DNA of 64,000 nucleotides from Spirochaetales bacterium (lineage in GTDB: Bacteria > Spirochaetota > Spirochaetia > JABEVK01). The notes beneath the pieces are model-generated. The model saw nothing but the letters and a program-made list of their open reading frames with translations, had not been told where the DNA came from and made no database searches. The stretch lies in NCBI GenBank assembly GCA_947478845.1, contig CANJXC010000005.1, positions 1-64,000 of the forward strand, read 5' to 3'. Positions 1 to 64,000 of this stretch are shown here, piece by piece; the first letter of the stretch is position 1; every line of letters starts with the position of its first letter. Made by a program: the position numbers and the translations under genes.

Positions 1-31
1 CCACATCGCTGGTGGCGAGAATCCGAGACAT
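1..31 (-). CDS. Start of a minus-strand gene cut by the window edge
   Basis: Reading leftwards from an ATG at 31-29 gives M-S-R-I-L-A-T-S-D-V before the window ends. A second in-frame ATG lies at 37-35. I prefer 31 because a TAAAAT hexamer (38-43, complement) ends six bases upstream of it, the spacing seen at many starts in this window. The opening resembles the first strand of metallophosphoesterases, but ten residues cannot establish a function. Confidence 0.4.
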   Translation of the reverse strand, partial: MSRILATSDV

Positions 32-37
32 ATCCAT

Positions 38-43
38 ATTTTA
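38..43 (-). promoter_or_regulatory. -10 element of the left-edge gene
   Basis: Complement reads TAAAAT, six bases before the ATG at 31. No convincing -35 is seen 17 bp away. Inference by analogy with other starts in the window. Confidence 0.35.
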
Positions 44-141
44 CCCCTTTCCCACAGAGACAGGGAAGAAGGGGGAGCAGCTTCAAGATGCCAGAAGATA
101 AAAGTCAAAGGAAAAAGGCGACACGTCCGTTGCGACGTAGT

Positions 142-180
142 TGCACTCGAGAGGGCGAATACTCGAGCCTGGCAAGTGCA
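142..180. repeat. Nested inverted repeat upstream of the M16 protease
   Basis: TGCACT (142-147) pairs with AGTGCA (175-180), and inside it CTCGAG (146-151) pairs with CTCGAG (162-167). It lies between the left-edge gene and the M16 promoter. It could be an operator or a hairpin; nothing else is evident in bases 44-200. Confidence 0.3.
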
Positions 181-201
181 GCCGTGGGGGCACGCCCCGC
201 C

Positions 202-231
202 TTGATGGATTCGGGCAGGTCGCGATAAACT
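202..231 (+). promoter_or_regulatory. Promoter of the M16 protease gene
   Basis: TTGATG at 202-207, an 18-bp spacer and TAAACT at 226-231. The predicted start of transcription near 238 gives a leader of about 27 bases carrying GGAG at 254-257, ahead of the ATG at 265. Confidence 0.5.
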
Positions 232-264
232 CAGGCATCTTGAAACTTCGCTTGGAGTCCCCTC

Positions 265-3048
265 ATGGCGCGCAACATTATTCTGAGTCTGTTCCTGATC
301 CTTTCTGCCGTTTTGGGAGCCCAAGCCCCGATGCTCGACCAAGCGGTGAAAACGGGCACCCTGCCCAATGGCATACGCTATTTCCTGTTGAACAACCTGA
401 AGCCGGAAAACCGCGTTGAGATGCGCCTGGTAGTGAGGGTAGGTAGCTTACAAGAATCCGACAAAGAACAGGGGCTGGCCCACCTGCTGGAGCACTTGCA
501 GTTTGAAGGAACCAACCGGTTTGCGGCGCAGGAAATTGTGAATTTTTTGGAAACCAACGGGATGAAGTTCGGGAACGACCTGAATGCTCAGACGGGGTTT
601 AACGATACGCAGTACTACCTCGACCTGCCAGCCGACAACGCCGAGGCCGTGGCTAAGGGCCTTCAAGTGCTCGAGGACTGGGCACACGGCCCCAAGGTGC
701 AGCCCGATTTGCTGGAAAAGGAAAAAAAGATTGTCGCCGAGGAACAGAGGGTAAGGCTGGAAAATGTCGGTGGGCGCCTGACCAACTTCTATATGCCCCT
801 GCTCACAGAGGGTGCCCCATATGCGGGCCGAATGCCCATCGGTAAGATGGATGTGCTGGCCAAGGTGACCCCGGCCGATGTGAACCGATTTGCCGACCGC
901 TGGTACACCCCCCAGGCGATGAGCGTCGTCATCGTCGGCTCTTTGGACACAGCCGATATGGAAAAACGCCTGCGAGCTTCGTTCACCTCGACGTTTACCA
1001 ACGCAGCCAACGCGCTGCCACCCCTGCCGCCGGGCATTCCCGCCTACACCAAGAACTCGGTGGGAACTTTCAAGGACGCCGAAATGGGTGCCAACGTCGT
1101 GCTTTGGAACAAAATCGACGCCGTCGACATGAAAAACTTGCGCGCCTTCAAAACCTACGAGCTAGCCAATTTTCTGGTGGGCTATACCCTCTCCCGGCGG
1201 TTTCAGGAGCTCACGCAGTCGGAAGACCCGCCTTTTCTCGGTGCCGAGGTGAGCGTGAGCCCCTTCGTGGCCAACACCTGGTTCAGACAGTTTCAGGTGG
1301 TATTGCGCGACGGCGTGCAGGAGCGTTCGCTGGAAACCTTCCTGACCGAGCTCAAACGTACGGCTTCCAACGGATTAACTTCCTCCGACCTTGATTTCGC
1401 GCGCAAGGAATACCTCTCGCAGGTAAAACAGACGTATTTGGACCGCAACAACACCAAGAATAACGCGAGAGCCGATCAGCTCGCCGACTACGCTCTGACC
1501 GGAAATCCGGTTCCTTCGGACCTCCAAAACTACGAAATGGGCCTAGAACTGGGCCAGAACATTACCCTCGACACCGTGAACGCGCTGTTGCCAACTTGGC
1601 TCGACCCTTCGTCAGCCAAAGTTCTGGTGCTGGGAATCGATATGGCGGGAAGCGAAGTTCCCTCCGAAGCGTCCCTGTCGGTTGTGCAGGAGAGGGTGAA
1701 GGTCGCCACCGTGGCTCAGAAGGCCGAAAGGGTGATGAAGCCCCTCGTGTCCCAGCCGCCCAAGGCGGGCAAAGTGACCAAGACCGAAGCCGTTGCGGGT
1801 ACGCCCCTCACCCGCTGGACGTTGTCGAACGGGCTTCAAGTTTACCTTTACAAAAATACCCTGACCCAGAATGAAGTGCTAGTACGCGGCTTTGCCCTAG
1901 GGGGCTTGGCCGCCATTACGGAACAAGACTACTTGAGCGGTGTGATTGGACCCTACCTGTGGGGCAACACCGGCATGGGTGAACTCTCCCTTTCTGAATT
2001 GCAGGACGCTTTGAGCGGCAAACAGGCCTCGGTGCAGGTGTCGGTGGACGACTCAAGCGCCAACTTGAGCGCCTCCGCGGTTACCGCCGATCTCGATAGC
2101 CTGTTCCCTATGCTTTGGCTCAAGCTTTCCACACCACGGCGCGATGCGGCGGCCGAGTCTTCGTTCCTCAAGCAGTTGGGCGAGTCGGTGAAAAACAGCC
2201 AAGACATTCCCGACCAACTCTACCAAGACGAGCTTCGACGGCTTTTGACCAACGGCAACTTCCGTGGTTTGCCCCTTCGCTCGGAGAGGCTGGGTCAGAT
2301 TCAGGCCAACAAGTCCGCCGAAATTTATAAGCAGCTCTTTGCCGGGGCTCCGGGGTTTACCTTCACCATCAGCGGCGACTTCGACGAGGCTGTTCTGAAG
2401 CCGCTGGTGGAAACCTGGCTGGCCTCGTTGCCTGCGGCCAAAGTCACCAAAGCGGCCGATACCAAGGTGCGCCCTGTGGTCGGACCAGTAAAATCGGTGA
2501 TTGCGAAAGGGGTTGATAACAAGGCGGTCGTGACCCTCACCCTTCCCGTGGCTTTGCCCTACAGCGCTGCCTCCAGCTTTACCGCTTCGGCCTTGCGGGA
2601 AGTGCTCACTATCCGCATGCGCGAGGTGCTGAGGCAAGACAAGGAAGGTACCTACGGAGCTGGCGTCGACCTGTCGCTCAGCCCGTTTCCCTACTCCCAT
2701 GGCACCACTACCATCAACTTCACCTGCGACCGAGCGCGCCAGGACGAGCTTCTTGCCGCGGCGGTTTCCGAGCTGAAAGCCCTTTCGCAGGGCAACCTCG
2801 ACGACGAGGTGTTCGCCAAGGCCATCGAAATCCGAAAACGGGCACTGGAGACCAACCAGAAGACCAACGCCTGGTGGTCAAACGCCGTGAACTCGAGCTT
2901 GTTGGTGGGCAATGACCTGAAACTGCTCCCAGGCCTGCCCGCCTTCTATACAGCCCTCAAGAAGGAAGCCGTGGTTGCTCTGGCCAAGAGCCTGCTGGGG
3001 CCAGAAAAGGCGCTTACGGTGATCCTCAACCCGGCTCCGAGTCCATAG
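265..3048 (+). CDS. Secreted M16-family zinc peptidase (insulinase/pitrilysin type)
   Basis: The 927-residue product has an N-terminal signal peptide (hydrophobic residues 5-18, then A-Q-A). It carries the inverted zinc motif HLLEH at residues 73-77, with the distal glutamate region E-E-Q-R near residue 157. The length fits the two-half (about 900 residue) M16 periplasmic proteases; the second half begins again with a T-L-S-N-G-L-Q-V-Y-L strand near residue 520 but lacks its own HxxEH, as expected for the inactive C-terminal half. It probably degrades peptides in the periplasm. The start at 265 follows GGAG and gives the signal peptide directly. GH32 follows 30 bp downstream on the same strand and may be cotranscribed, without an obvious functional link. 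Confidence 0.9.
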   Translation: MARNIILSLFLILSAVLGAQAPMLDQAVKTGTLPNGIRYFLLNNLKPENRVEMRLVVRVGSLQESDKEQGLAHLLEHLQFEGTNRFAAQEIVNFLETNGMKFGNDLNAQTGFNDTQYYLDLPADNAEAVAKGLQVLEDWAHGPKVQPDLLEKEKKIVAEEQRVRLENVGGRLTNFYMPLLTEGAPYAGRMPIGKMDVLAKVTPADVNRFADRWYTPQAMSVVIVGSLDTADMEKRLRASFTSTFTNAANALPPLPPGIPAYTKNSVGTFKDAEMGANVVLWNKIDAVDMKNLRAFKTYELANFLVGYTLSRRFQELTQSEDPPFLGAEVSVSPFVANTWFRQFQVVLRDGVQERSLETFLTELKRTASNGLTSSDLDFARKEYLSQVKQTYLDRNNTKNNARADQLADYALTGNPVPSDLQNYEMGLELGQNITLDTVNALLPTWLDPSSAKVLVLGIDMAGSEVPSEASLSVVQERVKVATVAQKAERVMKPLVSQPPKAGKVTKTEAVAGTPLTRWTLSNGLQVYLYKNTLTQNEVLVRGFALGGLAAITEQDYLSGVIGPYLWGNTGMGELSLSELQDALSGKQASVQVSVDDSSANLSASAVTADLDSLFPMLWLKLSTPRRDAAAESSFLKQLGESVKNSQDIPDQLYQDELRRLLTNGNFRGLPLRSERLGQIQANKSAEIYKQLFAGAPGFTFTISGDFDEAVLKPLVETWLASLPAAKVTKAADTKVRPVVGPVKSVIAKGVDNKAVVTLTLPVALPYSAASSFTASALREVLTIRMREVLRQDKEGTYGAGVDLSLSPFPYSHGTTTINFTCDRARQDELLAAAVSELKALSQGNLDDEVFAKAIEIRKRALETNQKTNAWWSNAVNSSLLVGNDLKLLPGLPAFYTALKKEAVVALAKSLLGPEKALTVILNPAPSP

Positions 3049-3078
3049 CTCTTCGGGAGCTTGACGAAGGATCATTAC

Positions 3079-4470
3079 ATGACACCACTGCCCCGACCTC
3101 TTTTGCATTTCACCCCGCCGCAGGGGTGGATGAACGACCCCAACGGCTTGGTTTACCTCGATGGTGAATACCACCTGTTTTACCAGTACCATCCCGAATC
3201 GCTGGTCTGGGGACCCATGCACTGGGGCCACGCAGTCAGCCGCGACCTGCTGAGGTGGGAACAGTTGCCCATAGCTCTCTTCCCCGACGAACACGGCACC
3301 ATTTTCTCGGGTAGCGCCGTTTATGACCACGCCAATTCGAGCGGACTCGTGCCGGGTGGTGGCCTTGTGGCGATGTTCAGTTATCATACGCAGACTCAGG
3401 GGCTGGCCTACAGCAGCGACCGCGGACGAACTTGGCATAAGTACGAGGGCAACCCTGTCCTCCCCGCGAAGGCCGAGAACTTCCGCGACCCGAAGGTGTT
3501 TGCTTTTGGCGGCCATTGGACTATGGTGCTGGCCGCTGGCGACCACTTGGAGTTTTACCGTTCGAGCAACCTAACCAGTTGGGAACAGACCGGCCGCTTT
3601 GATGCTGAGCTGGAAGTGGGTGTTTGGGAATGCCCCGACCTGTTCCCGTTGGTGCATCAGGGCCGCGAGCATTGGGTGCTGTTTCTCAGCGTCGCCGACA
3701 AAGCGCCCAACGGTGGGTCGGGCACCATGTATTGGGTGGGCAATTTCGACGGGAGTAACTTTGTGGCCCAAACCGGGCCCCAATGGCTCGATCACGGCAC
3801 CGATAATTACGCCGGGGTCACTTTCAACAATGCGCCAGAGGGTCAACGCCTGTTTCTCGGCTGGATGAACAACTGGAAATATGGCCGTGAAATTCCGGCC
3901 GACAGTTGGCGTGGAGCGATGACCCTGCCCCGGGTTTTGACCCTAGAAAGTTCAGGATCCCAAGCCACAGAACCGAGGCTCGTGCAACGCCCAGTGGCAG
4001 CACTCGAGAAGCTGTACGCCAGCGGTCGATCTCTCGTCACGGGCCCGGTGAATGGGCTCCTCAAGTTGGGTCACGTCACCCAACCATTTGACCTCAAACT
4101 GCGCCTTGAGTCTGCCGAAGGAGTCGGCGCCGTGCTCCGCTGGTCGGGCGACGACTGGGCCTTCGAGGTGCACTGGGATCCGGCTGGGCAACTGACTCTT
4201 CACCGCAGTCTGCCGTTAAGTGCCACTTTCCACCCTCACTTCGTTCTGCCGGTCGTGATGCCTTTGCCCGCTAGCAAAAACCTATCGCTACGGGTCGTAG
4301 GAGACTTCACCTCTCTCGAGCTTTTTGCCAACGAAGGCCGCAATGTTGTAACCGCTTTGGTGTACCCGGCGACCTTCGAGCTGGAGCTAGAACTTCTGGC
4401 CGCGGGCACTGGTGTGTTCCTGCTAGGGGGCCAGATATCGACGCTTCAGGCCCCCGAACCGGGTATATGA
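3079..4470 (+). CDS. Glycoside hydrolase family 32 beta-fructosidase
   Basis: The 463-residue protein has the three GH32 catalytic signatures: W-M-N-D-P-N-G (nucleophile D20), F-R-D-P (D137, transition-state stabiliser) and W-E-C-P-D (acid/base E184). A C-terminal beta-sandwich shows the typical L-E-L-F-A-N-E-G segment. It should hydrolyse sucrose, sucrose phosphate or fructans. No signal peptide is seen, so it acts in the cytoplasm; the exact substrate cannot be read from the sequence. The ATG at 3079 is chosen because GAAGG lies eight bases upstream (3065-3069), and an upstream in-frame TTG (3061) would swallow that site. The 3' end is 4 bp from the convergent acetyltransferase gene. Confidence 0.92.
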   Translation: MTPLPRPLLHFTPPQGWMNDPNGLVYLDGEYHLFYQYHPESLVWGPMHWGHAVSRDLLRWEQLPIALFPDEHGTIFSGSAVYDHANSSGLVPGGGLVAMFSYHTQTQGLAYSSDRGRTWHKYEGNPVLPAKAENFRDPKVFAFGGHWTMVLAAGDHLEFYRSSNLTSWEQTGRFDAELEVGVWECPDLFPLVHQGREHWVLFLSVADKAPNGGSGTMYWVGNFDGSNFVAQTGPQWLDHGTDNYAGVTFNNAPEGQRLFLGWMNNWKYGREIPADSWRGAMTLPRVLTLESSGSQATEPRLVQRPVAALEKLYASGRSLVTGPVNGLLKLGHVTQPFDLKLRLESAEGVGAVLRWSGDDWAFEVHWDPAGQLTLHRSLPLSATFHPHFVLPVVMPLPASKNLSLRVVGDFTSLELFANEGRNVVTALVYPATFELELELLAAGTGVFLLGGQISTLQAPEPGI

Positions 4471-4474
4471 CGGT

Positions 4475-4969
4475 CTACTCGAGCAGCTTTTCGTAGCAGA
4501 ACACATCGAGCCAGCGGCCGAACTTTTTTCCCACTTCGTGGTGATGGGCGCATTCTACGTACCCCTGTTTGTGGAATAACTTGATGCTCGCCGTATTTTC
4601 GGCGCAGATGACGGCCAAAAGCGAATGGAAGTTCCGTTCCCTGGCGCGGTACTCCACAAACTCCAAGGCCGCCTGACCAATGCCCTTGCCGGGGTAGGCC
4701 GGATCGAGGTAGATGGTGACTTCGGCACAACCATCGTAGGCTTCGCGCGGCTTATACCGGTTCAGAACAACGTAGCCGCTGGGCTTGCCGTCAACCACGA
4801 CCTTCCAGCTCCCAAAGCGGGGGTAGTCTGGCAAGAGCATGGCGTGCATAGTTTCTAGGTCGACTTCGTGAGTGTGAAAAGTGGCGGTGCTTTCGCGCAC
4901 ATAGTGGTTGTAGAGGGGCAGCATGGCCTCGAGATCATCTTCGGCCATAGGGACGAAAAGCGTTTGCAT
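4475..4969 (-). CDS. GNAT N-acetyltransferase, phosphinothricin acetyltransferase-like
   Basis: The 164-residue product has the GNAT fold order. It includes the acetyl-CoA loop Y-P-G-K-G-I-G-Q-A-A-L and the C-terminal N-x-x-S-I-K-L-F-H-K-Q-G-Y strand-helix typical of the Pat/Bar/YncA group. These enzymes acetylate small amines, sometimes giving resistance to phosphinothricin or methionine sulfoximine; the actual substrate is unknown. The ATG at 4969 follows a good AAAGGAG with a nine-base spacing. An upstream in-frame ATG at 5008 would place that site inside the coding region and is not preferred. Apparently monocistronic and convergent with GH32. Confidence 0.85.
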   Translation of the reverse strand: MQTLFVPMAEDDLEAMLPLYNHYVRESTATFHTHEVDLETMHAMLLPDYPRFGSWKVVVDGKPSGYVVLNRYKPREAYDGCAEVTIYLDPAYPGKGIGQAALEFVEYRARERNFHSLLAVICAENTASIKLFHKQGYVECAHHHEVGKKFGRWLDVFCYEKLLE

Positions 4970-5112
4970 ATCAGTGTTCTCCTTTGTAGTCGCGTACTTC
5001 GAAAACATTTTGAGCTAGATGATACGAATCAGAGATCCAAAAAGCAAACCCTGAGAGAACCTCCCCACACTTTAGGGCCAAAGCTTGCCTTTGGCAAATT
5101 CTTGTTAACTAA

Positions 5113-5130
5113 CGGATGAGCGCTCATCCG
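5113..5130. repeat. Perfect 18-bp palindrome between the GNAT and pentapeptide genes
   Basis: CGGATGAGCGCTCATCCG is perfectly self-complementary. In the approx. 200-bp gap 4970-5172 it lies downstream of the minus-strand adh-HD-pentapeptide genes and upstream of the GNAT gene. A second small hairpin (TTGCC-ttt-GGCAA) is next to it near 5091-5103. It could be a terminator stem without a T-tract or a dimeric-regulator operator. Nothing else is seen in the gap. Confidence 0.55.
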
Positions 5131-5172
5131 ATTCTGCTCGAGTTGGTGGCAAAAGCGCAGAACCACGGGCCG

Positions 5173-5736
5173 TCAGTCTTCCACGAGAATCCCGAACGGC
5201 GCCAGCAAACCCAGAACGTCAGGCTGGGAGAACCTCGCCTTGTTCACATTGTTGGTTCGGGGGTCGATGCTGTAGCTCTGCGCGTTACGGAAGTCGGCCT
5301 TTTCCAGGTTGGCCTGATGGAACAAGGTGTCGCGGAAAACGCTGCCGTCGAAGTTTGCCTCGGTCAGGTCGACCTCCTTGAAGTCGCACTCCACAATTTG
5401 ACAGCCGAGAACCTTGAGTCTCCTGAGCTTCAGGTTGGCAAACACGCACACCCGCAATACACAGGCCTCAAACCGGAAGCTCAGGGCAAACTGATCAAAA
5501 TGCAGGAAGTTCACCGCCAAGAGCTTGCAGCGCACAAAAACCGCGTCGAAGAGCTTGGTCTTGGCCACGATGGGCCCCGAAAGGTTGCAGTCTTCAAACA
5601 CACAGCTTTCGAAGCTGGCGCGGCTCAGATCGGCTCGGCTGAAGTCGCAGGCGGTGAAGGTGATCGCCTCGAAAACCTTTCCCGTCAGGTCCTGGCCGGA
5701 AAAATCCTCATTCGCGACCTTGGAACCGCTGGTCAT
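5173..5736 (-). CDS. Pentapeptide-repeat protein
   Basis: The 187-residue protein is largely built from A(D/N)LxF-type five-residue repeats, for example A-D-L-S-R, A-S-F-E-S, C-N-L-S-G, A-N-F-D-G and A-D-F-R-N, from residue 10 to about 155. These form a right-handed quadrilateral beta-helix. Relatives include the Qnr/McbG proteins that bind DNA gyrase, but most members have no known role. There is no signal peptide or membrane segment. Its ATG overlaps the stop of the HD-domain gene (ATGA, 5733-5736), so the two are probably translated together. Confidence 0.85.
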   Translation of the reverse strand: MTSGSKVANEDFSGQDLTGKVFEAITFTACDFSRADLSRASFESCVFEDCNLSGPIVAKTKLFDAVFVRCKLLAVNFLHFDQFALSFRFEACVLRVCVFANLKLRRLKVLGCQIVECDFKEVDLTEANFDGSVFRDTLFHQANLEKADFRNAQSYSIDPRTNNVNKARFSQPDVLGLLAPFGILVED

Positions 5737-6314
5737 CCAAAATCACCGCGCGCCTCACACTCGTCGAGCAGGCCCTGCAAAAACGTCCAAAGACGTGGCG
5801 CACCCTCACGGATGACGCTGTTCTTGGCCTCCACCTGCTCCCGGGTGATGTGGTGTTCCCGCCAGCTGCCACCGCCGTTCCAGTAGTTCTGAAGGCAAGG
5901 CTCCAAGCGGTCGAAGGCATGGGCAAACTTCGCCTCGTTGGTTTGCCTGTCTTCAAACTCATGCCAAAGGTCGATAAACCACTGGCCTTGTTCCGCGGGC
6001 AAAAGGCCGTAGAGTCGCTCGGCGGCCACCTCTTCTTTCGCGTGGGCATCGGCACGGGCTGCATCGTAGATGAACACGTCGCCGGCATCAACCTCGACCA
6101 CATCGTGCATCAGTACCATCAGCAAGGTTCGTTCGAGGTTGACCTCAAAGTCGGCGTATTCCCGCAGCAGTACCACCATGACAGCCAGTGTCCACGAGTG
6201 TTCGGCGTCGTTCTCAAACCTCGACCCGTCGAAGAGCTTGGTCTTGCGGAAAATAGCCTTGAGCTTGTCGATTTCCCGCAGGAAATCGAGTTGCTGTTTC
6301 AGGCGGCCATTCAC
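5733..6314 (-). CDS. HD-domain phosphohydrolase, YfbR-like 5'-nucleotidase
   Basis: The 193-residue protein shows the HD metal signature: D-A-E-H-S-W near residue 38, then L-M-H-D-V-V-E-V-D-A-G-D near residue 70. This matches the YfbR/HDDC2 family, which removes phosphate from deoxynucleoside 5'-monophosphates; that substrate is inferred from the family. The start is GTG at 6314, which overlaps the stop of the alcohol dehydrogenase gene (GTGA). The nearby ATG at 6310 is out of frame. Overlaps on both sides place it in the middle of a coupled three-gene set. Confidence 0.85.
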   Translation of the reverse strand: MNGRLKQQLDFLREIDKLKAIFRKTKLFDGSRFENDAEHSWTLAVMVVLLREYADFEVNLERTLLMVLMHDVVEVDAGDVFIYDAARADAHAKEEVAAERLYGLLPAEQGQWFIDLWHEFEDRQTNEAKFAHAFDRLEPCLQNYWNGGGSWREHHITREQVEAKNSVIREGAPRLWTFLQGLLDECEARGDFG

Positions 6315-7513
6315 CTGGTAGCGCCGAGGCTAGCTCCCTTTTCACTGGCCAGCTCGTAAATCGACACGACATCCTTCTGCTCGAGTTTGACGAAGTTTCC
6401 CAGCTTCCTTTTGCCTTTCCCGGTGGCTTTTTCGGCCATCTCAGCATAACGGTTGTCGTGGATTCCCAGTTTTTCCAAGCTGGTGGCCAGGCCGCAACTG
6501 GCCCAGAACCCCTGAAGTTTGGCTATCCCTTCGAGCGCGGTCTTCTTGGGATTTTTGTGGTCCATTTCGAGGTTCCAGACGCGCACGGCGAGTTGGCAAA
6601 AGCGGTCCAGGTCGTGATTCAGGTTGAACTTCATCCAAGCGGGGAACATGACAGCCAAGCCGGCGCCGTGGGGTACGTCGTAAATCCCCGAAAGTTCATG
6701 CTCGATGTCGTGCGTGGCCCAATCGCCTACCCGGCCCATGCCGATGAGGTCGCTGTGAGCCTGGGTTCCCAACCACATCAGTTCGGCCCGGGCGTCGTAG
6801 TCCTGGGGCTTGGCGAGGACCAGCGGCAGGTTGCGGATGACTCCCTTGAGAACGGCCTCGCACAGGCGGTCGCTGAAGTCCACGTTTTGGGAGTTCGTGA
6901 AATACCGCTCGAAAACATGGCTCATGATGTCTGCTGCGCCGACGGCGGTCTCGTATACCGGCAGGGTTTTGGTGAGCTCGGGGTTGAGGATGGAGAACAC
7001 CGGCCGTAAGAACTCCTCCGAGGTAAGGCCCTTCTTGTAGTTCCCGTCTTCGTTGGTGACCACGGTGCTACCGCTGGTTTCGCTGCCCGCGGCGGGAATG
7101 GTGAGCACGGTGCCCACAGGCAGCGCCGAGGTGACTTTGGCCTTGCCGACAAAAAAGTCCCAGACGTCGCCTTGGTAGGGTACCCCGGCGGCGATGGCTT
7201 TGGCCGAGTCGATGACGCTACCGCCACCCACGGCGAGGATGAAATCGAGCTTCTGCTCGCGGCACATCTGAATGCCCTTGTGCACCAGCGACAAGCGCGG
7301 GTTCGGTTGGGCCCCGGCAAGCTCAACCCAGGCTACCCCTGCCTTTTCGAGAGAACTGACCACCGCGTCAAACAGTCCCGTGCGCTTGATGCTGCCCATG
7401 CCGGTGTGCAGAAGTACCTTGGAGCTGTGTTTTTTGGTTTCTACGCCGACTTCGGTTTCGGTACCCCGTCCAAAGAGGATTTTTGTGCCGTTTTGATAAG
7501 TGAAGTTGTCCAT
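6311..7513 (-). CDS. Iron-dependent alcohol dehydrogenase (butanol dehydrogenase/YqhD type)
   Basis: This 400-residue group III alcohol dehydrogenase has the nucleotide-binding G-G-G-S-V-I-D motif near residue 96 and the metal-binding region with H-D-I-E-H-E-L-S and P-H-G-A-G-L-A near residues 265-285. The opening (F-x-Y-x-N-x-T-K-I-x-F-G) is typical of NAD(P)H-dependent butanol dehydrogenases/YqhD, which reduce aldehydes to alcohols. In a fermenting anaerobe it would recycle reducing equivalents. An AAAGGAC Shine-Dalgarno precedes the ATG. It lies 16 bp after the epimerase gene and overlaps the HD gene, so an operon of four genes is likely. Confidence 0.92.
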   Translation of the reverse strand: MDNFTYQNGTKILFGRGTETEVGVETKKHSSKVLLHTGMGSIKRTGLFDAVVSSLEKAGVAWVELAGAQPNPRLSLVHKGIQMCREQKLDFILAVGGGSVIDSAKAIAAGVPYQGDVWDFFVGKAKVTSALPVGTVLTIPAAGSETSGSTVVTNEDGNYKKGLTSEEFLRPVFSILNPELTKTLPVYETAVGAADIMSHVFERYFTNSQNVDFSDRLCEAVLKGVIRNLPLVLAKPQDYDARAELMWLGTQAHSDLIGMGRVGDWATHDIEHELSGIYDVPHGAGLAVMFPAWMKFNLNHDLDRFCQLAVRVWNLEMDHKNPKKTALEGIAKLQGFWASCGLATSLEKLGIHDNRYAEMAEKATGKGKRKLGNFVKLEQKDVVSIYELASEKGASLGATR

Positions 7514-7529
7514 TGTTCGTCCTTTGTTT

Positions 7530-8519
7530 TTAGTTTTGCAAAGCCCGGTTCATGCGGGCGAGAACTCGTTCGTAGCTTTTGGCAAAGTCGGCGTCGATCA
7601 CTTGGCGCTTTTTGTCTTGCTGGTACCAGGCGATCACCTCTTTCACGCCTTGGGCGTAGGGAATGGTGCACACAAAGTCGGGAACCAGCCGGCGGACTTT
7701 CGAGTTGTCGAAGATCACGCTGTGGGCCTTATCGCCAAGAAGGCCAGCACCCCAAGCGGGGTCTTCCAAGGCAATCAGGTCGCTTGGCACATGGACAAGT
7801 TTGGGCTCCACGCCTGCCGCATTGCCGATGAGCCGAAAAATCTCGTTCCACGTGAGCCATTCGTCTCCGGTGATGTGGAAGCTCTCTCCCAGCGCGTAGG
7901 GATGCCCCAATAGCCCGACAAGGCCCTTGGCAAAGTCGTGGTGGTGAGTGAGGGTCCACAGCGAAGTGCCGTCGCCATGGACAATTACGGGTTTTCCCGC
8001 AAGCATGCGGTCGACCACCGTCCAGCCGCCATCGACAGGCAGCATGGTCTTGTCGTAGGTGTGGCTGGGCCTCACGATGGTGATGGGAGTGCCCTTGGTG
8101 CGGTAAAGCCCCTGCAGGAACTCTTCGCAGGCGATTTTATCGCGGCTGTACTCCCAGAAGGGGTTGTGAAGCAGGTTGGACTCCACAATTGGCAACGCCA
8201 CGGTGGGTTTGCGGTAGGCCGAGGCCGAGCTGATGAACACATACTGTCCGGTGTGCCCTTCAAACAGACTCAACGCGGTTTGGACGTGTTTTGGGGTGAA
8301 GCTCAGCCAGTCGACGACGGAATCAAAGCTTCGGGTTCCCAGTACCTTGCGGCAGGCGGCCGCGTCGCGAATATCGGCATGGAGCACTTCGGCCCCCGCA
8401 GGAACCGGGCGCACCGAGGTGCCACGGTTCAATAAGGTGAGGTGGTGACCACGGGCCACCAGCAGGTCCGATACGGCCGAGGAGATGATTCCCGAGCCAC
8501 CAATCATAAGAATGTTCAT
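7530..8519 (-). CDS. NAD-dependent epimerase/dehydratase (extended SDR family)
   Basis: This 329-residue Rossmann-fold protein starts M-N-I-L-M-I-G-G-S-G-I-I-S, a GxxGxxS dinucleotide motif. It has S-S-A-S-A-Y in the active-site strand and Y-S-R-D-K as the YxxxK pair, and resembles sugar-nucleotide epimerases and the CSP41-like branch. The substrate is unknown. The start at 8519 places the dinucleotide motif at the N terminus; longer in-frame starts run into the nrdR promoter. A TATCCT element (8528-8533, complement) ends eight bases upstream. First gene of the minus-strand run with adh, HD and pentapeptide genes. Confidence 0.88.
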   Translation of the reverse strand: MNILMIGGSGIISSAVSDLLVARGHHLTLLNRGTSVRPVPAGAEVLHADIRDAAACRKVLGTRSFDSVVDWLSFTPKHVQTALSLFEGHTGQYVFISSASAYRKPTVALPIVESNLLHNPFWEYSRDKIACEEFLQGLYRTKGTPITIVRPSHTYDKTMLPVDGGWTVVDRMLAGKPVIVHGDGTSLWTLTHHHDFAKGLVGLLGHPYALGESFHITGDEWLTWNEIFRLIGNAAGVEPKLVHVPSDLIALEDPAWGAGLLGDKAHSVIFDNSKVRRLVPDFVCTIPYAQGVKEVIAWYQQDKKRQVIDADFAKSYERVLARMNRALQN

Positions 8520-8523
8520 AGTT

Positions 8524-8552
8524 TTGCAGGATAACCTGAAAAGCGGTACTAT
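8524..8552 (+). promoter_or_regulatory. Promoter of nrdR, leaderless type
   Basis: TTGCAG (8524-8529), 17-bp spacer, TACTAT (8547-8552). The -10 ends seven bases before the ATG at 8560. A divergent -10 for the epimerase (TATCCT complement, 8528-8533) overlaps the -35, so the two promoters would compete. Confidence 0.6.
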
Positions 8553-8559
8553 GGTAGCT

Positions 8560-9012
8560 ATGAAATGTCCTTTGTGCGGCGATCTGGAAGACAAGGTCAT
8601 CGAGAGCCGGCAGAATATCTCGGGAACTTCCCTTCGCCGCCGACGGGAATGCCTGAAGTGCGGTTACCGCTTTACCAGCTACGAACGCATCGAGGAAATT
8701 CCCCTCATGGTGGTTAAAAACGACGGCCGCCGGGAACCCTTCGATGTCAAAAAGATCGAGCGAGGCTTGGTTCGGGCCCTCGAAAAGCGTCCGGTGAGCC
8801 AAGTCGATATCGAGGAACTCCTGAACCAACTCGAAGACGAGGCTGCCATGGAAGGCAAGGCCAACCACGAGGTAACCACCCGTCAACTAGGTGAACTGGT
8901 GATGCACAAGCTCGAAGCGCTCGACAAGGTGGCGTACATCCGGTTTGCCAGCGTGTACAAGCGCTTTAAGAGCGTGGATGAGTTCATCCGCGAAATTGAA
9001 AAACTGAAATAG
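8560..9012 (+). CDS. nrdR: NrdR, ribonucleotide reductase repressor
   Basis: The 150-residue protein has the N-terminal zinc ribbon (C3, C6, C31, C34; M-K-C-P-L-C-G and C-L-K-C-G-Y) followed by an ATP-cone domain (residues 48-138; V-K-N-D-G-R-R-E-P-F near the start). NrdR senses dATP/ATP and represses ribonucleotide reductase genes by binding NrdR boxes; none of those genes is in this window. The start at 8560 matches the normal family N terminus. The ATG at 8551 would add three residues and sits inside the -10 hexamer. The gene stands alone, convergent one base from the zinc-ribbon gene. Confidence 0.97.
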   Translation: MKCPLCGDLEDKVIESRQNISGTSLRRRRECLKCGYRFTSYERIEEIPLMVVKNDGRREPFDVKKIERGLVRALEKRPVSQVDIEELLNQLEDEAAMEGKANHEVTTRQLGELVMHKLEALDKVAYIRFASVYKRFKSVDEFIREIEKLK

Positions 9013-9013
9013 C

Positions 9014-9217
9014 CTAAGGGGCGGTATATACCGGATCGAGCTGCTCAAAAAGCTTCTCTTCGGTGATGTGCGCCTCCACGTACTGGTATTTGGCCCGGCA
9101 ACCGGTGCAATACTGCGCGTAACCATTGAAATAGGCTGTTTGGCGAACCACATCAAACTCCTGCCTGAGTCCGCAAACAGCACAAAACCGGGGCAGAGCA
9201 TCAAACAGACTTTTCAT
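9014..9217 (-). CDS. Small zinc-ribbon protein of unknown function
   Basis: This 67-residue protein has two cysteine pairs, C-A-V-C near residue 12 and C-T-G-C near residue 37, suggesting one bound zinc. It ends in an acidic helix. I do not recognise the family. Its ATG overlaps the cmk stop (9214-9217), so it is the last gene of the murC-yicC-cmk operon and probably cotranslated. Confidence 0.7.
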   Translation of the reverse strand: MKSLFDALPRFCAVCGLRQEFDVVRQTAYFNGYAQYCTGCRAKYQYVEAHITEEKLFEQLDPVYTAP

Positions 9218-9744
9218 GCGAGCCTCCTGTACGCGGTAAGGATCTGATCAACAATGGCTTCCGGCCCAAGCGCCGAAACATCGATCACCAGGTCGGCGAA
9301 AGTAAACTGATCGTTGTCGATGCCGTACAGGCGCAGGTAACGCGCGTGGTCGGCCGCGTCGCGAGCCCGGGTAGCCTCGCGTATTTCGGCTAGGTTGCCC
9401 CCTTCACGCTTTTGCACACGTCCGGCCCGCACGTCGAGAGGGGCGTTGAGGTACACCTTGAACCGCGCCTGTTGCCACACCCAGATGGCCAAGCGAGAGG
9501 CCAGCACACTCGGATGAGAATTGGCCTTTTCCACCTGCCGGTTATCCACCAGCTTATCCCACCGGTCGTCCACCTCGGCCAATTGACGTACTTGTTCGAA
9601 CTCCAGCCCCTCGTCCACGGCCAGATTGCGGAAGGTATAATTCACCAGTTCGTAGCCCAGTTTGTGCGCCAGTTGCGCGCTCACGGTGGTGTTTCCACAG
9701 CCGCTCTTTCCTGAAACCGCAATTCCAGAAATGTTACTCGACAT
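9214..9744 (-). CDS. cmk: Cytidylate kinase, short archaeal-type
   Basis: This 176-residue P-loop kinase has S-G-K-S-G-C-G-N-T near residues 11-19, the variant Walker A of short archaeal and spirochaete-type cytidylate kinases. It ends with the usual L-V-I-D strand near residue 155. It should phosphorylate CMP/dCMP with ATP in pyrimidine nucleotide recycling. It is shorter than the classic bacterial Cmk (about 220 residues). The start overlaps the yicC end by 11 bp; the zinc-ribbon gene overlaps its stop. The CMP specificity is inferred from the family. Confidence 0.8.
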   Translation of the reverse strand: MSSNISGIAVSGKSGCGNTTVSAQLAHKLGYELVNYTFRNLAVDEGLEFEQVRQLAEVDDRWDKLVDNRQVEKANSHPSVLASRLAIWVWQQARFKVYLNAPLDVRAGRVQKREGGNLAEIREATRARDAADHARYLRLYGIDNDQFTFADLVIDVSALGPEAIVDQILTAYRRLA

Positions 9745-10606
9745 TGCGAAGCTGCTCCCTCAGGTTTTCCAATGCGTCCTTCATTTGGACTACCTGCAAC
9801 TGCACTTCGGCCGAGGTGGTCTTGGAACCAATGGTGTTGATTTCACGGCCGAACTCCTGGCAAAGGAAGTCGAGCTTCTTTCCCACGGGACCGCTTTCAG
9901 ACAGGAAGTTCTCGAAACTTACCTGATGGCTTGCCAAACGTACCAACTCCTCGTTGATGCCGTAACGGACAAGAAGCAAGGCCGTTTCGGCGAGAAGTCG
10001 GTTTTCGTCCACTTCGGCCCCAAGCTCGGCGAACTTGCGTCGGAGGTTAGCCTGAAACGCCGCTTCCAACTGGGCACTTTGGCCCTCAATGAATCGCTTG
10101 CCCGCGTCGATCGCGGACAACTGACGTCGGAGGTCGGTTTCCAAACGGGCACCTTCGGTTCGCCGCGCCGTTTGAAACTCAGCAAGGAGCGTGGTCAAAA
10201 GGCCGCTGGCCACCGAACGAAGTTCCGAAGGGTCGGTCTCCCGGACCGAACCAAGAACTCCAGCAAACGAAGCATAGTGCTCCACTTTCGCTCGGCCACC
10301 CCGCGCACCAGTTACCCGGCGCAGGGTTTCAAAGGCCTTTTGATACTGCAGGGCTAATTCTTGGTTGACTTCAACCTTTGCACCATCCAAAGAATCCTTG
10401 AGCCGTAGGGTAAACTCCACCCGCCCTCGGCCCACCGCCGAAGCCAAGGCCTCACGAACATAGGGCTCCCAGAACGACAACAAGGAAGGGAGGTTCACCG
10501 TGAGGTCAAGAAACCGGTTGTTGTAGCTCTTGAGTTCCGCAGTGAGCCTCACCACTCCCGCGCTGGCCTCACCGAAGGCAAAGCCCGTCATGCTGACCAA
10601 GGCCAT
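9734..10606 (-). CDS. YicC/YloC-family endoribonuclease
   Basis: This 290-residue protein has the conserved start V-S-M-T-G-F-A and the N-N-R-F-L-D motif near residue 30. The C-terminal DUF1732 region includes G-R-E-I-N-T-I-G-S-K. E. coli YicC is reported to be an endoribonuclease affecting sRNA turnover; that activity is inferred here. The ATG at 10606 shares one base with the murC stop (TGATG), and GGAGG lies about seven bases upstream. An in-frame TTG at 10609 is less likely. Middle gene of the murC operon. Confidence 0.92.
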   Translation of the reverse strand: MALVSMTGFAFGEASAGVVRLTAELKSYNNRFLDLTVNLPSLLSFWEPYVREALASAVGRGRVEFTLRLKDSLDGAKVEVNQELALQYQKAFETLRRVTGARGGRAKVEHYASFAGVLGSVRETDPSELRSVASGLLTTLLAEFQTARRTEGARLETDLRRQLSAIDAGKRFIEGQSAQLEAAFQANLRRKFAELGAEVDENRLLAETALLLVRYGINEELVRLASHQVSFENFLSESGPVGKKLDFLCQEFGREINTIGSKTTSAEVQLQVVQMKDALENLREQLRNVE

Positions 10607-12012
10607 CAAAGTGCCTCCAGAAACGCCCGGCCGACCTTCCAGTTGTCACCTGCGCCCATCGTCACCAAAAGGTCACCCGATTGCAGGAGGCCCCGCAAAA
10701 ACGGGAGCGCCTCCTCGGGTTCCTCGAAATAGTGCACACCGGGGCGAAGCGCTAGGGTGGCGTCGTACAGGGTGCGGCCGGTGATTCCCAGCGTATCGGT
10801 CTCGCGGGCCGAGGAATAGATTTTGTGAAGTACCACAACGTCGGCCGCGGAAAAACTCGCCGCAAACTCGTCTAAAAGCGCTCGCGTGCGGCTGTAAGTG
10901 TGGCTCATGAAATCGAGCACAAGGCGCCGCCCGGGGTAAAAGGCCCTAAGGCCCGCCAGGGTGAGGCCGATGGCGGTAGGATGATGAGCGTAGTCATCGA
11001 CAACAAGCACTCCGTTCTTATCACCGACAACTTCGCTGCGTCGGCGGGTTCCGCGAAAGCTCTTCAGCGCTTCCCCCACTCTCAGCATCCCCGGTTCTTC
11101 TACCGTGGAGCCGATCTGCTCGGCCAGAGTCACCACCAGGGCCACGGCCCCTGCAGCATTGAGCACGTTGTGGGTTCCCGGGAGGCTCACGCCGAGAGGC
11201 TTGGCCCAGCCCGCCAGACGAAACGAGGTGGTTCCCGCGTCAAACTTCTGATCGAGTACGGCAAAGCGGCCTTTCGCAGATTGGCCATAAGGGACTAGCC
11301 GGATATCTTCGCGACGAGCCTGGAGGGCCATTGCCAACTGGCAGGCACCTTTTTGGTCGGCGCAGTACACCAGCGCGCCACCTTTGGGCAATTTGCAAGC
11401 GTAGGCCAAAAAAGCCGAGAAGATGTCGTCGTAATCGCGAAAATAGTCGGTGTGGTCGAGCTCGACGCTCGTGAGAAGGATGATACCGGGATGAAAGTGG
11501 AGAAAATGCCTTTTGTACTCGCAGGTCTCGGCTATGAAAATCTCTTGCCCCAGCCTGAGGGTAGCTCGGTTGTTAAAATCAGGAACCATCGAACCTACGA
11601 GCACCGACGCGCGCAACTCCAGGGCTCTTGCTACCATGCCTGCCATCGCGGTGGTGGTCGTTTTTCCGTGGACGCCCGCAACCCCGGCTGCCAGGGGAAA
11701 ACTGCCGGAGAACTCGCCCAAAGCTTCCGGGTACACCTGAACCTTGAGGCCGCGGTGGCGGGCCTCGAGCAGTTCTGGATTGCTATCTGGGTTGTAAGCG
11801 GCCGAATAGACCACCCTTGTAGCGTCCGGGGGCACATTTTTTGCGTCAAACGACTCGTGGTAAACAATGCCCAGCGAATCGAGAATCTCATCGGTGAAAA
11901 ACTTGTCTTTACCATCGCTGCCGGTTAGGAGGTCACCCCGGTCGGTGAGCAGCTCCGCGAGAGCGGTCATGCCCGTTCCTTTGACTCCCACCATGTGGAT
12001 TCTTTCGGCCAT
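10606..12012 (-). CDS. murC: UDP-N-acetylmuramate--L-alanine ligase
   Basis: This 468-residue Mur ligase begins A-E-R-I-H-M-V-G-V-K-G-T-G-M-T. It has the ATP loop G-V-H-G-K-T-T-T-T near residue 115, the S-V-E-L-D-H-T-D-Y central motif and the C-terminal D-D-Y-A-H-H-P-T motif. It adds L-alanine to UDP-MurNAc in the cytoplasm. Mpl, which recycles murein tripeptide, has a related layout and is the main alternative; the length and N terminus fit MurC better. The start at 12012 gives the standard N terminus and follows a TTGAAT-17-TACGAT promoter. First gene of the operon with yicC, cmk and the zinc-ribbon gene. Confidence 0.88.
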   Translation of the reverse strand: MAERIHMVGVKGTGMTALAELLTDRGDLLTGSDGKDKFFTDEILDSLGIVYHESFDAKNVPPDATRVVYSAAYNPDSNPELLEARHRGLKVQVYPEALGEFSGSFPLAAGVAGVHGKTTTTAMAGMVARALELRASVLVGSMVPDFNNRATLRLGQEIFIAETCEYKRHFLHFHPGIILLTSVELDHTDYFRDYDDIFSAFLAYACKLPKGGALVYCADQKGACQLAMALQARREDIRLVPYGQSAKGRFAVLDQKFDAGTTSFRLAGWAKPLGVSLPGTHNVLNAAGAVALVVTLAEQIGSTVEEPGMLRVGEALKSFRGTRRRSEVVGDKNGVLVVDDYAHHPTAIGLTLAGLRAFYPGRRLVLDFMSHTYSRTRALLDEFAASFSAADVVVLHKIYSSARETDTLGITGRTLYDATLALRPGVHYFEEPEEALPFLRGLLQSGDLLVTMGAGDNWKVGRAFLEAL

Positions 12013-12021
12013 CGTGGGGCC

Positions 12022-12050
12022 ATCGTAGGCAATCACTTGGGGAAATTCAA
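12022..12050 (-). promoter_or_regulatory. Promoter of the murC operon
   Basis: On the complement, TTGAAT (12045-12050), 17-bp spacer and TACGAT (12022-12027), nine bases before the murC ATG at 12012. The transcript would have only two or three leader bases. Confidence 0.6.
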
Positions 12051-12270
12051 GCAAAGAGGTAAAAGCAACCGATAATCATTTTGTATCTTTGGTCCAAAAT
12101 GTCCAATACGACCGGTCTTTTGTCGGGTTGGTGTTCTTCTGTAGCTGGTGGGTCATGCAAAAAAGTTTTTTTCTTCGGGCAGCTTCTGGTTTCTCAGCCA
12201 CCCTGCGACTGCTGGGTCCCTCCTGGTGCGGCAAAACTGCCATTGCGGGGTTGCTGTGGTCCTGCGGGAC

Positions 12271-12312
12271 TATAATTCTCCAAAGTATCCATTATCTTTA
12301 CTATCTCCAAAG
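12271..12312. promoter_or_regulatory. AT-rich control region upstream of the giant lipoprotein gene
   Basis: The 301-bp gap 12051-12351 becomes AT-rich after 12270. It holds a stray TATAAT (12271-12276) without a good -35. It also holds a nine-base direct repeat TCTCCAAAG at 12277-12285 and 12304-12312, 27 bp apart and just upstream of the -35 at 12317. This looks like a tandem activator or repressor site (inference). No gene is credible in the gap. Confidence 0.35.
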
Positions 12313-12316
12313 CTCG

Positions 12317-12345
12317 TTGATTATTCGAAAGAATGGGTCTATATT
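12317..12345 (+). promoter_or_regulatory. Promoter of the giant lipoprotein gene, leaderless type
   Basis: TTGATT (12317-12322), exactly 17 bp, TATATT (12340-12345), then six bases to the ATG at 12352. A transcript starting seven bases past the -10 would begin at the ATG itself. No Shine-Dalgarno is present. Confidence 0.65.
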
Positions 12346-12351
12346 GGACTT

Positions 12352-15201
12352 ATGCGTAAACTGAGGACCTTTGTCCACTCAGTAAAAGCATTTTTCTCGG
12401 GAACATTGGCCTTGTTGGCTTTGGCCACCTGCGACGCGGGGCTCGGCGCGAAGGTCGATGTCACCGCGCCCATCCTCACAGTTATCACGCCCGAGAAGGC
12501 AGGTGGGTATTTTAAGGGTGCGCTCAGCTTAACGGGCACGGCAACCGACGACCGCGGGTTGGTTTCCCTCAAAGTGAGTTGGCAGGGCGCGTCGGGCACC
12601 CGCGAACGCGAGGCAATCTCCTCTCTCAATGGCACCTCGTGGTCGCTCGAGCTCACTTCGGGCACCGACGGAGATCTTCCTGAAGGGACGAACAACGTCA
12701 CGGTCGAGGTAGCCGATGGGTCGGGAAAGACCGCCAGCCAGACCATGCTGGTCTACATCGACAACAAGCCAGCAACCGTGCTGGTAACCTACCCGCTTAG
12801 CCATGGGAACATGGGTTCCACCAACGATCAGTTCAGACCTGGGGTGACCAGCGGCCTCGACGTCAAGGGCGAGGTTTACGATGAGTCCCCGATTACTTCG
12901 GTGGTTGTCTCGGTGCTAAAGGCCGACGGCTCGAGCCTCATCCCTACCGAACCGAAGAACGCTTTGTTCACCAAAACGGCCGATGGAACCAACACCTTTT
13001 CCGTGCGGTTTCCGCTCAAGACGAATCCGGAGGCCTCGGCCTATCTGAACGATCAGCAGACCTACCTGTATCAGGTGACGGCCACAGATTTAGCGGGCAA
13101 CCAGAATAGCGTCTACTACCATAGCCAAGACGTTTTCACCTTGCTGCCGCCCAACACGCCCTTTCCCACGGTCTCGGAAATCGGAAAACTCAACACAGTG
13201 GGACTACCAGGCTCGGTCTCGAGTCCGTCGAGAGTCCAGTACAACGATTTGTCTTCTAAGCGCTTAGGTCGTTTAGGCTCGGCATCTCAGTGGGGCGACT
13301 TCAAGTATGTTCAGAAGGCCGTCCCCACTATCGCTTTCTCAAACCTTGACAAAACGGCGCCACAGAACCAAAACCTACTCGGGGTTGGGTCAGTTGTCAC
13401 CGGAAACATCATACCCCCCGTCAATTCCGGAGCCATCGACCTCACCTCGGTTCATATCGAGGTTTACCGCGGCGTGGTTGTTCCCACCTCCAGCGATACC
13501 CCTGTTCTCAGTCTGAATGCCTCGAAGTTCGGCAAGTGGCCCTCACCCGGCCCATCGGTGGCCGGAACCACCGATAAGAACGAGTTGGTCGCTTTGGGCG
13601 ACTCCTACGGCTTCACCATCGACCTGCGCTCGGTCGACCCTGCCGATTTCAGTCCGGGAGCGGTTCTGCCGCCAGACCCTTACTTCGTAGTGGTTTCGGC
13701 CAAGGCACAAGGGTCGGACGTCAACAGCGATTTGGCAGCGTTCTTTGTCGACAGCTCCGCTCCTAACCTGTACGAAACCAACGTCGGGCTCGGCTCGGTC
13801 TTCAAGACCGCAGGCTTCAGCTTGGGTGGACAGGCCAGCACGGCTCCTCCGACGGCTCTGGCAACCGTGACGGTAAAAGAAAACGATAGCGCTCTCCCCG
13901 CCAAAACCTTTACCTTCCCCAGTGCTTCCCAAAGTGCGGGCTGGACCATCCCCGGGCTTCCTGTAGGCGGGGCTGATGGAACCTACAACTACGAAATTGT
14001 GCTGACAACTTCCTCGGGCAAAACCTCACCGCCAGTCTACCGCAATGTGACCCTCGATACGACCCCTCCTTCGCTGAGCGTCAACACCCTCTCGCCATTG
14101 TTTGGAAGCTCGGTCGTCAGTTCCACCCTGAGCGCGAGTTTCATTGCCTCTGACTCCAACGGAGTCCAGTCGCTCCGTTGGTGGGTGGTGCCCAACCCCA
14201 GTCGACTTTCCGCCACGCCCTCGGCTCCCCAGCCGAATTGGGCCGACACGGGTCTAGCCACCTACGTCGGCAGCCTTACCGCAGCTCCCTACCTTGGAAC
14301 TTTGAGCACAACCTCACTGGCCCAGGGGCACTATACCCTTTGGCTCGCGGCTCACGACCGGGCCGGAAACGAACAATGGTCCTCGAGTCCGCTGGTCGTC
14401 GATCAGTTGCCTCCCGCGCTGGCAGTCTCGAACCCCGATACCACTTTGGTCGGCTCAAGCCCGATCATGAACAGCGCCCAGTTGGCAGCGTTTAATTCCA
14501 CGGGTTTCACTGGGACGATTTCCGACACTTCAGAAGCGAGCAGTCTGCCTTCCCCCGCGCTCAAAGTGACCTACACCAAGGACGGCGGAACGCCGGTTGG
14601 GCCCACTCCACTTTCTCCCAATTCTGCAGGCGCCTGGTCTTGGAAACCTTCTCTCGTGGACGGAGTCTATTCGTTCGTTTTTACCGCCACTGACTTTGCC
14701 GGACGCACGACGAGCGTCACCCGTTCGTTTTCAGTAGACACCAGTGGCCCGGTGGTCACAGTCAATGTGCCAACCACCGGCAGCTGGACCAACCTCTCAA
14801 GTTATCAGGCCATCGGCTTTGCCAACGATGGTTCCGGCTCTGGTACTTCGGCAGTTTACCTAAGAATCGACGACGCCACAGTGGACCACTCTTCCGATGT
14901 CACTAACTCGGGTTGGACCCTCGCCAACGGCACGGTGAGCTGGAATGCCTCGGTTGGCTTGGGGGCCGAAGGCGCGAAGAAACTCTGGGTCAAAGCCGAG
15001 GATGCCGCGGGAAATGTGACTCTTCAGCTAACAACTGTGGCTGGAAACACCGTGCCGGCGGTGAACTTCGGCCGTGATGTGACCTCTCCCATCTTGGGAA
15101 CCGAGTTCGACGAAACCGCCATTGGAGCCGCCACGGTTAGCAGAAAAGATCCGTTTGTGTTTGGTGGCGCGGGAAAAAGCAAAGCCTCCGATGCGCTTTA
15201 G
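12352..15201 (+). CDS. Giant Ig-repeat surface lipoprotein, N-terminal part (ends at an in-frame amber codon)
   Basis: The frame opens with a lipoprotein signal: M-R-K, a hydrophobic stretch, then L-A-L-A-T-C as lipobox, with Cys near residue 25. Several divergent bacterial Ig-like domains follow, with the usual D-x-T-A-P opening strands and D-x-A-G-N closing strands. The 949-residue product ends at TAG 15199-15201 in the middle of a repeat, where sister repeats read D-A-L-S-G. The same frame then stays open to 24789. It is therefore either a truncated product of a broken gene or the first part of a readthrough protein. The start at 12352 is supported by the lipoprotein signal and promoter; the longer frame from 12148 has no signal peptide. 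Likely a cell-surface adhesin-like protein; the ligand is unknown. Confidence 0.85.
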   Translation: MRKLRTFVHSVKAFFSGTLALLALATCDAGLGAKVDVTAPILTVITPEKAGGYFKGALSLTGTATDDRGLVSLKVSWQGASGTREREAISSLNGTSWSLELTSGTDGDLPEGTNNVTVEVADGSGKTASQTMLVYIDNKPATVLVTYPLSHGNMGSTNDQFRPGVTSGLDVKGEVYDESPITSVVVSVLKADGSSLIPTEPKNALFTKTADGTNTFSVRFPLKTNPEASAYLNDQQTYLYQVTATDLAGNQNSVYYHSQDVFTLLPPNTPFPTVSEIGKLNTVGLPGSVSSPSRVQYNDLSSKRLGRLGSASQWGDFKYVQKAVPTIAFSNLDKTAPQNQNLLGVGSVVTGNIIPPVNSGAIDLTSVHIEVYRGVVVPTSSDTPVLSLNASKFGKWPSPGPSVAGTTDKNELVALGDSYGFTIDLRSVDPADFSPGAVLPPDPYFVVVSAKAQGSDVNSDLAAFFVDSSAPNLYETNVGLGSVFKTAGFSLGGQASTAPPTALATVTVKENDSALPAKTFTFPSASQSAGWTIPGLPVGGADGTYNYEIVLTTSSGKTSPPVYRNVTLDTTPPSLSVNTLSPLFGSSVVSSTLSASFIASDSNGVQSLRWWVVPNPSRLSATPSAPQPNWADTGLATYVGSLTAAPYLGTLSTTSLAQGHYTLWLAAHDRAGNEQWSSSPLVVDQLPPALAVSNPDTTLVGSSPIMNSAQLAAFNSTGFTGTISDTSEASSLPSPALKVTYTKDGGTPVGPTPLSPNSAGAWSWKPSLVDGVYSFVFTATDFAGRTTSVTRSFSVDTSGPVVTVNVPTTGSWTNLSSYQAIGFANDGSGSGTSAVYLRIDDATVDHSSDVTNSGWTLANGTVSWNASVGLGAEGAKKLWVKAEDAAGNVTLQLTTVAGNTVPAVNFGRDVTSPILGTEFDETAIGAATVSRKDPFVFGGAGKSKASDAL

Positions 15202-18180
15202 GGAGTTCGCTCGCTCACCGTGACAGACAACGGCGCCAACCAAGCCTCCATTGCGGTGACGAGTGGAGAGTGGATCTACGACATATCGCCGCTACCCTCC
15301 GACGGGTATCATGCCTATGTCTTTACTCTGACAGACAATGCCAATAATCAAAGCACCATGACCCGCGCGGTCGTCGTGGACACGACTCCGGCTGTGGCGG
15401 CGGTTACCGTTCCAGCTGAAGGCTTGAAAACCAACCAGACAACTGTCAACCTTTTGGGATCCTCTAACGATGGTGCCGGCTCCGGGGTAGCCGAGGTGTG
15501 GTACCGGCTGGATGCTGCCGGTGTCGACCATTCCGGTGACTCTTATAACTTTAGCTCAGGAAACCTATCAGGCTGGACCCGGGCCACGGGGACCACCAGT
15601 TGGTCTGCCACCGAAAGTGGCCTCACCGACGGCATGAAGAAACTGTGGGTGAAGACTCTCGACAACGCTGGCAACGTCACCACCGGCCCAGCTTCGGCGT
15701 TGGCCTCCCCCACGTTCACGGTCGATACCACGGCACCGGTGTTGGAAGAAACCGCGGTCGTATCGACAAGCTATCGAAACGGTCTCTGGACCTTTAGCGG
15801 GACAGCGACCGATGCCCTCAGCGGCATCGGTAGTCTCAAGGTCACAGACAACGGGTCTGTTGCCCAGACGGTGACCGTAAGCACCGGTCAGTGGAGTTTT
15901 ACACCGGCGGTACTTCCCTCCGATGGTGTGCATACCTATGTGTTCACTTTGTTCGACCTTGCGGGTAATCAGACGACTAAGACCCGGACGGTCATTGTAG
16001 ACAAGACCCCGGCAGACGCTTCCGTGGCCTCGCCGGCAGCAGGCCTTAAGACGACAGCCACAAGCCTGATTCTTTCCGGTTCCGCTAACGACGGCGCTGG
16101 CTCGGGAGTCGCAGAGGTGTGGTACCGTCTCGACGCATCGGGAATTGACCACTCCAGCGACGCCTATAACTTCAGCTCGGGGGCCATCGCGGGTTGGACC
16201 AAGGCTACGGGCACGGCTACTTGGACCGGTGAGTTGACGGGCCTGCCTGAAGGCAACAAGCGGCTTTGGGTGAAGACGCTGGACAATGCTGGAAACGTAA
16301 CAACCTCTGCAGCCTGCCTTGCCCAAGCCGTGTCGCTCATCATCGACCTCACACCACCGAGCCTGGGAGAATCGACCGTTGGAACCGGCTCGGTGTACCG
16401 GCCCGCGGCGTTCAACTTTGGCGGATTCGGGAGTGCTTCGAATGCCTCGGACTCGCTTAGTGGCCTTGGTGCCCTGACTGTCACGGACAACGGGGCCTCG
16501 ATGGCGACCATTGCTGTCGACGCCTCTGGGGATTGGTCTTACAGCGTCAGCGGACTGGCCGACGGTACTCATACTTTCTTGTTTACTCTGGTCGATCAGG
16601 CCGGAAACCAAACAACCCTCGGCCGCCAGGTCGTGGTCGACACCATTCCTGCTTCCTATTCCATTAATGTGCCCCTACCGGGTGCCCTCCAGAAGATCAA
16701 CACGCTGACGATTGCAGGCTCGGCCAACGATGGCTCGGGCTCAGGCGTGACCGAGCTCTGGTACAAGGTCGACGCGAGCACCAATGACCATAGCTCGGAT
16801 GCTTACTCTAGCTGGACTAAGGCGACCGGTACCACCACTTGGTCGGCCAGCTTAACAGGGCTAACCGAAGGCACCAAAAAGCTGTGGGTGAAAAGCATCG
16901 ACGGCGCCGGCAACCAGACCACGGCTTCCACCGCGCTGTCCATGGCAGTGAACTTCACCGTCGACCTGACACCTCCGTCACTCAGCGAGGCTGCCATCGG
17001 GGCCGCAGTGGTGTCGAAACGGGCAGCCTACTCGTTTGGTGGGGCAGGATCCTTGAGTTCTGCAACCGATGCACTAAGCGGTATCGATACCCTCACGGTG
17101 AGCGACAACGGCGGAGCCTTGGCCACCATAGCGGTGGATGGGGCGGGAAAATGGAGCTATTCCCCGAGCGTTCCAGCGGATGGAAATCACACTTATTTGT
17201 TTACTTTAAAGGATTTAGCTGGCAATCAGACTACCCTGACCCGGACTGTAATTGTCGACACGCTTGCCGCTGAGGTCGCGATAAACTCCCCGCTCGCGAA
17301 TGCTCAGATCAATGCGACAACCGTGAACCTTGCAGGGTCTTCGAACGACGGGTCAGGTTCGGGCGTGGCCGAGGTTTGGTATACCGTTGACGCTGCCGCC
17401 AACGACCACAGCGCCGACTTATATTCCAGCTGGACCATGGCCCAAGGCACCAACACTTGGAGCGCTTCCCTCTCGGGGCTCAACGATGGTGATCGCAAGC
17501 TTTGGGTAAAAGTAGTCGACGTCGCCGGGAACGTTTCGGCTGCCAGAACTGTGGCTTTTACGGTCGACACAACTCCCCCGGTGCTGGGGGAAACTGCGGT
17601 CGGAGCGACTACAGTTTACAAGAACGGGCTGTGGACCTTTGGCGGGGCCGGCGCCCTCAGCGTCGCGACCGACAATCTGAGCGGCGTAAGCACGCTCACG
17701 GTCACCGATAACGGTGCCAACACCCAAACCGTCGCGGTGAACGGGGGCTCTTGGTCTTATCGTCCTCCAGTGTTGCCCTCGGAAGGTTCTCACACCTTCT
17801 TGTTCACCCTGAGCGATCAGGCTGGAAATCAGACCAATTTGACTCGGACGGTGGTGGTGGATACGGTGGCGCCGGTTCCCATGGTCGGTTACCCCTCCTC
17901 AGGCTGGATCAGCTCGGCCACACCCACGCTCATGGGCTCGGCGAGCGACGGTTCGGGTTCTGGAGTGAAGGAAGTTTGGTACCTCATTGATGTGGCTACC
18001 AACGACCACAGCTCAGACTCCTACACCACCTGGACCAAGGTGACCGGTACCACCTCCTGGACCAAGACCACGGCCATCCTCCCTGAAGGGCAGCTCAAGT
18101 TGTGGCTTAAGACCGTGGACAACGTCGGTAACTTCACTTCGGCGGCCGGTGCGCTGGCCACGCTGCAGACCTTCGGCGTG
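14742..18180 (+). repeat. Tandem composite Ig-like repeats in the giant lipoprotein
   Basis: Two alternating modules of roughly 90-100 residues are repeated. Type B has N-D-G-S-G-S-G-V-x-E-V-W-Y, D-H-S-x-D and K-K-L-W-V-K. Type A has D-A-L-S-G, L-T-V-T-D-N-G, W-S-Y and T-F-L-F-T-L-x-D-x-A-G-N-Q-T. I count six B and five A modules in B-A order, and the DNA is recognisably similar between copies. The amber codon lies in the first A module. Such arrays can expand or contract by recombination. Confidence 0.85.
15199..15201 (+). other. In-frame amber codon splitting the giant gene
   Basis: The frame before (12352) and after (15202-24789) is the same. The aligned codon in the other A modules encodes serine in D-A-L-S-G or D-S/N-L-S-G. 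One base change, TCG to TAG, accounts for it. TAG ends other genes in the window (for example M16 at 3046-3048), so it is not generally reassigned. Confidence 0.8.
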
Positions 18181-21100
18181 GATACAGTCGCCCCGAGTTT
18201 GGGCATCGACACTCTCACGGCCTACAACTCCTCCCCCACGATTTCCGGCACGGTGGCCGACTCCGGTTCCGGAGTCACCTCGCTCCAGTACAAACTTGAC
18301 ACCGGAAGCTACACCACCGTCTCGGTGGCTGCCAGTTGGTCGTTTGCGATACCAACAGCAAGCTTCGCGGCGCTCACCGAGGGCCCCCACACCGTAACGG
18401 TGGCTGCCTACGATGGTGCGGGTAACCTGACGACGCACTTGTCGTCTTTCAACAAAGACTCCACGGCTCCTACCCTTTCCCACACCACCATTTCTGCCAG
18501 CGGTGGTACGGTGGTGCAAGACAGTCTCCCTATCCTGCGGGGAACCCTCCAAGATGCCAGCGGCCTCGCCAACACGGCAACCTTCACGGTGGAAAACTAC
18601 AGCTACGCGAAAAATCTCTGGACGAACATCCCCGAGTTTATCGCGGCTTCGCTGTCGGTAACCGGCAACCCTACGACCTTTAATTGGAGCGTCGACCTTA
18701 GTTCTTACCCGGACGGCCGCTACCGGATCAGCTTCACGGCCCCCGACATCGTCCCAGGGGCCCCCAACACCCTGAACACCAGCGCAGTCACGTTCTTCGT
18801 CAGCCGAAGCTCGCCTGCCGCAGAAGTGACCACGCCTTCCATGGGTAGCTTCCAGTCCGGCGCTTTTCCGATGACTGGAACAGTCGCCGATTTTAATGCG
18901 GTGACAGGCGTGGTGGCCAAGATCGGGAGCGGAAGCGTCGACTTCTCGTCGGGAACTACCCCAGCCTACGCGGCGGCCGACATTTCCGGGCTGGATCTCA
19001 CCACCGATGTTTTTACCACTTTCCAGCACCACGGACTTAATGCCGGCGACACGGTGTACTTCTCGGGCGCGCTACTGCCTGCAGTTTCCGGGGCAACCCT
19101 GTCGGCGGCCACCGCCTGCTACGTCATTTCGGCCAACCTTTCGGCCACCACTTTCAGCGTCTCGCTCACCAGTGGCGGAAGTAAAGCAGATTTCAACGGA
19201 AACGGCTCGCAGATGCTGGTGGGTGGCCCAACGATGAAGTTCATTCCCGTTCAGGCAGTCGCTGCGTCGGGCACCATGCTCACCTCCCCTGGCCACGGTT
19301 TGACGGCAGGAAACGTCGTTTACTTCCAAGGCGCTTCGGTTTCGCCGGCCACGGCCTACTACGTTCTCGCCTCCGGTTTGACTGCTTCGACCTTCACGGT
19401 AGGAAACAGCGCCGGGGGGTCGGCCGTCACCATCGCCGGCTCCGGTTTGACCTTCACGTGTTCCAACAAATCGGTGAAGTGGCTGTTGCCAGCCCTCTCG
19501 GTTGGTGGGTTCTCCGAAGGTCCGCTCACGGCTTTCGTCCGTGTGAGCAACAGCAGTACGGGAAAAGTCAGCCAGACAAGTCGGGACTTTGTCCTTGATT
19601 CCACAGCTCCTTCGATTTCGATCGTGTCGCCTGGCCAAGGAACCCGCAGTGTCGGCAGTCTCACCCTGATTGGAACCACAACCGACCCGGGCTCAGTACC
19701 TGCGGGGGTCATCTCGACCATCCAGTATCAGGTGGGCAAGAACTTCAACCTGAGCAGCGAGGGTGGTTGGCTCACGAGCAACGTCACGGGCGGGAGCTAC
19801 AGCTGGAACATCACGTTAGGAAACATGTCGGGATACGCCAATGCCACCTGGGCAACAGAAAGCGACAGCAACGGCACACCCGCGAGCGGGACTAACCTCT
19901 GGAAGCTCCCCATTGTGTTCCAGAGCGTGGATAAAGGCGGCAACGTGGGCCAACTGACCAGTTACTACCTCATTCTTGATCCCAACGGAAACGTGCCCAT
20001 CGTCACCGTCACCCAACCGGCCAGCGCCTTGACCTTTGGGGGCCAGGTAAGGGTGACAGGAACAGCCGTCCAGCCTACATGGATCCACGATGTCGAGGTT
20101 GCCATCGACCCCACCGGCGGCAACAACTTCCCGGCCAGTCCCGTGGCTGTCACCGTTGCGGGCTCCACGCTTACCTCTGCAGGGCACCCGTTCACCAACG
20201 GCATGAGGCTGTATGTATCGGGAACCAGCGCACCGCAGATCGGGGGCGTCCCAGTCTCACCGAGCACTGGCTACTGGGTCGTCAACCGAACAGCCAACAC
20301 ATTGCAGATATCGGAGACTAGCGGGGGAACCCCAGTGACTTTCAGCGGCGCAGGTTCTGGCGTTACGGCCACGGTTTGGGGTGCTGCCACCCTAATCACC
20401 ACGGGAAACAACGTCATTTGGTACTCAGACCTCAATTTCAGCGGTGCCTACCCCCAAAGTGGGGCCATCAACCAGACCCTCAGCATTCAGGCTCGCGCCT
20501 GGAACTCCCCAACGGCAGGGGGCGTAAGGGGTACCATCTCAGGAACGCTGACCAACCCCTTGACCATGACCTTCAACTCCACTTTCCCCAAAATCCAAGA
20601 CTTGATGGTCAACGGTGCCACCTACTACTCCCAAATGACCACGCGCGGCACATTTTCGTTGACGGCTTCGGTGAGTTCGTCGAAGGGAATCAGCCGCATC
20701 GACGTTGTCGAGAGCAGTCCTCTTAGTGGAGCCACCAGTGTTTACGACACCGATACCAGCTTTGGCACCACGAGTGCGGCCAAGGGGTCGTTCTGGTCTT
20801 CGGTGGTGGTGCCCCCGGCTACCAAGACTTCCGATTCTTTTGTCAACGGAAACTCGGTCAAGGTCATGATTGTGGCTACCGGCTCCACACCCTCGCTCTG
20901 GACCGCTGCGGGGGCCCCCACGACCACCCCGGGAACCGTGTTCACCCCTAACAACCTCAGCTTGTCGGTGGCGGCTTCAGGAGGTTCGTTCCTAGAATCC
21001 GACGCGAGTGGGAACTTCAACTACACGGCGACGCTTTCGATCGACTCCTCTCAAATGTACAGCAGCACCACCGGTCAGTACGCCATCGACCTGCGAGCCT

Positions 21101-24100
21101 CCGACCTCGGATCGCCAGCCAAGGTGTCGACAACCAGCGTCGTGGTGAACGAAGACAACTACTTTCCCACTTCGTCCATCCTGTCATCTTCGACGCTGGT
21201 AGGCTCGTCGTTCAAAGTTCAGGGGACCGCCACGGACACCGGATCCGGGTCGGGAATTATCGCGGGGCTAAAAAAGATCGTGGTTTACATGGTGCGCTCG
21301 GGTGCGGTCTTGAACATCAAGTCTGGGAGCGGTCAGGTTGCTCCCGGAACAATAACAGCCAAGGACATGTCGAACGCGGGAGCCGTCGGCTCGGTGCCCT
21401 ACCCGGACACCACGCTGTACTCGAATTATTTCGCCAGCATCGACAACCGCACCGAAAACGGCAGCTCTGATGTGAATGGTGACGGGTTCCAAGAAAGCCT
21501 GCTCACCAACGGCAACAGCCTCGATTGGTGGGTCCAACTCAACACCGCACAGCTTGCCGACGGTCCTGTCGAAGTTCATTATGTGGTTTGGGACAATGCC
21601 GGCAACGCCACGCACTATGTTCAAGCGGGCTTTGTGAGCAACAATCCACCCACCATTACCGGCGTGCAACTGGGGACAGACCTCAATGGGGACCAAAGCA
21701 TAGCCACCGCAGAGGTCAGCCCCTCTACCTCGAATGTCAACACTTCGTTCACTGTGCGCAACAACCGGTTGTCAGTGAAGCCGACGGTGGCCTACAACGG
21801 TAGCAACAGTGCCCTTTCCTACAAACTCGAATACTTCAATGGGACCAGTTGGGTCGTGTACGCCGATTCTTTCGGGTCTACTCCGTCGTTTGGAGGAACG
21901 ACGAACGGTGTGACTCTCAGCAATCTGGACCCTGTCAGTCGGCTAGGCGAAAGTGTCACGCTCAACTGGGCAGCTAATGGATTTGCCACGATTCCCGACG
22001 CGGCCCTCAACACCGCTGTCTTCCGGGTCACCGTGACCGATGGGACCCTTCAATCGGCTGCGATTACCTTCAATTTGGGGATACAGAACAACGACAACGT
22101 GGCCCCCACGGTTGATTTGGCACCTATGGGCCAACGTTACAGCGCTCCTTTGGATGCCAACAACGGCTACGTTAACTTCGACACGACCAAGACTCTGGCC
22201 GCCAGCACCTACAGCGAGAACGTCAAGGTTTCAGACGGTACCGACGGGTATACCTCAGGAACCAAGGAAGGCCACGTGGAATACGCCACTCAGAGTCCGT
22301 TCAATCCGCTCAGCGTGACGATGTCGGTGCCCTCCACCGGTAGTTTCACCAACAGCGGAGCTAACAGCCTGGCCTCCGGCATGGTGGTGTACTTGGCTTG
22401 GGCCACTGCGCCCTCATCAGCACCCAATGGCGCTGGTCCGTACTATGTCCTGCCCACGCCCTCGGCAACGGCTTTCCAGCTTTCTGCCACCAAGGGCGGC
22501 GCACCCGCGTCGTTCGGTTCGGCAGGTAGCGGGCTGACCGTGGCCAGCCCCGACATTTCGGGCAAGGTGATTTTCCGTGGGAAGTTCGCCGATAACCAGC
22601 GCCTCAGCAACTTTCAAGTGACCATCTCAGGTTTCAACGGAGGCAACGCGTTCACCGTGGCAACTTGGTCGGCCACGGCCAACAGCGGCGCCGGGGGGCT
22701 AGTACCGTCTACCGGAACCGGCTGGACCTTTGCCCTCGACCCGACCACAGAATCTTTGAGCGCCGCCAACGGCCATGTCGCAAACTGGGCCTTCACGTGG
22801 GACTCGAGCCAAGTGACGGGAGTCGCGGCCAAGAATGTGTCGCTGGTGTTCAAAGTTACCGACTTCGGAGGAGGCACAGCCTCCAGTGGAACCACAGTGG
22901 ACGTAGTTCCCTACATCTCGAAACTGGTCACCGGGCTTTCTTTGGCCTATAGGAATGATCCTTCGGTGTTCAACCGGACGCTCCGGGGCAATTACCCGGT
23001 CGCCGAGGGAGGCACAGTGGAGATTCAGGGCTTCAACCTCAATGGAACAGCAAACACCGGCGTGTACGTGGGTGCCACTCAGGTGACCTCGACCTACCTC
23101 GCCTTGGGCTCAGCCCTCCCCACTCCGGCCAATACCGATCTGGTTGCTACCCTTAACTCCGCTCTGGGCCTGACTTCAGGAAGCCTCAAAGTGACGGTTA
23201 ATTCGGTGGACTCGCTCAACAACAGCAACTCCAACCTCAGCACTTGGAATCAGGAACCGAACAACACCAACAACAAAGCCATCCCTTCGAATCCCGCCTT
23301 GACAGCCACCAACCTCACCGACGACCGAGCGATCGACGTGTGGAAGTTCGCCAGCCCGACAGGCCACACCGCCTCAACCTTCGGCCGGATCTGCTACCCG
23401 CAGTTTAAGACCATCAAGACTGGCGGCACTACTACCGATCTGGGCGTAGCCTACGCCGATGCCGATTCCTACTTCCGCATGGTGAAGTTCCCTGTGGCTA
23501 CAGGCGCCATCTCAAACTTCGCCACCTCGATCTTTGAGTTCGGCTACACCCGGTTCTATATGCCGACCTTTGATGCCGACACTAATGGGCAGTTTTACGG
23601 CATGGCCGTCGACCAAGACCATTCGGTTGACGATTGGAATGGAACAACCCACGTAAGCTTCTTCGCCATTGCTCCCGGAACCGCGGTGGGACCAGCGACC
23701 AGCGGTCAGGCGGCCAATGCCGTTCACACCGCGGGAGGCTGGGCTGGTGGCGCTTACGACTGGGGAACCAATAAGCGGGGTCTGGAACACAATTTTAACG
23801 TGAACTTCGCCGCACCAGCCACCTCGACGTATTTTAACAGCCAGCGGACTCAAAACCCCGACGTGTTCACCACAGGCCCGGCGGGAAATGCCGTCAACTA
23901 CCTGGTGTACTACGACCAGACTACCGACCAGCTGAAGTTCCGGTATATGAAGATCACGGGAACTGAGGCTGCGGGAAGCAACCCCGGCCCCTGGACCACA
24001 TTCGATGGCGCGGTGATGCGGGATGCCTTCACAACCGATGCCAACGGTTCCCAACCCAATTTCCAGGTCTTTGGGGCGGCCGGCAGCGGTGGAACCTCTG

Positions 24101-24789
24101 GCCCGTATGCCACTGTGGGTGCCTGGTTTGATACTTCCCTTTCGCGGGAAGTAGCCTTTATCGCCTGGTACGACCAAAAAAACTCGGTGCTTCGCTACTC
24201 GTACAACGACAATCCCTCGCTTTCGGCGCAAAGTGGCCAGTGGGCAAGAAACATGGTAACGCTTGACCCGTCGTTTGCCGGACAATTCGTCAAGCTGGCG
24301 GTAGATGGCTTGGGCGGAGTTCATCTAGCTTACTACTCCAACGCCGGGGCCGATCTCAAATACGCCTACATCAAGGACTACAAGAACCCCCTGACAACGA
24401 GCACCATCGTCACCGTCGATTCGTTCCTCTCGGTGGGCACCAACACGTCGATCAGCGTCGTAACCAACGGCACCACCGTGACCCCTTACATCACCTATTA
24501 TCTGCCGTCGCTGGACCAGACCATCTACTCCCTCCGCTATGCCACGCTGAAGGGCGGTTTCAATCAGAGCAGCTATGTGGCCAATTCCACCATCAAGAAC
24601 GCCGTGGACGAAACCTCCGACGTCTTCAACAGCGTGGCCACAACGAACTGGGAAGTCAGTTCGATCCCGACAGCCAACATCCCGAAGAATTACCAGGTCG
24701 GTTCGGCTCAGGTGGGGACTGTCACCGCGCCGACCTTCTACACCGGTTACGTGACCTCGGCTAACCTCGAATACGCGCGATTGAAATGA
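15220..24789 (+). CDS. Giant Ig-repeat surface protein, C-terminal part (continuation after the amber codon)
   Basis: From GTG 15220 (first possible start after the TAG) the frame runs 3,189 residues with no further stop. Layout: the composite Ig repeats continue to about 18180. Further Ig-like domains follow, with four copies of a phage-tail-type module (H-G-L-x-x-G-D-x-V-Y-F-x-G ... Y-Y-V ... F-x-x-S-x-x-x-G-G) at about 19018, 19276, 20167 and 22342. A C-terminal region from about 23300 of roughly 490 residues has many W/Y/F and repeated Y-A-D-A-D/Y-Y-D-Q-type strands, possibly a beta-propeller. It has no signal peptide of its own, so alone it would stay in the cytoplasm. No decay (no extra stops or frameshifts over 9.6 kb) suggests the amber is recent, suppressed or a sequencing error. 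The downstream lipoprotein gene overlaps its stop (ATGA). Confidence 0.85.
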   Translation: MTDNGANQASIAVTSGEWIYDISPLPSDGYHAYVFTLTDNANNQSTMTRAVVVDTTPAVAAVTVPAEGLKTNQTTVNLLGSSNDGAGSGVAEVWYRLDAAGVDHSGDSYNFSSGNLSGWTRATGTTSWSATESGLTDGMKKLWVKTLDNAGNVTTGPASALASPTFTVDTTAPVLEETAVVSTSYRNGLWTFSGTATDALSGIGSLKVTDNGSVAQTVTVSTGQWSFTPAVLPSDGVHTYVFTLFDLAGNQTTKTRTVIVDKTPADASVASPAAGLKTTATSLILSGSANDGAGSGVAEVWYRLDASGIDHSSDAYNFSSGAIAGWTKATGTATWTGELTGLPEGNKRLWVKTLDNAGNVTTSAACLAQAVSLIIDLTPPSLGESTVGTGSVYRPAAFNFGGFGSASNASDSLSGLGALTVTDNGASMATIAVDASGDWSYSVSGLADGTHTFLFTLVDQAGNQTTLGRQVVVDTIPASYSINVPLPGALQKINTLTIAGSANDGSGSGVTELWYKVDASTNDHSSDAYSSWTKATGTTTWSASLTGLTEGTKKLWVKSIDGAGNQTTASTALSMAVNFTVDLTPPSLSEAAIGAAVVSKRAAYSFGGAGSLSSATDALSGIDTLTVSDNGGALATIAVDGAGKWSYSPSVPADGNHTYLFTLKDLAGNQTTLTRTVIVDTLAAEVAINSPLANAQINATTVNLAGSSNDGSGSGVAEVWYTVDAAANDHSADLYSSWTMAQGTNTWSASLSGLNDGDRKLWVKVVDVAGNVSAARTVAFTVDTTPPVLGETAVGATTVYKNGLWTFGGAGALSVATDNLSGVSTLTVTDNGANTQTVAVNGGSWSYRPPVLPSEGSHTFLFTLSDQAGNQTNLTRTVVVDTVAPVPMVGYPSSGWISSATPTLMGSASDGSGSGVKEVWYLIDVATNDHSSDSYTTWTKVTGTTSWTKTTAILPEGQLKLWLKTVDNVGNFTSAAGALATLQTFGVDTVAPSLGIDTLTAYNSSPTISGTVADSGSGVTSLQYKLDTGSYTTVSVAASWSFAIPTASFAALTEGPHTVTVAAYDGAGNLTTHLSSFNKDSTAPTLSHTTISASGGTVVQDSLPILRGTLQDASGLANTATFTVENYSYAKNLWTNIPEFIAASLSVTGNPTTFNWSVDLSSYPDGRYRISFTAPDIVPGAPNTLNTSAVTFFVSRSSPAAEVTTPSMGSFQSGAFPMTGTVADFNAVTGVVAKIGSGSVDFSSGTTPAYAAADISGLDLTTDVFTTFQHHGLNAGDTVYFSGALLPAVSGATLSAATACYVISANLSATTFSVSLTSGGSKADFNGNGSQMLVGGPTMKFIPVQAVAASGTMLTSPGHGLTAGNVVYFQGASVSPATAYYVLASGLTASTFTVGNSAGGSAVTIAGSGLTFTCSNKSVKWLLPALSVGGFSEGPLTAFVRVSNSSTGKVSQTSRDFVLDSTAPSISIVSPGQGTRSVGSLTLIGTTTDPGSVPAGVISTIQYQVGKNFNLSSEGGWLTSNVTGGSYSWNITLGNMSGYANATWATESDSNGTPASGTNLWKLPIVFQSVDKGGNVGQLTSYYLILDPNGNVPIVTVTQPASALTFGGQVRVTGTAVQPTWIHDVEVAIDPTGGNNFPASPVAVTVAGSTLTSAGHPFTNGMRLYVSGTSAPQIGGVPVSPSTGYWVVNRTANTLQISETSGGTPVTFSGAGSGVTATVWGAATLITTGNNVIWYSDLNFSGAYPQSGAINQTLSIQARAWNSPTAGGVRGTISGTLTNPLTMTFNSTFPKIQDLMVNGATYYSQMTTRGTFSLTASVSSSKGISRIDVVESSPLSGATSVYDTDTSFGTTSAAKGSFWSSVVVPPATKTSDSFVNGNSVKVMIVATGSTPSLWTAAGAPTTTPGTVFTPNNLSLSVAASGGSFLESDASGNFNYTATLSIDSSQMYSSTTGQYAIDLRASDLGSPAKVSTTSVVVNEDNYFPTSSILSSSTLVGSSFKVQGTATDTGSGSGIIAGLKKIVVYMVRSGAVLNIKSGSGQVAPGTITAKDMSNAGAVGSVPYPDTTLYSNYFASIDNRTENGSSDVNGDGFQESLLTNGNSLDWWVQLNTAQLADGPVEVHYVVWDNAGNATHYVQAGFVSNNPPTITGVQLGTDLNGDQSIATAEVSPSTSNVNTSFTVRNNRLSVKPTVAYNGSNSALSYKLEYFNGTSWVVYADSFGSTPSFGGTTNGVTLSNLDPVSRLGESVTLNWAANGFATIPDAALNTAVFRVTVTDGTLQSAAITFNLGIQNNDNVAPTVDLAPMGQRYSAPLDANNGYVNFDTTKTLAASTYSENVKVSDGTDGYTSGTKEGHVEYATQSPFNPLSVTMSVPSTGSFTNSGANSLASGMVVYLAWATAPSSAPNGAGPYYVLPTPSATAFQLSATKGGAPASFGSAGSGLTVASPDISGKVIFRGKFADNQRLSNFQVTISGFNGGNAFTVATWSATANSGAGGLVPSTGTGWTFALDPTTESLSAANGHVANWAFTWDSSQVTGVAAKNVSLVFKVTDFGGGTASSGTTVDVVPYISKLVTGLSLAYRNDPSVFNRTLRGNYPVAEGGTVEIQGFNLNGTANTGVYVGATQVTSTYLALGSALPTPANTDLVATLNSALGLTSGSLKVTVNSVDSLNNSNSNLSTWNQEPNNTNNKAIPSNPALTATNLTDDRAIDVWKFASPTGHTASTFGRICYPQFKTIKTGGTTTDLGVAYADADSYFRMVKFPVATGAISNFATSIFEFGYTRFYMPTFDADTNGQFYGMAVDQDHSVDDWNGTTHVSFFAIAPGTAVGPATSGQAANAVHTAGGWAGGAYDWGTNKRGLEHNFNVNFAAPATSTYFNSQRTQNPDVFTTGPAGNAVNYLVYYDQTTDQLKFRYMKITGTEAAGSNPGPWTTFDGAVMRDAFTTDANGSQPNFQVFGAAGSGGTSGPYATVGAWFDTSLSREVAFIAWYDQKNSVLRYSYNDNPSLSAQSGQWARNMVTLDPSFAGQFVKLAVDGLGGVHLAYYSNAGADLKYAYIKDYKNPLTTSTIVTVDSFLSVGTNTSISVVTNGTTVTPYITYYLPSLDQTIYSLRYATLKGGFNQSSYVANSTIKNAVDETSDVFNSVATTNWEVSSIPTANIPKNYQVGSAQVGTVTAPTFYTGYVTSANLEYARLK
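19018..19458 (+). repeat. Tandem phage-tail-type modules inside the giant protein
   Basis: Two adjacent copies (about 19018-19225 and 19276-19458) share H-G-L-x-A-G-x-V-V-Y-F, an A-x-x-Y-Y-V core and T-F-x-V. Related copies lie at about 20167-20380 and 22342-22548. This pattern is familiar from tail-fibre and virion structural proteins. Confidence 0.55.
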
Positions 24790-25775
24790 GACGCATGCTT
24801 TGGGGGTTAGCGGCGCTACTGGCCAGTTGTTCGGGCCAGCAGGTGGTGGTTTACCTCGCCCCTGAGGCGCAGGGCCTTGCAGCGGTTCTGCCAGCAGTGT
24901 TGCCTTCTGCTGAAAAAGGAACTGACCTGCATTTTGAGGTGATTCAAGGCACCTGGCCGGCAGGTCGCAAGGACGCGTTGGTAATCTCTGCCTTTTCAGC
25001 GCTTCCGGGTGAAGTCGATACGAGTGCCAGCCAGCCAGTTTTGCCTCCCCGGGGCTATCAAGCGGTTCCGGGCCTCAGCGTCGGCGACGGACTTCCCTTG
25101 TTCTTTGACGTTGTTGGAGTAACAGCCTTCGCTACCGATCTGCCTAGCGAGGTCGGTGACCAACTGAAGGCTTGGAATGCGCCGGCAAAAGGCTGGCCCA
25201 AGGTGAGTGCCCTTTCCATCGCCGGAGCAGAAACAGACCTCAGGTTGGCGTCCTGGCTCGGTGCCGGTTCCGAGCCAGAGGCCGACTTCAAGGCACAGCA
25301 AACAAAGTTCGAGGCCTGGCTGAAGAGCCTCCGCTGGGTGCCCGATTCATGGAGCTATCGCCGCGCCGACGCTGCTATGTCCTACCAAGGAGGTCAGGGC
25401 AAGGCGTTTGTTGAAACCTTTCGGGACTATTTTCTCAGTAACCCGCCCGGTTTCCGACGTTTTTTTCCGCTGGTAGTTGTAAAACCCGGTTCAACGGCTG
25501 TGGTTGGTTCCTCGCTCACGCTTCGTGCCTTCGGGAGCAATAGAGCCGAGGCTGCTGCGCTTGCGCTGGCGGCAGTTCTCGTCGACCCCGACTTTCAAAG
25601 GCAGTTCAGCCAGAAGTCCGGTTGGATGCCGGCCAACCTCGCAGCCCCAGTTCTCGACTCGGCCAGCAGCTTCCTGCGCAAAACGCTTTTCTCCTGTGGA
25701 CTGATCAGTGTGTCAACCGTAGCCTACGCTACCGAGCAGGAGCTTTCCCGCCTCGTCCTTACAACCCCCCGATAA
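24786..25775 (+). CDS. Lipoprotein resembling an ABC solute-binding protein
   Basis: This 329-residue product opens M-R-R-M-L-W-G-L-A-A-L-L-A-S-C, a lipobox with Cys15. The C-terminal third (P-L-V-V-V-K-P-G-S-T ... E-A-A-A-L-A-L-A-A-V-L-V-D-P-D-F-Q-R-Q-F) resembles the closing region of family-1 sugar-binding proteins, where spare residues of the domain precede the last helices. No permease or ATPase gene is nearby. Its ATG overlaps the stop of the giant protein gene (ATGA), so its translation is probably coupled to that gene. That suggests the two products work together at the cell surface. Function otherwise unknown. Confidence 0.7.
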   Translation: MRRMLWGLAALLASCSGQQVVVYLAPEAQGLAAVLPAVLPSAEKGTDLHFEVIQGTWPAGRKDALVISAFSALPGEVDTSASQPVLPPRGYQAVPGLSVGDGLPLFFDVVGVTAFATDLPSEVGDQLKAWNAPAKGWPKVSALSIAGAETDLRLASWLGAGSEPEADFKAQQTKFEAWLKSLRWVPDSWSYRRADAAMSYQGGQGKAFVETFRDYFLSNPPGFRRFFPLVVVKPGSTAVVGSSLTLRAFGSNRAEAAALALAAVLVDPDFQRQFSQKSGWMPANLAAPVLDSASSFLRKTLFSCGLISVSTVAYATEQELSRLVLTTPR

Positions 25776-25803
25776 CCACCCATTGCAGAACCGCATCGAG
25801 CAA

Positions 25804-25832
25804 TGGACATGGGGCCCCGGAATCCGTAAAAT
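25804..25832 (+). promoter_or_regulatory. Promoter of metG, leaderless type
   Basis: TGGACA (25804-25809), 17-bp spacer, TAAAAT (25827-25832), then six bases to the ATG at 25839. A seven-base inverted repeat CCATTGC/GCAATGG just upstream partly overlaps the -35 and could be a weak terminator for the preceding gene. Confidence 0.6.
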
Positions 25833-25838
25833 CCATCC

Positions 25839-28067
25839 ATGCAAAAGCGTCGTCTGGTTACCTCTGCCCTTCCCTACGTGAACAACATCCCGCACTTAGG
25901 AAATCTCATACAAGTGCTTTCCGCAGATGTTTTTAGTCGTTACTGCCGACAGGCCGGCTTCGAGACGTTGTACATCTGTGGAACCGACGAATATGGCACT
26001 GCTACCGAGACGAAAGCCCTTGAAGAGGGCATAACCCCCAAGGAACTCTGCGACCGTTTCTATGTGATCCACAGAGACATCTACCACTGGTTTGGCATTG
26101 CCTTCGACAAGTTTGGACGCACCAGCGACCGGGAGCAAACCGAAATCACTCAGCAGATGTTCCTCGACCTTGACGCTTACGGGTTCATTTTGGAACAGAC
26201 CATCGAGCAACTTTACCTTCCCAGTAAGGAAATGTTTCTCGCCGACCGCTACGTGCGCGGTGTTTGCCCGGCCTGTGCTTACAAGGAAGCTCGCGGCGAC
26301 CAGTGCGAAAACTGTGGGAAGTTGCTGGAACCTACCGAGCTTTTGCAACCCTGGACACCGTTGGCCCCGGGAGAACCGCTGGTGATCCGGCCCACCAAAC
26401 ACCTGTACATCGACCTCCCGAAGCTAAAAGACAAACTCGAGGCTTGGATAGCCGAGGCCAGCGCGCGGGGCAACTGGGCCCGTAATGCTGTTAAGATGAC
26501 CGAGGCTTGGATTAGGGATGGGCTCAAGCCCCGCGCCATCACCCGCGACCTGAAATGGGGCATCCCGGTACCCAAAACTGGCTGGGAAAACAAGGTTTTC
26601 TACGTTTGGTTCGATGCCCCCATCGGCTACATCAGCATGACGGCGGCCCTGCGACCAAACGACTGGAAGTCTTGGTGGCAGAACCAAGAAAACGTTGAGC
26701 TGTATCAATTTATTGGAAAGGACAACATCCCTTTTCACACGGTTGTCTTCCCGTCGAGCCTCCTGGGCTCGGGTAGACCCTGGACCATGCTGCATACCAT
26801 GAGCTCGAGCGAGTACCTCAACTACGAGTCAGGCAAGTTCAGCAAAAGCGCGGGCACCGGGGTGTTCGGTAACGACGTGCAAACCACGGGCATCGCCGCC
26901 GACATCTGGCGTTTCTACCTGTTTTATAATCGCCCTGAAAAGAACGACACCCTTTTCGCCTGGAAGGAGTTCCAGGAGCGCGTGAACTCCGACCTCATCG
27001 GGAACTTGGCCAACCTCGTCAACCGGACCCTCACCTTCTACACCAAGAACTTTGGTCCGCACGTTCTGCGACCGGCAGAACACACCGGACTCTGGAAGTC
27101 CGCTCGGGAAAGTGAGGCACGGATTCGGGCCCACCTCGAAAAAGCTGAACTTCGCGATGCCCTGAAAGAGACTCTTGACCTAGCCGACCTAGGAAACAAG
27201 CTTTTTCAAGATTCGGAACCTTGGAAGCTGGTTAAAAGTGACCCTGCGGCTGCCCAGGATTTGCTGGCCAACTTGGTGCATTTGGTGCGCGACCTGGGTC
27301 TACTAATCGAGCCCTACCTCCCCACAACGGGGGCCAAAATTCGGCAGTTCCTCACGGTGGCAAGCGACCGATGGGATCAGTTGGGCCAACTCACCGGGGG
27401 ACTGGTCGTGGCTCCAATCGAAATCCTTTTCAAAAAACTGGAAGACGAAGAGATCACGAAGTGGCAGGCCCAGTTCGCGGGTAGCCAGAAAGAGAGGAAG
27501 GACGCCCTTGATACGCAAGCCCCTGAAACCCCCGCGCCGAAAATCCCGGTGCCACCCGCGGAGAGCTTTCGCCAGCGAATCGACCTGCGCGTGGCCAAGA
27601 TACTCGAGGTGAGGCAACACCCGGCGGCCGACAAGCTCTACATAGAACTGCTGGAAACGGCGCCGGGGGTCACCAGCCAGATCGTGAGTGGACTGGCACC
27701 CTACTACAAACCCGAGGAACTCGCTGGTCATCACATTCTCTTGGCGGCCAACCTCAAGCCCGCCAAACTCCGGGGTGAAATGAGCAACGGTATGCTGTTG
27801 GCCGCAAGTCGGCTGAGCCCGACGGGAGACAAGGAAATTGTGGAGGTAATTTTCGCCGATGACATAGCTGTAGGAACCCCGCTGGACCTCGAAGGCGATG
27901 CTCCCCGGGCTGTGGGCAGCGAGCTCAAGCCGCAGATCAGCATCGACACCTTTTTTGCCACCCCCTTGCGGATGGAAGGGGGCCAGCTGGTCACCGGCGA
28001 AGTAGCCCTCAAGGCCGGAGGAAAGGGCCTGAAAACCTCGAAAGTTCTCAACGGCGAAGTGGGTTGA
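25839..28067 (+). CDS. metG: Methionyl-tRNA synthetase with C-terminal tRNA-binding domain
   Basis: This 742-residue class I synthetase has P-H-L-G-N (HIGH motif, residues 18-22). It has a zinc knuckle C-P-A-C/C-E-N-C near residues 143-163 and K-F-S-K-S (KMSKS) near residue 333. An OB-fold EMAPII/Trbp111 domain covers about residues 585-690 (R-I-D-L-R-V-A-K-I, then L-K-P-A-K-L-R-G-E-x-S-N-G-M-L). It charges tRNA-Met in the cytoplasm. This full-length form with the C-terminal domain matches E. coli-type MetG. The stop overlaps the next gene (TTGA), so the two are translationally coupled. Confidence 0.97.
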   Translation: MQKRRLVTSALPYVNNIPHLGNLIQVLSADVFSRYCRQAGFETLYICGTDEYGTATETKALEEGITPKELCDRFYVIHRDIYHWFGIAFDKFGRTSDREQTEITQQMFLDLDAYGFILEQTIEQLYLPSKEMFLADRYVRGVCPACAYKEARGDQCENCGKLLEPTELLQPWTPLAPGEPLVIRPTKHLYIDLPKLKDKLEAWIAEASARGNWARNAVKMTEAWIRDGLKPRAITRDLKWGIPVPKTGWENKVFYVWFDAPIGYISMTAALRPNDWKSWWQNQENVELYQFIGKDNIPFHTVVFPSSLLGSGRPWTMLHTMSSSEYLNYESGKFSKSAGTGVFGNDVQTTGIAADIWRFYLFYNRPEKNDTLFAWKEFQERVNSDLIGNLANLVNRTLTFYTKNFGPHVLRPAEHTGLWKSARESEARIRAHLEKAELRDALKETLDLADLGNKLFQDSEPWKLVKSDPAAAQDLLANLVHLVRDLGLLIEPYLPTTGAKIRQFLTVASDRWDQLGQLTGGLVVAPIEILFKKLEDEEITKWQAQFAGSQKERKDALDTQAPETPAPKIPVPPAESFRQRIDLRVAKILEVRQHPAADKLYIELLETAPGVTSQIVSGLAPYYKPEELAGHHILLAANLKPAKLRGEMSNGMLLAASRLSPTGDKEIVEVIFADDIAVGTPLDLEGDAPRAVGSELKPQISIDTFFATPLRMEGGQLVTGEVALKAGGKGLKTSKVLNGEVG

Positions 28068-29068
28068 TCCCCCTCGTCCTTCCGTGTGACCACAGCCTTC
28101 TCAATTCATCGGCGGCCTTCCTCCAGACCGGTTGGTGGGCCTCCTTTAAGGGTAACCACGGTTGGACGTCTCTGGCTTTTTTGGTGACGTTGCAGGAAGA
28201 AAGTCCAGCGCTTCCTTTGTCGGTACTGCTGCGCCAGCTTCCTTTCGGCCTCACCCTCGCCTACATTCCTCATCCGGCTGTGCCAAACTCGGGGTTACCA
28301 GAACTGGCGCGGACATTGCGGCCCTTTTTGCCGTCCGGCACTATCTGCATACGCTTCGACCTGCTAGAGGAACTTCCCGCCGGTGGTGCAGCGCCGCCCT
28401 CGGTTGCGAGTCTGCGCAAGCCACCGGCCGATGTTCAGCCACCCGATACCGTACTTCTGCGCCTCGCCGAAGACGAGGTTCTTCTCGGCGGAATGCACAA
28501 AAAAACGCGCTACAATATCGGGCTGGCCGAAAAAAAGGGCGTCACCGTTGAAAAGGCGGGCGTAGAGGCCCTTGGCGACTGGTACGCTCTTTACCGGCAG
28601 ACTGCTGAGCGAGATCGAATCGCCATCCACTCCGAGAAGTATTACCGCGACCTTTTTTCCCATGCGCCGTCGGTCTCGCTCTGGCTGGCTCGTTTTGAAG
28701 GCCAGCTCCTCGCTGGCAACATTGTGTTACAACACGCCACCACGGCGACCTACCTCTACGGTGCGAGCAGCAACGAGCACCGCAACCTGATGGCGCCTTA
28801 CGCCTTGCAGTGGGCAGCCATGCGCGAGGCACGTGACCAAGGCGCTTCAGAATACGATCTGTTTGGTATTCCTCCCACCGACGACGAAAACCACCCCATG
28901 CATGGCCTTTACCGCTTTAAGACCGGCTTCGGAGGCCGAGTCGTCCACCGTTTGGGGGCCTGGGATGCGGTGATAAGCCCCCTTTTCTGGGCCCTTTGGA
29001 CGTGGGCCGATTCTGCCCGAATCTGGTACTACAAAGTCTGGAAGAAACGCGGAAAAGGTAGGGCTTAA
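28064..29068 (+). CDS. FemABX-family aminoacyltransferase (peptidoglycan cross-bridge)
   Basis: This 334-residue protein has the Fem signature region: M-H-K-K-T-R-Y-N-I near residue 145, L-Y-R-Q-T-A-E-R-D near 180, and the GNAT-like core with Y-D-L-F-G-I-P ... G-L-Y-R-F-K-T-G-F-G-G near 265-290. Fem enzymes transfer amino acids from charged tRNA onto the third residue of the peptidoglycan stem. Start is TTG at 28064, overlapping the metG stop; no ATG is available nearby. In spirochaetes whose wall contains ornithine with attached glycine, this would be a candidate for the glycine addition (inference). Confidence 0.85.
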   Translation: MIPLVLPCDHSLLNSSAAFLQTGWWASFKGNHGWTSLAFLVTLQEESPALPLSVLLRQLPFGLTLAYIPHPAVPNSGLPELARTLRPFLPSGTICIRFDLLEELPAGGAAPPSVASLRKPPADVQPPDTVLLRLAEDEVLLGGMHKKTRYNIGLAEKKGVTVEKAGVEALGDWYALYRQTAERDRIAIHSEKYYRDLFSHAPSVSLWLARFEGQLLAGNIVLQHATTATYLYGASSNEHRNLMAPYALQWAAMREARDQGASEYDLFGIPPTDDENHPMHGLYRFKTGFGGRVVHRLGAWDAVISPLFWALWTWADSARIWYYKVWKKRGKGRA

Positions 29069-29121
29069 AAACCATTTGACTTTTCCGACAGAACGTAGAA
29101 TCCTGTCGCCAAGAGGTATAC

Positions 29122-29547
29122 ATGCTGCATTTTGAGCTTGCTTTGTGGCCCTTTATTACCGTGGCTATCGTCAATTTCATCCTGAGCTGGTTGTACTACT
29201 CGCCCGTGGCCCCTTGGTTTAAGGCGTGGCAACTTGGTGTGGGAGTAGACCCTGCCAAACAGACGATGACGGAAGAAGAGCAGAGAATGATGCCTTTCCT
29301 GTTCGGCGGTGCCTTCCTTTCCACCATTCTTCTGTCTTATGGGTTGCAGGTCGTGGTGCACAGCGTTGGAGCCAAAGATTTCCTTTCGGGTGCGGTTATT
29401 GGTGTCGTCCTCTGGGCGGCTTTTTCTGTCACCCATAGCTTGAGCACCTTGTTTGAAGGGCGTAAACCCCAGGTGCTGATGATTAACACGGTTCTCTATC
29501 TGGTCACCTACGCAGGGTTCGGTGGCTTAGTTGCCGCCTGGAACTGA
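29122..29547 (+). CDS. DUF1761-like membrane protein
   Basis: This 141-residue protein has four predicted membrane segments (about residues 7-30, 60-80, 85-105, 120-140) and an early W-Y-S-P segment with W-F-K-A-W, matching the DUF1761 family of unknown function. An AAGAGG Shine-Dalgarno sits five bases before the ATG, so this gene has a leader. It ends one base before the MCP start. Confidence 0.75.
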   Translation: MLHFELALWPFITVAIVNFILSWLYYSPVAPWFKAWQLGVGVDPAKQTMTEEEQRMMPFLFGGAFLSTILLSYGLQVVVHSVGAKDFLSGAVIGVVLWAAFSVTHSLSTLFEGRKPQVLMINTVLYLVTYAGFGGLVAAWN

Positions 29548-29548
29548 A

Positions 29549-31867
29549 ATGAATCCGCCTGGGAGCGCAGTCTCTGTCTCCAGCCGAAGGGCGGTCGTCT
29601 TGATTCTGGGGCTGGTCACGATCTTGGGCATTACAGGCTTAGCAGCCCTATGGTTGCAGGCCGCGCAAGCCAGAGAGTTCGAGCGGGTGTTGGAGGAGCA
29701 CAAAACGGAGCTTCGCCTGGGTCTTCTTCACGATGCCCAGACCCGCGTCCAGGTGTTTTTCAAAAATGTGTACGAAACAGCGCGAACGATTAGCCTGATT
29801 CCTGGGGTGCGTAATGCCCGCGGTACCAACCGCACCAGCCCGGAGGAGGACGTGGTGGCCACCGGGAGGTTTGACCCCGAGTCCGATATCGTCGTGCGCA
29901 ACCTGTACCTCAACCTTTCGAGCAATTTCACAGTCTCTGAAGTTTACTGCGTGATGGAAGGGCTGGACCCGACGAAAGGGCAAGTGCCATTTTTCATGTA
30001 CGATTCGGTGGTCACCGGGCTCAGTCAGGGTCAGGCCGACGGTCCCGACAACCCACCCGCCAATGAAACTCTTGAGTACACCTACTACCCGGTGTTGCTG
30101 AAGGCTTTCAAGAAGAGCAACCCTGTGTATGCCTATCCAAGCCTTTCTTCGATACCGGTTGCCTACAGCGAGCCGATGCTCACTTGCGACAACACCCAGT
30201 TTACCTCCCTGAAGGACGGTGACCCCGCACGTACGCTTGGGTTGATTTCTTCGGTGCCGTTCTACAGTAGCAGAGGAACCTTCCGAGGGATCATTTCCGT
30301 CGTTTACCGCCTCGATGCGCTCAGGTCCCTTCTTCTCAATCTGCCCTTCTTGCCATACACGGAAGCCGACAAAACTCTGGCCAAAGAGAAAGGATTTTCG
30401 CTTTCGCCGGATCCTATCCCGTTGTTGGTGGAGGCGCCCTTTGGTGTTTTGGTCGCTGACCCGCGTCAGCTAGATTTGCCCGGTAAAGTTTTGCAAGCCC
30501 GAAGCGAAAAGAATCCTGATCTGCTTTCGGTTGACCTCGGGCTACCGGGAGGTCCTCTCTGGAGGCTGGATTACCTGATCGGAGCCCAAGAGAAAGCCGG
30601 GCTATTTGCTAAACAAAAGGCGACCGATGGCTTTCAGTGGCTCACCCTTTGCTTGGTCGCCATGGCGTTGCTGCTCGTGTTCCTGTTAATGTGGAATGAA
30701 AACCGGCGTCGTGAATCGCTTCTTCTCCAGCTCGCTGGCGCCGTGCGGGGTGTTAGAGAAGGTGATTTGAAGATCAAGCTGACGATGTCCCAAAAACGTG
30801 GAGCCGTGCAGGACTTGGGCACTTCCTTTGCGGGGATGGTTTCATCCATCCGGAAGATTGTCGAAGCCCTGAAAGCGACCCTCGAGACCTCCACCATGGT
30901 GAGCCGGGACCTCGCTTCCTCCTCGGAAGAAGCGTCTGTTACCTTGTCGGGCATCCGTCAAAATCTAGCGGAAATATCGACGGTGGTGGCCGGGCTCGAA
31001 GAGTTGGTGGGCACAACAATGGGCGCTATTTCCCAGCACGCCCAAGCCGAGAACCTAGTACGCACCAATGTGCAGGACCTCGAACGCAGGGTGGGTCAGA
31101 CGGCGAGCTTGGTGCAGATGTCGATGACGAACATCGCGGGCCTATCATCCTCCATGGGCTCCCAGTCCAACCTCATCAAGACTCTGGGCATGGAAAGCCA
31201 GTCTGCCCGCAACCGGATGAACCATGCTGCCGCCCAACTGAGCAAGGTGCAATTGAAGGTGGATGCCATCTCAGACACCGTATCGAACATCGGCGACATC
31301 ACCACTAAGACCAAGCTTTTGGCCATGAATGCGGCCATTGAGGCGGCTCACTCCGGCAGTAGCGGGCGAGGCTTCGCGGTAGTTTCACAGAATATTCGGT
31401 CGTTGGCTGAGGAAACCGAGAAACAAAGCTTGGCTATTACCTACGACCTGAAGGATCTAGTGGAGTCCCTGGCTACGGCCAACGAGGCTCAAACCTGGAC
31501 GGCCAGTCACCTTTCGCAATTGCTCGACAACTTTGAGGACCTAGGGCGGCAACTCACCGACATCTCTGCGAACCTGACCGAACTCGGGAGCGGGAGCCAA
31601 GAAGTTCTGGCCGATCTGGGCGAGACCGAAAAAGGTAGCCACCGCGTGGTGGAATCTCTCAACAGGATGGAGGTTGAGTCGGCGCAACTGGTCTCGCGAA
31701 TTCAGGAATTAGTTCATCTGGCTCAAACGACCTCTCGCCAGACCCGTAATCTGGAAGCAGCGATGATGGAAGTGGGCACGGCGGTTCAAAGTGTCGCCGA
31801 TGCTGGCACCAAGAATATGGCGGGCGTCGAGTCTTTGGTAGTTCAAGCCAGTCGTTTCAAGGATTAA
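29549..31867 (+). CDS. Methyl-accepting chemotaxis protein
   Basis: The 772-residue receptor has a membrane segment at about residues 15-40 and a periplasmic sensor of about 320 residues, with Y-V-L-L-type Cache features (R-N-L-Y-L-N-L-S near 115). A second membrane segment lies near residues 370-390, then a HAMP-like linker and a signalling domain. The hairpin reads T-K-L-L-A-M-N-A-A-I-E-A-A-H-S-G-S-S-G-R-G-F-A (about residues 588-610). It would signal through CheW/CheA to the flagellar motor; the ligand is unknown. The ATG at 29549 is preferred over a TTG at 29531 inside the preceding gene. Probably cotranscribed with the DUF1761 gene. Confidence 0.92.
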   Translation: MNPPGSAVSVSSRRAVVLILGLVTILGITGLAALWLQAAQAREFERVLEEHKTELRLGLLHDAQTRVQVFFKNVYETARTISLIPGVRNARGTNRTSPEEDVVATGRFDPESDIVVRNLYLNLSSNFTVSEVYCVMEGLDPTKGQVPFFMYDSVVTGLSQGQADGPDNPPANETLEYTYYPVLLKAFKKSNPVYAYPSLSSIPVAYSEPMLTCDNTQFTSLKDGDPARTLGLISSVPFYSSRGTFRGIISVVYRLDALRSLLLNLPFLPYTEADKTLAKEKGFSLSPDPIPLLVEAPFGVLVADPRQLDLPGKVLQARSEKNPDLLSVDLGLPGGPLWRLDYLIGAQEKAGLFAKQKATDGFQWLTLCLVAMALLLVFLLMWNENRRRESLLLQLAGAVRGVREGDLKIKLTMSQKRGAVQDLGTSFAGMVSSIRKIVEALKATLETSTMVSRDLASSSEEASVTLSGIRQNLAEISTVVAGLEELVGTTMGAISQHAQAENLVRTNVQDLERRVGQTASLVQMSMTNIAGLSSSMGSQSNLIKTLGMESQSARNRMNHAAAQLSKVQLKVDAISDTVSNIGDITTKTKLLAMNAAIEAAHSGSSGRGFAVVSQNIRSLAEETEKQSLAITYDLKDLVESLATANEAQTWTASHLSQLLDNFEDLGRQLTDISANLTELGSGSQEVLADLGETEKGSHRVVESLNRMEVESAQLVSRIQELVHLAQTTSRQTRNLEAAMMEVGTAVQSVADAGTKNMAGVESLVVQASRFKD

Positions 31868-31885
31868 TCCTTTTCAGGCTTTCTG

Positions 31886-32902
31886 TTACTCCATGGAATC
31901 TTTGATCTGACGCAAGGGTTCTTTGAGGCCGGAAAAGGCGGAAACGAGTTGCGGATCGAACCAAGTACCCCCCATTTCGAATATCTTCGAACAGGCCTCG
32001 TCGAAGGGCAAGGCTTCCTTGTAGCTTCTCCGGGTTGAAAGGGCATCGAACACGTCCATGAGGGCAACGATACGGGCTTCGAGGGGAATCGCTTCCCCGC
32101 TGAGACCCAAAAGGTAGCCTTGGCCATCCCAACGTTCGTGGTGGTAATACGCAATATTGGAGGCCATCTCGTCGATGCCTTCGGTACTTAGAATCTGAAA
32201 GCCATGACGGACGTGCTGTTTTTGCACTTCTCGTTCGGTCTCGGTAAACTTGTCGGGGCTGTTTTGAAGTTGGCAGGCCACACCAACTTTTCCGATGTCG
32301 TGCAGGCCGGCATAAAGTTGGATTCTTTCCACCCAGACCTGGTCGCGTCCGAGTGCTTCGGCAAGCAGTCCGCTATAGGCACTCACCCGCTCAATGTGGC
32401 TCATGGTGTCTTCATCTGAGTTCTGATTGGCGGTCTCAAGCGCGAAAATCATGCTTTTGGTGAGTCGGGCAATCCTGCCTTTCTGCTCTATGATGGTGGA
32501 ACCTTGAAGGCGGCGGCGGTAGGCCTGCCGGATGGTAAAGACCAGTTCGTCGATGCGCCAAGGTTTATTAAGGTAGCGGTACAGGCCAGCAACGTTGACC
32601 GCTTTTTGAATAGCCTCCAGGTCAGAATAGCCGGTGAGCATCACCAGTTGGGTCTCGGGGCTCAGTTCACGGACGGCACTTAAAAGCTCATGGCCCCTGA
32701 GACCAGGCATGTTCTCATCCGAAATCACCATGACCAAGTTTCTGCCCTCAAGCAAAAGACTTCGCACCAGCTCAAGTGCCTGATCCCCATCGGGAGAAGT
32801 TTCGATTTCAAACTCTGAGCCTACTTCGCGCCGCAGTTCCACCCGAAGGCTTTCAAGGAGAAGGTTCTCATCGTCGACACACAGCAAGAGCGGCTTGGAC
32901 AT
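31886..32902 (-). CDS. Response regulator with HD-GYP-type output domain
   Basis: This 338-residue protein has an N-terminal receiver (C-V-D-D-E at residues 8-12, phospho-acceptor Asp in V-I-S-D-E-N-M-P-G, Lys in N-K-P-W) and a C-terminal HD domain with L-H-D-I-G-K-V-G near residue 215. HD-GYP domains hydrolyse cyclic-di-GMP. The GYP triplet reads G-Y-L here (D-G-Q-G-Y-L-L-G-L), so activity may be altered. The ATG at 32902 starts one base after the tatD stop, which argues for co-transcription with tatD. The 3' end faces the MCP gene. Confidence 0.92.
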   Translation of the reverse strand: MSKPLLLCVDDENLLLESLRVELRREVGSEFEIETSPDGDQALELVRSLLLEGRNLVMVISDENMPGLRGHELLSAVRELSPETQLVMLTGYSDLEAIQKAVNVAGLYRYLNKPWRIDELVFTIRQAYRRRLQGSTIIEQKGRIARLTKSMIFALETANQNSDEDTMSHIERVSAYSGLLAEALGRDQVWVERIQLYAGLHDIGKVGVACQLQNSPDKFTETEREVQKQHVRHGFQILSTEGIDEMASNIAYYHHERWDGQGYLLGLSGEAIPLEARIVALMDVFDALSTRRSYKEALPFDEACSKIFEMGGTWFDPQLVSAFSGLKEPLRQIKDSME

Positions 32903-32903
32903 T

Positions 32904-33722
32904 TCATCCAGTGTAGGCACCGTGGGTGACTTGATCAAGGAACCCTTTGCAGATCGCTCGGGAGTTTGTCCAAAATTGCTGGGCGGCCTCGTCGCGATCG
33001 ACCCCCCAAAGCGACGCCGCGACTTCCAACACCTCGGTAATATAGGCGCTCTCATTTGCACGTTGGGGGTCGGCTCTCCAAAGGGCTTGGGGGAGGAGGT
33101 CTGGTGAGTCGGTTTCCAGCAGCACACGGTCGCGGGGAAGGGCCTTGAACACTTCGGGGAGCCGCAGGTTTCGGGTCCGGGTGAGTGCTCCCGAAAAAGA
33201 AAACCAGGCGTTCAGGTGGAGAAGTTCGTCGGCCACCGGCCAACTTGCCGAGAAGGAGTGCAGAACCACCGGAACCTCACGGTGTTTTCTACGCGCCAGG
33301 TACCAGTTTAAGCGGTCCCACGTACGCCGGCAATGCAACGTGCACACTCGTCCCAAACGACCTGCGAGAGCCAGTTGGGGTTCGAAAGCCGCCTCCTGGA
33401 GGACTAAGTCGGGGCCGGCAGTTCGGTCAAGGCCAATTTCGCCCACCCAAGCGTGGGGCCAAGCTTGGAGGCGCTCCTCCAGCGGGCCAAGCCAGTTTGA
33501 GGAGGTCTGTCCCTCAGGGAGGTACCATGGGTGGACACCAAAAGCCGGAATAACGCCAGGTTGAGTTCTTGCAAGGGCTTCGACGTCGTCCCAGTCACCG
33601 GGCTCGGTGCTGCACACCACAAAAGCTTCTACTCCCGCCTGGCGGGCTCTGGCGAAAACCCCCTCGCGATCGGCGGCGAACGCAGAGGCTTGCAAATGGC
33701 AATGCGCATCGAAAAGGGGCAT
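32904..33722 (-). CDS. TatD-family metal-dependent hydrolase (DNase-like)
   Basis: This 272-residue TIM-barrel hydrolase opens M-P-L-F-D-A-H-C-H-L (the HxH metal motif). It contains G-V-H-P-W near residue 62, G-E-I-G-L-D near residue 97 and E-T-D-S-P near residue 205. TatD proteins act as 3'-5' exonuclease/DNase enzymes or related esterases. The ATG at 33722 is the normal family start and lies six bases after a TATCAT element. The in-frame start at 33794 would run across the divergent promoter. Confidence 0.92.
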   Translation of the reverse strand: MPLFDAHCHLQASAFAADREGVFARARQAGVEAFVVCSTEPGDWDDVEALARTQPGVIPAFGVHPWYLPEGQTSSNWLGPLEERLQAWPHAWVGEIGLDRTAGPDLVLQEAAFEPQLALAGRLGRVCTLHCRRTWDRLNWYLARRKHREVPVVLHSFSASWPVADELLHLNAWFSFSGALTRTRNLRLPEVFKALPRDRVLLETDSPDLLPQALWRADPQRANESAYITEVLEVAASLWGVDRDEAAQQFWTNSRAICKGFLDQVTHGAYTG

Positions 33723-33728
33723 GGTGCC

Positions 33729-33738
33729 ATGATAGACT
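33729..33738. promoter_or_regulatory. Overlapping divergent -10 elements of tatD and the flavodiiron-like gene
   Basis: TATCAT for tatD is at 33729-33734 (complement) and TAGACT for the plus-strand gene at 33733-33738, sharing two bases. Each ends exactly six bases before its ATG (33722 and 33745). RNA polymerase could not occupy both at once. The -35 matches are weak. Confidence 0.5.
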
Positions 33739-33744
33739 ATCACC

Positions 33745-34656
33745 ATGACACCCGAAACCCCTTTGGCCCCCGGTATCTGGCGCCTGAGCTCCAACCTCGA
33801 TGAGGAGGATCTGCCACTTCTGGAAGGTCTTTGGCCCGTCCCTCACGGCCTTGCCCTGCACAGCTACCTGATTCGTGGACTCAAAACCGTGGTGATCGAT
33901 CCCTACTGTCTCGGACCTTACGGTGTCGACGAGGTGGCCGAAGATCTGAGCCTCTTGGGCTTGGGGTGGCCAGAGGTGGATGCGGTGGCGTTTACCGGTG
34001 CTCACCGGCAATGGAAGGGGCCGGTGCCGGTTTGGGGGGCTCAACAGGAGAAGGATCTCCTGGAAGCCGGGTTGCAACAGTTGCCAGGAATGCTCTGGCA
34101 CCCGTCCACCGGAGTCCTGTTCTCGGGCGTTCACTGGGCGGGGTTTGGAGCTGTGGAGGACACTGTATTGTCCACAGAGGCTAACGGAACTGAAGCTCGA
34201 TTTTACGACGATGAAGCGCTTCGATGGTGGGTAACTCATCCAAACTCCTCGGGGCAAGTTCCCGATGGAACTCGGTTTATCGCCCCGGCGCATGGCCTTC
34301 TGTGGCCAAACCCACAGGTCGTTGTCGACCGCGGACGGGCCTGGGCTGGCTGGGACGGAGCGGCCGAAGACGACGTTGCCGTGGTGTGGAGCGATGCGCC
34401 CGACCAAGACGAGATGACCTTCGACCTGCTGGCGGCTTTGCAGAAGCCTGGCTTCGGAGTGAGCCTCCTGCGGGTTCCTACCGACCACGAATCGTTTGTC
34501 AGGGCTGCTCTACGGCGCGCCTCCGGGCTTGTGATGGGTCCCACGACCGACCAAAATCTGTTGGCCGGACTCTCCAAAGTCCTCTGGCGTCCGGTTCCTG
34601 GAGAAGATTTGGTGGCGGGCGCTGAGGCTCTCTACCGGGACATCGAAGCGAAATGA
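33745..34656 (+). CDS. Degenerate flavodiiron-type protein lacking most iron ligands
   Basis: This 303-residue protein opens like a metallo-beta-lactamase-fold flavodiiron protein (E-G-L-W-P-V-P-H-G ... S-Y-L-I ... K-T-V-V-I-D) and retains I-A-P-A-H-G-L-L-W-P near residue 175. However, the HxExDH iron motif aligns with G-A-H-R-Q-W at residues 85-90, and the usual S-x-D-x-F-G-x-x-G segment reads S-G-V-H-W-A-G-F-G. Only the last histidine seems kept. The C-terminal flavodoxin-like region is about 90 residues, shorter than normal. It is probably not an O2/NO reductase; a structural or regulatory role is possible. The stop overlaps rmuC (ATGA). Confidence 0.65.
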   Translation: MTPETPLAPGIWRLSSNLDEEDLPLLEGLWPVPHGLALHSYLIRGLKTVVIDPYCLGPYGVDEVAEDLSLLGLGWPEVDAVAFTGAHRQWKGPVPVWGAQQEKDLLEAGLQQLPGMLWHPSTGVLFSGVHWAGFGAVEDTVLSTEANGTEARFYDDEALRWWVTHPNSSGQVPDGTRFIAPAHGLLWPNPQVVVDRGRAWAGWDGAAEDDVAVVWSDAPDQDEMTFDLLAALQKPGFGVSLLRVPTDHESFVRAALRRASGLVMGPTTDQNLLAGLSKVLWRPVPGEDLVAGAEALYRDIEAK

Positions 34657-35630
34657 CGGATCTTTTGCTGCTGTTTGTGCTGGTGCTGCTCACAGCGGTG
34701 CTGGCCGCGTGCGCTTTTGTCCTCTACAGGCTTGGACTTTTGGATTCCACGATGAGGTCTGACCTCGAGTCCATGCGCCAAACGGTCGATGAAAGACTGC
34801 AGAAGTCACTCGAAAGCCGATTGGGCGAGAGCTTTTCGCAGGTAGCCCGGCAACTGGAACAGGTGCAACTAGGCTTGGGTGAGATGCGGACCCTGGCCGT
34901 GGGCGTAGGTGACCTCAAGAAGGTTTTGGCCAATGTGAAAACCAGGGGAATCTTGGGAGAAGTGCAACTGCGAGCGTTGCTGGAAGATTTGTTGTCGCCT
35001 GGCCAGTATGCGGCCAACGTGATGCTACGACCCAATAGCCGTGATGTGGTCGAGTTCGCCGTGCGCCTTCCCGGCCCCGATGACACGGCCCTTTGGTTGC
35101 CCATCGACGCCAAGTTTCCCCGTGAGGACTACGAGCGTCTCCAGGCGGCGGCCGATGCCGGAGACCCTTTGGCCCAAGCAGAGGCCCGCAAGCAACTCGA
35201 GGTCCGCCTGAAACTATTTGCTAAAGAAATCAGCGAAAAATACCTAGAACCGCCTTTCACCACCGACTTTGCCATCATGTTCCTGCCCTTCGAAGGGTTG
35301 TTTGCCGAAGTGCTCCGTCTCCCGGGGCTGTTTGAGCGCCTCCAGCGTGAGTATCGCGTCACCATAACCGGTCCAACGACCCTCTCAGCCTTCTTGTCGA
35401 GCCTGCAGTTGGGCTTTCGGACGCTTGGCATCCAGAAAAGGTCCGGAGAAGTCTGGAACTTGCTGGCCAGCGTCAAGTTCGATTTCGGCCAGTTCGGCGA
35501 ACTGCTCGACAAGACGCGCAAGAAGCTTCAGGAAGCCACCAGCAGCCTCGACGACGCAGGGGTGAAGAGCCGAAAAATTGAGCGGTCCCTGAAAAAAGTC
35601 GAGGAAAACCCGCAGGAACTCGAACTATAG
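34653..35630 (+). CDS. rmuC: DNA recombination protein RmuC
   Basis: This 325-residue protein has an N-terminal membrane segment (residues 4-27), a coiled-coil region to about residue 95, and the RmuC nuclease-like core: V-K-T-R-G-I-L-G-E-V-Q-L near 95-106, W-L-P-I-D-A-K-F-P near 150 and the F-L-P-F-E-G-L-F-A-E-V segment near 210. RmuC limits inversions at inverted repeats in E. coli. ATG overlaps the previous stop (ATGA). Confidence 0.93.
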   Translation: MTDLLLLFVLVLLTAVLAACAFVLYRLGLLDSTMRSDLESMRQTVDERLQKSLESRLGESFSQVARQLEQVQLGLGEMRTLAVGVGDLKKVLANVKTRGILGEVQLRALLEDLLSPGQYAANVMLRPNSRDVVEFAVRLPGPDDTALWLPIDAKFPREDYERLQAAADAGDPLAQAEARKQLEVRLKLFAKEISEKYLEPPFTTDFAIMFLPFEGLFAEVLRLPGLFERLQREYRVTITGPTTLSAFLSSLQLGFRTLGIQKRSGEVWNLLASVKFDFGQFGELLDKTRKKLQEATSSLDDAGVKSRKIERSLKKVEENPQELEL

Positions 35631-35656
35631 CGTGTCAAAAGCATTACATTATACGC

Positions 35657-36328
35657 ATGCGTAAATTTGTTGCGGTGTTGTTGGTCCTTTTGTTTGTCGT
35701 GGCTCCTTCCGGCTGGTCGAAGAGCTATAGCAGTGGCAGATCCTTCGGCTCCTCGAGCTTCAAGAGCATTCAGTCGCTTAAAACTACCCCCTCGCCCTCT
35801 GCGGGGTCCACATCCCTGCCCCAAAACCGCTCCTCAACGGTGTTGGTACCAGGCTATTCCGCTCCCATGTTCTTCTGGTTCCCTGTTGGCGGTTTTGGAT
35901 CGTCGCCCATGTCCGCCGGAGGTGGGGGTTGGCTGCTGGTGCTCATTCTGGGGGGAGTCGTCCTGTTCTTCTTGTTCCGTCCTCGGCGCACGGTGATGGC
36001 CGAAGGCGATGACGGAGAGGAATTGGAACTGTTTTACCAGCGTTGTCAAAAGAACCTCAACCATCTTACTAATGTTTATGTGGACGCTCAGACGTGGCTT
36101 GAACGACTGGAAGGAAAAATCCCGGACTCGCAATATAAGGATTGGAACGACCGTTACACCCGCATCAGCGTCGAAGATTTTACCAAACAGCTGGAGGAAA
36201 TCCGCCTGCATCTGAATCGCGGTGAGCAGGTTGCCGCGAGAGCCAAACTGTTCTCCTTTGATGAGGACGCTGTTGCCGTGTTCGATTTTCTGCAGGAATT
36301 GGAAAACAGCGTAGAAGATCTCAAATAA
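35657..36328 (+). CDS. Secreted or membrane protein of unknown function
   Basis: The 223-residue product has a signal peptide (residues 1-21), a Ser/Gly-rich segment with S-S-G-R-S-F-G-S-S-S like those in some Tim44-like and DUF1517 proteins, and a membrane segment at about residues 94-114. A charged cytoplasmic domain follows with mostly helical character. I do not recognise the family. A TACATT element (35645-35650) ends six bases before the ATG. The 3' end overlaps the convergent methylase gene by 8 bp. Confidence 0.75.
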   Translation: MRKFVAVLLVLLFVVAPSGWSKSYSSGRSFGSSSFKSIQSLKTTPSPSAGSTSLPQNRSSTVLVPGYSAPMFFWFPVGGFGSSPMSAGGGGWLLVLILGGVVLFFLFRPRRTVMAEGDDGEELELFYQRCQKNLNHLTNVYVDAQTWLERLEGKIPDSQYKDWNDRYTRISVEDFTKQLEEIRLHLNRGEQVAARAKLFSFDEDAVAVFDFLQELENSVEDLK

Positions 36329-37937
36329 ACTGAAGTTCGCTCTCTAAAGGCGCCGATCTTCGGGAGTAAAGGACCCGCAAGGACTGCAATCCGTTGTGTA
36401 ACCGCGGGCTTGGCTGCCTTGCCAAGTGCTGTTCCAGTTGCAACAACGCGTTTTCCAATTGGGTCCGATATTTGGCGAAAGCTAAGCGGCGGAGTACCTG
36501 CAAGAGCCTGACTTCAAGAGCCCGTCTCTTGGGAGCACTTGTTTCCTGGTCCAGCAGCGAATACAAAACTTCGGCTTCTTCGTTGGGTGCGTTGAACTGC
36601 GAAGCCGTGAGGCCTACTTCAAGCGCTTTCAAGTCCACATCCAACCAAGAGGCCCAGTTGGGCACCTCAGAAATCTGGTAGAGTTTCCAGGTAGGCAAAA
36701 CACGGCCGGCCACTTGGAGGTCTGTCCCTCCCCCGTCAAAAGCTGAGCGAAGGCGCTGTGGATGAAACCGTCCCTTGAGCAACGGCACCAAGCGCTTCTC
36801 GGCCAGAAAGCGCTCGACTCGGGCCCGGCTCAAGCCACTTTCTCGCGCTCCGGTATCCACCACCAGAGCAAACTCAAGGTTGTGTGCACGTCGCGAAGGG
36901 CTTTGGCGCCCACCTCGGTACACCACGTAGTCCTGAACTTCCAGCGTGACGCGGCCGCGCGTGGCCAGCAATTCGTGGAGTTCTTCGAAGTCGATCACTC
37001 CCTCGGTGTTGTAGCTGACGACCAGAGTGCGCGCATCGACCGCATCGAGAAGCGAGCAGAGCGTGGCGCTAGAGGTTTTGCGCGAACAAAACGGGCTTCG
37101 GGTTTCTTTCCAATCGGGCCGAATGCCAGCCACCCGTTCGGCTATGGGTCGATCTCCCCGGGCTACGGTGTTCAACAGGTGATAGTTCGATCCGTACTGG
37201 TGCTGGTTATAGGGAGGGTCGAGGTAGCAAACTTCGGCGCTGCGACGACGTACAAACTCCAAGGCATCCTGGCAGAACGCAAACGCCGGGAACGGTGAAT
37301 CCCACAATTCAGGAACTTCCAGCTGCATCGGGGAAAGGATGCGCGTAAGGGCGTCGCCACTGTGGCCCCCATAACCGGCATGAAAGCCCTTGAAGACGCC
37401 GCTGGTATTGGAATGCACGGAGGCTTCGTAAAGGAGCAAAGCCAGAAGGAGGACCTTCGGGTCTCCCATTTCGGGCCCGTAATCGTCTTCCAACCGTTCC
37501 CGCACTGCGTCGAGGAACAAGGCGTTTTCACGGGTATAAAACAGCCTCTCCCCAGGCCTTGGATTCTGCGTCTCCCGTGGTGCGTAATGCAACGCGACGA
37601 CTTCCTCTCTTGGCTCTTTAAGAGCATTGAGCTCGCTAAGGACCTTTTCCAGACCGCCCCTTGAAGTGAACAAGTCCTGTGCCTCCCGGGGCGTCAGGGT
37701 GAGAAAGGCACGATTGATCACCCACGAATAGGTTTCCCAGTCGTTGGCGTGGACCTCAAACCCCAGGGTGCGTGCCAACCGGGCTACAGCGCCACTGCCT
37801 GCGAACGGATCGAGGAAGACGCCCCGGCGTCCAGCGTTCATGCTGGCCCGCTGCTCGAACAGCCGGCCTAAAAACGGGAGCAGGAGGCGCTTGTTTCCAA
37901 GGTAGGCAATCAATTGTTGTTTGAGGTAAGCAGCCAC
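36321..37937 (-). CDS. D12-class DNA adenine methyltransferase
   Basis: This 538-residue protein starts A-A-Y-L-K-Q-Q-L-I-A-Y-L-G-N-K-R, the adenine-methylase opening. It has F-L-D-P-F-A-G-S-G near residue 43 (SAM-binding motif I) and D-P-P-Y-N-Q-H-Q-Y-G near residue 240 (catalytic motif IV, DPPY). The C-terminal 170 residues are extra compared with Dam and could carry target recognition or another role. No restriction endonuclease gene is adjacent, so it may be an orphan methylase. Start is GTG at 37937; a TACACT element ends five bases upstream. Convergent with the preceding membrane-protein gene. Confidence 0.88.
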   Translation of the reverse strand: MAAYLKQQLIAYLGNKRLLLPFLGRLFEQRASMNAGRRGVFLDPFAGSGAVARLARTLGFEVHANDWETYSWVINRAFLTLTPREAQDLFTSRGGLEKVLSELNALKEPREEVVALHYAPRETQNPRPGERLFYTRENALFLDAVRERLEDDYGPEMGDPKVLLLALLLYEASVHSNTSGVFKGFHAGYGGHSGDALTRILSPMQLEVPELWDSPFPAFAFCQDALEFVRRRSAEVCYLDPPYNQHQYGSNYHLLNTVARGDRPIAERVAGIRPDWKETRSPFCSRKTSSATLCSLLDAVDARTLVVSYNTEGVIDFEELHELLATRGRVTLEVQDYVVYRGGRQSPSRRAHNLEFALVVDTGARESGLSRARVERFLAEKRLVPLLKGRFHPQRLRSAFDGGGTDLQVAGRVLPTWKLYQISEVPNWASWLDVDLKALEVGLTASQFNAPNEEAEVLYSLLDQETSAPKRRALEVRLLQVLRRLAFAKYRTQLENALLQLEQHLARQPSPRLHNGLQSLRVLYSRRSAPLESELQFI

Positions 37938-37942
37938 GCGTC

Positions 37943-37994
37943 AGTGTAGACGTTCGCCTGCCTCCTTGTCCAAGCGGGGGTCGGAGGCTAGAAT
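37943..37994. promoter_or_regulatory. Divergent promoters of the methylase and murE with a shared -35 region
   Basis: Plus strand: TTGTCC (37966-37971), 17 bp, TAGAAT (37989-37994), six bases to the murE ATG. Minus strand: TGGACA (37967-37972), 18 bp, TACACT (37943-37948), five bases to the methylase GTG. The two -35 hexamers overlap almost completely, so one polymerase would exclude the other. Both transcripts would be leaderless. Confidence 0.6.
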
Positions 37995-38000
37995 TGACTC

Positions 38001-39515
38001 ATGACCCTTTCCAGCCTGCTGGCTCTGGTTCCCGAGGTGGAAGTCCACTCCCCGGATGACAACTGGAAGAATTTTGAAATCAGCAGTCTCGTGTACGATA
38101 GCCGCGAAGCGGGACCAGAAACCCTGTTTTTTGCTTTACCGGGGACCCACACTGACGGGCACAACTACCTTGCAGAGGTGGCCGCCCGAGGGTGCCGCGC
38201 CTTTGTGGTCAGCGCTCTCCCGTCGGTGCTTCTTCCCGCGACTGTCGTCTTGAAGGTGGCTAATACCCGGAAAGCCTTGAGTCCTTTTGCAGCAGCGTTT
38301 TTCGGAAATCCGTCCCATGAACTTTCAGTCATCGGCGTCACGGGAACCGACGGCAAAAGCACCACGGTGAGCTTCATTCACCAACTTCTGGAGCTCTCCG
38401 GGCATCGAGCCGGTTTCTTTTCCACGGTGGAATGGAAAACGGGTTCAGACATAGAGGTCAACAAGTTTCGTCAATCAACCCCCGAGGCGCCGCTGGTCCA
38501 CCAATCCCTGCGTAGCATGCTCAACAACGGGTTTCGCTATGCGGTACTGGAGAGCACCTCCCACGGCCTATCGCCTCTGACCAGCCGGTTAGCCGATGTC
38601 CGCTACGCGGCTGCAGTTTTCACCAACGTGACACTGGAGCACCTCGAGTTCCATGGCAACGTCGAAACCTACCGGCGCGACAAAGCTCGACTATTCGAGG
38701 CTCTTACCGTCGGGCCCACGGGTGCCTTCGGGGTGGTCAACGGCGACGATCCGCATGCCCAGTTGTTTGTTGAGGCTGCCGGAGACCGTGCCGTATTCCG
38801 CTACTCCACCCAGGATCCAAAGGCTCACCTCTATGCCCAAAAATTGGAGCCTTCTGCCGATGCACTGGAGATGGACTTGGTTTGGAAGGGGCAAGTCGGC
38901 CACTGTCGGCTGGAGGTTCCGGGCAAGGTCAACGCAGAAAACCTGATGGCCGCGCTGCTTACCGTGGCCGGACTGTTGTCGGTGCAGGGGCCACTGGTTA
39001 CCCCTCTGGATCTTTTGCCCTTGGTGCCGTTCATCAAGTCGCTCAAGGGACGTATGACCCCTGTTCGGGCTGGGCAGCCTTTTTCTGTGATTGTAGACTA
39101 TGCCCATACACCCGGCGCCTTCGAAAAGAAACTCCCCGAAGTGAAGGCCGTTACACCAGGACGGCTCATCGTCGTCTTTGGCTCGGGAGGCGAACGGGAC
39201 CGAGCCAAGCGGCCGCTGCAGGGTGAGTTGGCCGACCACTGGGCCGATCTGATCGTCCTCGCCGATGAAGACCCTCGTTTGGAAGACTCTATGGCCATAC
39301 TCGACGACATTGCGCAAGGGATACACCGGAAGATACTTGGCGAGAGCTATTGGAAGATACCTTCCAGGCGGGACGCCATGCGACATGCGTTTTCGCTCGC
39401 CCGCGCCGGTGACACCGTACTTCTCTTGGGCAAAGGTCATGAGCAGTCTCTGGTCACCGCGCAGGGTAGCCAGCCTTGGGACGAGGCAACTGTCGCCTTC
39501 GAGCTTTTGTCATGA
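38001..39515 (+). CDS. murE: UDP-MurNAc-tripeptide synthetase (MurE-type ligase)
   Basis: This 504-residue Mur ligase has G-V-T-G-T-D-G-K-S-T near residue 113 and the S-T-S-H-G-L motif near residue 190. The amino-acid specificity motif reads D-E-D-P-R near residue 421, rather than the D-N-P-R of diaminopimelate-adding enzymes. The added residue may therefore be lysine or ornithine. It works in the cytoplasm in peptidoglycan assembly. The stop overlaps the next gene (ATGA). Confidence 0.9.
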   Translation: MTLSSLLALVPEVEVHSPDDNWKNFEISSLVYDSREAGPETLFFALPGTHTDGHNYLAEVAARGCRAFVVSALPSVLLPATVVLKVANTRKALSPFAAAFFGNPSHELSVIGVTGTDGKSTTVSFIHQLLELSGHRAGFFSTVEWKTGSDIEVNKFRQSTPEAPLVHQSLRSMLNNGFRYAVLESTSHGLSPLTSRLADVRYAAAVFTNVTLEHLEFHGNVETYRRDKARLFEALTVGPTGAFGVVNGDDPHAQLFVEAAGDRAVFRYSTQDPKAHLYAQKLEPSADALEMDLVWKGQVGHCRLEVPGKVNAENLMAALLTVAGLLSVQGPLVTPLDLLPLVPFIKSLKGRMTPVRAGQPFSVIVDYAHTPGAFEKKLPEVKAVTPGRLIVVFGSGGERDRAKRPLQGELADHWADLIVLADEDPRLEDSMAILDDIAQGIHRKILGESYWKIPSRRDAMRHAFSLARAGDTVLLLGKGHEQSLVTAQGSQPWDEATVAFELLS

Positions 39516-40945
39516 AACTGGCCTCCCTCGTTCTGCTCCTGGCTACGTTCGCGGGTGCGCAGGAGACTCTAGTCCCGGGGTTCCCGATGGTGCCACCTCT
39601 GCGAGAAAGGGTCATGAGCCTTGATGATCAGTCTGGTTGGACCCTGCGCAAGGGCGACCAGAACGCGGTTCTGGCGGTGGTTCCTACCGACGACAAGATT
39701 GCCGTGGGACTCGCCGGGGGGTGGTTGCTCATGGGCGCCGACCTCGAGTACCAGAGCTCTAGTTTCGACTTGTTGGGGACCCCCAACCTTGCAGGTTCGC
39801 CGTATGCCCAAGCAGTGGGTCCCTTGGTTGTTTTCGCCACCTCGAGTCCTGGTGACCTCGTGGTGCTTTACCCCGACACGGCCGTTACGTTCCGGCAACC
39901 CCTGCCCTTGGACGGCCTGCGCCAACTACTTGTCACCGACAAGGGTTTCCTGTTTGCGCAGAGCCGCCGCGTCTCCGGAAAGACCCACTGGAACAAAACC
40001 CTGCGGGAGGAACAACCACTTCCTTTTTTTCCGGCGGATCTCACTGCCGGTCCGGATGGAACCCCTTGGGCCGTCGACAGCTTGCAAGCCCGACCTTGGC
40101 ACCTCGACGAGGGCTATTGGCGCCCGCTGGAAATACCAACTGCAGCGGGCCGCCTGGCAAGCCTTGCACCCTTTGCCGATTCCACAGGCTACCTTGCCAG
40201 CGGTGCTGGCTGGGCGGGAGCCTTCCGCACCAATGGTACCACTCTCTGGCTACGTGACAAGGATTTCTCGGGAAGGCCTCTTCCCCGCGACCTTAAGGTA
40301 CGCTCGGGCCATGGCAAGATCTTACTGTGGTCGTCTATGGAACGCCGTGTTTGGTTGTGGAGTTGGAAGGCTGGGGGACTTTCCGGAGCCGTACTACCAC
40401 CGACCGCAGATCGCCTCGCCGACGACGTGCGGGGTGAGGTCAAACGGTTGGAAGCCTTGGGCAGCGTTCCCGAAGCCCTGAACCTGAGCCAATACGCCAT
40501 CGAACTTTCCACAGCAATGCTCAAGGTCCAACCTTTTTCCGACCTTTGGAGAAAGGCGAAAGAAGAGTTCTCAGCCCGCCGTCAGGAACTCAAGGAGGAA
40601 TCGGTGGGCACTGGTGTTTTTACGATGACGTGGGAGTCGCCCTTCGGTCTGCCGTTAGGCAACTGGAATTGGGAACCCGACGCTCAGTGGGTTGGCGTGA
40701 AGAACTGGCGGGCCGAAGTGATTCCCTACCGCGAAGGTAGGTCTTGGGATACTGAGGACTTCCGCCTGGCGATGACGGCAACCCGTACGCCGTTTCCTGG
40801 CGCAACAACCTATACAGGAAGCGGCTTGCAGTGGCCTTCCTGGCTGAGCGTCCGATTGCGACCGGACGGTAGCGACCAAGCCCTTCACTGGATCCGCCTC
40901 CCTTACCCCGAACCGCCTCAGCGTTACGATTTGCCTGTGGAATAG
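39512..40945 (+). CDS. Secreted protein of unknown function coupled to murE
   Basis: The 477-residue product has a signal peptide (M-K-L-A-S-L-V-L-L-L-A-T-F-A-G-A-Q). Repeated strands with W, G and D suggest an all-beta, perhaps propeller-like, body (residues 20-310). A helical linker and a second beta-rich domain rich in tryptophan (residues 375-477) follow. I do not recognise the family. Its ATG at 39512 overlaps the murE stop, so the two are probably translated together. The short gap 40946-41027 before the convergent sppA holds nothing recognisable. Confidence 0.75.
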   Translation: MKLASLVLLLATFAGAQETLVPGFPMVPPLRERVMSLDDQSGWTLRKGDQNAVLAVVPTDDKIAVGLAGGWLLMGADLEYQSSSFDLLGTPNLAGSPYAQAVGPLVVFATSSPGDLVVLYPDTAVTFRQPLPLDGLRQLLVTDKGFLFAQSRRVSGKTHWNKTLREEQPLPFFPADLTAGPDGTPWAVDSLQARPWHLDEGYWRPLEIPTAAGRLASLAPFADSTGYLASGAGWAGAFRTNGTTLWLRDKDFSGRPLPRDLKVRSGHGKILLWSSMERRVWLWSWKAGGLSGAVLPPTADRLADDVRGEVKRLEALGSVPEALNLSQYAIELSTAMLKVQPFSDLWRKAKEEFSARRQELKEESVGTGVFTMTWESPFGLPLGNWNWEPDAQWVGVKNWRAEVIPYREGRSWDTEDFRLAMTATRTPFPGATTYTGSGLQWPSWLSVRLRPDGSDQALHWIRLPYPEPPQRYDLPVE

Positions 40946-41027
40946 GGATGAAGCTTGAGAACGGCAACCCAGCTCTGCCAAAACGCCGGGTGGTTGGCAA
41001 GTCTTGCTGAGAAAAGCCTTCGCCCGG

Positions 41028-43436
41028 TTACTGAAAGTTCAGTGGAGGTGCCCAAACCAGAACTGCTGGTTTTCCTGCCGTTACGCCCATTTCGGTCAAA
41101 CGCGACAACTCCTCTAGCACCGGGCCAGCCAACTGGGAAATCTGCCTAACCACACCGGAAACCGGAACCAGTTGCTCCAAACCGGCCATGACGTTAACGA
41201 TACCTGGGTACACGGACCGGAACGCAAGGGGAGTGCCCAATCGTTGTTCCAGCCAAGACTTTGCGGCTTCGAGGCCGCCTAGGTCATCGACAAGCCCACG
41301 GTCCAAGGCTTCACGACCGGTCCAGACCTGCCCTTCCCCCACAAGCTTTACCTGCTGGAGGCTCATTTGGCGCCCTGTGGCCACCACACCCAAAAAGCGC
41401 TCATAGATGGCGGAGATCTCCTCGTTCAGGGCTTTAAGGTCATCGGGACGCAGTTCACGTAATGGATCTGCGAAACCCGCCTGAGGCGAGAGTGCAGCCG
41501 AATCGGGGTGGATGCCCAGCTTGTTCAGAGCAGAGGATATCGAGGGAGCCAAGGCGGTAACGCCGATAGAGCCGGTTATGGTGCCCGGGCGGGCAAAGAT
41601 GCGGGAGGCATAGGCAGAAACATAGTATCCGCCGCTGGCCCCGGTGTTTTCCATCACAGCCACGACGGGCTTCCCGGCGGCGACCGTAAGTCGCACCTGC
41701 TCGGCTATCTCATCGCTGGTAATCACGACGCCACCGGGGGAATCCACCTTCAGAAGCAAGGCGCTCACAGTGACGTCGCCGCGAAGTTTGGCTAACTGAG
41801 CGGCGGTATCGCTCCCTATACTGACCCCTGGTACTCCCGGCCCGGTAATGATATCACCCTGGAGGGTAACCACGGCCACAGTCTTGGCCAGCGGCGACGG
41901 TCCCCAGGGAACATCTACGGACCAGCGGAGGTCGTCGATAAAGGAAGCTGCCGGGTGGGCTTTTTGAAGCGCCTGTTCGAACTCACTCCGGTATTCCACC
42001 GCATCGATCAGACCCATGCCTTTGGCGCGGGAGGCCAAAAGGTAGGGCCCGCCATTGACGGCCCCGGTGGCTGAGGTGCGCAACTTTGACCCCCGGGAAA
42101 GAGACAACTCCCGGGTCAATTGGTCCTGAAGGTCGCCCAACAAGCGGAGGTTCATCGCCCGCTCGCCAGGGGGCATCGACGAAAAACTCAAGTCATTGCT
42201 GTAGCTCTTGGTGTCCCACGGCGCGAGGTTGGTGAACTGTATTCCCAGTTTGTCGAGCAAATCTTTGTAGTACAACCGCTCCGTCTCGAGGGGGTGGACT
42301 TCGAGCGCCCCGTTGGGATTCAGCGAAATCCGATCAGCATGCGACCAAACGGCCTGAAAGGCAGCATTCGCCCCGTAACCGTCGGCATAGACATACACTT
42401 TTTTTCCGGCTTTCTGCAGGGCGTCGAGCCCTGCTGATACAGCCTGCGCATCAGCAAGGCCGTTGAGGGAAGGTGGGTTCTCCAGAGCTAACGCTACAAC
42501 AGAAGGGTCGCGGGAAGCGTGGTCCAGAACTTCCAGCAGGTCGGAGACGGTTGGCCGGGAAAAGCCGCCCAGCAGGGAAGCCCAGAAGCCGGGCAACGAA
42601 GGGGCGCTCGCAAGAGACGGAACATCCCTCAGCCGAAGAATATGGGGTACCCAGGGCCAGTCGGCCGTCAGGTTCTGGCGTCCACTAAAAAGGGCGGCTC
42701 CGGCACGAAACTCAAGCGGTGCGGATGCAGCAGGTAGGGAAGCCCACGATTGGGTGGGGCCTAGATTCAGGGTAAGTTCAAGGCCCGGGGTTTTCTTTTC
42801 CCAGTCGTACCAGCCACGTATATCCAACCATGGAAGTGCTAACCGCACACCCAGACTTTCCGGGACGATGGCGAAAGATGAATTGGTGCGAGCATCGCCG
42901 GTGAGGGTCAGCAGCGAGCTTAACCCTTCTCCAGCCCGAGCGGGGATTAGGGCCAAAGGACGCAGCGCCAGTCCTAAACCAAGGGTGGGCGCAGTTCCAA
43001 AGGTATCATTGGCTGTAATTCCCAACGAAAACAGGTCCACCGGCCGCCACAGAACGCCAAAGTCGGTGGTCATCGAGAGAAGTGTAGTTGCACTGTAGCG
43101 ACTAGTTTTGTAACCGACCGCCAGCGGCGCGCCAAAACTGAGGGAGGTTCCCACGTCCATACGCGTGCTCCCGGCGAAACGAGCCAGGCGAAAATTGACC
43201 AGCGGACTGAACAATAACACGTCCTGTGCTCCCGCGGGGTCGGTAGCGTCAGGAGCCCAACTGTAACCGGCTGCCCAGGGCGACTCCACTCCCCAGGAAG
43301 CGGGGTTGTCTCCGAGATGCCACAGGCTGCCATCGTCAGCACGGAACTTTGGGTCTAAAGAAGGATCGGTGGCCGACAATTCAACGCTGATTGCTACCAA
43401 AATGGCCACCGCCGCCCACAGCGAGGATATCCTCAA
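41028..43436 (-). CDS. sppA: Signal peptide peptidase SppA with an extra N-terminal beta-barrel-like domain
   Basis: This 802-residue protein has a signal peptide (residues 1-22). Residues about 30-235 are rich in alternating beta strands and glycine with aromatic ends, resembling an outer-membrane barrel. A two-domain (67K type) SppA follows. The general-base lysine aligns at K410 (W-D-T-K-S-Y) and the nucleophile at S601 (G-A-S-G-G-Y). Classical long SppA has about 620 residues with an N-terminal membrane anchor, so the extra domain replaces that anchor. SppA cleaves leftover signal peptides. Its ATG overlaps the ddl stop (ATGA). Confidence 0.88.
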   Translation of the reverse strand: MRISSLWAAVAILVAISVELSATDPSLDPKFRADDGSLWHLGDNPASWGVESPWAAGYSWAPDATDPAGAQDVLLFSPLVNFRLARFAGSTRMDVGTSLSFGAPLAVGYKTSRYSATTLLSMTTDFGVLWRPVDLFSLGITANDTFGTAPTLGLGLALRPLALIPARAGEGLSSLLTLTGDARTNSSFAIVPESLGVRLALPWLDIRGWYDWEKKTPGLELTLNLGPTQSWASLPAASAPLEFRAGAALFSGRQNLTADWPWVPHILRLRDVPSLASAPSLPGFWASLLGGFSRPTVSDLLEVLDHASRDPSVVALALENPPSLNGLADAQAVSAGLDALQKAGKKVYVYADGYGANAAFQAVWSHADRISLNPNGALEVHPLETERLYYKDLLDKLGIQFTNLAPWDTKSYSNDLSFSSMPPGERAMNLRLLGDLQDQLTRELSLSRGSKLRTSATGAVNGGPYLLASRAKGMGLIDAVEYRSEFEQALQKAHPAASFIDDLRWSVDVPWGPSPLAKTVAVVTLQGDIITGPGVPGVSIGSDTAAQLAKLRGDVTVSALLLKVDSPGGVVITSDEIAEQVRLTVAAGKPVVAVMENTGASGGYYVSAYASRIFARPGTITGSIGVTALAPSISSALNKLGIHPDSAALSPQAGFADPLRELRPDDLKALNEEISAIYERFLGVVATGRQMSLQQVKLVGEGQVWTGREALDRGLVDDLGGLEAAKSWLEQRLGTPLAFRSVYPGIVNVMAGLEQLVPVSGVVRQISQLAGPVLEELSRLTEMGVTAGKPAVLVWAPPLNFQ

Positions 43437-44482
43437 CGGGGCTTCCTCAAGGCTTCGTCGATCAGCCGGTCGAGAAGAGTGGGGTAGGTCATTCCCGAGT
43501 GAAGTACCATGCGGGGGAACATTGAAATCGTGGTAAATCCGGGTAAAGTGTTGATTTCATTGAGGGAAATCGCTCCGGTTGAGCGGTCGATGAAAAAGTC
43601 AACCCGGGAAAAGCCCAAGCAGTCGAGGGCTCTGTAGGCGTTGACGGCTAGCTCGAGGATGCGGCTGGAAACTTCGGGCGCCAACTGCGCCGGAACCTCC
43701 AAAGCGGCACCATGAGGGTCGAGGTATTTGGCTTCGTAGTCATAGAACTCGTGGTTTGGCACCACCTCCCCGGGACCAAAAGCCTCTGGCTGAGACACGC
43801 CCAAGACGGCCACTTCGATTTCACGGCCGTTGACGGCCTTTTCGACCATGACCTTGGAATCCACGGCGAAGGCGGCGTCCATTGCCGGACCAAACTCGGC
43901 CCCATTTGTTACTTTTGCCACCCCCACCGAGGAACCCGAATTGGCTGGTTTGACAAAAAGGGGCAAGCCCAAGGTCGTGGAGCACCTTGCAAACAGTGCG
44001 GAGCAAGCCTCCGGGGAAGAATCCCTATCGCGGTGTGCCGTCAGCCAAGGCACCACAGGGAACCCTTGTTGCTGCCAAATCTGTTTGGCGAAGTCCTTAT
44101 CCATGCCCAAAGCACTGCCGGCCACACCCGAGCCGGTGTAGCGAACGGCCGCGCAGTCGAGGAGGCCTTGGAGCCGTCCGTCTTCCCCTTGCGTACCGTG
44201 GGTGACCAGAAAAGCAACATCGACAAGGAGAGTTTCACCCGCGACGGCAAGCCCTACACCCGGGATCACACTAACCAACTGGCTCCCGTCGGCCTTGACA
44301 GCAGGCAGGGGAAGCAGCTCCTGCAGCTGCCGGTACCAACGGCCGTTGCGGTCGATACCGATAACCGTCACCTCGTATCGGGAACGATCTAGGTGGTTCA
44401 GCACCGAGGCAGCTGACAGGCACGAGACCTCGTGCTCGGCAGACACACCGCCAAACAATAACGCGACCTGAACTTTGCTCAT
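43433..44482 (-). CDS. ddl: D-alanine--D-alanine ligase
   Basis: This 349-residue ATP-grasp ligase opens M-S-K-V-Q-V-A-L-L-F-G-G-V-S-A-E-H-E-V-S, the standard Ddl start. It has the T-H-G-T-Q-G-E-D-G segment near residue 95, V-K-P-A-N-S-G-S-S-V-G near residue 180 and N-E-I-N-T-L-P-G-F-T near residue 310. It makes the D-Ala-D-Ala end of the peptidoglycan stem. The start at 44482 is set by homology; a longer frame from 44746 would cross the divergent promoter. First gene of a ddl-sppA pair. Confidence 0.95.
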   Translation of the reverse strand: MSKVQVALLFGGVSAEHEVSCLSAASVLNHLDRSRYEVTVIGIDRNGRWYRQLQELLPLPAVKADGSQLVSVIPGVGLAVAGETLLVDVAFLVTHGTQGEDGRLQGLLDCAAVRYTGSGVAGSALGMDKDFAKQIWQQQGFPVVPWLTAHRDRDSSPEACSALFARCSTTLGLPLFVKPANSGSSVGVAKVTNGAEFGPAMDAAFAVDSKVMVEKAVNGREIEVAVLGVSQPEAFGPGEVVPNHEFYDYEAKYLDPHGAALEVPAQLAPEVSSRILELAVNAYRALDCLGFSRVDFFIDRSTGAISLNEINTLPGFTTISMFPRMVLHSGMTYPTLLDRLIDEALRKPR

Positions 44483-44487
44483 AATCT

Positions 44488-44548
44488 TTTGTATCCCGGC
44501 CATTGGAAAAAGCGCAAGCTTGAACTCTTGAGGCCACCTGTCTAAATT
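44488..44548. promoter_or_regulatory. Divergent promoters of ddl and the 518-residue unknown gene
   Basis: Plus: TTGAAC (44520-44525), 17 bp, TAAATT (44543-44548), six bases to ATG 44555. GGAGGG lies directly against the ATG, too close to act as a normal Shine-Dalgarno. Minus: TTGCGC (44512-44517), 18 bp, TACAAA (44488-44493), five bases to the ddl ATG. Confidence 0.6.
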
Positions 44549-44554
44549 GGAGGG

Positions 44555-46111
44555 ATGACGGCATTTTTCGAGGCAATCACGGAGTTCTTGATAGGAATTC
44601 TCTCCGGGGACCCTGAGGCGGTTCGTTTGCGCAGCCAGCTTAAGGAGCTGGCAAAAACCGTGGGGGAGTCTAAGCCGACTGTGTACCAAAAGTCGCCGGA
44701 AACACTGTTGCCTGCCTTCGCCGCGAGCTGGTTCCAGCTTTACCAACTGCTGGTGCCGTTGTCGGAGATGTTTTCCAAAACGATTGCAAGCCCCGACCGC
44801 CTAACGGCCGAGGCTGCCCTTCACGCTTTGATCGAGTCAAACTTGGAAGACAATGTAGCCCAAAGGCGATCTAGCTTGAGTTTTTCCTCGCTGACGGAGC
44901 GTTACGCGTCAGCTCGCAGCGTGGAGCAGGAAGCCCAACTTGTCGCCCACGAGTTTGCCAGCCTGATCACCGACGTGCAAAAACAAGACACTGAACGTTG
45001 GCAGCAGGACTTTGCCTCACTTTTCCGCCTGCGTTACCTGGCCTTGCATACTTGGGCGGCGTTATTTAGTCACTTTGGACACAATATTTCTTCCGGAGCC
45101 CGTGAAGTGTCTTTTCATGCTGTGGAGGCAAAACACGTAATTCCCGAGCTGATCGACCTGTACTTTCTCGTCGCGGAGTTTAACCTCCTCCCCGGGGTGG
45201 AACCCCTGTTGGGAGGACTGCTTGAAAAACTCAACCCCGCCCGAGCCACTGACAACAAGGAGAAGCTGAGTAAGATTCTCGCCCGCCTCAGCGAGTTACT
45301 TCGCGGTCCCTGTTCGGCTGCACTTCTCCTGAATCTGATACGGCTTATCCGAAAGGACCCCACCAACCAACTCGAAAATCTGGTGATCAAGGAACGCTTT
45401 ATCGCCGATTACCTCGCTACACTGAACGAACGTTGTGGCAACGATCAGGAGCGAGCGTTCCGGGAACGCAACGAATCGAGCAGAGAAAGAGATATACAGT
45501 TACTTTTTGAGGGCCGCGATTTGGAGCATTTGAGCCACTACAGTTCGTACACCAACGAAAGGTTGTCTGCGGTGGGCCTGAGCTCACTCACTTGGGTGAA
45601 GCCCTTGGAAGTGTTGCTGACCTTTGCCAAAACCGAGTTAAAGGGGAGTTATATCTCTGCCGTGAAGAAGGTTTTGATGGGCGGTATCTTCACCTCCAAG
45701 GACTGGCAAAGCCAGCTGAGCGACTCTATGTATGTGGTGGAAAAAATCACTACCAATCTGGTGGAGTTTGACACCTCGCTAACCCGGGATGGCAAAGTTT
45801 CCTTGGTCCCGCTAGAAAAATACCTGAGCGGCCAGGTACCAGCGTCCACGTTGTCTCGCCAGATGGTCGACAACATCAATCGGGCAGCTTCCAACCTCCT
45901 CGAGGCCGAGTACAATGGTTTGTTCACCCTGTCCAAGAGAATTCAAGACCTCCTAAACGACCAGAAGTCGCCTCATCCAACCTACATCACCAACATACGC
46001 TCCATCGGCGGAGCCAATCAGCGCGAGTTTATTGAATTTCTGATTCAGGGCTACAACAAAAATATCCAGTTGTTGAAAACATTGTCGTATTATGTTGTGG
46101 CGAAGGAATAA
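44555..46111 (+). CDS. Uncharacterised 518-residue protein, DUF5312-like
   Basis: The product is long, helical and cytoplasmic, with no signal peptide or membrane segment. It has many leucine-rich amphipathic helices and a conserved-looking end (S-I-G-G-A-N-Q-R-E-F-I ... L-K-T-L-S-Y-Y-V-V-A). The size and style recall the DUF5312 family, which I know from spirochaetes; that match is from memory and uncertain. Context gives no function: it diverges from ddl and converges with a carbonic anhydrase gene. Confidence 0.7.
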   Translation: MTAFFEAITEFLIGILSGDPEAVRLRSQLKELAKTVGESKPTVYQKSPETLLPAFAASWFQLYQLLVPLSEMFSKTIASPDRLTAEAALHALIESNLEDNVAQRRSSLSFSSLTERYASARSVEQEAQLVAHEFASLITDVQKQDTERWQQDFASLFRLRYLALHTWAALFSHFGHNISSGAREVSFHAVEAKHVIPELIDLYFLVAEFNLLPGVEPLLGGLLEKLNPARATDNKEKLSKILARLSELLRGPCSAALLLNLIRLIRKDPTNQLENLVIKERFIADYLATLNERCGNDQERAFRERNESSRERDIQLLFEGRDLEHLSHYSSYTNERLSAVGLSSLTWVKPLEVLLTFAKTELKGSYISAVKKVLMGGIFTSKDWQSQLSDSMYVVEKITTNLVEFDTSLTRDGKVSLVPLEKYLSGQVPASTLSRQMVDNINRAASNLLEAEYNGLFTLSKRIQDLLNDQKSPHPTYITNIRSIGGANQREFIEFLIQGYNKNIQLLKTLSYYVVAKE

Positions 46112-46140
46112 AGGAAAAACCCGACCGGCTGGAAGTCTTT

Positions 46141-46800
46141 CTAGTATTCCTGATAGTTGGATGGAACGACACCGTTGGCTTTCCAGTGTTGCAGCGGAAG
46201 TTCAAGATCCTTGATCAGGCCACTGCGGAGGTCGAGCACCCAGCCGTGCAGGCGAGGGTAATAGCCACCTTGAAGCCCAGCCTCGATCAGCCTTTCGATT
46301 TCGCTTATCTTGAACAGGTTTTGCACTTGGTCGACCACGTTGAGCTCAGTCAGTCGGTCAAGGCGGGCTTTTTCGTCGGGCAAGGAGTCCAGTTCCTCCC
46401 TGTGGATCCTCGAGAGGTCCTTGATGCGGCTGGTCCAGTTTTCTTTCAGGCCCCGCAGATTATTGTGGTAGGCTCCCGCGATTCCTCCGCATTCGTAATG
46501 TCCGCAAACGACAATGTGGCGGACCTGCAGAACTTCGATGGCATACTCCACGGCCGATAGCAGGTTTATGTCGGTGAGAATCACCTGATTGGCGATGTTA
46601 CGGTGGATAAACAGCTCCCCAGGTTCGGTCTGAGTTAGGGTATCGATGGGAACACGGCTATCACTGCAACCAATGTAGAGAAAGGGCGGGGCCTGATACT
46701 CTGAAAGCATTTCAAAGTACTTGTGGTCCTTACGGGTTTTCTCCACCGCCCAACGGGCATTGTTGCGGATCAACTCGTCGTAGGAATGGTAGTGTCGCAT
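46141..46800 (-). CDS. Beta-class carbonic anhydrase
   Basis: This 219-residue enzyme carries all zinc ligands and the Asp-Arg dyad: C45-S-D47-S-R49, and H101 with C104 in H-Y-E-C-G-G. It interconverts CO2 and bicarbonate, supporting carboxylation reactions such as those of PEP carboxykinase. Length and layout match Can. A weak TTAACT element (46807-46812, complement) ends six bases before the ATG. Monocistronic. Confidence 0.95.
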   Translation of the reverse strand: MRHYHSYDELIRNNARWAVEKTRKDHKYFEMLSEYQAPPFLYIGCSDSRVPIDTLTQTEPGELFIHRNIANQVILTDINLLSAVEYAIEVLQVRHIVVCGHYECGGIAGAYHNNLRGLKENWTSRIKDLSRIHREELDSLPDEKARLDRLTELNVVDQVQNLFKISEIERLIEAGLQGGYYPRLHGWVLDLRSGLIKDLELPLQHWKANGVVPSNYQEY

Positions 46801-46854
46801 GGCTCAAGTTAACCTCAAAAGCGTGGTGGGGAAAGAGGTTTGCAATTGAGGAGC

Positions 46855-48753
46855 TCAGCGCAGGGAAAGCCCAAAGCCGTAGGGGAAAAGCGCGGTTTTG
46901 GAACCAGCAGCCGGCAGATCTTCGACGCTTCGCGGCCAAGTAACCGGTAGTTTCCCACGAAAGTCTTCTTGGCCGTACAGAACCTCGGCGATGGCAGCAC
47001 CTTCGCTTCCAGGCAGCCACGCTACTACCAGGGCACCCCATTTGGACAGTTCGTCCGTGACGACAAGCGGGCGTCCCGAGACCAACACAACCACCACAGG
47101 CACACCCGCATCGAGCGCCTGCGCAATGGCCTCTCGGTTTCCAGCAGACATGCGGCCGGGCGAGTCGAGGGTCATTTTACCCCCAAGCTGGATGTCGCCC
47201 TGCATTTCGGCATAAGGTGTTTCACCAACCGCGATGACCGCGACGCTGGCCTGAGCAAGGCGGGCCACATCGGTGATGATCTCCCCATCACCGGCCTTGG
47301 CCTGGGCCTGAAGCCCTTCTAGCAGGGTAGTTCCCGGGGTGAGCCGGGTCACCTTTTTGCCCACTTTGCGGTCGAAACCGCCCTGCCAGCTCAGCGTCCA
47401 ACCGCCGCACTGGCGTCCTACGTTGTCGGCCATTGGGCCTGCGACAAAAACCTTGGCTCCCGGTTTCAGGGGCAGAAGTTTCTTATCGTTTTTGAGCAAA
47501 ACCAGAGATTCTTTCACCGCCCGGGCGGCTACAGCGCGGTTTACCGCGCTGCCAAGCTGGTCAGAGTACTGGTTAGTCGCCATTGGATGCTCAAAGAGGC
47601 CGGCATTGAACTTGACTGTGAGAATGCGCCGTACCGCGTCGTCGATTCGCGCCTGCCCAATCGAACCGTTTTTCACACTGGCCAGCAGGATTTCGATCAC
47701 CTTGCGCCAATTGGACTGTTCCATTGCCATATCGACCCCGGCATTAAAGGAATTGAGCACCTTGGCGGCGTAGTCGCCCTTCACCTCGGAGGTGAGACCC
47801 ATGGCATCCCAGTCGCCAATCACGAAACCCCCGAAACCTAACCCCCCAGAGGCAACCGGAGCCTTGAGCCAATCGGTGAGCAGCGCCTTGTTCGCGTGCA
47901 TGTGGACTCCCTGGTAGGAACTAAACGAGGCCATAATGGTTTGCACGCCGGCACGGATGGCTTCCACATACCCCTGTCCATGAAGGGCCTTCAATTGTTC
48001 GAGAGGGATTTCCACGTTGCCCCGGTCGATGGTGGTGCTGCCCTCGCCGGTTTCGTACAACACCCCACCATCGCCAAGAAAATGCTTGGCTGTAGCCACA
48101 ATGTGGGCCCCTGAGAGCCAGTCAACTGTACCCTGTGCACCTTGCAGGCCCTGAACGAGCCGAGCGGTGAGGAGGGTCTGCAGTTCGCGAGATTCTCCGT
48201 AACTCTCGTAGGTACGTCCCCAGCGGATGTCTTGAACCACGGCGACACAGGGGGCGAAGGTCCAGTTGAGACCCGTGGCCGCCACCTCCAGTGCGGTCAC
48301 ACGGCCAATTTGTTCCATAAGCTCGGGGTCGCGAGCAGCGCCGAGGCCCAGGTTGTGGGGAAAAATGGTGGCTCCGTACACGTTGTTATGGCCGTGCACC
48401 GCGTCGATTCCATACAGAATCGGCACCCCCAGCCGGGTGTTCAACGATTCTGTCTGCAGGCGATTGACCAATTCGATCCAGCCTGCCGGGGTGTTTGAGG
48501 CGGGTAGCGACCCTCCCCCGCTGAGAACCGAGCCGATTCCATAGGTTCTCACATCGCCCGGTTGAAGGGCCCCTCGTTCGGCCTGCACCATCTGCCCAGT
48601 TTTTTCTGCCAGAGTCATCTGTGCGAGCAGCAGGGTGACGCGCTCGGCCACTGGCTTGCTGGTATCAAGCCAAGGTTTTTCGAGGGCAGATAATGGCTCA
48701 AGGAAAAAGGGCATCAGAAAGGCGATAGCTAAGAGGCGAGAACAACGATTCAT
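46855..48753 (-). CDS. Secreted GH3 beta-glucosidase
   Basis: The 632-residue product has a signal peptide (residues 1-24) and a (beta/alpha)8 domain with Y-G-I-D-A-V-H-G-H-N-N near residue 115 and the K-H-F-L-G-D-G motif near residue 220. The nucleophile Asp lies in V-I-G-D-W near residue 314. An alpha/beta sandwich follows (V-A-G-P-M-A-D-N near 440). It lacks the fibronectin-like third domain of some GH3 enzymes. It should release glucose from beta-glucans in the periplasm. The ATG at 48753 is chosen over 48765 because of the promoter spacing (TAGCCA-17-TATGCT, seven bases). Confidence 0.92.
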   Translation of the reverse strand: MNRCSRLLAIAFLMPFFLEPLSALEKPWLDTSKPVAERVTLLLAQMTLAEKTGQMVQAERGALQPGDVRTYGIGSVLSGGGSLPASNTPAGWIELVNRLQTESLNTRLGVPILYGIDAVHGHNNVYGATIFPHNLGLGAARDPELMEQIGRVTALEVAATGLNWTFAPCVAVVQDIRWGRTYESYGESRELQTLLTARLVQGLQGAQGTVDWLSGAHIVATAKHFLGDGGVLYETGEGSTTIDRGNVEIPLEQLKALHGQGYVEAIRAGVQTIMASFSSYQGVHMHANKALLTDWLKAPVASGGLGFGGFVIGDWDAMGLTSEVKGDYAAKVLNSFNAGVDMAMEQSNWRKVIEILLASVKNGSIGQARIDDAVRRILTVKFNAGLFEHPMATNQYSDQLGSAVNRAVAARAVKESLVLLKNDKKLLPLKPGAKVFVAGPMADNVGRQCGGWTLSWQGGFDRKVGKKVTRLTPGTTLLEGLQAQAKAGDGEIITDVARLAQASVAVIAVGETPYAEMQGDIQLGGKMTLDSPGRMSAGNREAIAQALDAGVPVVVVLVSGRPLVVTDELSKWGALVVAWLPGSEGAAIAEVLYGQEDFRGKLPVTWPRSVEDLPAAGSKTALFPYGFGLSLR

Positions 48754-48760
48754 TGAACCC

Positions 48761-48789
48761 AGCATAAGCCCTAACCCGGCAGGTGGCTA
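48761..48789 (-). promoter_or_regulatory. Promoter of the GH3 gene, leaderless type
   Basis: On the complement, TAGCCA (48784-48789), 17 bp, TATGCT (48761-48766), seven bases to the ATG at 48753. Lies in the 60-bp gap after the hydrogenase operon. Confidence 0.5.
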
Positions 48790-48813
48790 GATACTTTCGT
48801 AACGCAACAAACA

Positions 48814-50583
48814 TCACCGCACATACAGCGGACGAGGCTGATAGTGCGTATGCAATAGTTGGTGGCTTTTCGCGCTCAAGGGCTGGCCCAAATAATCTCG
48901 GTAGAGCGCCTGCACCGAGGGGTTCTCGTGGCTGCAGCGCAGGGCGTTGCTGGCGTCGTCTTTGTACATTCCGGCGATTCGTTTGGCGCGCACTTCATCG
49001 GTGGATCCGTAAGGCTGACCGCCGCCTGAGATGCACCCGCCCCGGCAGGCCATAACCTCGATGAAATGGTAGGGAGGTTCTTCGCCGGCGTTCTCGGCCG
49101 CTTTCACCTGGTTCATCACATCGCGCACGTTGGCCATGCCGTGGGCCACAGCAAACCTCAGCTCAAGCTCCTTGCCCGGTGCACCTAGGCCATCGGTGGG
49201 AATCTTCACTTTGGCCACCTTGACCCCTTCCATGCCGCGTGCGGCCTCTATCTCAAACTTGCCTAGATTCTTGCCACTAACAAGGAAGTACGCGGTGCGG
49301 AGTGCCGCCTCCATGACGCCCCCGGTAGCGCCGAAGATAGTCCCCGCACCGGTGTAATCGCCTAGGGGGTTGTCGGCCAGCTCCTCTGGAAGGTTTTTGA
49401 AGTCGATGCCTGCCTGCTTGATCATGCGCGCCAGCTCGCGCGTGGTCAGCGAGCAGTCGACGTCAGGCATACCCGAGGAACTCATGTCATGGGACCGCTG
49501 GATTTCGTATTTCTTGGCAGTGCAGGGCATGATGGCCACCGAGAGGATATCCTTGGCTCCGAAACCTGACTTCTCAGCGTAGAAAGTCTTGATGAGCGAA
49601 CCCATCATCATCATGGGGCTCTTGGCAGTGCTGAAGTGAGGAATCATTTCGGCATAGTACTTCTCGAGGTAGTCCACCCAACTGGGGCAACAACTGGTGA
49701 TCAGGGGCAGAGTGCCCCCAGTCGTGAGGCGCTGAAGGAACTCACTAGCCTCTTCCATCACGGTGAGGTCGGCGCTCAGGTTGGTATCAAATACCTTGGC
49801 AAAACCCAGACGGCGAAGGGCAGCATAAATCTTTCCGGTGACGATGGTTCCAGGCTCTAAGCCAAACTCTTCGCCCAGAGCGACGCGTACGGCGGGAGCA
49901 ATCTGAACCACAACGTGCTTGTCGTTTTGGCGTAAGTAGTTCCACACCTTTCGGGTTTCATCCACTTCGGTGATGGCGCCTACCGGGCAATGGGCGGCAC
50001 ACTGGCCGCACTTGATGCAGGGACTTTCTGCCAGCGTAACGTCGCCAGCCGGAGCCATACGGGTCTGGTCACCACGGCCAAGGAACTCAAGAGCCCATAC
50101 ATCCTGCAAATCCTGGCACACAATAACGCAACGGCCGCAAGCAATGCACTTGCTCGGGTGCAACTGAACCGACGGGTTTGAAAGGTCGCTAGCTAGCAAC
50201 TTTACATCGGTGTCAAAAGGAACATCGCGGATTCCAAACTCGGCGCTGAGGGTCTGCAATTCACAGCAACCGTTTCGGGCGCAGGTGAGGCATTCGTTGG
50301 GATGGTTCGAGAGGATCATTTCCAGAACCGTGCGACGGGTCTCAACAAGGTCGGGATCGTGGGTGAGGTAGTTCTGACCCTCCACCACGGTGGTTGTGCA
50401 GGCTCTCACCATCTTTGGAGAACCCTCAATTTTCACAACGCAAATGCCGCAGGCGCCCCAAGCCTTCAGGTCGGGGTGGGCGCACAGACTTGGAATCTTG
50501 GTACCGGTCATGGTTCCGGCTTTCAGAACGCTGATCCCTTCGGGGACGACGGAGGTCTTGCCGTTGAATTGGATGGTCACCAT
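48814..50583 (-). CDS. hndD: [FeFe]-hydrogenase catalytic subunit (HydA/HndD, bifurcating type)
   Basis: This 589-residue protein has an N-terminal [2Fe-2S] domain (G-A-C-G-I-C near residue 45) and a His-Cys cluster site (H-P-N-E-C-L-T-C near 94). Two [4Fe-4S] sites follow (C-I-A-C-G-R-C, C-I-K-C-G-Q-C). All three H-cluster motifs are present: T-S-C-C-P-S-W, M-P-C-T-A-K-K-Y-E and E-V-M-A-C-R-G-G-C. It makes or uses H2. Fourth gene of a four-gene operon. The multi-subunit form couples NADH and reduced ferredoxin by electron bifurcation (family knowledge). Confidence 0.95.
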   Translation of the reverse strand: MVTIQFNGKTSVVPEGISVLKAGTMTGTKIPSLCAHPDLKAWGACGICVVKIEGSPKMVRACTTTVVEGQNYLTHDPDLVETRRTVLEMILSNHPNECLTCARNGCCELQTLSAEFGIRDVPFDTDVKLLASDLSNPSVQLHPSKCIACGRCVIVCQDLQDVWALEFLGRGDQTRMAPAGDVTLAESPCIKCGQCAAHCPVGAITEVDETRKVWNYLRQNDKHVVVQIAPAVRVALGEEFGLEPGTIVTGKIYAALRRLGFAKVFDTNLSADLTVMEEASEFLQRLTTGGTLPLITSCCPSWVDYLEKYYAEMIPHFSTAKSPMMMMGSLIKTFYAEKSGFGAKDILSVAIMPCTAKKYEIQRSHDMSSSGMPDVDCSLTTRELARMIKQAGIDFKNLPEELADNPLGDYTGAGTIFGATGGVMEAALRTAYFLVSGKNLGKFEIEAARGMEGVKVAKVKIPTDGLGAPGKELELRFAVAHGMANVRDVMNQVKAAENAGEEPPYHFIEVMACRGGCISGGGQPYGSTDEVRAKRIAGMYKDDASNALRCSHENPSVQALYRDYLGQPLSAKSHQLLHTHYQPRPLYVR

Positions 50584-50597
50584 TTTTGAGTTCTCCT

Positions 50598-52385
50598 TCA
50601 GCTGACCAAGATGGCTTCAAACTTGCATGCTTCGTAGCAGGCACCACACTTGATGCATTTGGCGGGGTCGATGAAATGGGCGGACTTACGCTCGCCCGAA
50701 ATACAGTTGACCGGACACTTGCGGGCACAAACTGTGCACCCGATGCACTTGCTGGCCAGTACGCTGTAGGTAATGAGGTCTTTACACTTGCCGGCGGGGC
50801 AATGCTGATGGTCGATATGTTCCAAGTATTCGTTTTCAAAGTACTTAAGGGTTGAAAGGATGGGATTGGGTGTGGTTCCGCCCAGCATACAGAGGCTGGC
50901 TCGCTGCATGGCGAAACCGATCTGACGCATCGTTTCGATGTCTGCACGAGTGCCCTTGCCCTTGGTGATTTTGGTCAGGAGGTTGAGTAGCTTGCGGCCG
51001 CCGATGCGGCACGGGGCGCACTTGCCACAGCTCTCTTCCACACTGAAGTCGAGGTAAAACTTCACCACGTCAACGATGCAGTCGTCTTCGTCGAGCACGA
51101 TCAGACCGCCGGAACCCATCATCGAACCGACCTTTGTCAGCGATTCATAGTCGATGGGAGTATCGAGGAACTGAGCAGGAAGGACTCCACCGGAAGGCCC
51201 GCCAGACTGCACGGCCTTGAAGGCTTTCCCCCCCCGGATTCCACCACCGATGTCATAAACGATTTCGCGCAATGTGGTGCCCATGGGCACTTCGACCAAG
51301 CCGGAGTTGTTGATTTTGCCGGTAAGGGCAAACACCTTGGTGCCTTTGCTTGTCGGTGTGCCTATGCTGGCAAACCATGCCGAACCCTTGAGGAGAATAA
51401 CCGGGATATTGGCCAGAGTTTCCACGTTGTTGATCGCGGTGGGTTTGCCCCACAGTCCGCTTTCGGAAGGGTAAGGAGGCTTGGGCTGGGGCATCCCGCG
51501 GTTGCCCTCAATCGACTGCATCAGGGCAGTTTCTTCGCCACACACGAAAGCTCCAGCACCCAAGCGAATCTCGATGGCGAAATCGAACCCGGAACCTAGG
51601 ATATCCTTACCCAAGAGGCCCATTTCGCGGCTCTGCTGCATGGCAACTTCCAGGCGGTGGATGGCTAAAGGGTACTCGGCTCGGATGTAAATGAAGCCCT
51701 GGGAAGCACCCATGGCGTAGCCGGCGATGGTCATCGCCTCGAGCACGCTGTGAGGGTCTCCTTCGAGCGTGGAACGGTCCATGTAGGCACCAGGGTCACC
51801 TTCGTCGGCGTTGCAGATCACGTAACGCTGATCAGAGACGGTTTTGCGGGTGTTTTCCCACTTCAGGCCTGTGGGAAACCCCGCTCCTCCGCGTCCTCTC
51901 AGGCCCGAAGCCTTCACTTCGGCTATCACCTCAGTGGGGGACATTTCGAAAAGAGCTTTCTCGAGACCGGCATAGCCATCGCGGCTGATGTACTCCTGCA
52001 CATCTTCGGGGTCGATGATGCCGCAGTTGCGTAAAACAATACGGACCTGTTTCTGATACAGCTGGCTGGCGTACTCACCCCAGCCTGAGTGGTGGCCATG
52101 CGTTTTGTGGAGTAAATGCTCAACAGGAAGTCCCTTCACAAGGTGCTCGGCCATGATTTGGTGGGCATCTTCGGGCTTCACCCCCACGTAGAAGCTCTCG
52201 TCGGGCAGAATTTTGACGATGGGGCCCTTTTCGCAGAAGCCGAAACAGCCGGTTTTAACAACCTGGACTTGGTTGCCGACCCCCAGTTCCTCGGCAGCGG
52301 ACTTCAGGTTCTTGTAGACGGCGTCGGAATGTCTCGATTCGCAGCCGGTTCCACCGCAAACGAGGCAAAATTGGTTGAGGGCCAT
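50598..52385 (-). CDS. hndC: Hydrogenase diaphorase subunit (NuoF/HndC-like, FMN)
   Basis: The 595-residue protein begins with a thioredoxin-fold [2Fe-2S] domain (C-L-V-C-G-G-T-G-C, then C-F-G-F-C). A NuoF core follows with G-R-G-G-A-G-F-P-T-G (NADH/FMN site near residue 168) and E-E-S-C-G-K-C-x-P-C-R-I-G-G (the [4Fe-4S] site near 455). Two ferredoxin-type [4Fe-4S] sites close the chain (C-I-G-C-T-V-C, C-I-K-C-G-A-C). It exchanges electrons with NAD(H) and ferredoxin. Sits 14 bp before hndD and one base after hndB. Confidence 0.95.
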   Translation of the reverse strand: MALNQFCLVCGGTGCESRHSDAVYKNLKSAAEELGVGNQVQVVKTGCFGFCEKGPIVKILPDESFYVGVKPEDAHQIMAEHLVKGLPVEHLLHKTHGHHSGWGEYASQLYQKQVRIVLRNCGIIDPEDVQEYISRDGYAGLEKALFEMSPTEVIAEVKASGLRGRGGAGFPTGLKWENTRKTVSDQRYVICNADEGDPGAYMDRSTLEGDPHSVLEAMTIAGYAMGASQGFIYIRAEYPLAIHRLEVAMQQSREMGLLGKDILGSGFDFAIEIRLGAGAFVCGEETALMQSIEGNRGMPQPKPPYPSESGLWGKPTAINNVETLANIPVILLKGSAWFASIGTPTSKGTKVFALTGKINNSGLVEVPMGTTLREIVYDIGGGIRGGKAFKAVQSGGPSGGVLPAQFLDTPIDYESLTKVGSMMGSGGLIVLDEDDCIVDVVKFYLDFSVEESCGKCAPCRIGGRKLLNLLTKITKGKGTRADIETMRQIGFAMQRASLCMLGGTTPNPILSTLKYFENEYLEHIDHQHCPAGKCKDLITYSVLASKCIGCTVCARKCPVNCISGERKSAHFIDPAKCIKCGACYEACKFEAILVS

Positions 52386-52386
52386 C

Positions 52387-52773
52387 TCAGGTCTCCTTCA
52401 GGATATCTCTTGAGGGCCTGTCGAAGACATGCCCATCCACCAGTTTCTTTTCCAGGATGTGGTTTTGAACAATACGACGCGCGGTTTTCGCGTCGACGTT
52501 TCCGTAAATGGTGTCCGGCATTCCTTCCATCTTCACCAGCGCTGTCGGTTCGCTGTGGCAAAAGCCCATGCAACCGGTGGGCTTGATCACCACGTTGTGC
52601 ACAGCGCTGGTCTTCAATTCGTTGACAAATGCTTCGAGAGTTTCTTTGGCCCCGGCTGCGATGCCGCAGGTACCCATGCCCAAGGTGATCTCTATGGTAT
52701 GGTCGCCACTGAAGCGGCGGGCCAACGCTGCTTTGAGGGCTTCACGTAAGCCTCTCAGGTCTTGGAGGGTCAT
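52387..52773 (-). CDS. hndB: Hydrogenase [2Fe-2S] thioredoxin-like subunit (HndB-like)
   Basis: This 128-residue protein has the cysteine pattern of thioredoxin-like ferredoxins: M-G-T-C-G-I-A near residue 36 and P-T-G-C-M-G-F-C near residue 69. It fits the small extra subunit of four-subunit NAD(P)-reducing hydrogenases. Its start overlaps the hndA stop by 4 bp (52770-52773). Confidence 0.88.
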   Translation of the reverse strand: MTLQDLRGLREALKAALARRFSGDHTIEITLGMGTCGIAAGAKETLEAFVNELKTSAVHNVVIKPTGCMGFCHSEPTALVKMEGMPDTIYGNVDAKTARRIVQNHILEKKLVDGHVFDRPSRDILKET

Positions 52774-53273
52774 GGTTGTTCGCCCCCCGCCTTCAGCTTG
52801 CCCAGAATCTCAGGAAGTTTTTCGGGAACCAATTTGCCGAAAACCGTGCCGCACACCGCCACCGGGGCTAACCCGCAGCAACCCACGCAACGTACCGACT
52901 CGATGCTGAACTCGCCATCCTCGGTTACTTGGTTGACCCCGATGCCGAGCATGTTCTCAAGTTCCTGAAGCAGGTCTTCGCCGCCCTTGAGGTAGCAGGC
53001 CGTTCCCATGCAGACCTGAATGTTGTTCCGTCCGGGTTTGGTGAGCTTGAAATAGTGGTAGAAGGTTACAACGCCATAGATCTTGGCCAAGGGAAGGTTG
53101 ATTTCCCTCGACAACTTGAGGATGGCGGCGCGAGGGAGATAGCCAAACTGCTGCTGAAGCTGATGCAGAATCATGATGAGGCTGCCCGGTTTGTCTTTCC
53201 AGTCCTTGATGAACTGTGTCAGATGGGGCGAGAACTCTGGCTCGGCAACCTTATCGAGAACGGATGCTGACAT
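52770..53273 (-). CDS. hndA: Hydrogenase NuoE-like subunit (HndA-like)
   Basis: This 167-residue NuoE-type [2Fe-2S] protein has ligands in V-C-M-G-T-A-C-Y-L-K-G-G near residue 92 and V-R-C-V-G-C-C-G-L-A-P near residue 132. It is the first gene of the operon hndA-hndB-hndC-hndD. The start has a strong AAGGAGG, five bases before the ATG, and a leader of about 30 bases, unlike most genes here. High expression is likely. Confidence 0.95.
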   Translation of the reverse strand: MSASVLDKVAEPEFSPHLTQFIKDWKDKPGSLIMILHQLQQQFGYLPRAAILKLSREINLPLAKIYGVVTFYHYFKLTKPGRNNIQVCMGTACYLKGGEDLLQELENMLGIGVNQVTEDGEFSIESVRCVGCCGLAPVAVCGTVFGKLVPEKLPEILGKLKAGGEQP

Positions 53274-53304
53274 GATGCCTCCTTGGTTATGCCCATTAAC
53301 TCTA

Positions 53305-53333
53305 GGTATAAACTTGCTTCAGGGGGTTGTCAA
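53305..53333 (-). promoter_or_regulatory. Strong promoter of the hydrogenase operon
   Basis: On the complement, a consensus TTGACA (53328-53333), 17 bp, TATACC (53305-53310). Just upstream at 53338-53357 an imperfect inverted repeat ATTGCAC...GCACAAT sits at an activator-like position. It is not a clear Rex, FNR or CRP consensus. The remaining gap (53358-53432) is AT-rich with nothing else recognised. Confidence 0.65.
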
Positions 53334-53432
53334 GGTTATTGCACCATAAAGCACAATATTTTACTTTGGAGGTTAATAAATAGGACTTTGGCACTGAGGG
53401 AAAAGGACTTTTATGCTAATGGTCGTTCAGGT

Positions 53433-53438
53433 TAGACT
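53433..53438 (+). promoter_or_regulatory. -10 element of the DUF1707 gene
   Basis: TAGACT, six bases before the ATG at 53445. The -35 at 17 bp (TTTATG) is poor. Confidence 0.4.
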
Positions 53439-53444
53439 AGGCCA

Positions 53445-54080
53445 ATGGACCAACCTGGCCCTATCGGCACCCGGTATGGCGTACCCGCCCTCAGGGAACA
53501 AATTGTCTCCCGGCTCACTCAGGCCTACGGAGAAAATATGCTCGACCAGCGTGAGTTTGAACAGAGGCTGGAGCAAGCTCAGAGGGCCGAGACCATCGAA
53601 GAGTTGCACCGAATCGTGGCCGATTTCGGGGGCGAGTTCCGCCCAGAGGCAGGAGTACAGCCCAGATCACCAGAACCCAAGCGGGTGACGACCGTCCTAT
53701 CGAACCACCAGCACGAGCTTGAGCCGTTTCACGAGCGCAACTACCAGAGTTTGACGATTTTGGGCAATACGACCCTCGATCTTCGAAGACTGCGGGGTTC
53801 GGGTGCCACAGTTGTGGTAACCTTATCGGGGTTCTTGTCGGAGAGTCGCTTGAGAGTGCCGCTAGGTACAAAAGTCCTTCGCGAAAATCACTTGGTCCTC
53901 GGCGAACTGAGGATCAAACTCGCCGGGCAACCAGGAACGCTGATTCGACTTTTCAAGAAACTCGTCAGCAGCGGCGAAAGGTCCCCGGAGTCACCCTTCC
54001 CGGCCGATGGCCCACCGCCCACCTTGATACTTCGAGGCACAATGGTAATGGGCAACATCCGAGTCAAGGAAGAGAACTGA
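53445..54080 (+). CDS. DUF1707/LiaF-like cell-envelope stress protein
   Basis: The 211-residue protein has an N-terminal DUF1707/SHOCT-like helical segment (residues 10-60; E-N-M-L-D-Q-R-E-F-E-Q-R-L). A beta-rich C-terminal domain follows (S-L-T-I-L-G-N-T-T-L-D-L-R-R and G-T-M-V-M-G-N-I-R-V near the end), resembling the cell-wall-active antibiotic response domain of LiaF. No membrane segment is obvious. The role in envelope stress is inferred. The last 17 bp overlap the convergent lipoprotein gene. Confidence 0.75.
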   Translation: MDQPGPIGTRYGVPALREQIVSRLTQAYGENMLDQREFEQRLEQAQRAETIEELHRIVADFGGEFRPEAGVQPRSPEPKRVTTVLSNHQHELEPFHERNYQSLTILGNTTLDLRRLRGSGATVVVTLSGFLSESRLRVPLGTKVLRENHLVLGELRIKLAGQPGTLIRLFKKLVSSGERSPESPFPADGPPPTLILRGTMVMGNIRVKEEN

Positions 54081-55023
54081 GGAAAGCCACCAGCACCGGG
54101 TTTACCAACTCGGGGTGGAGCTCGTGCAATAGGTGTCCCAGGTCAGGCAATACGACCAGCTGCGACTCCGGTAGCACGGCCTTCAGCTTCTTCGCCGTTG
54201 CCAGTGGCACAATTTCGTCCCTTTCTCCCCACAGAAGCAGGGTCGTCATGGTCAGTTTTTTCGGGTCTAGCGGTGCGGCCCCAGGCGAAGAACTCCACGC
54301 CAGCAGAGCGTCCGCCTCACGGGGTCCCTGAAAAGCGGTGGTGTAACCATCCACCATTTCCTCGGGAATAACTTCTCCCTTGACTGCAAACCCATCGAGT
54401 AGACCCTTAACCGCATCCCAGTCACGAAGCTGGCCATCGAGAAAAGGCCCGAGAAGCCCGGCGAAAAACGGGGCTCCGGCGCCGGGCTTACCATCGGTAG
54501 GAACGGCGCCCGAGATCAGCACTAAAGCACGCGTGCGCTCGGGGTGGGCCTGAGCACTGAGCGAGGCGTAGAGGCCACCCATCGAGTGCCCGAGCAATAC
54601 AATTTTGCCCGTCCACCCTAAAGCGTCGGCCACATCCCACTCCAATTCGCCGCGATTGATGCCCTTCCCGAGCCTGTCGATGTTGTGATCGGAGAAACCA
54701 AAGGGCGGAACATCCGCGGCCGCCACTTCCCAGCCCGCCGCCAACAGCGCCGGAACCACGAAACGGAAGCTGAACGTTGAGGAACCAAATCCATGCATGA
54801 GTAAGATTTGTCCTTTTGAGGCACCCAACGACGCATCCGATTTCCAGTGCCGGTAGTGGACCGAAAGCCCTTGCGACTGGACGAAAGCACTTTCGGGAAA
54901 CGGTTGGTTTCGGTCAACTGAGTTGCTGAGGGCCCCGGCCCGCAACACGCCGGGTTTAAGGGTGGTAGCGCAACCGGCCAAAATAAGGGCAACGACACAG
55001 GCAACAGCGGAATGAAGTTTCAT
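54064..55023 (-). CDS. Alpha/beta-hydrolase lipoprotein
   Basis: The 319-residue product has a lipoprotein signal (hydrophobic run, then L-I-L-A-G-C, Cys18). The hydrolase fold shows H-G-F-G near residue 76, the nucleophile elbow G-H-S-M-G-G near residue 145, Asp in W-G-E-R-D-E near 270 and His in D-L-G-H-L near 297. It is probably an outer-membrane-anchored esterase or lipase; the substrate is unknown. TTGCTG-16-TATCTT lies upstream with six bases to the ATG. Confidence 0.88.
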   Translation of the reverse strand: MKLHSAVACVVALILAGCATTLKPGVLRAGALSNSVDRNQPFPESAFVQSQGLSVHYRHWKSDASLGASKGQILLMHGFGSSTFSFRFVVPALLAAGWEVAAADVPPFGFSDHNIDRLGKGINRGELEWDVADALGWTGKIVLLGHSMGGLYASLSAQAHPERTRALVLISGAVPTDGKPGAGAPFFAGLLGPFLDGQLRDWDAVKGLLDGFAVKGEVIPEEMVDGYTTAFQGPREADALLAWSSSPGAAPLDPKKLTMTTLLLWGERDEIVPLATAKKLKAVLPESQLVVLPDLGHLLHELHPELVNPVLVAFLSSLP

Positions 55024-55029
55024 CTGACA

Positions 55030-55057
55030 AAGATACTGCCAACCTTAAGTTCAGCAA
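55030..55057 (-). promoter_or_regulatory. Promoter of the hydrolase lipoprotein gene
   Basis: On the complement, TTGCTG (55052-55057), 16 bp, TATCTT (55030-55035), six bases to the ATG at 55023. Its -35 touches the hairpin array. Confidence 0.5.
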
Positions 55058-55103
55058 ACGCCCAACGGGCGTAACGCCCGTTGGGCGTTTCGCCCTTGGG
55101 GCG
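55056..55103. repeat. Array of three GGGCG hairpins after prfC
   Basis: A 35-bp perfect palindrome (55056-55090, arms of 17 around one base) is itself two small hairpins CGCCC-aac-GGGCG and CGCCC-gtt-GGGCG. A third, CGCCC-ttg-GGGCG, follows at 55091-55103. It lies between the prfC stop and the next promoter, so it may terminate prfC transcription; there is no T-tract of note. Confidence 0.65.
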
Positions 55104-55112
55104 TTTTGCCCT

Positions 55113-56714
55113 TTAGGCCCGCGACTCCACCATTTCGCTCGTGGGATAAAACTTGACCGCCGGATTGTCGGTTTTGAAGCGCTGAAGCAGCCAGGGATTC
55201 TCCGCCATAAAAATATGCGTGCCTCGAACGTCGATGAGAATCTTGTGGCTGTAGCGGTCGAGGAAGGCTTCCAGTGCCCGGGCATCGCTACTGGTGATCC
55301 AGTTGCACAGGGTGAACTCGATGGGTTCGTAACGACAGGCGGCACCGTATTCGTGGACCAGGCGGTACTGAAGAACTTCCAGTTGGAGCTGGCCCACCAC
55401 GCCGAGTACGCGAACATTCTGGTTGTGCGGTTTGGTGAACACTTGAACCACACCTTCCTCGGCCAACTGGTCGAGACCCTTGTGGAACTGCTTGCTCTTC
55501 ATCGGGTCGGCGTTCAGGATGGTGCGGAAAATCTGCGGAGCGAAACTAGGAATGCCCTGAAAATGCAGCTCTTCGCCTTCGGTCATCGTGTCGCCAATCT
55601 TGAAGGTACCGGTATCATGAAGGCCTATAATGTCGCCTGGCCAGGCCTCGTCGATGATGTCGCGGTTTTGGGCCATGAAGGCCGTGGGGTTGGCTGCGCG
55701 AATGGTCTTACCCGAGCGCACGTGAAGGTACTGTTTATTGCGCTCGAACTTACCGCTGCAGATGCGCAGAAAGGCCACCCGGTCGCGGTGTTTCGGGTCG
55801 AGGTTGGCGTGAATCTTGAAGATAAACCCGGTGAACTTGGCTTCCGCAGGCTCCACCGTGCGTTCGTCGGCTTTTTTGGCCTGAGGGTACGGTGCGAACC
55901 TCACTAGGTTGTCGAGAAGCTCCCTGACTCCGAAATTATTGAGGGCGGAGCCAAAAAACACTGGCGTCACGAGGCCCTCCATGTATTCCTGGAGGTCGAA
56001 AGGCGGGTAGATGCTGGTCACCAGAGCCATGTCTTCCCGAAGTTTCCTGGCGAGGTACTCGCCCACTTCCTGTTCGAGGCGGGGGTCCTCGACGCCACTG
56101 ATGGCCACAATATCGGTGGGTAGCTCCACCTGGCCAGCGCGAAAAAGGTACAGCTGATTTTCGAGCAGGTTGTACACGCCCTTGAAACTTTGGCCTTGTC
56201 CGATAGGCCAAGTGACGGGCCGCACCTGCAATGCGAGTTCTTTTTCCACCTCGTCAAGAAGCTCAATGGGGTCTTTGCCTTCGCGGTCGAGCTTGTTCAT
56301 AAAGGTCATAATGGGAGTCGAGCGCATACGGCACACCTCGCAGAGCTTGCGGGTTCGCTCCTCGACTCCTTTTACCGCATCAATGAGAATGAGCGCCGAA
56401 TCGACGGCAGAAAGACCTCGGTAGGTATCCTCAGAAAAATCAGCATGGCCGGGAGTGTCGAGAATGTTGATTTTTCGGCCACCGTAGTCGAAGCCCATGA
56501 CCGAGCTCGAGATAGAAATGCCACGCTCTTTTTCCATTTCCATGAAATCGCTGACGGCAGCGCGGCTGTTTTTGTTGCTTTTGACGGCACCAGCGATGTG
56601 AATGGCTCCACCAAACAACAACAACTTTTCTGTGGTGGTGGTTTTGCCAGCATCGGGGTGGGAAATGATGGCAAAGGTCAGACGTCGCTGGATTTCCGGA
56701 AGGGTCTCGGGCAT
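55113..56714 (-). CDS. prfC: Peptide chain release factor 3
   Basis: This 533-residue translational GTPase has G1 S-H-P-D-A-G-K-T-T near residue 18, G3 D-T-P-G-H-A-D near 87 and G4 N-K-L-D near 141. The RF3-specific C terminus includes F-H-K-G-L-D-Q-L-A-E-E-G near 402. It recycles RF1/RF2 from the ribosome after termination. TAAAGT (56724-56729, complement) lies nine bases before the ATG. Length is normal. Confidence 0.97.
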   Translation of the reverse strand: MPETLPEIQRRLTFAIISHPDAGKTTTTEKLLLFGGAIHIAGAVKSNKNSRAAVSDFMEMEKERGISISSSVMGFDYGGRKINILDTPGHADFSEDTYRGLSAVDSALILIDAVKGVEERTRKLCEVCRMRSTPIMTFMNKLDREGKDPIELLDEVEKELALQVRPVTWPIGQGQSFKGVYNLLENQLYLFRAGQVELPTDIVAISGVEDPRLEQEVGEYLARKLREDMALVTSIYPPFDLQEYMEGLVTPVFFGSALNNFGVRELLDNLVRFAPYPQAKKADERTVEPAEAKFTGFIFKIHANLDPKHRDRVAFLRICSGKFERNKQYLHVRSGKTIRAANPTAFMAQNRDIIDEAWPGDIIGLHDTGTFKIGDTMTEGEELHFQGIPSFAPQIFRTILNADPMKSKQFHKGLDQLAEEGVVQVFTKPHNQNVRVLGVVGQLQLEVLQYRLVHEYGAACRYEPIEFTLCNWITSSDARALEAFLDRYSHKILIDVRGTHIFMAENPWLLQRFKTDNPAVKFYPTSEMVESRA

Positions 56715-56757
56715 GGGGGGGTCACTTTAGCATGGCCCTCGGGGTTCAGTCGACTGG

Positions 56758-57102
56758 CTAGGAGCCGGTGTAGGCCCAATCAGAAATGGCACGCATTACC
56801 GGCTGGAGCGCCAGTCCTCGGTCGGTCAGACTGTAGCTCACCCGCACAGGTGGACCGTGCGTCACCTTGCGTTCGACCAGTCCCGCATCTTCGAGTTCTT
56901 TCATGCGCACCGAAAGCACCCGCGCGCTCAAGTTAGGCAGAGCGCGCTCCAAATCGCAGAAATGCTTTTCCCCTTCGAGCAGGTTGCGTACCAAAAGCCC
57001 CATCCACTTGCGCGAAAGGAACTCGAAAGCAGATTCAACCCGGTTGCACAGCGGAGTCTCGGCCGTCGGTATTGCGACCACAGTGGCCGTTGCTGTTTCC
57101 AT
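56758..57102 (-). CDS. HxlR-family transcriptional regulator
   Basis: The 114-residue winged-helix protein has the single early cysteine (P-L-C, residue 19) and the HxlR pattern K-W-M-G-L-L-V-R-N-L-L-E-G ... L-S-A-R-V-L-S-V-R-M-K-E-L-E-D-A-G-L-V-E-R near residues 30-80. Members often sense electrophiles or aldehydes. It diverges from the LUD-domain gene; an inverted repeat between them is a likely operator. Promoter TTGCCT-17-TATCCT, six bases to the ATG. Confidence 0.92.
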   Translation of the reverse strand: METATATVVAIPTAETPLCNRVESAFEFLSRKWMGLLVRNLLEGEKHFCDLERALPNLSARVLSVRMKELEDAGLVERKVTHGPPVRVSYSLTDRGLALQPVMRAISDWAYTGS

Positions 57103-57108
57103 GAGGAA

Positions 57109-57137
57109 AGGATACCACAGGACTTGACCCGAGGCAA
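57109..57137 (-). promoter_or_regulatory. Promoter of the hxlR-type gene
   Basis: On the complement, TTGCCT (57132-57137), 17 bp, TATCCT (57109-57114), six bases to the ATG at 57102. Confidence 0.6.
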
Positions 57138-57144
57138 GAAGTTC

Positions 57145-57169
57145 AGTAGGTTACTATTAGTTACCTACT
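57145..57169. promoter_or_regulatory. Inverted repeat, candidate HxlR operator
   Basis: AGTAGGT (57145-57151) and ACCTACT (57163-57169) are perfect arms around 11 bp. The site lies between the divergent hxlR and LUD genes, eight bases from the hxlR -35, so it could control both directions (inference). Confidence 0.5.
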
Positions 57170-57202
57170 TATAGGGAAGTTTATTTGGTTTAGGGGAGTT
57201 TC

Positions 57203-57838
57203 ATGAGTTCGCATCTATCCACGTTCGATACCCTGGCTTCCGCAGAGAGCGTCCACCGCACGGTTGAGGCCCTGAAAGCCCACAACATTGAGGCTTTTTC
57301 GTTGAAGACTGCCGCCGAGGCCGTCAAAAAAGTCCTCGAACTTCTTCCCGCCGGCGCAGAAGTGCTCACGAACTCGTCCACCACCCTCGACCAGCTTGGA
57401 TTGACCAAAGAAATCAACGATAGCGGAAAGTTCGTCTCGCTCAAGAACAAGATGTACGCTATGGATCGCGCCACCGAGAGTCGTGCCATCGCCGCTCTGG
57501 TTTCGGCTCCCCAGATTGCTGTCGGTTCGGTGCACGCAGTGACAGAACAGGGATCCTTGTACATCGCTGCGATGTCAGGTTCCAACCTCCCCGGCTATGC
57601 CTTTGGCGCCGAAAAGGTGGTTTTCGTGGTCAGTACAAAGAAAATCACCCCAAACGCTGAGGAAGCCCTCAAGCGCCTGTGGGATCACGTTTTGCCGCAA
57701 GAATCGATTCGGGCCCGAAAAGCTTACGGCTTGCCGGACACCTTCCACTCGAACCCCAACACGGTGCTCAATATTAATGCCCAGCAAGCGCCGGGTCGGG
57801 TGTATGTGGTCTTTTTCAACGAAGACGCCGGGTTCTAG
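57203..57838 (+). CDS. LUD-domain (LutC/YkgG-like) protein
   Basis: This 211-residue protein has the LUD pattern: G-A-E-V-L-T-N-S-S-T-T-L near residue 50, the S-A-P-Q-I-A-V-G-S-V-H-A-V-T-E-Q-G-S-L near 100 and N-K-x-x region near 130 (F-G-A-E-K-V-V-F-V-V). LUD proteins are linked to lactate use, but this one stands alone without LutA/LutB; its role is unknown. AGGGGAG lies about five bases before the ATG, so it has a leader. Controlled perhaps by the divergent HxlR protein. Confidence 0.85.
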   Translation: MSSHLSTFDTLASAESVHRTVEALKAHNIEAFSLKTAAEAVKKVLELLPAGAEVLTNSSTTLDQLGLTKEINDSGKFVSLKNKMYAMDRATESRAIAALVSAPQIAVGSVHAVTEQGSLYIAAMSGSNLPGYAFGAEKVVFVVSTKKITPNAEEALKRLWDHVLPQESIRARKAYGLPDTFHSNPNTVLNINAQQAPGRVYVVFFNEDAGF

Positions 57839-57840
57839 GA

Positions 57841-58006
57841 AACCAGACTTTCCGAACAAAGCAGCCATTGATGGTTAACCGCGCCACCTTCGCTGGTTGG
57901 GCGTCGTCTGCTCCTTGCCGCGGTGCTCACGTGCACATCGCACGCTCCGCGCCGGGCTTCCTCACAGACTAGCCCAGCCACCGAATCTGTCGTGGAAAGG
58001 CCGGTT
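57841..58006. repeat. MITE-like 166-bp element, copy 1
   Basis: This 166-bp unit is repeated at 58025-58190 with a period of 184 bp. I count three mismatches by eye. Ends read AACCAGACTTTCC and GGAAAGGCCGGTT, imperfect inverted repeats. It begins two bases after the LUD stop. It contains no credible gene. Confidence 0.8.
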
Positions 58007-58024
58007 TCATTGGGCCAGCTGATA

Positions 58025-58190
58025 AACCGGACTTTCCGAACAAAGCAGCCATTGATGGTTAACCGCGCCACCTTCGCTGGTTGGGCGTCGTCTGCTCCTT
58101 GCCGCGGTGCTCACGTGCACATCGCACGCTCCGCGCCGGGCTTCCTCACAGACTAGCCCAGCCACCGCATCTGTCGTGGAAAGTCCGGTT
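58025..58190. repeat. MITE-like 166-bp element, copy 2, with 13-bp terminal inverted repeats
   Basis: The ends AACCGGACTTTCC and GGAAAGTCCGGTT are a perfect 13-bp inverted pair. Its last two bases are part of the arfB stop codon (TAA, 58191-58189 on the complement). An 18-bp spacer separates it from copy 1. Size and ends fit a non-autonomous transposable element or an intergenic structured repeat; no target-site duplication is clear. Confidence 0.8.
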
Positions 58191-58572
58191 ACTCGTCGGT
58201 GACACGCCGGTTTTGTTTGTGGGTGGAAGACACCTTTTTTGCTGTGAGACGACGTTCTTGGGACGCCCGAGTCGGCTTAGTTTTGCGTCTGGGCTTATCG
58301 CGGTGGAGGGCCTTAGCCAGTCTGTCGAGCATCCGCTCCACGGCCAATTCTCGATTCGTGAACTGGCTTCTTTCGTCTTGCACCACAACCATCATCCGCA
58401 CAGGTAATCGAGAATGCTCCTGCTCCGACAAGCCTGGCAGGTCAACTGTGTTGACGGCCAATTGGACCCTTGAAGATGTTTTGTTGACATGCTGACCGCC
58501 AGGCCCCGAAGCCCGTGAGAACATCAGCTCGCCATGCGCTTCCAGATAAGCCCGAATGACGACGGCGTCCAT
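58189..58572 (-). CDS. arfB: Alternative ribosome-rescue factor ArfB (YaeJ)
   Basis: This 127-residue protein has S-G-P-G-G-Q-H-V-N-K (GGQ motif near residues 25-27) and a basic C-terminal tail (R-R-K-T-K-P-T-R, K-K-V-S-S-T-H-K-Q-N-R-R) that enters the mRNA channel. It hydrolyses peptidyl-tRNA on stalled ribosomes. The size is close to E. coli ArfB. The stop codon is formed at the end of the MITE-like copy 2, so the insertion may have changed the last residues. Ten bp after the thioredoxin gene. Confidence 0.95.
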   Translation of the reverse strand: MDAVVIRAYLEAHGELMFSRASGPGGQHVNKTSSRVQLAVNTVDLPGLSEQEHSRLPVRMMVVVQDERSQFTNRELAVERMLDRLAKALHRDKPRRKTKPTRASQERRLTAKKVSSTHKQNRRVTDE

Positions 58573-58582
58573 AGTCCGGAGA

Positions 58583-58939
58583 CTATTCGACGGCCATCAC
58601 GTCCTTCATGGCCTTGAGAATCTGCGGCTTGGGAAGGGCGCCCATGCTCATGCGGGGGTCGCCACTCTTGGGAACAAACAACAGGCTAGGAATGCTCTGT
58701 ATTCCGAAGGCCTGCGAAAGTTCCTGCTCTTCGTCGGTGTTGATCTTATATACGTTAACCTTACCAGCATATTCTTCGCTGATCTGCTCCAATATGGGCG
58801 AAACCATCTTGCACGGACCGCACCAGTCAGCATAAAAGTCGACAATGCAGGGTAAGTCCCCTTCAAACTTCCAATCGGTATTGGCCTGAAAATCGAAAAC
58901 TTTCTTCTTGAACTCATCGGTTGTCAGTTTGGTGCTCAT
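58583..58939 (-). CDS. trxA: Thioredoxin
   Basis: This 118-residue thioredoxin has the W-C-G-P-C site at C40 and C43 and the cis-Pro in S-I-P-S near residue 81. It reduces protein disulfides in the cytoplasm. A leader with GGAAGGAAGG lies before the ATG. It is followed by arfB after 10 bp. Confidence 0.95.
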   Translation of the reverse strand: MSTKLTTDEFKKKVFDFQANTDWKFEGDLPCIVDFYADWCGPCKMVSPILEQISEEYAGKVNVYKINTDEEQELSQAFGIQSIPSLLFVPKSGDPRMSMGALPKPQILKAMKDVMAVE

Positions 58940-59001
58940 GTGGACCTTCCTTCCCAGCTATATCAGGCAGAATCTATATAGGTTACAAAAAGTCGGGAAG
59001 A

Positions 59002-59024
59002 AAGGCAAGCTCAGGACTTGCCTT
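59002..59024 (-). terminator. Terminator hairpin after the TlpA-like gene
   Basis: AAGGCAAG (59002-59009) and CTTGCCTT (59017-59024) form a perfect 8-bp stem with a 7-base loop. On the minus strand it is followed by T-rich sequence. It would end the cheW-tlpA transcript. Confidence 0.6.
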
Positions 59025-59115
59025 GGTGAAGCCGTTCGAGCCGTTCTGCCAACATGCGACTGAGAAAGAATCCGTAGTGAGGTTTCTCCTTGAGGCGACG
59101 GTCTCCTTGGGAGCA
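59011..59115 (-). other. Short coding-like open frame without a good start, possible gene remnant
   Basis: After an in-frame TAA (59116-59118) 34 sense codons run to TGA at 59011, including L-K-E-K-P-H-Y-G-F-F-L-S-R-M-L-A-E-R-L-E-R-L-H. The composition looks like a real C-terminal helix, but the only ATG gives 14 residues. It may be the tail of a decayed gene; its stop lies in the terminator loop. Confidence 0.25.
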
Positions 59116-59167
59116 TTATTCGCAAAAGGAACTGAGCAAGCCAACGGCGTTTGTTGAGCGCAAAGGT

Positions 59168-59983
59168 CTAATCTGCGTACCTATGAACCAAACCCTGCAG
59201 CCAAGACAAATCGACCGCACCAACTCTGCGTTCTACCAGGCGACCAGAGGGATCGAACACGAGCGTTGTCGGTACCACTGTCACGCTATAGGCCTTTTGC
59301 AGGGCACCTTCATCGAAGAGTTGTTTCCAAGTCATGCCATGGTTCTTGATGTAGGCCAACACGGCTGACTGTCCAATGGTCTCGGTGGCGGTTAAATCCA
59401 CGCTCCAAAGCGCCACTTTCGCTGGCAGGCGCTTGGCAAAGTCCTGCAGCTCAGGTAGTTCAGCCTTACAAGGTGGGCACCACGTGGCCCAGAAATTAAC
59501 CACCAGCACCTGGCCCCGCGCTTCGACGACGGCAGTTTTTGTGCCGTCTGAGGCGGGCAGAAGCATCTGGGCGGCCTCGGAGCCAGTTAACTGCACAGGA
59601 TTGGTCCAATAGGGTTCGGCAGCCAGCAGGACAAGAACGAAGGCGCTCGCAACACTAATCGGGGTCAGAAGCCGCCATCGAGCCACAGGATGAGCCTTGC
59701 GGGCCTGCCAAAGGCTCAAAGCGGCGATGGTGAGGCCCATCACCAGACCGCCGAGCACAGCCGCGAGGCCACCATTCATGTAGAGAAGGAGCAGGGGATT
59801 GTCAAACACCGTGTTCCATCGAATGAACAACGGGGTAATTTTCCAAAGGATCAAACCCGCCAATAAGGCAAAGCCGATCCGAAGGTCCCAAAACCTCCGG
59901 ACAAGCTTTTCCTTCACGAGGGCGAGAGTTGCGAGGCGGAACACAAAATAGCCGGCTAAAAAGTACAGCGGCGTTAAGGTCAT
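59168..59983 (-). CDS. Membrane-anchored TlpA/ResA-like thioredoxin
   Basis: The 271-residue protein has four hydrophobic segments (residues about 3-22, 37-55, 65-92, 105-122). A periplasmic thioredoxin domain follows with the W-C-P-P-C site at residues 168-172 and the cis-Pro in V-V-P-T-T near residue 240. The four-helix N-terminal part is unusual, as most TlpA-type proteins have one anchor. It probably reduces periplasmic disulfides. ATG at 59983 follows GGGGTGGGG; a GTG at 59992 is an alternative. It starts 13 bp after cheW. Confidence 0.85.
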   Translation of the reverse strand: MTLTPLYFLAGYFVFRLATLALVKEKLVRRFWDLRIGFALLAGLILWKITPLFIRWNTVFDNPLLLLYMNGGLAAVLGGLVMGLTIAALSLWQARKAHPVARWRLLTPISVASAFVLVLLAAEPYWTNPVQLTGSEAAQMLLPASDGTKTAVVEARGQVLVVNFWATWCPPCKAELPELQDFAKRLPAKVALWSVDLTATETIGQSAVLAYIKNHGMTWKQLFDEGALQKAYSVTVVPTTLVFDPSGRLVERRVGAVDLSWLQGLVHRYAD

Positions 59984-59996
59984 AGGCCCCACCCCG

Positions 59997-60485
59997 TCAC
60001 GAGGCCAGGATCTTCGCGTCCTCGTCGCTCAAAATTTTTTCAACGTCGAGTAGGATGCGCACGTCTTCTCCTACCTTGCCGAGTCCAGAAATGTAGCGGG
60101 AGTCTGCAGTATCGCGCTTGAAATCGATGGGTGGTTCGATATCTTTCGGCAGAATGTCGTGGACTTCGGCAACGGTGTCGCAGATAAAGCCTACCGATCG
60201 TTCTTTGACCTTCACGATGATGATGCAGGTCCGGTCGTCGTAGTCGCGCTGGCCGAGGTGAAAACGGCTACGCAGATCCATCACCGGGATAACCGTTCCG
60301 CGGAGGTTGATAACCCCCTTGATGTAGGCGGGCATGTCGGGAACTTCGGTGATTTTCTGGAGCTCAATAATGTTGATCACGTGCGAAATGGGTATGCCGT
60401 AAATCTCTGTACCTAGGTTAAACAGCAGATACTTGTTGGCCTGGGTGTTTTCTCCATCTTCTTCCCAAAGATTCTCGTCTGACAT
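59997..60485 (-). CDS. cheW: CheW chemotaxis coupling protein
   Basis: This 162-residue CheW has L-G-T-E-I-Y-G-I-P near residue 25, the G-V-I-N-L-R-G-T-V-I-P-V-M-D-L-R motif near residues 63-78 and the V-G-F-I-C-D-T-V-A-E-V segment near 97. It links receptors, such as the MCP in this window, to the CheA kinase. It has a leader with AAGGGGG and a TATAAT -10. Confidence 0.95.
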   Translation of the reverse strand: MSDENLWEEDGENTQANKYLLFNLGTEIYGIPISHVINIIELQKITEVPDMPAYIKGVINLRGTVIPVMDLRSRFHLGQRDYDDRTCIIIVKVKERSVGFICDTVAEVHDILPKDIEPPIDFKRDTADSRYISGLGKVGEDVRILLDVEKILSDEDAKILAS

Positions 60486-60508
60486 GATTGGAGCCCCCTT
60501 CAGGCCCC

Positions 60509-60554
60509 ATTATAACCGAAGTTCTTGCCTCCACAAGGCTTTTCAGTTTATGGT
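60509..60554. promoter_or_regulatory. Divergent promoters of cheW and the large PEPCK-like gene
   Basis: Minus: TTGTGG (60531-60536), 16 bp, TATAAT (60509-60514), leader of about 20 bases. Plus: TTGCCT (60525-60530), 18 bp, TATGGT (60549-60554), six bases to the ATG at 60561. The two promoters interleave, so they may exclude each other. Confidence 0.55.
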
Positions 60555-60560
60555 TCGGCC

Positions 60561-63500
60561 ATGAAAGCGAAGAGGAATTTTGGCTTGGGTCATGACCATC
60601 AGGACCCGGCTGGCCGGGCCCAACTGGTGGGCCTGCTCAATCTGAAACTGGCAGCTCTTGGTCAGCCCGTCTATCAGGCCCCCGAAGGAACTTTCGAGGT
60701 TCCCTCTTCGTGGGATCTCGCAGGAGACCTCATCCGGAACTTCCGTGAAAAGAACCGCCTTCTCGAGGATTATCTGCCGCCGGCCGACCAACGAATCCAA
60801 GCCTGGCTCGATGTTTACCTTTCAGATGTGGGTCTGGGACCTACTCCTCGTCTGCCGCGAAACACGCTGGTTCTCGACCGTTACGGGCTGGCAAGGGAGC
60901 TGTCTCTGCCGCCCCACGCGCAGGTGTTCCAGTCGGGAATCTTGACCAGTTACCGCGTTAAGCAGGGCGTGCTCCACAATCCCCTGAACGATCGGCGGAC
61001 CACCAAGGGTGTTTTCCACATTGCCGAAGGGGGTCTACCGGTCCCTACCGACAAGAAGTCGGTTCCGAAAGCTGTGTTTGCCCGGCTGTTGCAGGCCGCT
61101 GTCCTGCCTCCGGAAGATCTGGCTACCCTGCCCTTCACGGCCCTGCAAACCGACAAGGCTAAGGGATTTGCCAGTTTGCTTCTCAGGCCGCTGGTGAGCC
61201 CCGAAGTGACCGGCTTACTCGACGAGAAGTCGATGGAAATCCGCTTCTTTGCCCCTGGAAATCTGGTGAGCAACCTCGACTTTGTTGAATCTATCTTTGG
61301 CAATGCCGGCGACCCCTACTTGCCAGAAAACGACGCTGCGCTCGATGTACCACACTGGACGGGCCACTCCGGATGTATCATTCTTGCCACTCACCTGACC
61401 CGACTCAAGAAAAAAGACCTCGGGCTACCGCGTTGGACCGAAGCCACCGAAAGGCAAAAGCGCGACGGTATGGCATGGAAAGACCCAGAGGAGTTCTACA
61501 ACGATGGGAGTCCTTTCAAAATCTGCGCCCGTGATGAGGCCGGGGTGATGGTGACGCTCATCGCTGACAACTATTACGGGTACTCCAAAAAAGAAATCAA
61601 GACGCAGATTAGCTACTCGGCTAACCTTCTGGGGCTTGCTGAGGAAGAGCACGCTGGAGGCGCATTGGCGTTTCCGAGGTCCAACCTGGGGATGCGGTTC
61701 TTCCCGGGGGATGAACTGCGAAAGAACGGACGCACGTTTGTGGAGGTCTGCCACCTCCTCGGTGATACTATCGAGGTCAAACACGAGGGTTATGCAACCG
61801 ACAAGACTTTCCCCGACATCGTGTATGTACCCGAAGATGCTGTGATCGACCTTGACGACCAGACCGTGGGTTGGCATCGCGAAGGCAGACCTCACAGCAT
61901 TAAGGTGTTGCCCGAGCGCACCTATGTGCACCCGAGCGGCTACAAAGTCCACATGGAGAAACACCCGGCCACCACGGCTTGGCGTTTGGTTGGTACCGCT
62001 GCGGAGGGAACTCTGTGCCACAAGCCGAGCACCGTATCGGGTGGTGGCAAAAGTGAAATCAGCAAGTCCATTATGGACGCCATCCACTTCAATCCTATCA
62101 TCATCGGAGACTTCGACAAGGACATGGCCGTCGTGGAAGGTATTATTGAACACGACTACAGTGTTGTCAGCCCCGGCAAAATCAAGGAATTGCTTTCAGA
62201 AAAATTGTCGCTGAATGACGTGATCAAGTTACTGACACCCTCATCAAAGTTCGCCACGGCCCATAACACCTGGCTGGAAACGCTCCCTAGCCGCATCAAA
62301 GCCTTGGTCTATCTGGTCAAGCGGTTTCATGCCATCACCCCCGAGTTTCGAGGTGACTGGAGGGAACCCTTCTCGGTTGACGTGGTAAACGGCACCGCAG
62401 GGAACATCTTCAAGTATCGTGGCCGACCGGTGATGGGAGCGTACCTTCGCATTGGGGTTCGAGGCAACGGGACCAGCTGGACCTACAAGCTGCGTCAGGA
62501 CTTCATGCCCGCCTTCAAGATCCAGTGGGAAGATGATATTAGCGCCAGTGTCACGGTGCCCACCGCCCGACTAGAACACCTTAATCCTGACTACCATCAA
62601 CACAGCGTGAAGTTTACGCAAAACTGCGAACACCGCTTCTTTCAGAGGCCCGATGAGGCCGTTCATCGGGGATATGACAAGCAGGCCGAACACGACCTTT
62701 CGACTCCTGGTAACTTTATCAGCAACTTTGAACCCTTTGAACAGGAACAGGCCCGCGACTTCCAGGAAAATGTGCTCGACTTCACCGAATACACAAAACC
62801 CGTTCAAGACCTGATCAACCTCACAGCGGCCGATAAGCTGGGAAAGTATTTCGTGCTCTCGTCCCACCCGCGAATCGTGGACGGAGCCCCTTCCAAAAAT
62901 CCCCGCTACCTCCAACTTGACCCGAACTTCCTTAACCCCCGCGACCGTTACCTCGCCGATACCGGTGTGCGACTCGCCCGAGGGATTCCGGTGGGAAAAC
63001 CCGTATATCACCCCGTGAATGCCATGTTGCCGGGGCGCCGGAACAATCCCGCCGAACCCAAAGCGGGAATCCGGCCCTTGGCAGTCTATAACCCTCTGCA
63101 TTATCAAGAATTACCAGAACTTTTCATGGATTTTATTTGCTCACTGACAGGAAAAAGCCCCTCCACCACAGGTGCCGGTTCAGAGGGCGCGCTCACCAAG
63201 GGCCCGTTTAACGCGCTGGTGCCGACCACCGACCTGAATAACACCTTGCTGAGTTTTATCCTTACTGGCTATAACGGATTTTCGAGTGCTGCAGGGCACA
63301 TTGGATCCCGTTACAAAGTGGAGCACGACGTCTCACTCCTGGTGCCCGAACTTTGGTGCCGGATGAAGGAGAGCGAACGTGATCCGCACAAGCTCATCGA
63401 CGAGGGGTATCTTGAACCGCTGAATGACTTTGTCTATCAGGGCAGGCAGATTCCGGCGAGCCGCCTTGGATACCGCATCACCTACGACTTCGCCACCCAC

Positions 63501-64000
63501 TTCCTGGGACGCCTATTTGACGACCCCGGAATTGTCTTCAACCAAGAGATTCTGAAGCCAGAACTACAATCGATGGAAGAGTTTGTGGACGGCATTGAAA
63601 ATATCGCCTTGGCGCAGAAAAAGGTGGCCCTCGAGTACTTTGAAGACGGGAGTGTGGAGTCAGCGATTCCCCCGCTCAAAGCGCTCTTGAACATCATGGC
63701 CAACGGCCATTTTGAAGGCAAGCAAGCGAGTCACCCCGAGGTTAGGTCGCTGTTCGACCGGGATTCTGTGATGGCCTCCGACTGGTACTATCAGCGGTTG
63801 GTGCGCTACCGTGACCTTCAAGTGACCCTCCACCAGCGACACCGCAAGGACTTAAAGGCCTTTCTCTCCTCGGCCCGCCATGAGGAGGAGGCCCGCCGGC
63901 TGGGCCTTGCGGCGCTGCTTCAACAGGTCGAAGACACCCTCAAGACGTTGGAGACCAAGGAGTTTATTGAAAGCCTGAGGGGCACCTTGGGTGCCGACCG
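60561..64000 (+). CDS. Very large cytoplasmic enzyme, tentatively PPi-type PEP carboxykinase (3' end outside window)
   Basis: The frame is open from ATG 60561 to the window end (1,146 codons). No signal peptide or membrane segment is seen. A glycine-rich loop S-G-G-G-K-S lies at residues 493-498, and an earlier segment has V-P-H-W-T-G-H-S-G near residue 273. The great length and the odd phosphate-binding loop recall the pyrophosphate-dependent PEP carboxykinases of Entamoeba and Propionibacterium, which link PEP, CO2 and PPi with oxaloacetate. This comparison is from memory and unverified. A nearby carbonic anhydrase would suit a carboxylating enzyme. The ATG at 60561 is the first usable start; the ATG at 60550 is out of frame and stops at once. 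Confidence 0.6.
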   Translation, partial: MKAKRNFGLGHDHQDPAGRAQLVGLLNLKLAALGQPVYQAPEGTFEVPSSWDLAGDLIRNFREKNRLLEDYLPPADQRIQAWLDVYLSDVGLGPTPRLPRNTLVLDRYGLARELSLPPHAQVFQSGILTSYRVKQGVLHNPLNDRRTTKGVFHIAEGGLPVPTDKKSVPKAVFARLLQAAVLPPEDLATLPFTALQTDKAKGFASLLLRPLVSPEVTGLLDEKSMEIRFFAPGNLVSNLDFVESIFGNAGDPYLPENDAALDVPHWTGHSGCIILATHLTRLKKKDLGLPRWTEATERQKRDGMAWKDPEEFYNDGSPFKICARDEAGVMVTLIADNYYGYSKKEIKTQISYSANLLGLAEEEHAGGALAFPRSNLGMRFFPGDELRKNGRTFVEVCHLLGDTIEVKHEGYATDKTFPDIVYVPEDAVIDLDDQTVGWHREGRPHSIKVLPERTYVHPSGYKVHMEKHPATTAWRLVGTAAEGTLCHKPSTVSGGGKSEISKSIMDAIHFNPIIIGDFDKDMAVVEGIIEHDYSVVSPGKIKELLSEKLSLNDVIKLLTPSSKFATAHNTWLETLPSRIKALVYLVKRFHAITPEFRGDWREPFSVDVVNGTAGNIFKYRGRPVMGAYLRIGVRGNGTSWTYKLRQDFMPAFKIQWEDDISASVTVPTARLEHLNPDYHQHSVKFTQNCEHRFFQRPDEAVHRGYDKQAEHDLSTPGNFISNFEPFEQEQARDFQENVLDFTEYTKPVQDLINLTAADKLGKYFVLSSHPRIVDGAPSKNPRYLQLDPNFLNPRDRYLADTGVRLARGIPVGKPVYHPVNAMLPGRRNNPAEPKAGIRPLAVYNPLHYQELPELFMDFICSLTGKSPSTTGAGSEGALTKGPFNALVPTTDLNNTLLSFILTGYNGFSSAAGHIGSRYKVEHDVSLLVPELWCRMKESERDPHKLIDEGYLEPLNDFVYQGRQIPASRLGYRITYDFATHFLGRLFDDPGIVFNQEILKPELQSMEEFVDGIENIALAQKKVALEYFEDGSVESAIPPLKALLNIMANGHFEGKQASHPEVRSLFDRDSVMASDWYYQRLVRYRDLQVTLHQRHRKDLKAFLSSARHEEEARRLGLAALLQQVEDTLKTLETKEFIESLRGTLGAD

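Follow-up and report, generated by a model that had tools for sequence, protein, structure and literature searches.

The closest described counterparts of the gene analysed here are the Lig proteins of Leptospira. LigC, of the LigA/LigB/LigC family, is a large lipoprotein that combines a series of bacterial Ig-like domains with a large extension at the C-terminus, and ligC is a pseudogene through a single premature stop codon in one or more strains and intact in others (PMC13081718, PMC3012076, PMC7821625). The gene described here lies in a window of 64,000 nucleotides (the whole stretch of DNA that was analysed) from a Spirochaetales bacterium. Like ligC it specifies a large spirochaete Ig-like lipoprotein with a C-terminal extension and is interrupted by a single stop. 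The domains themselves are different: the Lig proteins carry Big_2 domains, with Big_5 in the extension, whereas the interrupted gene encodes Big_13 and Big_3 domains and an unrelated C-terminal domain. Big_2 repeats (PF02368), as carried by Lig, were absent among the Pfam matches of the giant protein. A domain match in the repeat array (91.8 bits against a domain cut-off of 40 bits) is shared with the OmpL47-type repeat proteins (NCBIfam NF047446 and NF047441), but the score for the OmpL47 equivalog NF047441 was 65.8 against a cut-off of 250 bits, and size and architecture differ.

A single in-frame stop codon in a giant lipoprotein gene

The frame runs on the forward strand from ATG 12352 over 949 codons to a TAG at 15199-15201 and is open again, without shift, from 15202 over 3,195 codons to the TGA at 24787-24789, which would give 949 + 1 + 3,195 = 4,145 residues were the TAG read (Table 1). 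The TAG is the sole in-frame stop between 12352 and the final TGA, and the frame is nowhere shifted. Both parts look like a gene in codon usage (scores of 0.17 and 0.22 on the 5' and 3' side of the TAG, respectively), and GC3 does not change at the stop (0.68 and 0.71). Given the single stop, the unshifted frame and the coding signal on both sides, the interruption is real as sequence, and the initial sequence-only reading, a giant lipoprotein frame of 4,145 residues from 12352 to 24789 with one amber codon, was confirmed by the reading of the ORFs. In a scan of coding potential (best of six frames) over a 464-kb sample of stretches from the same genome, containing 371 gene ends, this was the sole clear in-frame split of one coding region; the other candidates turned out to be ordinary gene junctions or shadow frames.

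Table 1. Features of the interrupted gene and its surroundings (positions in the window)
Feature	Position	Strand	Basis or remark
5' part of giant gene, 949-codon ORF ending at TAG	12352..15201	+	
Lipoprotein signal peptide through presumed lipidated Cys27 (LATC), then GLG..VD	12352..12432	+	sequence, relatives
Conserved N-terminal domain, residues ~27-264, common to most relatives	12430..13143	+	
Ig-like module hit by stop	15079..15387	+	repeat alignment, Big_13 matches
Single in-frame TAG	15199..15201	+	
3' part of giant gene, 3,195 codons then TGA	15202..24789	+	
Span of four aligned serine codons	15820..17682	+	repeat alignment
Conserved C-terminal domain, 747 aa: N-terminal beta domains and propeller-like region (predicted)	22546..24786	+	
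Small lipoprotein, weak similarity to solute-binding proteins	24786..25775	+	overlaps giant-gene TGA (ATGA)
ArfB-like release-factor gene	58195-58530	-	

The N-terminus carries a lipoprotein signal with LATC followed by a DAGLG..VD motif (LATCDAGLGAKVD), so lipidation would take place at Cys27, and the giant lipoprotein is presumably located at the surface. The repeat array that follows matched Big_13, Big_3_2 and Big_3_3, and the TAG interrupts one module of ~103 residues after ~40 of them, in the middle of the module and at no boundary. The C-terminal domain matched no Pfam family, and its profile gave no match to the PDB sequences. Its predicted structure (mean pLDDT 80, pTM 0.84) was found by Foldseek to be most similar to six-bladed fucose lectins and sialidase-type propellers (e.g. 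AFL 4d52 and BT3686 5muk, with E-values of ~1e-6 to 4e-7), at an identity of only ~7-12% and a query-normalised TM-score of at most 0.30. We therefore describe the domain as predicted to contain a propeller-like region, a likeness at the level of the fold only that does not in itself point to sugar binding or to an enzyme.

A family of giant spirochaete lipoproteins

Judged by its sequence, the interrupted gene belongs to a family of giant envelope lipoproteins that is widespread among spirochaetes, the Cys..GLG..VD family, which we defined in the present analysis. The gene has both of the defining traits, a lipoprotein signal with Cys followed by GLG..VD and the shared C-terminal domain. Usually the two ends of a family member lie in one frame; this state, which is not a criterion for homology, is broken in the interrupted copy by the TAG at 15199-15201. 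With the C-terminal protein as lone query the named genomes gave no hit, and an alignment-based scan did find the loci: the C-terminal profile identified 79 of them, nearly all in spirochaetes by title (Treponema, Brucepastera, Marispirochaeta and other Spirochaetales). The loci from Treponema and other Spirochaetales (L114-L192) resemble the interrupted gene in their N-terminal signature, Ig-like middle part and C-terminal domain, encode uncharacterised proteins of ~1,500-4,200 aa and, unlike the interrupted gene, show no lone in-frame stop where they were read.

The continuity of the frame was counted for 47 loci in named genomes that have the 5' frame boundary inside the contig. In 43 of these the frame is continuous back to the lipoprotein start (41 by pattern, and L117 and L123 by eye), two are broken by one frameshift each (L122 and L164) and one by several (L150), and one (L135; 1/47) lies at a contig end and was assigned to neither class. 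A lone in-frame stop was found in none of the 47. Continuous genes are also present in G004 (two in tandem), G006, G013, G029, G036, G049, G052 and G056. Since the relatives encode both parts as one frame, the uninterrupted protein represents the conserved condition, and this split occurs in the present genome alone.

The three broken loci are located in Brucepastera parasyntrophica (L122, 2175-12271), a rumen MAG (L164, 1284-12688) and Treponema vincentii (L150, 7135-12256), and by record accession the genome of each also holds an intact paralogue (L190, L139 and L192, respectively). The near identity of the N-termini of L122 and L190, and likewise of L150 and L192, is suggestive of recombination between the paralogues. 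In the present genome we found no second copy of the gene. Two congeneric species, both with fragmentary assemblies, gave no match to either gene end, on which basis the giant gene appears to be accessory and sometimes lost.

Age of the interruption

The intactness of the downstream part limits how long the stop can have been there. Of the 28,755 possible single changes downstream of the TAG, 853 would give a stop, such that one further stop is expected at ~0.35-0.4% neutral divergence and, with 95% probability, by ~1.1%. The absence of further stops thus bounds neutral decay to a divergence of ~1% or less, and the bound falls to 0.2-0.4% if indels are counted, at an assumed indel rate of 5-10% of substitutions. 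Moreover, all 17 C-terminal residues that are invariant in 38 relatives are kept downstream of the TAG (17/17). The earlier view that this is not an old pseudogene therefore holds. The exclusion of an old pseudogene is supported by the sequence, and the stop-count bound does not separate a recent pseudogene, an error and a functional gene.

The codon from which the TAG arose was approached through the repeats. It had been proposed that the four other A-type repeats have a serine where the TAG aligns, and that a one-base change from TCG to TAG had occurred. The alignment agrees with the first statement in all four copies, and the second finds no backing there: the serine codons are AGC (15820), AGT (16459), AGC (17077) and AGC (17680), none of which is a single step from TAG. 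As serine codons of the AGC/AGT kind, the repeat copies are silent on the codon formerly at 15199, and the giant gene makes frequent use of both serine codon boxes. A single-base origin is nevertheless not disfavoured, because the ancestral codon of the interrupted copy itself may have differed from those of the other repeats.

Possible decoding of the TAG

We found no sign of a dedicated system for reading the TAG. None of the 43 tRNA genes has a CUA anticodon (the assembly is incomplete in rRNA regions), so a search for the suppressor suggested at the outset came back empty, and the best PylS score was 31 against a cut-off of 178 bits, like in most control genomes. TAG is an ordinary terminator that ends 67 of 278 long ORFs, and RF1 is intact, with its PVT and GGQ motifs kept. 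RF2 is present as well; its frame (prfB, L104) has no obvious start and shows a VFD context, which we take to be, perhaps, the common programmed frameshift of prfB. The RNA 3' of the TAG has no unusual structure (z = -1.0).

Another option was leaky termination, in which low-level decoding of the TAG by a near-cognate tRNA gives small amounts of the full-length giant protein in addition to the short lipoprotein. The frame beyond the TAG is intact and conserved, the genome has a near-cognate tRNA-Gln(CUG), the +4 base is a G, which was the leakiest in E. coli reporters (PMC11126739), and prokaryotic in-frame stops that evolve under purifying selection have been reported (PMC7918605). However, the gene has T bases just upstream of the TAG, which were unfavourable in the same reporter study (PMC11126739), and a mutation of very recent date would leave the frame just as intact. 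A suppressor tRNA is lacking, RF1 looks normal and the downstream RNA structure is unremarkable. The position of the stop, mid-module, makes it unsuited to a designed two-product scheme, and conservation of a stop in place among orthologues, as read-through would predict, was seen in none of the 47 loci of relatives. Read-through is conceivable in principle and has no positive evidence in its favour, and we consider leaky termination improbable. Still less probable is its strongest form, in which the TAG is fixed and selected in the only copy of the gene and gives mostly the 949-residue lipoprotein and a few percent of the 4,145-residue giant. Read-through, if shown, would provide a rare example in bacteria of a giant envelope protein metered by a stop codon.

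Repeats and possible internal initiation

A reversible switch, in which recombination or gene conversion between repeats toggles the full-length gene, had been put forward as phase variation. Homologous modules do occur in tandem, and the best DNA block extends over 126 nt at ~70% identity, but the gene contains no exact repeat of at least 16 nt, and exact matches to the stop region are at most 11 nt long. There is also no simple-sequence tract at the TAG and no second gene copy that could act as donor. Lacking suitable repeats, such a switch is very unlikely.

The two parts could also be genes in their own right, with the second one translated from a start immediately behind the TAG. A GTG is found at 15220, 14 nt after AGGGAG, but at this distance AGGGAG would not make a good ribosome site, a protein starting there would begin mid-module and have no signal peptide, no promoter-like site was seen, and the relatives have one gene. 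We give this arrangement hardly any credence.

Genomic context and assembly quality

The TGA of the giant gene overlaps the start codon of a small lipoprotein gene (ATGA), which is therefore probably co-translated with it. The same two genes are also paired in G003, which belongs to another genus of the same taxonomic family. As the pairing recurs there despite different flanking genes, the two may travel as a unit. Elsewhere in the window, at 57840-58190 and just before the ArfB-like release-factor gene, there is a 184-bp direct tandem repeat of which the copies are 98% identical.

The assembly (G000) is a draft of 22 contigs, probably metagenomic, in which the 16S gene, tRNA-Ile(GAU), tRNA-Ala(UGC) and tRNA-Ser(CGA) were not found; the missing 16S gene, tRNA-Ile(GAU) and tRNA-Ala(UGC) fit rRNA operons lost from a short-read assembly. 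This draft state is relevant to the explanation that the TAG stems from a mistake in the consensus or the assembly, or from a minority strain, and that the true gene is uninterrupted. Apart from the TAG the gene has no flaw and occurs as a single copy, nearly all members of the family have an unbroken frame, and resequencing of 73 interrupted genes of Mycobacterium smegmatis showed 28 to be sequence errors (PMC1852416). The latter errors were over- and undercalls, miscalls being invisible to the search used in that study (PMC1852416), and a substitution is the rarer kind of assembly error. Confusion in assembly is unlikely as well, the giant gene having no long exact repeats, and the lack of a second such split in the 464-kb sample indicates that the assembly is not error-rich. 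An error in the sequence is, all in all, an unlikely explanation, though the strongest of the alternatives.

Probable origin and meaning of the interruption

We consider it probable that a nonsense mutation gave rise to the TAG very recently, in a giant lipoprotein gene that is accessory and dispensable, a case close to that of ligC in Leptospira. The lone stop in an otherwise flawless stretch of 12.4 kb and the preserved invariant positions (17/17) are in line with this, as is the existence of disrupted members elsewhere (L122, L150 and L164). On the other hand, each of these three broken relatives has an intact paralogue whereas the present genome has a single copy, and their lesions are frameshifts and not lone stops. 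Of the options raised initially, a fresh mutation and a sequencing error both stand, and a suppressor and repeat switching have found no support.

With a nonsense mutation of this kind, arisen very recently inside an Ig module, translation would most likely end at 15199 and the product, a lipoprotein of 949 residues, would have its last module broken and lack the C-terminal domain. The coupled lipoprotein gene downstream might be expressed less through polarity. The function of the giant protein would then probably be lost, and the accessory gene would be at the first step of decay.

The finding of the stop codon is in itself of little weight: large Ig-like lipoproteins with a single nonsense lesion are known from spirochaetes, and with ligC already described one such stop is fairly ordinary. 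The more useful by-product is the family to which the gene belongs, a broad family of giant spirochaete lipoproteins with a C-terminal domain that has no Pfam model and is predicted to contain a beta-propeller.

Follow-up and report, generated by a model that had tools for sequence, protein, structure and literature searches.

Does the protein encoded at 41028-43436, on the minus strand, hold an SppA-type peptidase at the outer membrane? SppA is usually regarded as an enzyme of the inner membrane whose task is to remove spent signal peptides, and a sequence-only reading of the window (the whole 64,000-nucleotide stretch of Spirochaetales DNA that was analysed) had claimed that a complete SppA is here fused to an N-terminal domain resembling an outer-membrane barrel. 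The gene is a single open reading frame encoding 802 aa, as given by the ORF list and its translation, and the coordinates and strand assigned to it by that reading are right. In all, 842 codons are open in the frame, and no internal stop or frame problem was seen. The TTG at 43434-43436 is the sole ATG, GTG or TTG codon of the frame ahead of the domains, and a GAGGA is found 7 nt upstream of it. The start codon overlaps the stop codon of the upstream ddl (D-Ala-D-Ala ligase) gene in the 4-nt sequence TTGA, an overlap which suggests that the two genes may be translationally coupled. The features of the fusion are given below in the order of translation.

43433-43448, minus strand: ribosome-binding site and start region of the sppA fusion (GAGGA at 43444-43448, TTG at 43434-43436, TTGA overlap)
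43371-43436, minus strand: predicted signal peptide, residues 1 to about 22, core AAVAILVAISV followed by LSA, without a lipobox Cys
42687-43370, minus strand: N-terminal FadL/PorV-like, predicted barrel domain, residues about 23-250 (~230 aa), with a FadL profile match and weak PorV matches
43299-43307, minus strand: NPA motif (residues 44, 45 and 46), aligning with the hatch NPA of FadL and taken as its equivalent
41907-42659, minus strand: first S49 (SppA N-terminal) domain, residues about 260-510, Pfam S49 at 41961-42419, 3bez alignment from residue 297
42207-42209, minus strand: predicted catalytic Lys, K410, aligning with the Lys region of E. coli SppA, Lys in 30 of 30 long homologues
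41232-41894, minus strand: second S49 (SppA C-terminal) domain, residues about 515-735, Pfam S49 at 41241-41681 (E 1.8e-39), Foldseek matches 3bez and 3rst
41634-41636, minus strand: predicted catalytic Ser, S601, within GASGGYY, aligning with the Ser region of E. coli SppA, Ser in 30 of 30 long homologues

The host genome (2.99 Mb, 99.75% complete) encodes FlaA, a family that is absent from all 14 control genomes, which makes a spirochaete the most likely host. The fusion is the only S49 protein of this genome. Three further genes of the neighbourhood may be mentioned. A 489-aa protein without a Pfam family is encoded at 39476-40945 (plus strand), convergent with the sppA-fusion gene, and a DUF5312 protein (E 7.7e-8) at 44555-46111 (plus strand), divergent from ddl and the fusion. 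At 36321-37937 (minus strand) there is a D12-class adenine DNA methyltransferase, with PF02086 at residues 12-280 and, C-terminal to it, some 250 additional residues for which no family match was found.

The C-terminal part of the fusion is a two-domain S49 peptidase. PF01343 (peptidase family S49) matches the protein in two stretches at 180.8 bits, with a cut-off of 24.9, the alignment with E. coli SppA (3bez) covers residues 297-725 with an E-value of 2.2e-50, and the protein scores above the cut-off of the NCBIfam SppA_dom model. Both S49 domains that had been claimed on the sequence, and both of the residues, K410 and S601, were confirmed; the catalytic residues of E. coli SppA are numbered K209 and S409. 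The score of 242.7 bits against the SppA_67K equivalog model (NCBIfam TIGR00705) is under the cut-off of 311.45, and the protein is therefore filed as an S49/SppA-type protease and not as a classical SppA 67K equivalog. AlphaFold, run on the full-length fusion together with six SppA-only relatives, gave a weak model (mean pLDDT 47.5) in which the best SppA stretches reach 70-85, and a structure search of the PDB with this model returned 3bez at the top, followed by 3rst and 4kwb. Because of the S49 domains, the conserved pair of residues and the SppA fold, the protease half would be expected to be active.

The part that precedes the protease, about residues 22-255, belongs to no Pfam family, as none was found in the fusion or in sets of 10 and 41 members apart from stray single-member matches, and PF03349, the FadL/OMPP1/TodX family, matched neither the fusion protein nor any of these 10 and 41 members. 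An initial N-domain profile of 10 rows likewise had no match in Pfam or the PDB, one member matching YadA_anchor at E 0.019. Since there is no PF03349 match, the relation of the N-domain to FadL rests on profile-profile comparison. With hhalign, the 30-row N-domain alignment matches the FadL family at 84.0% (P 7.5e-6) over 172 columns that include the NPA hatch, and the 41-row alignment at 85.9-86.7%, the two versions spanning 172-174 columns. Reversing either FadL or the N-domain lowers the value to 1.3-2.8%, the SppA half reaches 0.4% against the same family, and comparison of the N-domain with 15 unrelated families from the gene neighbourhoods gives at most 0.4%. UPF0164 against the FadL family, the positive control, gives 64.7%. 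The FadL alignment consists of 17 sequences, that of E. coli FadL together with those of 16 out of 30 loci matching PF03349 in the class of G201, the genome with a Tistrella locus; 13 loci (fragments, weak matches and one with a stop) and L121, which failed the NP[AGS] frame test, were left out. The agreement at the NPA is partly built in, because NP[AGS] was a requirement in the choice of FadL frames and each N-domain was excised around its own NPA.

Against UPF0164 the match of the N-domain is weaker, at 20.5% with 30 rows and 63.4% with 41 rows, to be read beside reversed controls of 2.9-19.3%, one of which reaches 19.3%. A separate UPF0164 gene is present in the host genome, and the Treponema pallidum members of UPF0164 are treated as FadL orthologues in two papers (PMC8407342, PMC11668736). 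When the N-domain was compared with 33 single E. coli proteins, FadL came first (1.7%) and the top seven were all outer-membrane barrels, all values being low (at most 1.7%), as expected with single sequences. A PDB profile search with the 41-row N-domain gave PorV as the single match at E ≤10, a weak one (E 1.2) over the NPA region, and the NCBIfam model PorV_fam was matched by six of the 41 members, with a best E-value of 0.011. Within the family the NPA is almost invariant (N in 30, P in 30 and A in 29 of 30 homologues, the whole motif in 29), and PMC8407342 describes the hatch NPA of FadL as essential for the conformational change induced by substrate. A relationship between the N-domain and the FadL/PorV-type outer-membrane barrels is well supported at the level of sequence profiles, though not by structure, and the outer-membrane-barrel-like character claimed for this domain is supported by a FadL match far above the reversed and unrelated controls.

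The best explanation is that the protein is an SppA-type S49 Ser/Lys protease in which a cleavable signal peptide and a compact barrel of the FadL/PorV superfamily take the place of the usual inner-membrane helix, so that the enzyme is probably located at the outer membrane. The main alternative is that the N-domain, although FadL-derived or at least beta-rich, no longer spans a membrane, in which case the protein would be an exported periplasmic SppA carrying an assembly or substrate-binding module. Such a domain would fit the short length of about 230 aa, roughly half of the ~420 found in FadL, which can also be taken to suggest a barrel with fewer or shorter strands than the 14 of FadL. It would fit, too, the composition of the protein studied here, which falls slightly on the soluble side (score -0.026) of a scale derived from two training sets, one of 15 E. 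coli barrels and one of 18 soluble proteins of the periplasm, with complete leave-one-out separation; on the same scale, however, 23 of 30 N-domains are barrel-like (score >0), as are 18 of 20 UPF0164 proteins and none of 30 SppA halves. The lag-2 autocorrelation of column hydropathy is positive in the N-domain (z = 3.7, or 4.0 with 41 rows) and negative in the SppA half (z = -3.1). Soluble beta proteins, FimG and FimA among them, can alternate in this way too, and a tally of alternating segments over the N-domain alignment shows no excess above shuffles (15 against 13.4 ± 2.2). Structure prediction, which had been proposed as the check on the barrel, gave no confident fold for the N-domain, whether barrel or soluble, which counts for this alternative as well, AlphaFold reaching a pLDDT of 33 for the N-domain alone and again low confidence for it in the full-length model with the six SppA-only relatives. 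Against a domain that has left the membrane stand the profile similarity to FadL with the NPA kept, the barrel-like composition of most of the family and the fact that the seven best single-protein matches are all outer-membrane barrels, and this alternative is considered unlikely.

The membrane-spanning barrel that is preferred here also agrees with the extreme N-terminus. A hydrophobic core lies ahead of the NPA in all 30 homologues, and in 24 of them an [AVSTLI]xA site comes after it; a Cys near the core is found in 9 of the 30 and is absent from the fusion studied here. Past the NPA, none of the 30 homologues contains a second TM-like helix, defined as a 19-residue segment with a hydropathy of at least 1.9, and the signal peptide is therefore the only membrane helix, which leaves the barrel as the natural anchor. 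It could be argued that the N-terminus is instead an uncleaved signal anchor, such that the protein would be an inner-membrane SppA with the N-domain inserted, on the periplasmic side, after the anchor and ahead of the protease. Canonical SppA does have an N-terminal TM helix, according to PMC13236525, and residues 6-22 are helical, at low confidence, in the full-length AlphaFold model. The segment nevertheless looks like a signal peptide with a cleavage-type site in most homologues, the FadL-like hatch opens the mature part at once, and the N-domain is similar to FadL. In SppA 67K an N-terminal anchor in the inner membrane immediately precedes the protease, an arrangement that is not found in the fusion, as the ~230-aa N-domain lies between. 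An uncleaved anchor is thus quite unlikely.

For the barrel-anchored protease favoured above, the following route can be envisaged. Sec would export the fusion, the signal peptide would then be removed, and the BAM machinery would insert the N-domain into the outer membrane as a closed barrel. The host genome encodes Omp85/BamA and is therefore able to insert barrels. A barrel with an even number of strands that starts in the periplasm also finishes on that side, OmpA with the soluble domain behind its barrel being an example, and by this precedent the SppA half would be placed in the periplasm, tethered to the outer membrane. The two-domain SppA would then hang at the periplasmic face in an OmpA-like layout and, as SppA does elsewhere, might assemble as a multimer, here lying along the outer membrane's inner leaflet. 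That a barrel-anchored SppA faces outwards instead, through an odd strand number or export through the barrel, and cuts external peptides at the cell surface, is very improbable, for although the strand number is not fixed by the structure predictions and in type IX secretion a surface protease, PorU, cooperates with a FadL-like barrel, PorV, both ends of FadL-type barrels are periplasmic, no other export signal was seen and folding of an SppA multimer would need to take place outside the cell.

With the protease on the periplasmic side of the outer membrane, its likely substrates would be short hydrophobic or amphipathic peptides that gather there, whether signal peptides after their release, pieces of failed outer-membrane proteins or antimicrobial peptides that enter from outside, and an SppA tethered in this way would fit the disposal of such peptides at the outer membrane. 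Work on other SppA proteins offers some background to this: the Bacillus subtilis enzyme contributes to resistance against lantibiotics and cationic peptides, its mutant having no secretion defect (PMC7568657), and loss of sppA in Flavobacterium columnare leads to more vesicles and an arrest of gliding (PMC13236525). A bolder proposal, for which the odds appear slight, is that the N-domain is a working gated pore of the FadL/PorV type, its NPA hatch retained, that passes hydrophobic peptides from the outside or the outer leaflet directly to the tethered SppA multimer; this would amount to a pore and a peptidase in one polypeptide at the outer membrane, in two phyla.

The fusion is not peculiar to the host genome and is a widespread variant of SppA. 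The N-domain profile finds matches in 47 of 198 genomes of the class (E ≤0.001), in 68 of 392 genomes of the phylum (E ≤0.01) and in 39 of 47 Eiseniibacteriota genomes, and no relatives of the N-domain were found on viral contigs. Sixty Spirochaetota loci were read, 30 from each of the class and phylum searches, of which 8 genes occur in both to leave 52 distinct ones; these counts leave out fragments and short frames of the match tables (such as G051 and G526). N-domain and SppA share one open reading frame in 51 of the 52, the remaining locus running off its contig, and in all 12 Eiseniibacteriota loci read, so that the same architecture, which had been suggested as something to look for in relatives, is found in 63 of 64 distinct loci from two phyla. 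An artefact of gene prediction that joins two genes is ruled out by the single frame and by this conservation across phyla. Some of the Eiseniibacteriota frames (L195, L196, L199 and L203) are 1000-1400 codons long, and in them the N-domain begins only after several hundred codons, the excess being probably open sequence upstream in GC-rich DNA.

S49 proteins as such are present in 97 of the 198 class genomes, and PF03349 is above its cut-off in 1 of 98 class genomes. Among the 47 genomes with the N-domain, 22 show a pair of matches to the S49 domain, counted as a single fused protein, 22 have at least three and hence a further S49 protein, and 3 are fragmentary (G002, G051 and G080). A barrel-bearing long SppA and a short one of ~600 aa are seen together in many class genomes (for example G031, with loci L007 and L022, G120 and G129), a co-occurrence that suggests a division of labour between the membranes. 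Within the family, G000 and G001 have S49, the N-domain of G002 lies where a contig stops, and all four genomes of other genera (G003-G006) have no S49 match, so the gene is patchy, in line with a recent gain or with repeated loss. A quick tree built from 41 SppA halves requires three changes to account for the fused forms, and placing them in one clade gives an AU p-value of 0.075; a single origin of the fusion is not rejected by this test. The gene neighbourhoods of 20 relatives contain no conserved partner, ddl being shared by the same-genus locus only, and as the neighbours are not shared across families they provide no operon clue.

A literature search, which left subscription journals largely outside its coverage, found no paper describing a fusion of SppA with a barrel, and the arrangement has apparently not been described until now. 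If the barrel-anchored SppA is real, the outer membrane would be a further place of action for S49 peptidases, and behind the automatic name 'signal peptide peptidase SppA' there could be an enzyme with another location and possibly another task. The matter is not confined to a few genomes, as the fusion is common in Spirochaetota and Eiseniibacteriota and is the only S49 protein in 22 genomes of the class sample. Two questions become testable: what SppA does away from the Sec translocon and how peptides are disposed of at the outer membrane.

The fusion can be compared with several known systems. With SppA 67K (protease IV, family S49; E. coli, 3bez/3bf0) it shares the two S49 domains, with the Lys in the first and the Ser in the second, but it has a signal peptide and a barrel-like domain of ~230 aa instead of the inner-membrane anchor. 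With the FadL/OMPP1/TodX barrels (PF03349), grouped here with PorV and UPF0164, the N-domain has in common the NPA hatch and the profile similarity over ~170 columns, the match to UPF0164 itself being weaker; unlike FadL/OMPP1/TodX it is ~230 and not ~420 aa long, has no PF03349 match and precedes SppA in every complete locus read. The order of parts is that of OmpA, in which a signal peptide, a barrel and a soluble periplasmic domain that binds peptidoglycan follow one another, whereas the soluble part of the fusion is a protease, and OmpA itself scores at background level (0.4%) against the N-domain profile. OmpT (omptin) is likewise a protease of the outer membrane, one in which the barrel does the catalysis and points outwards, while the fusion keeps its anchor and its S49 enzyme as separate domains. 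Finally, the PorU-PorV pair of type IX secretion also couples a protease with a FadL-type barrel, but PorU is a cysteine-type sortase on the surface and the two are separate proteins, whereas here the SppA and its barrel-like partner form a single chain.
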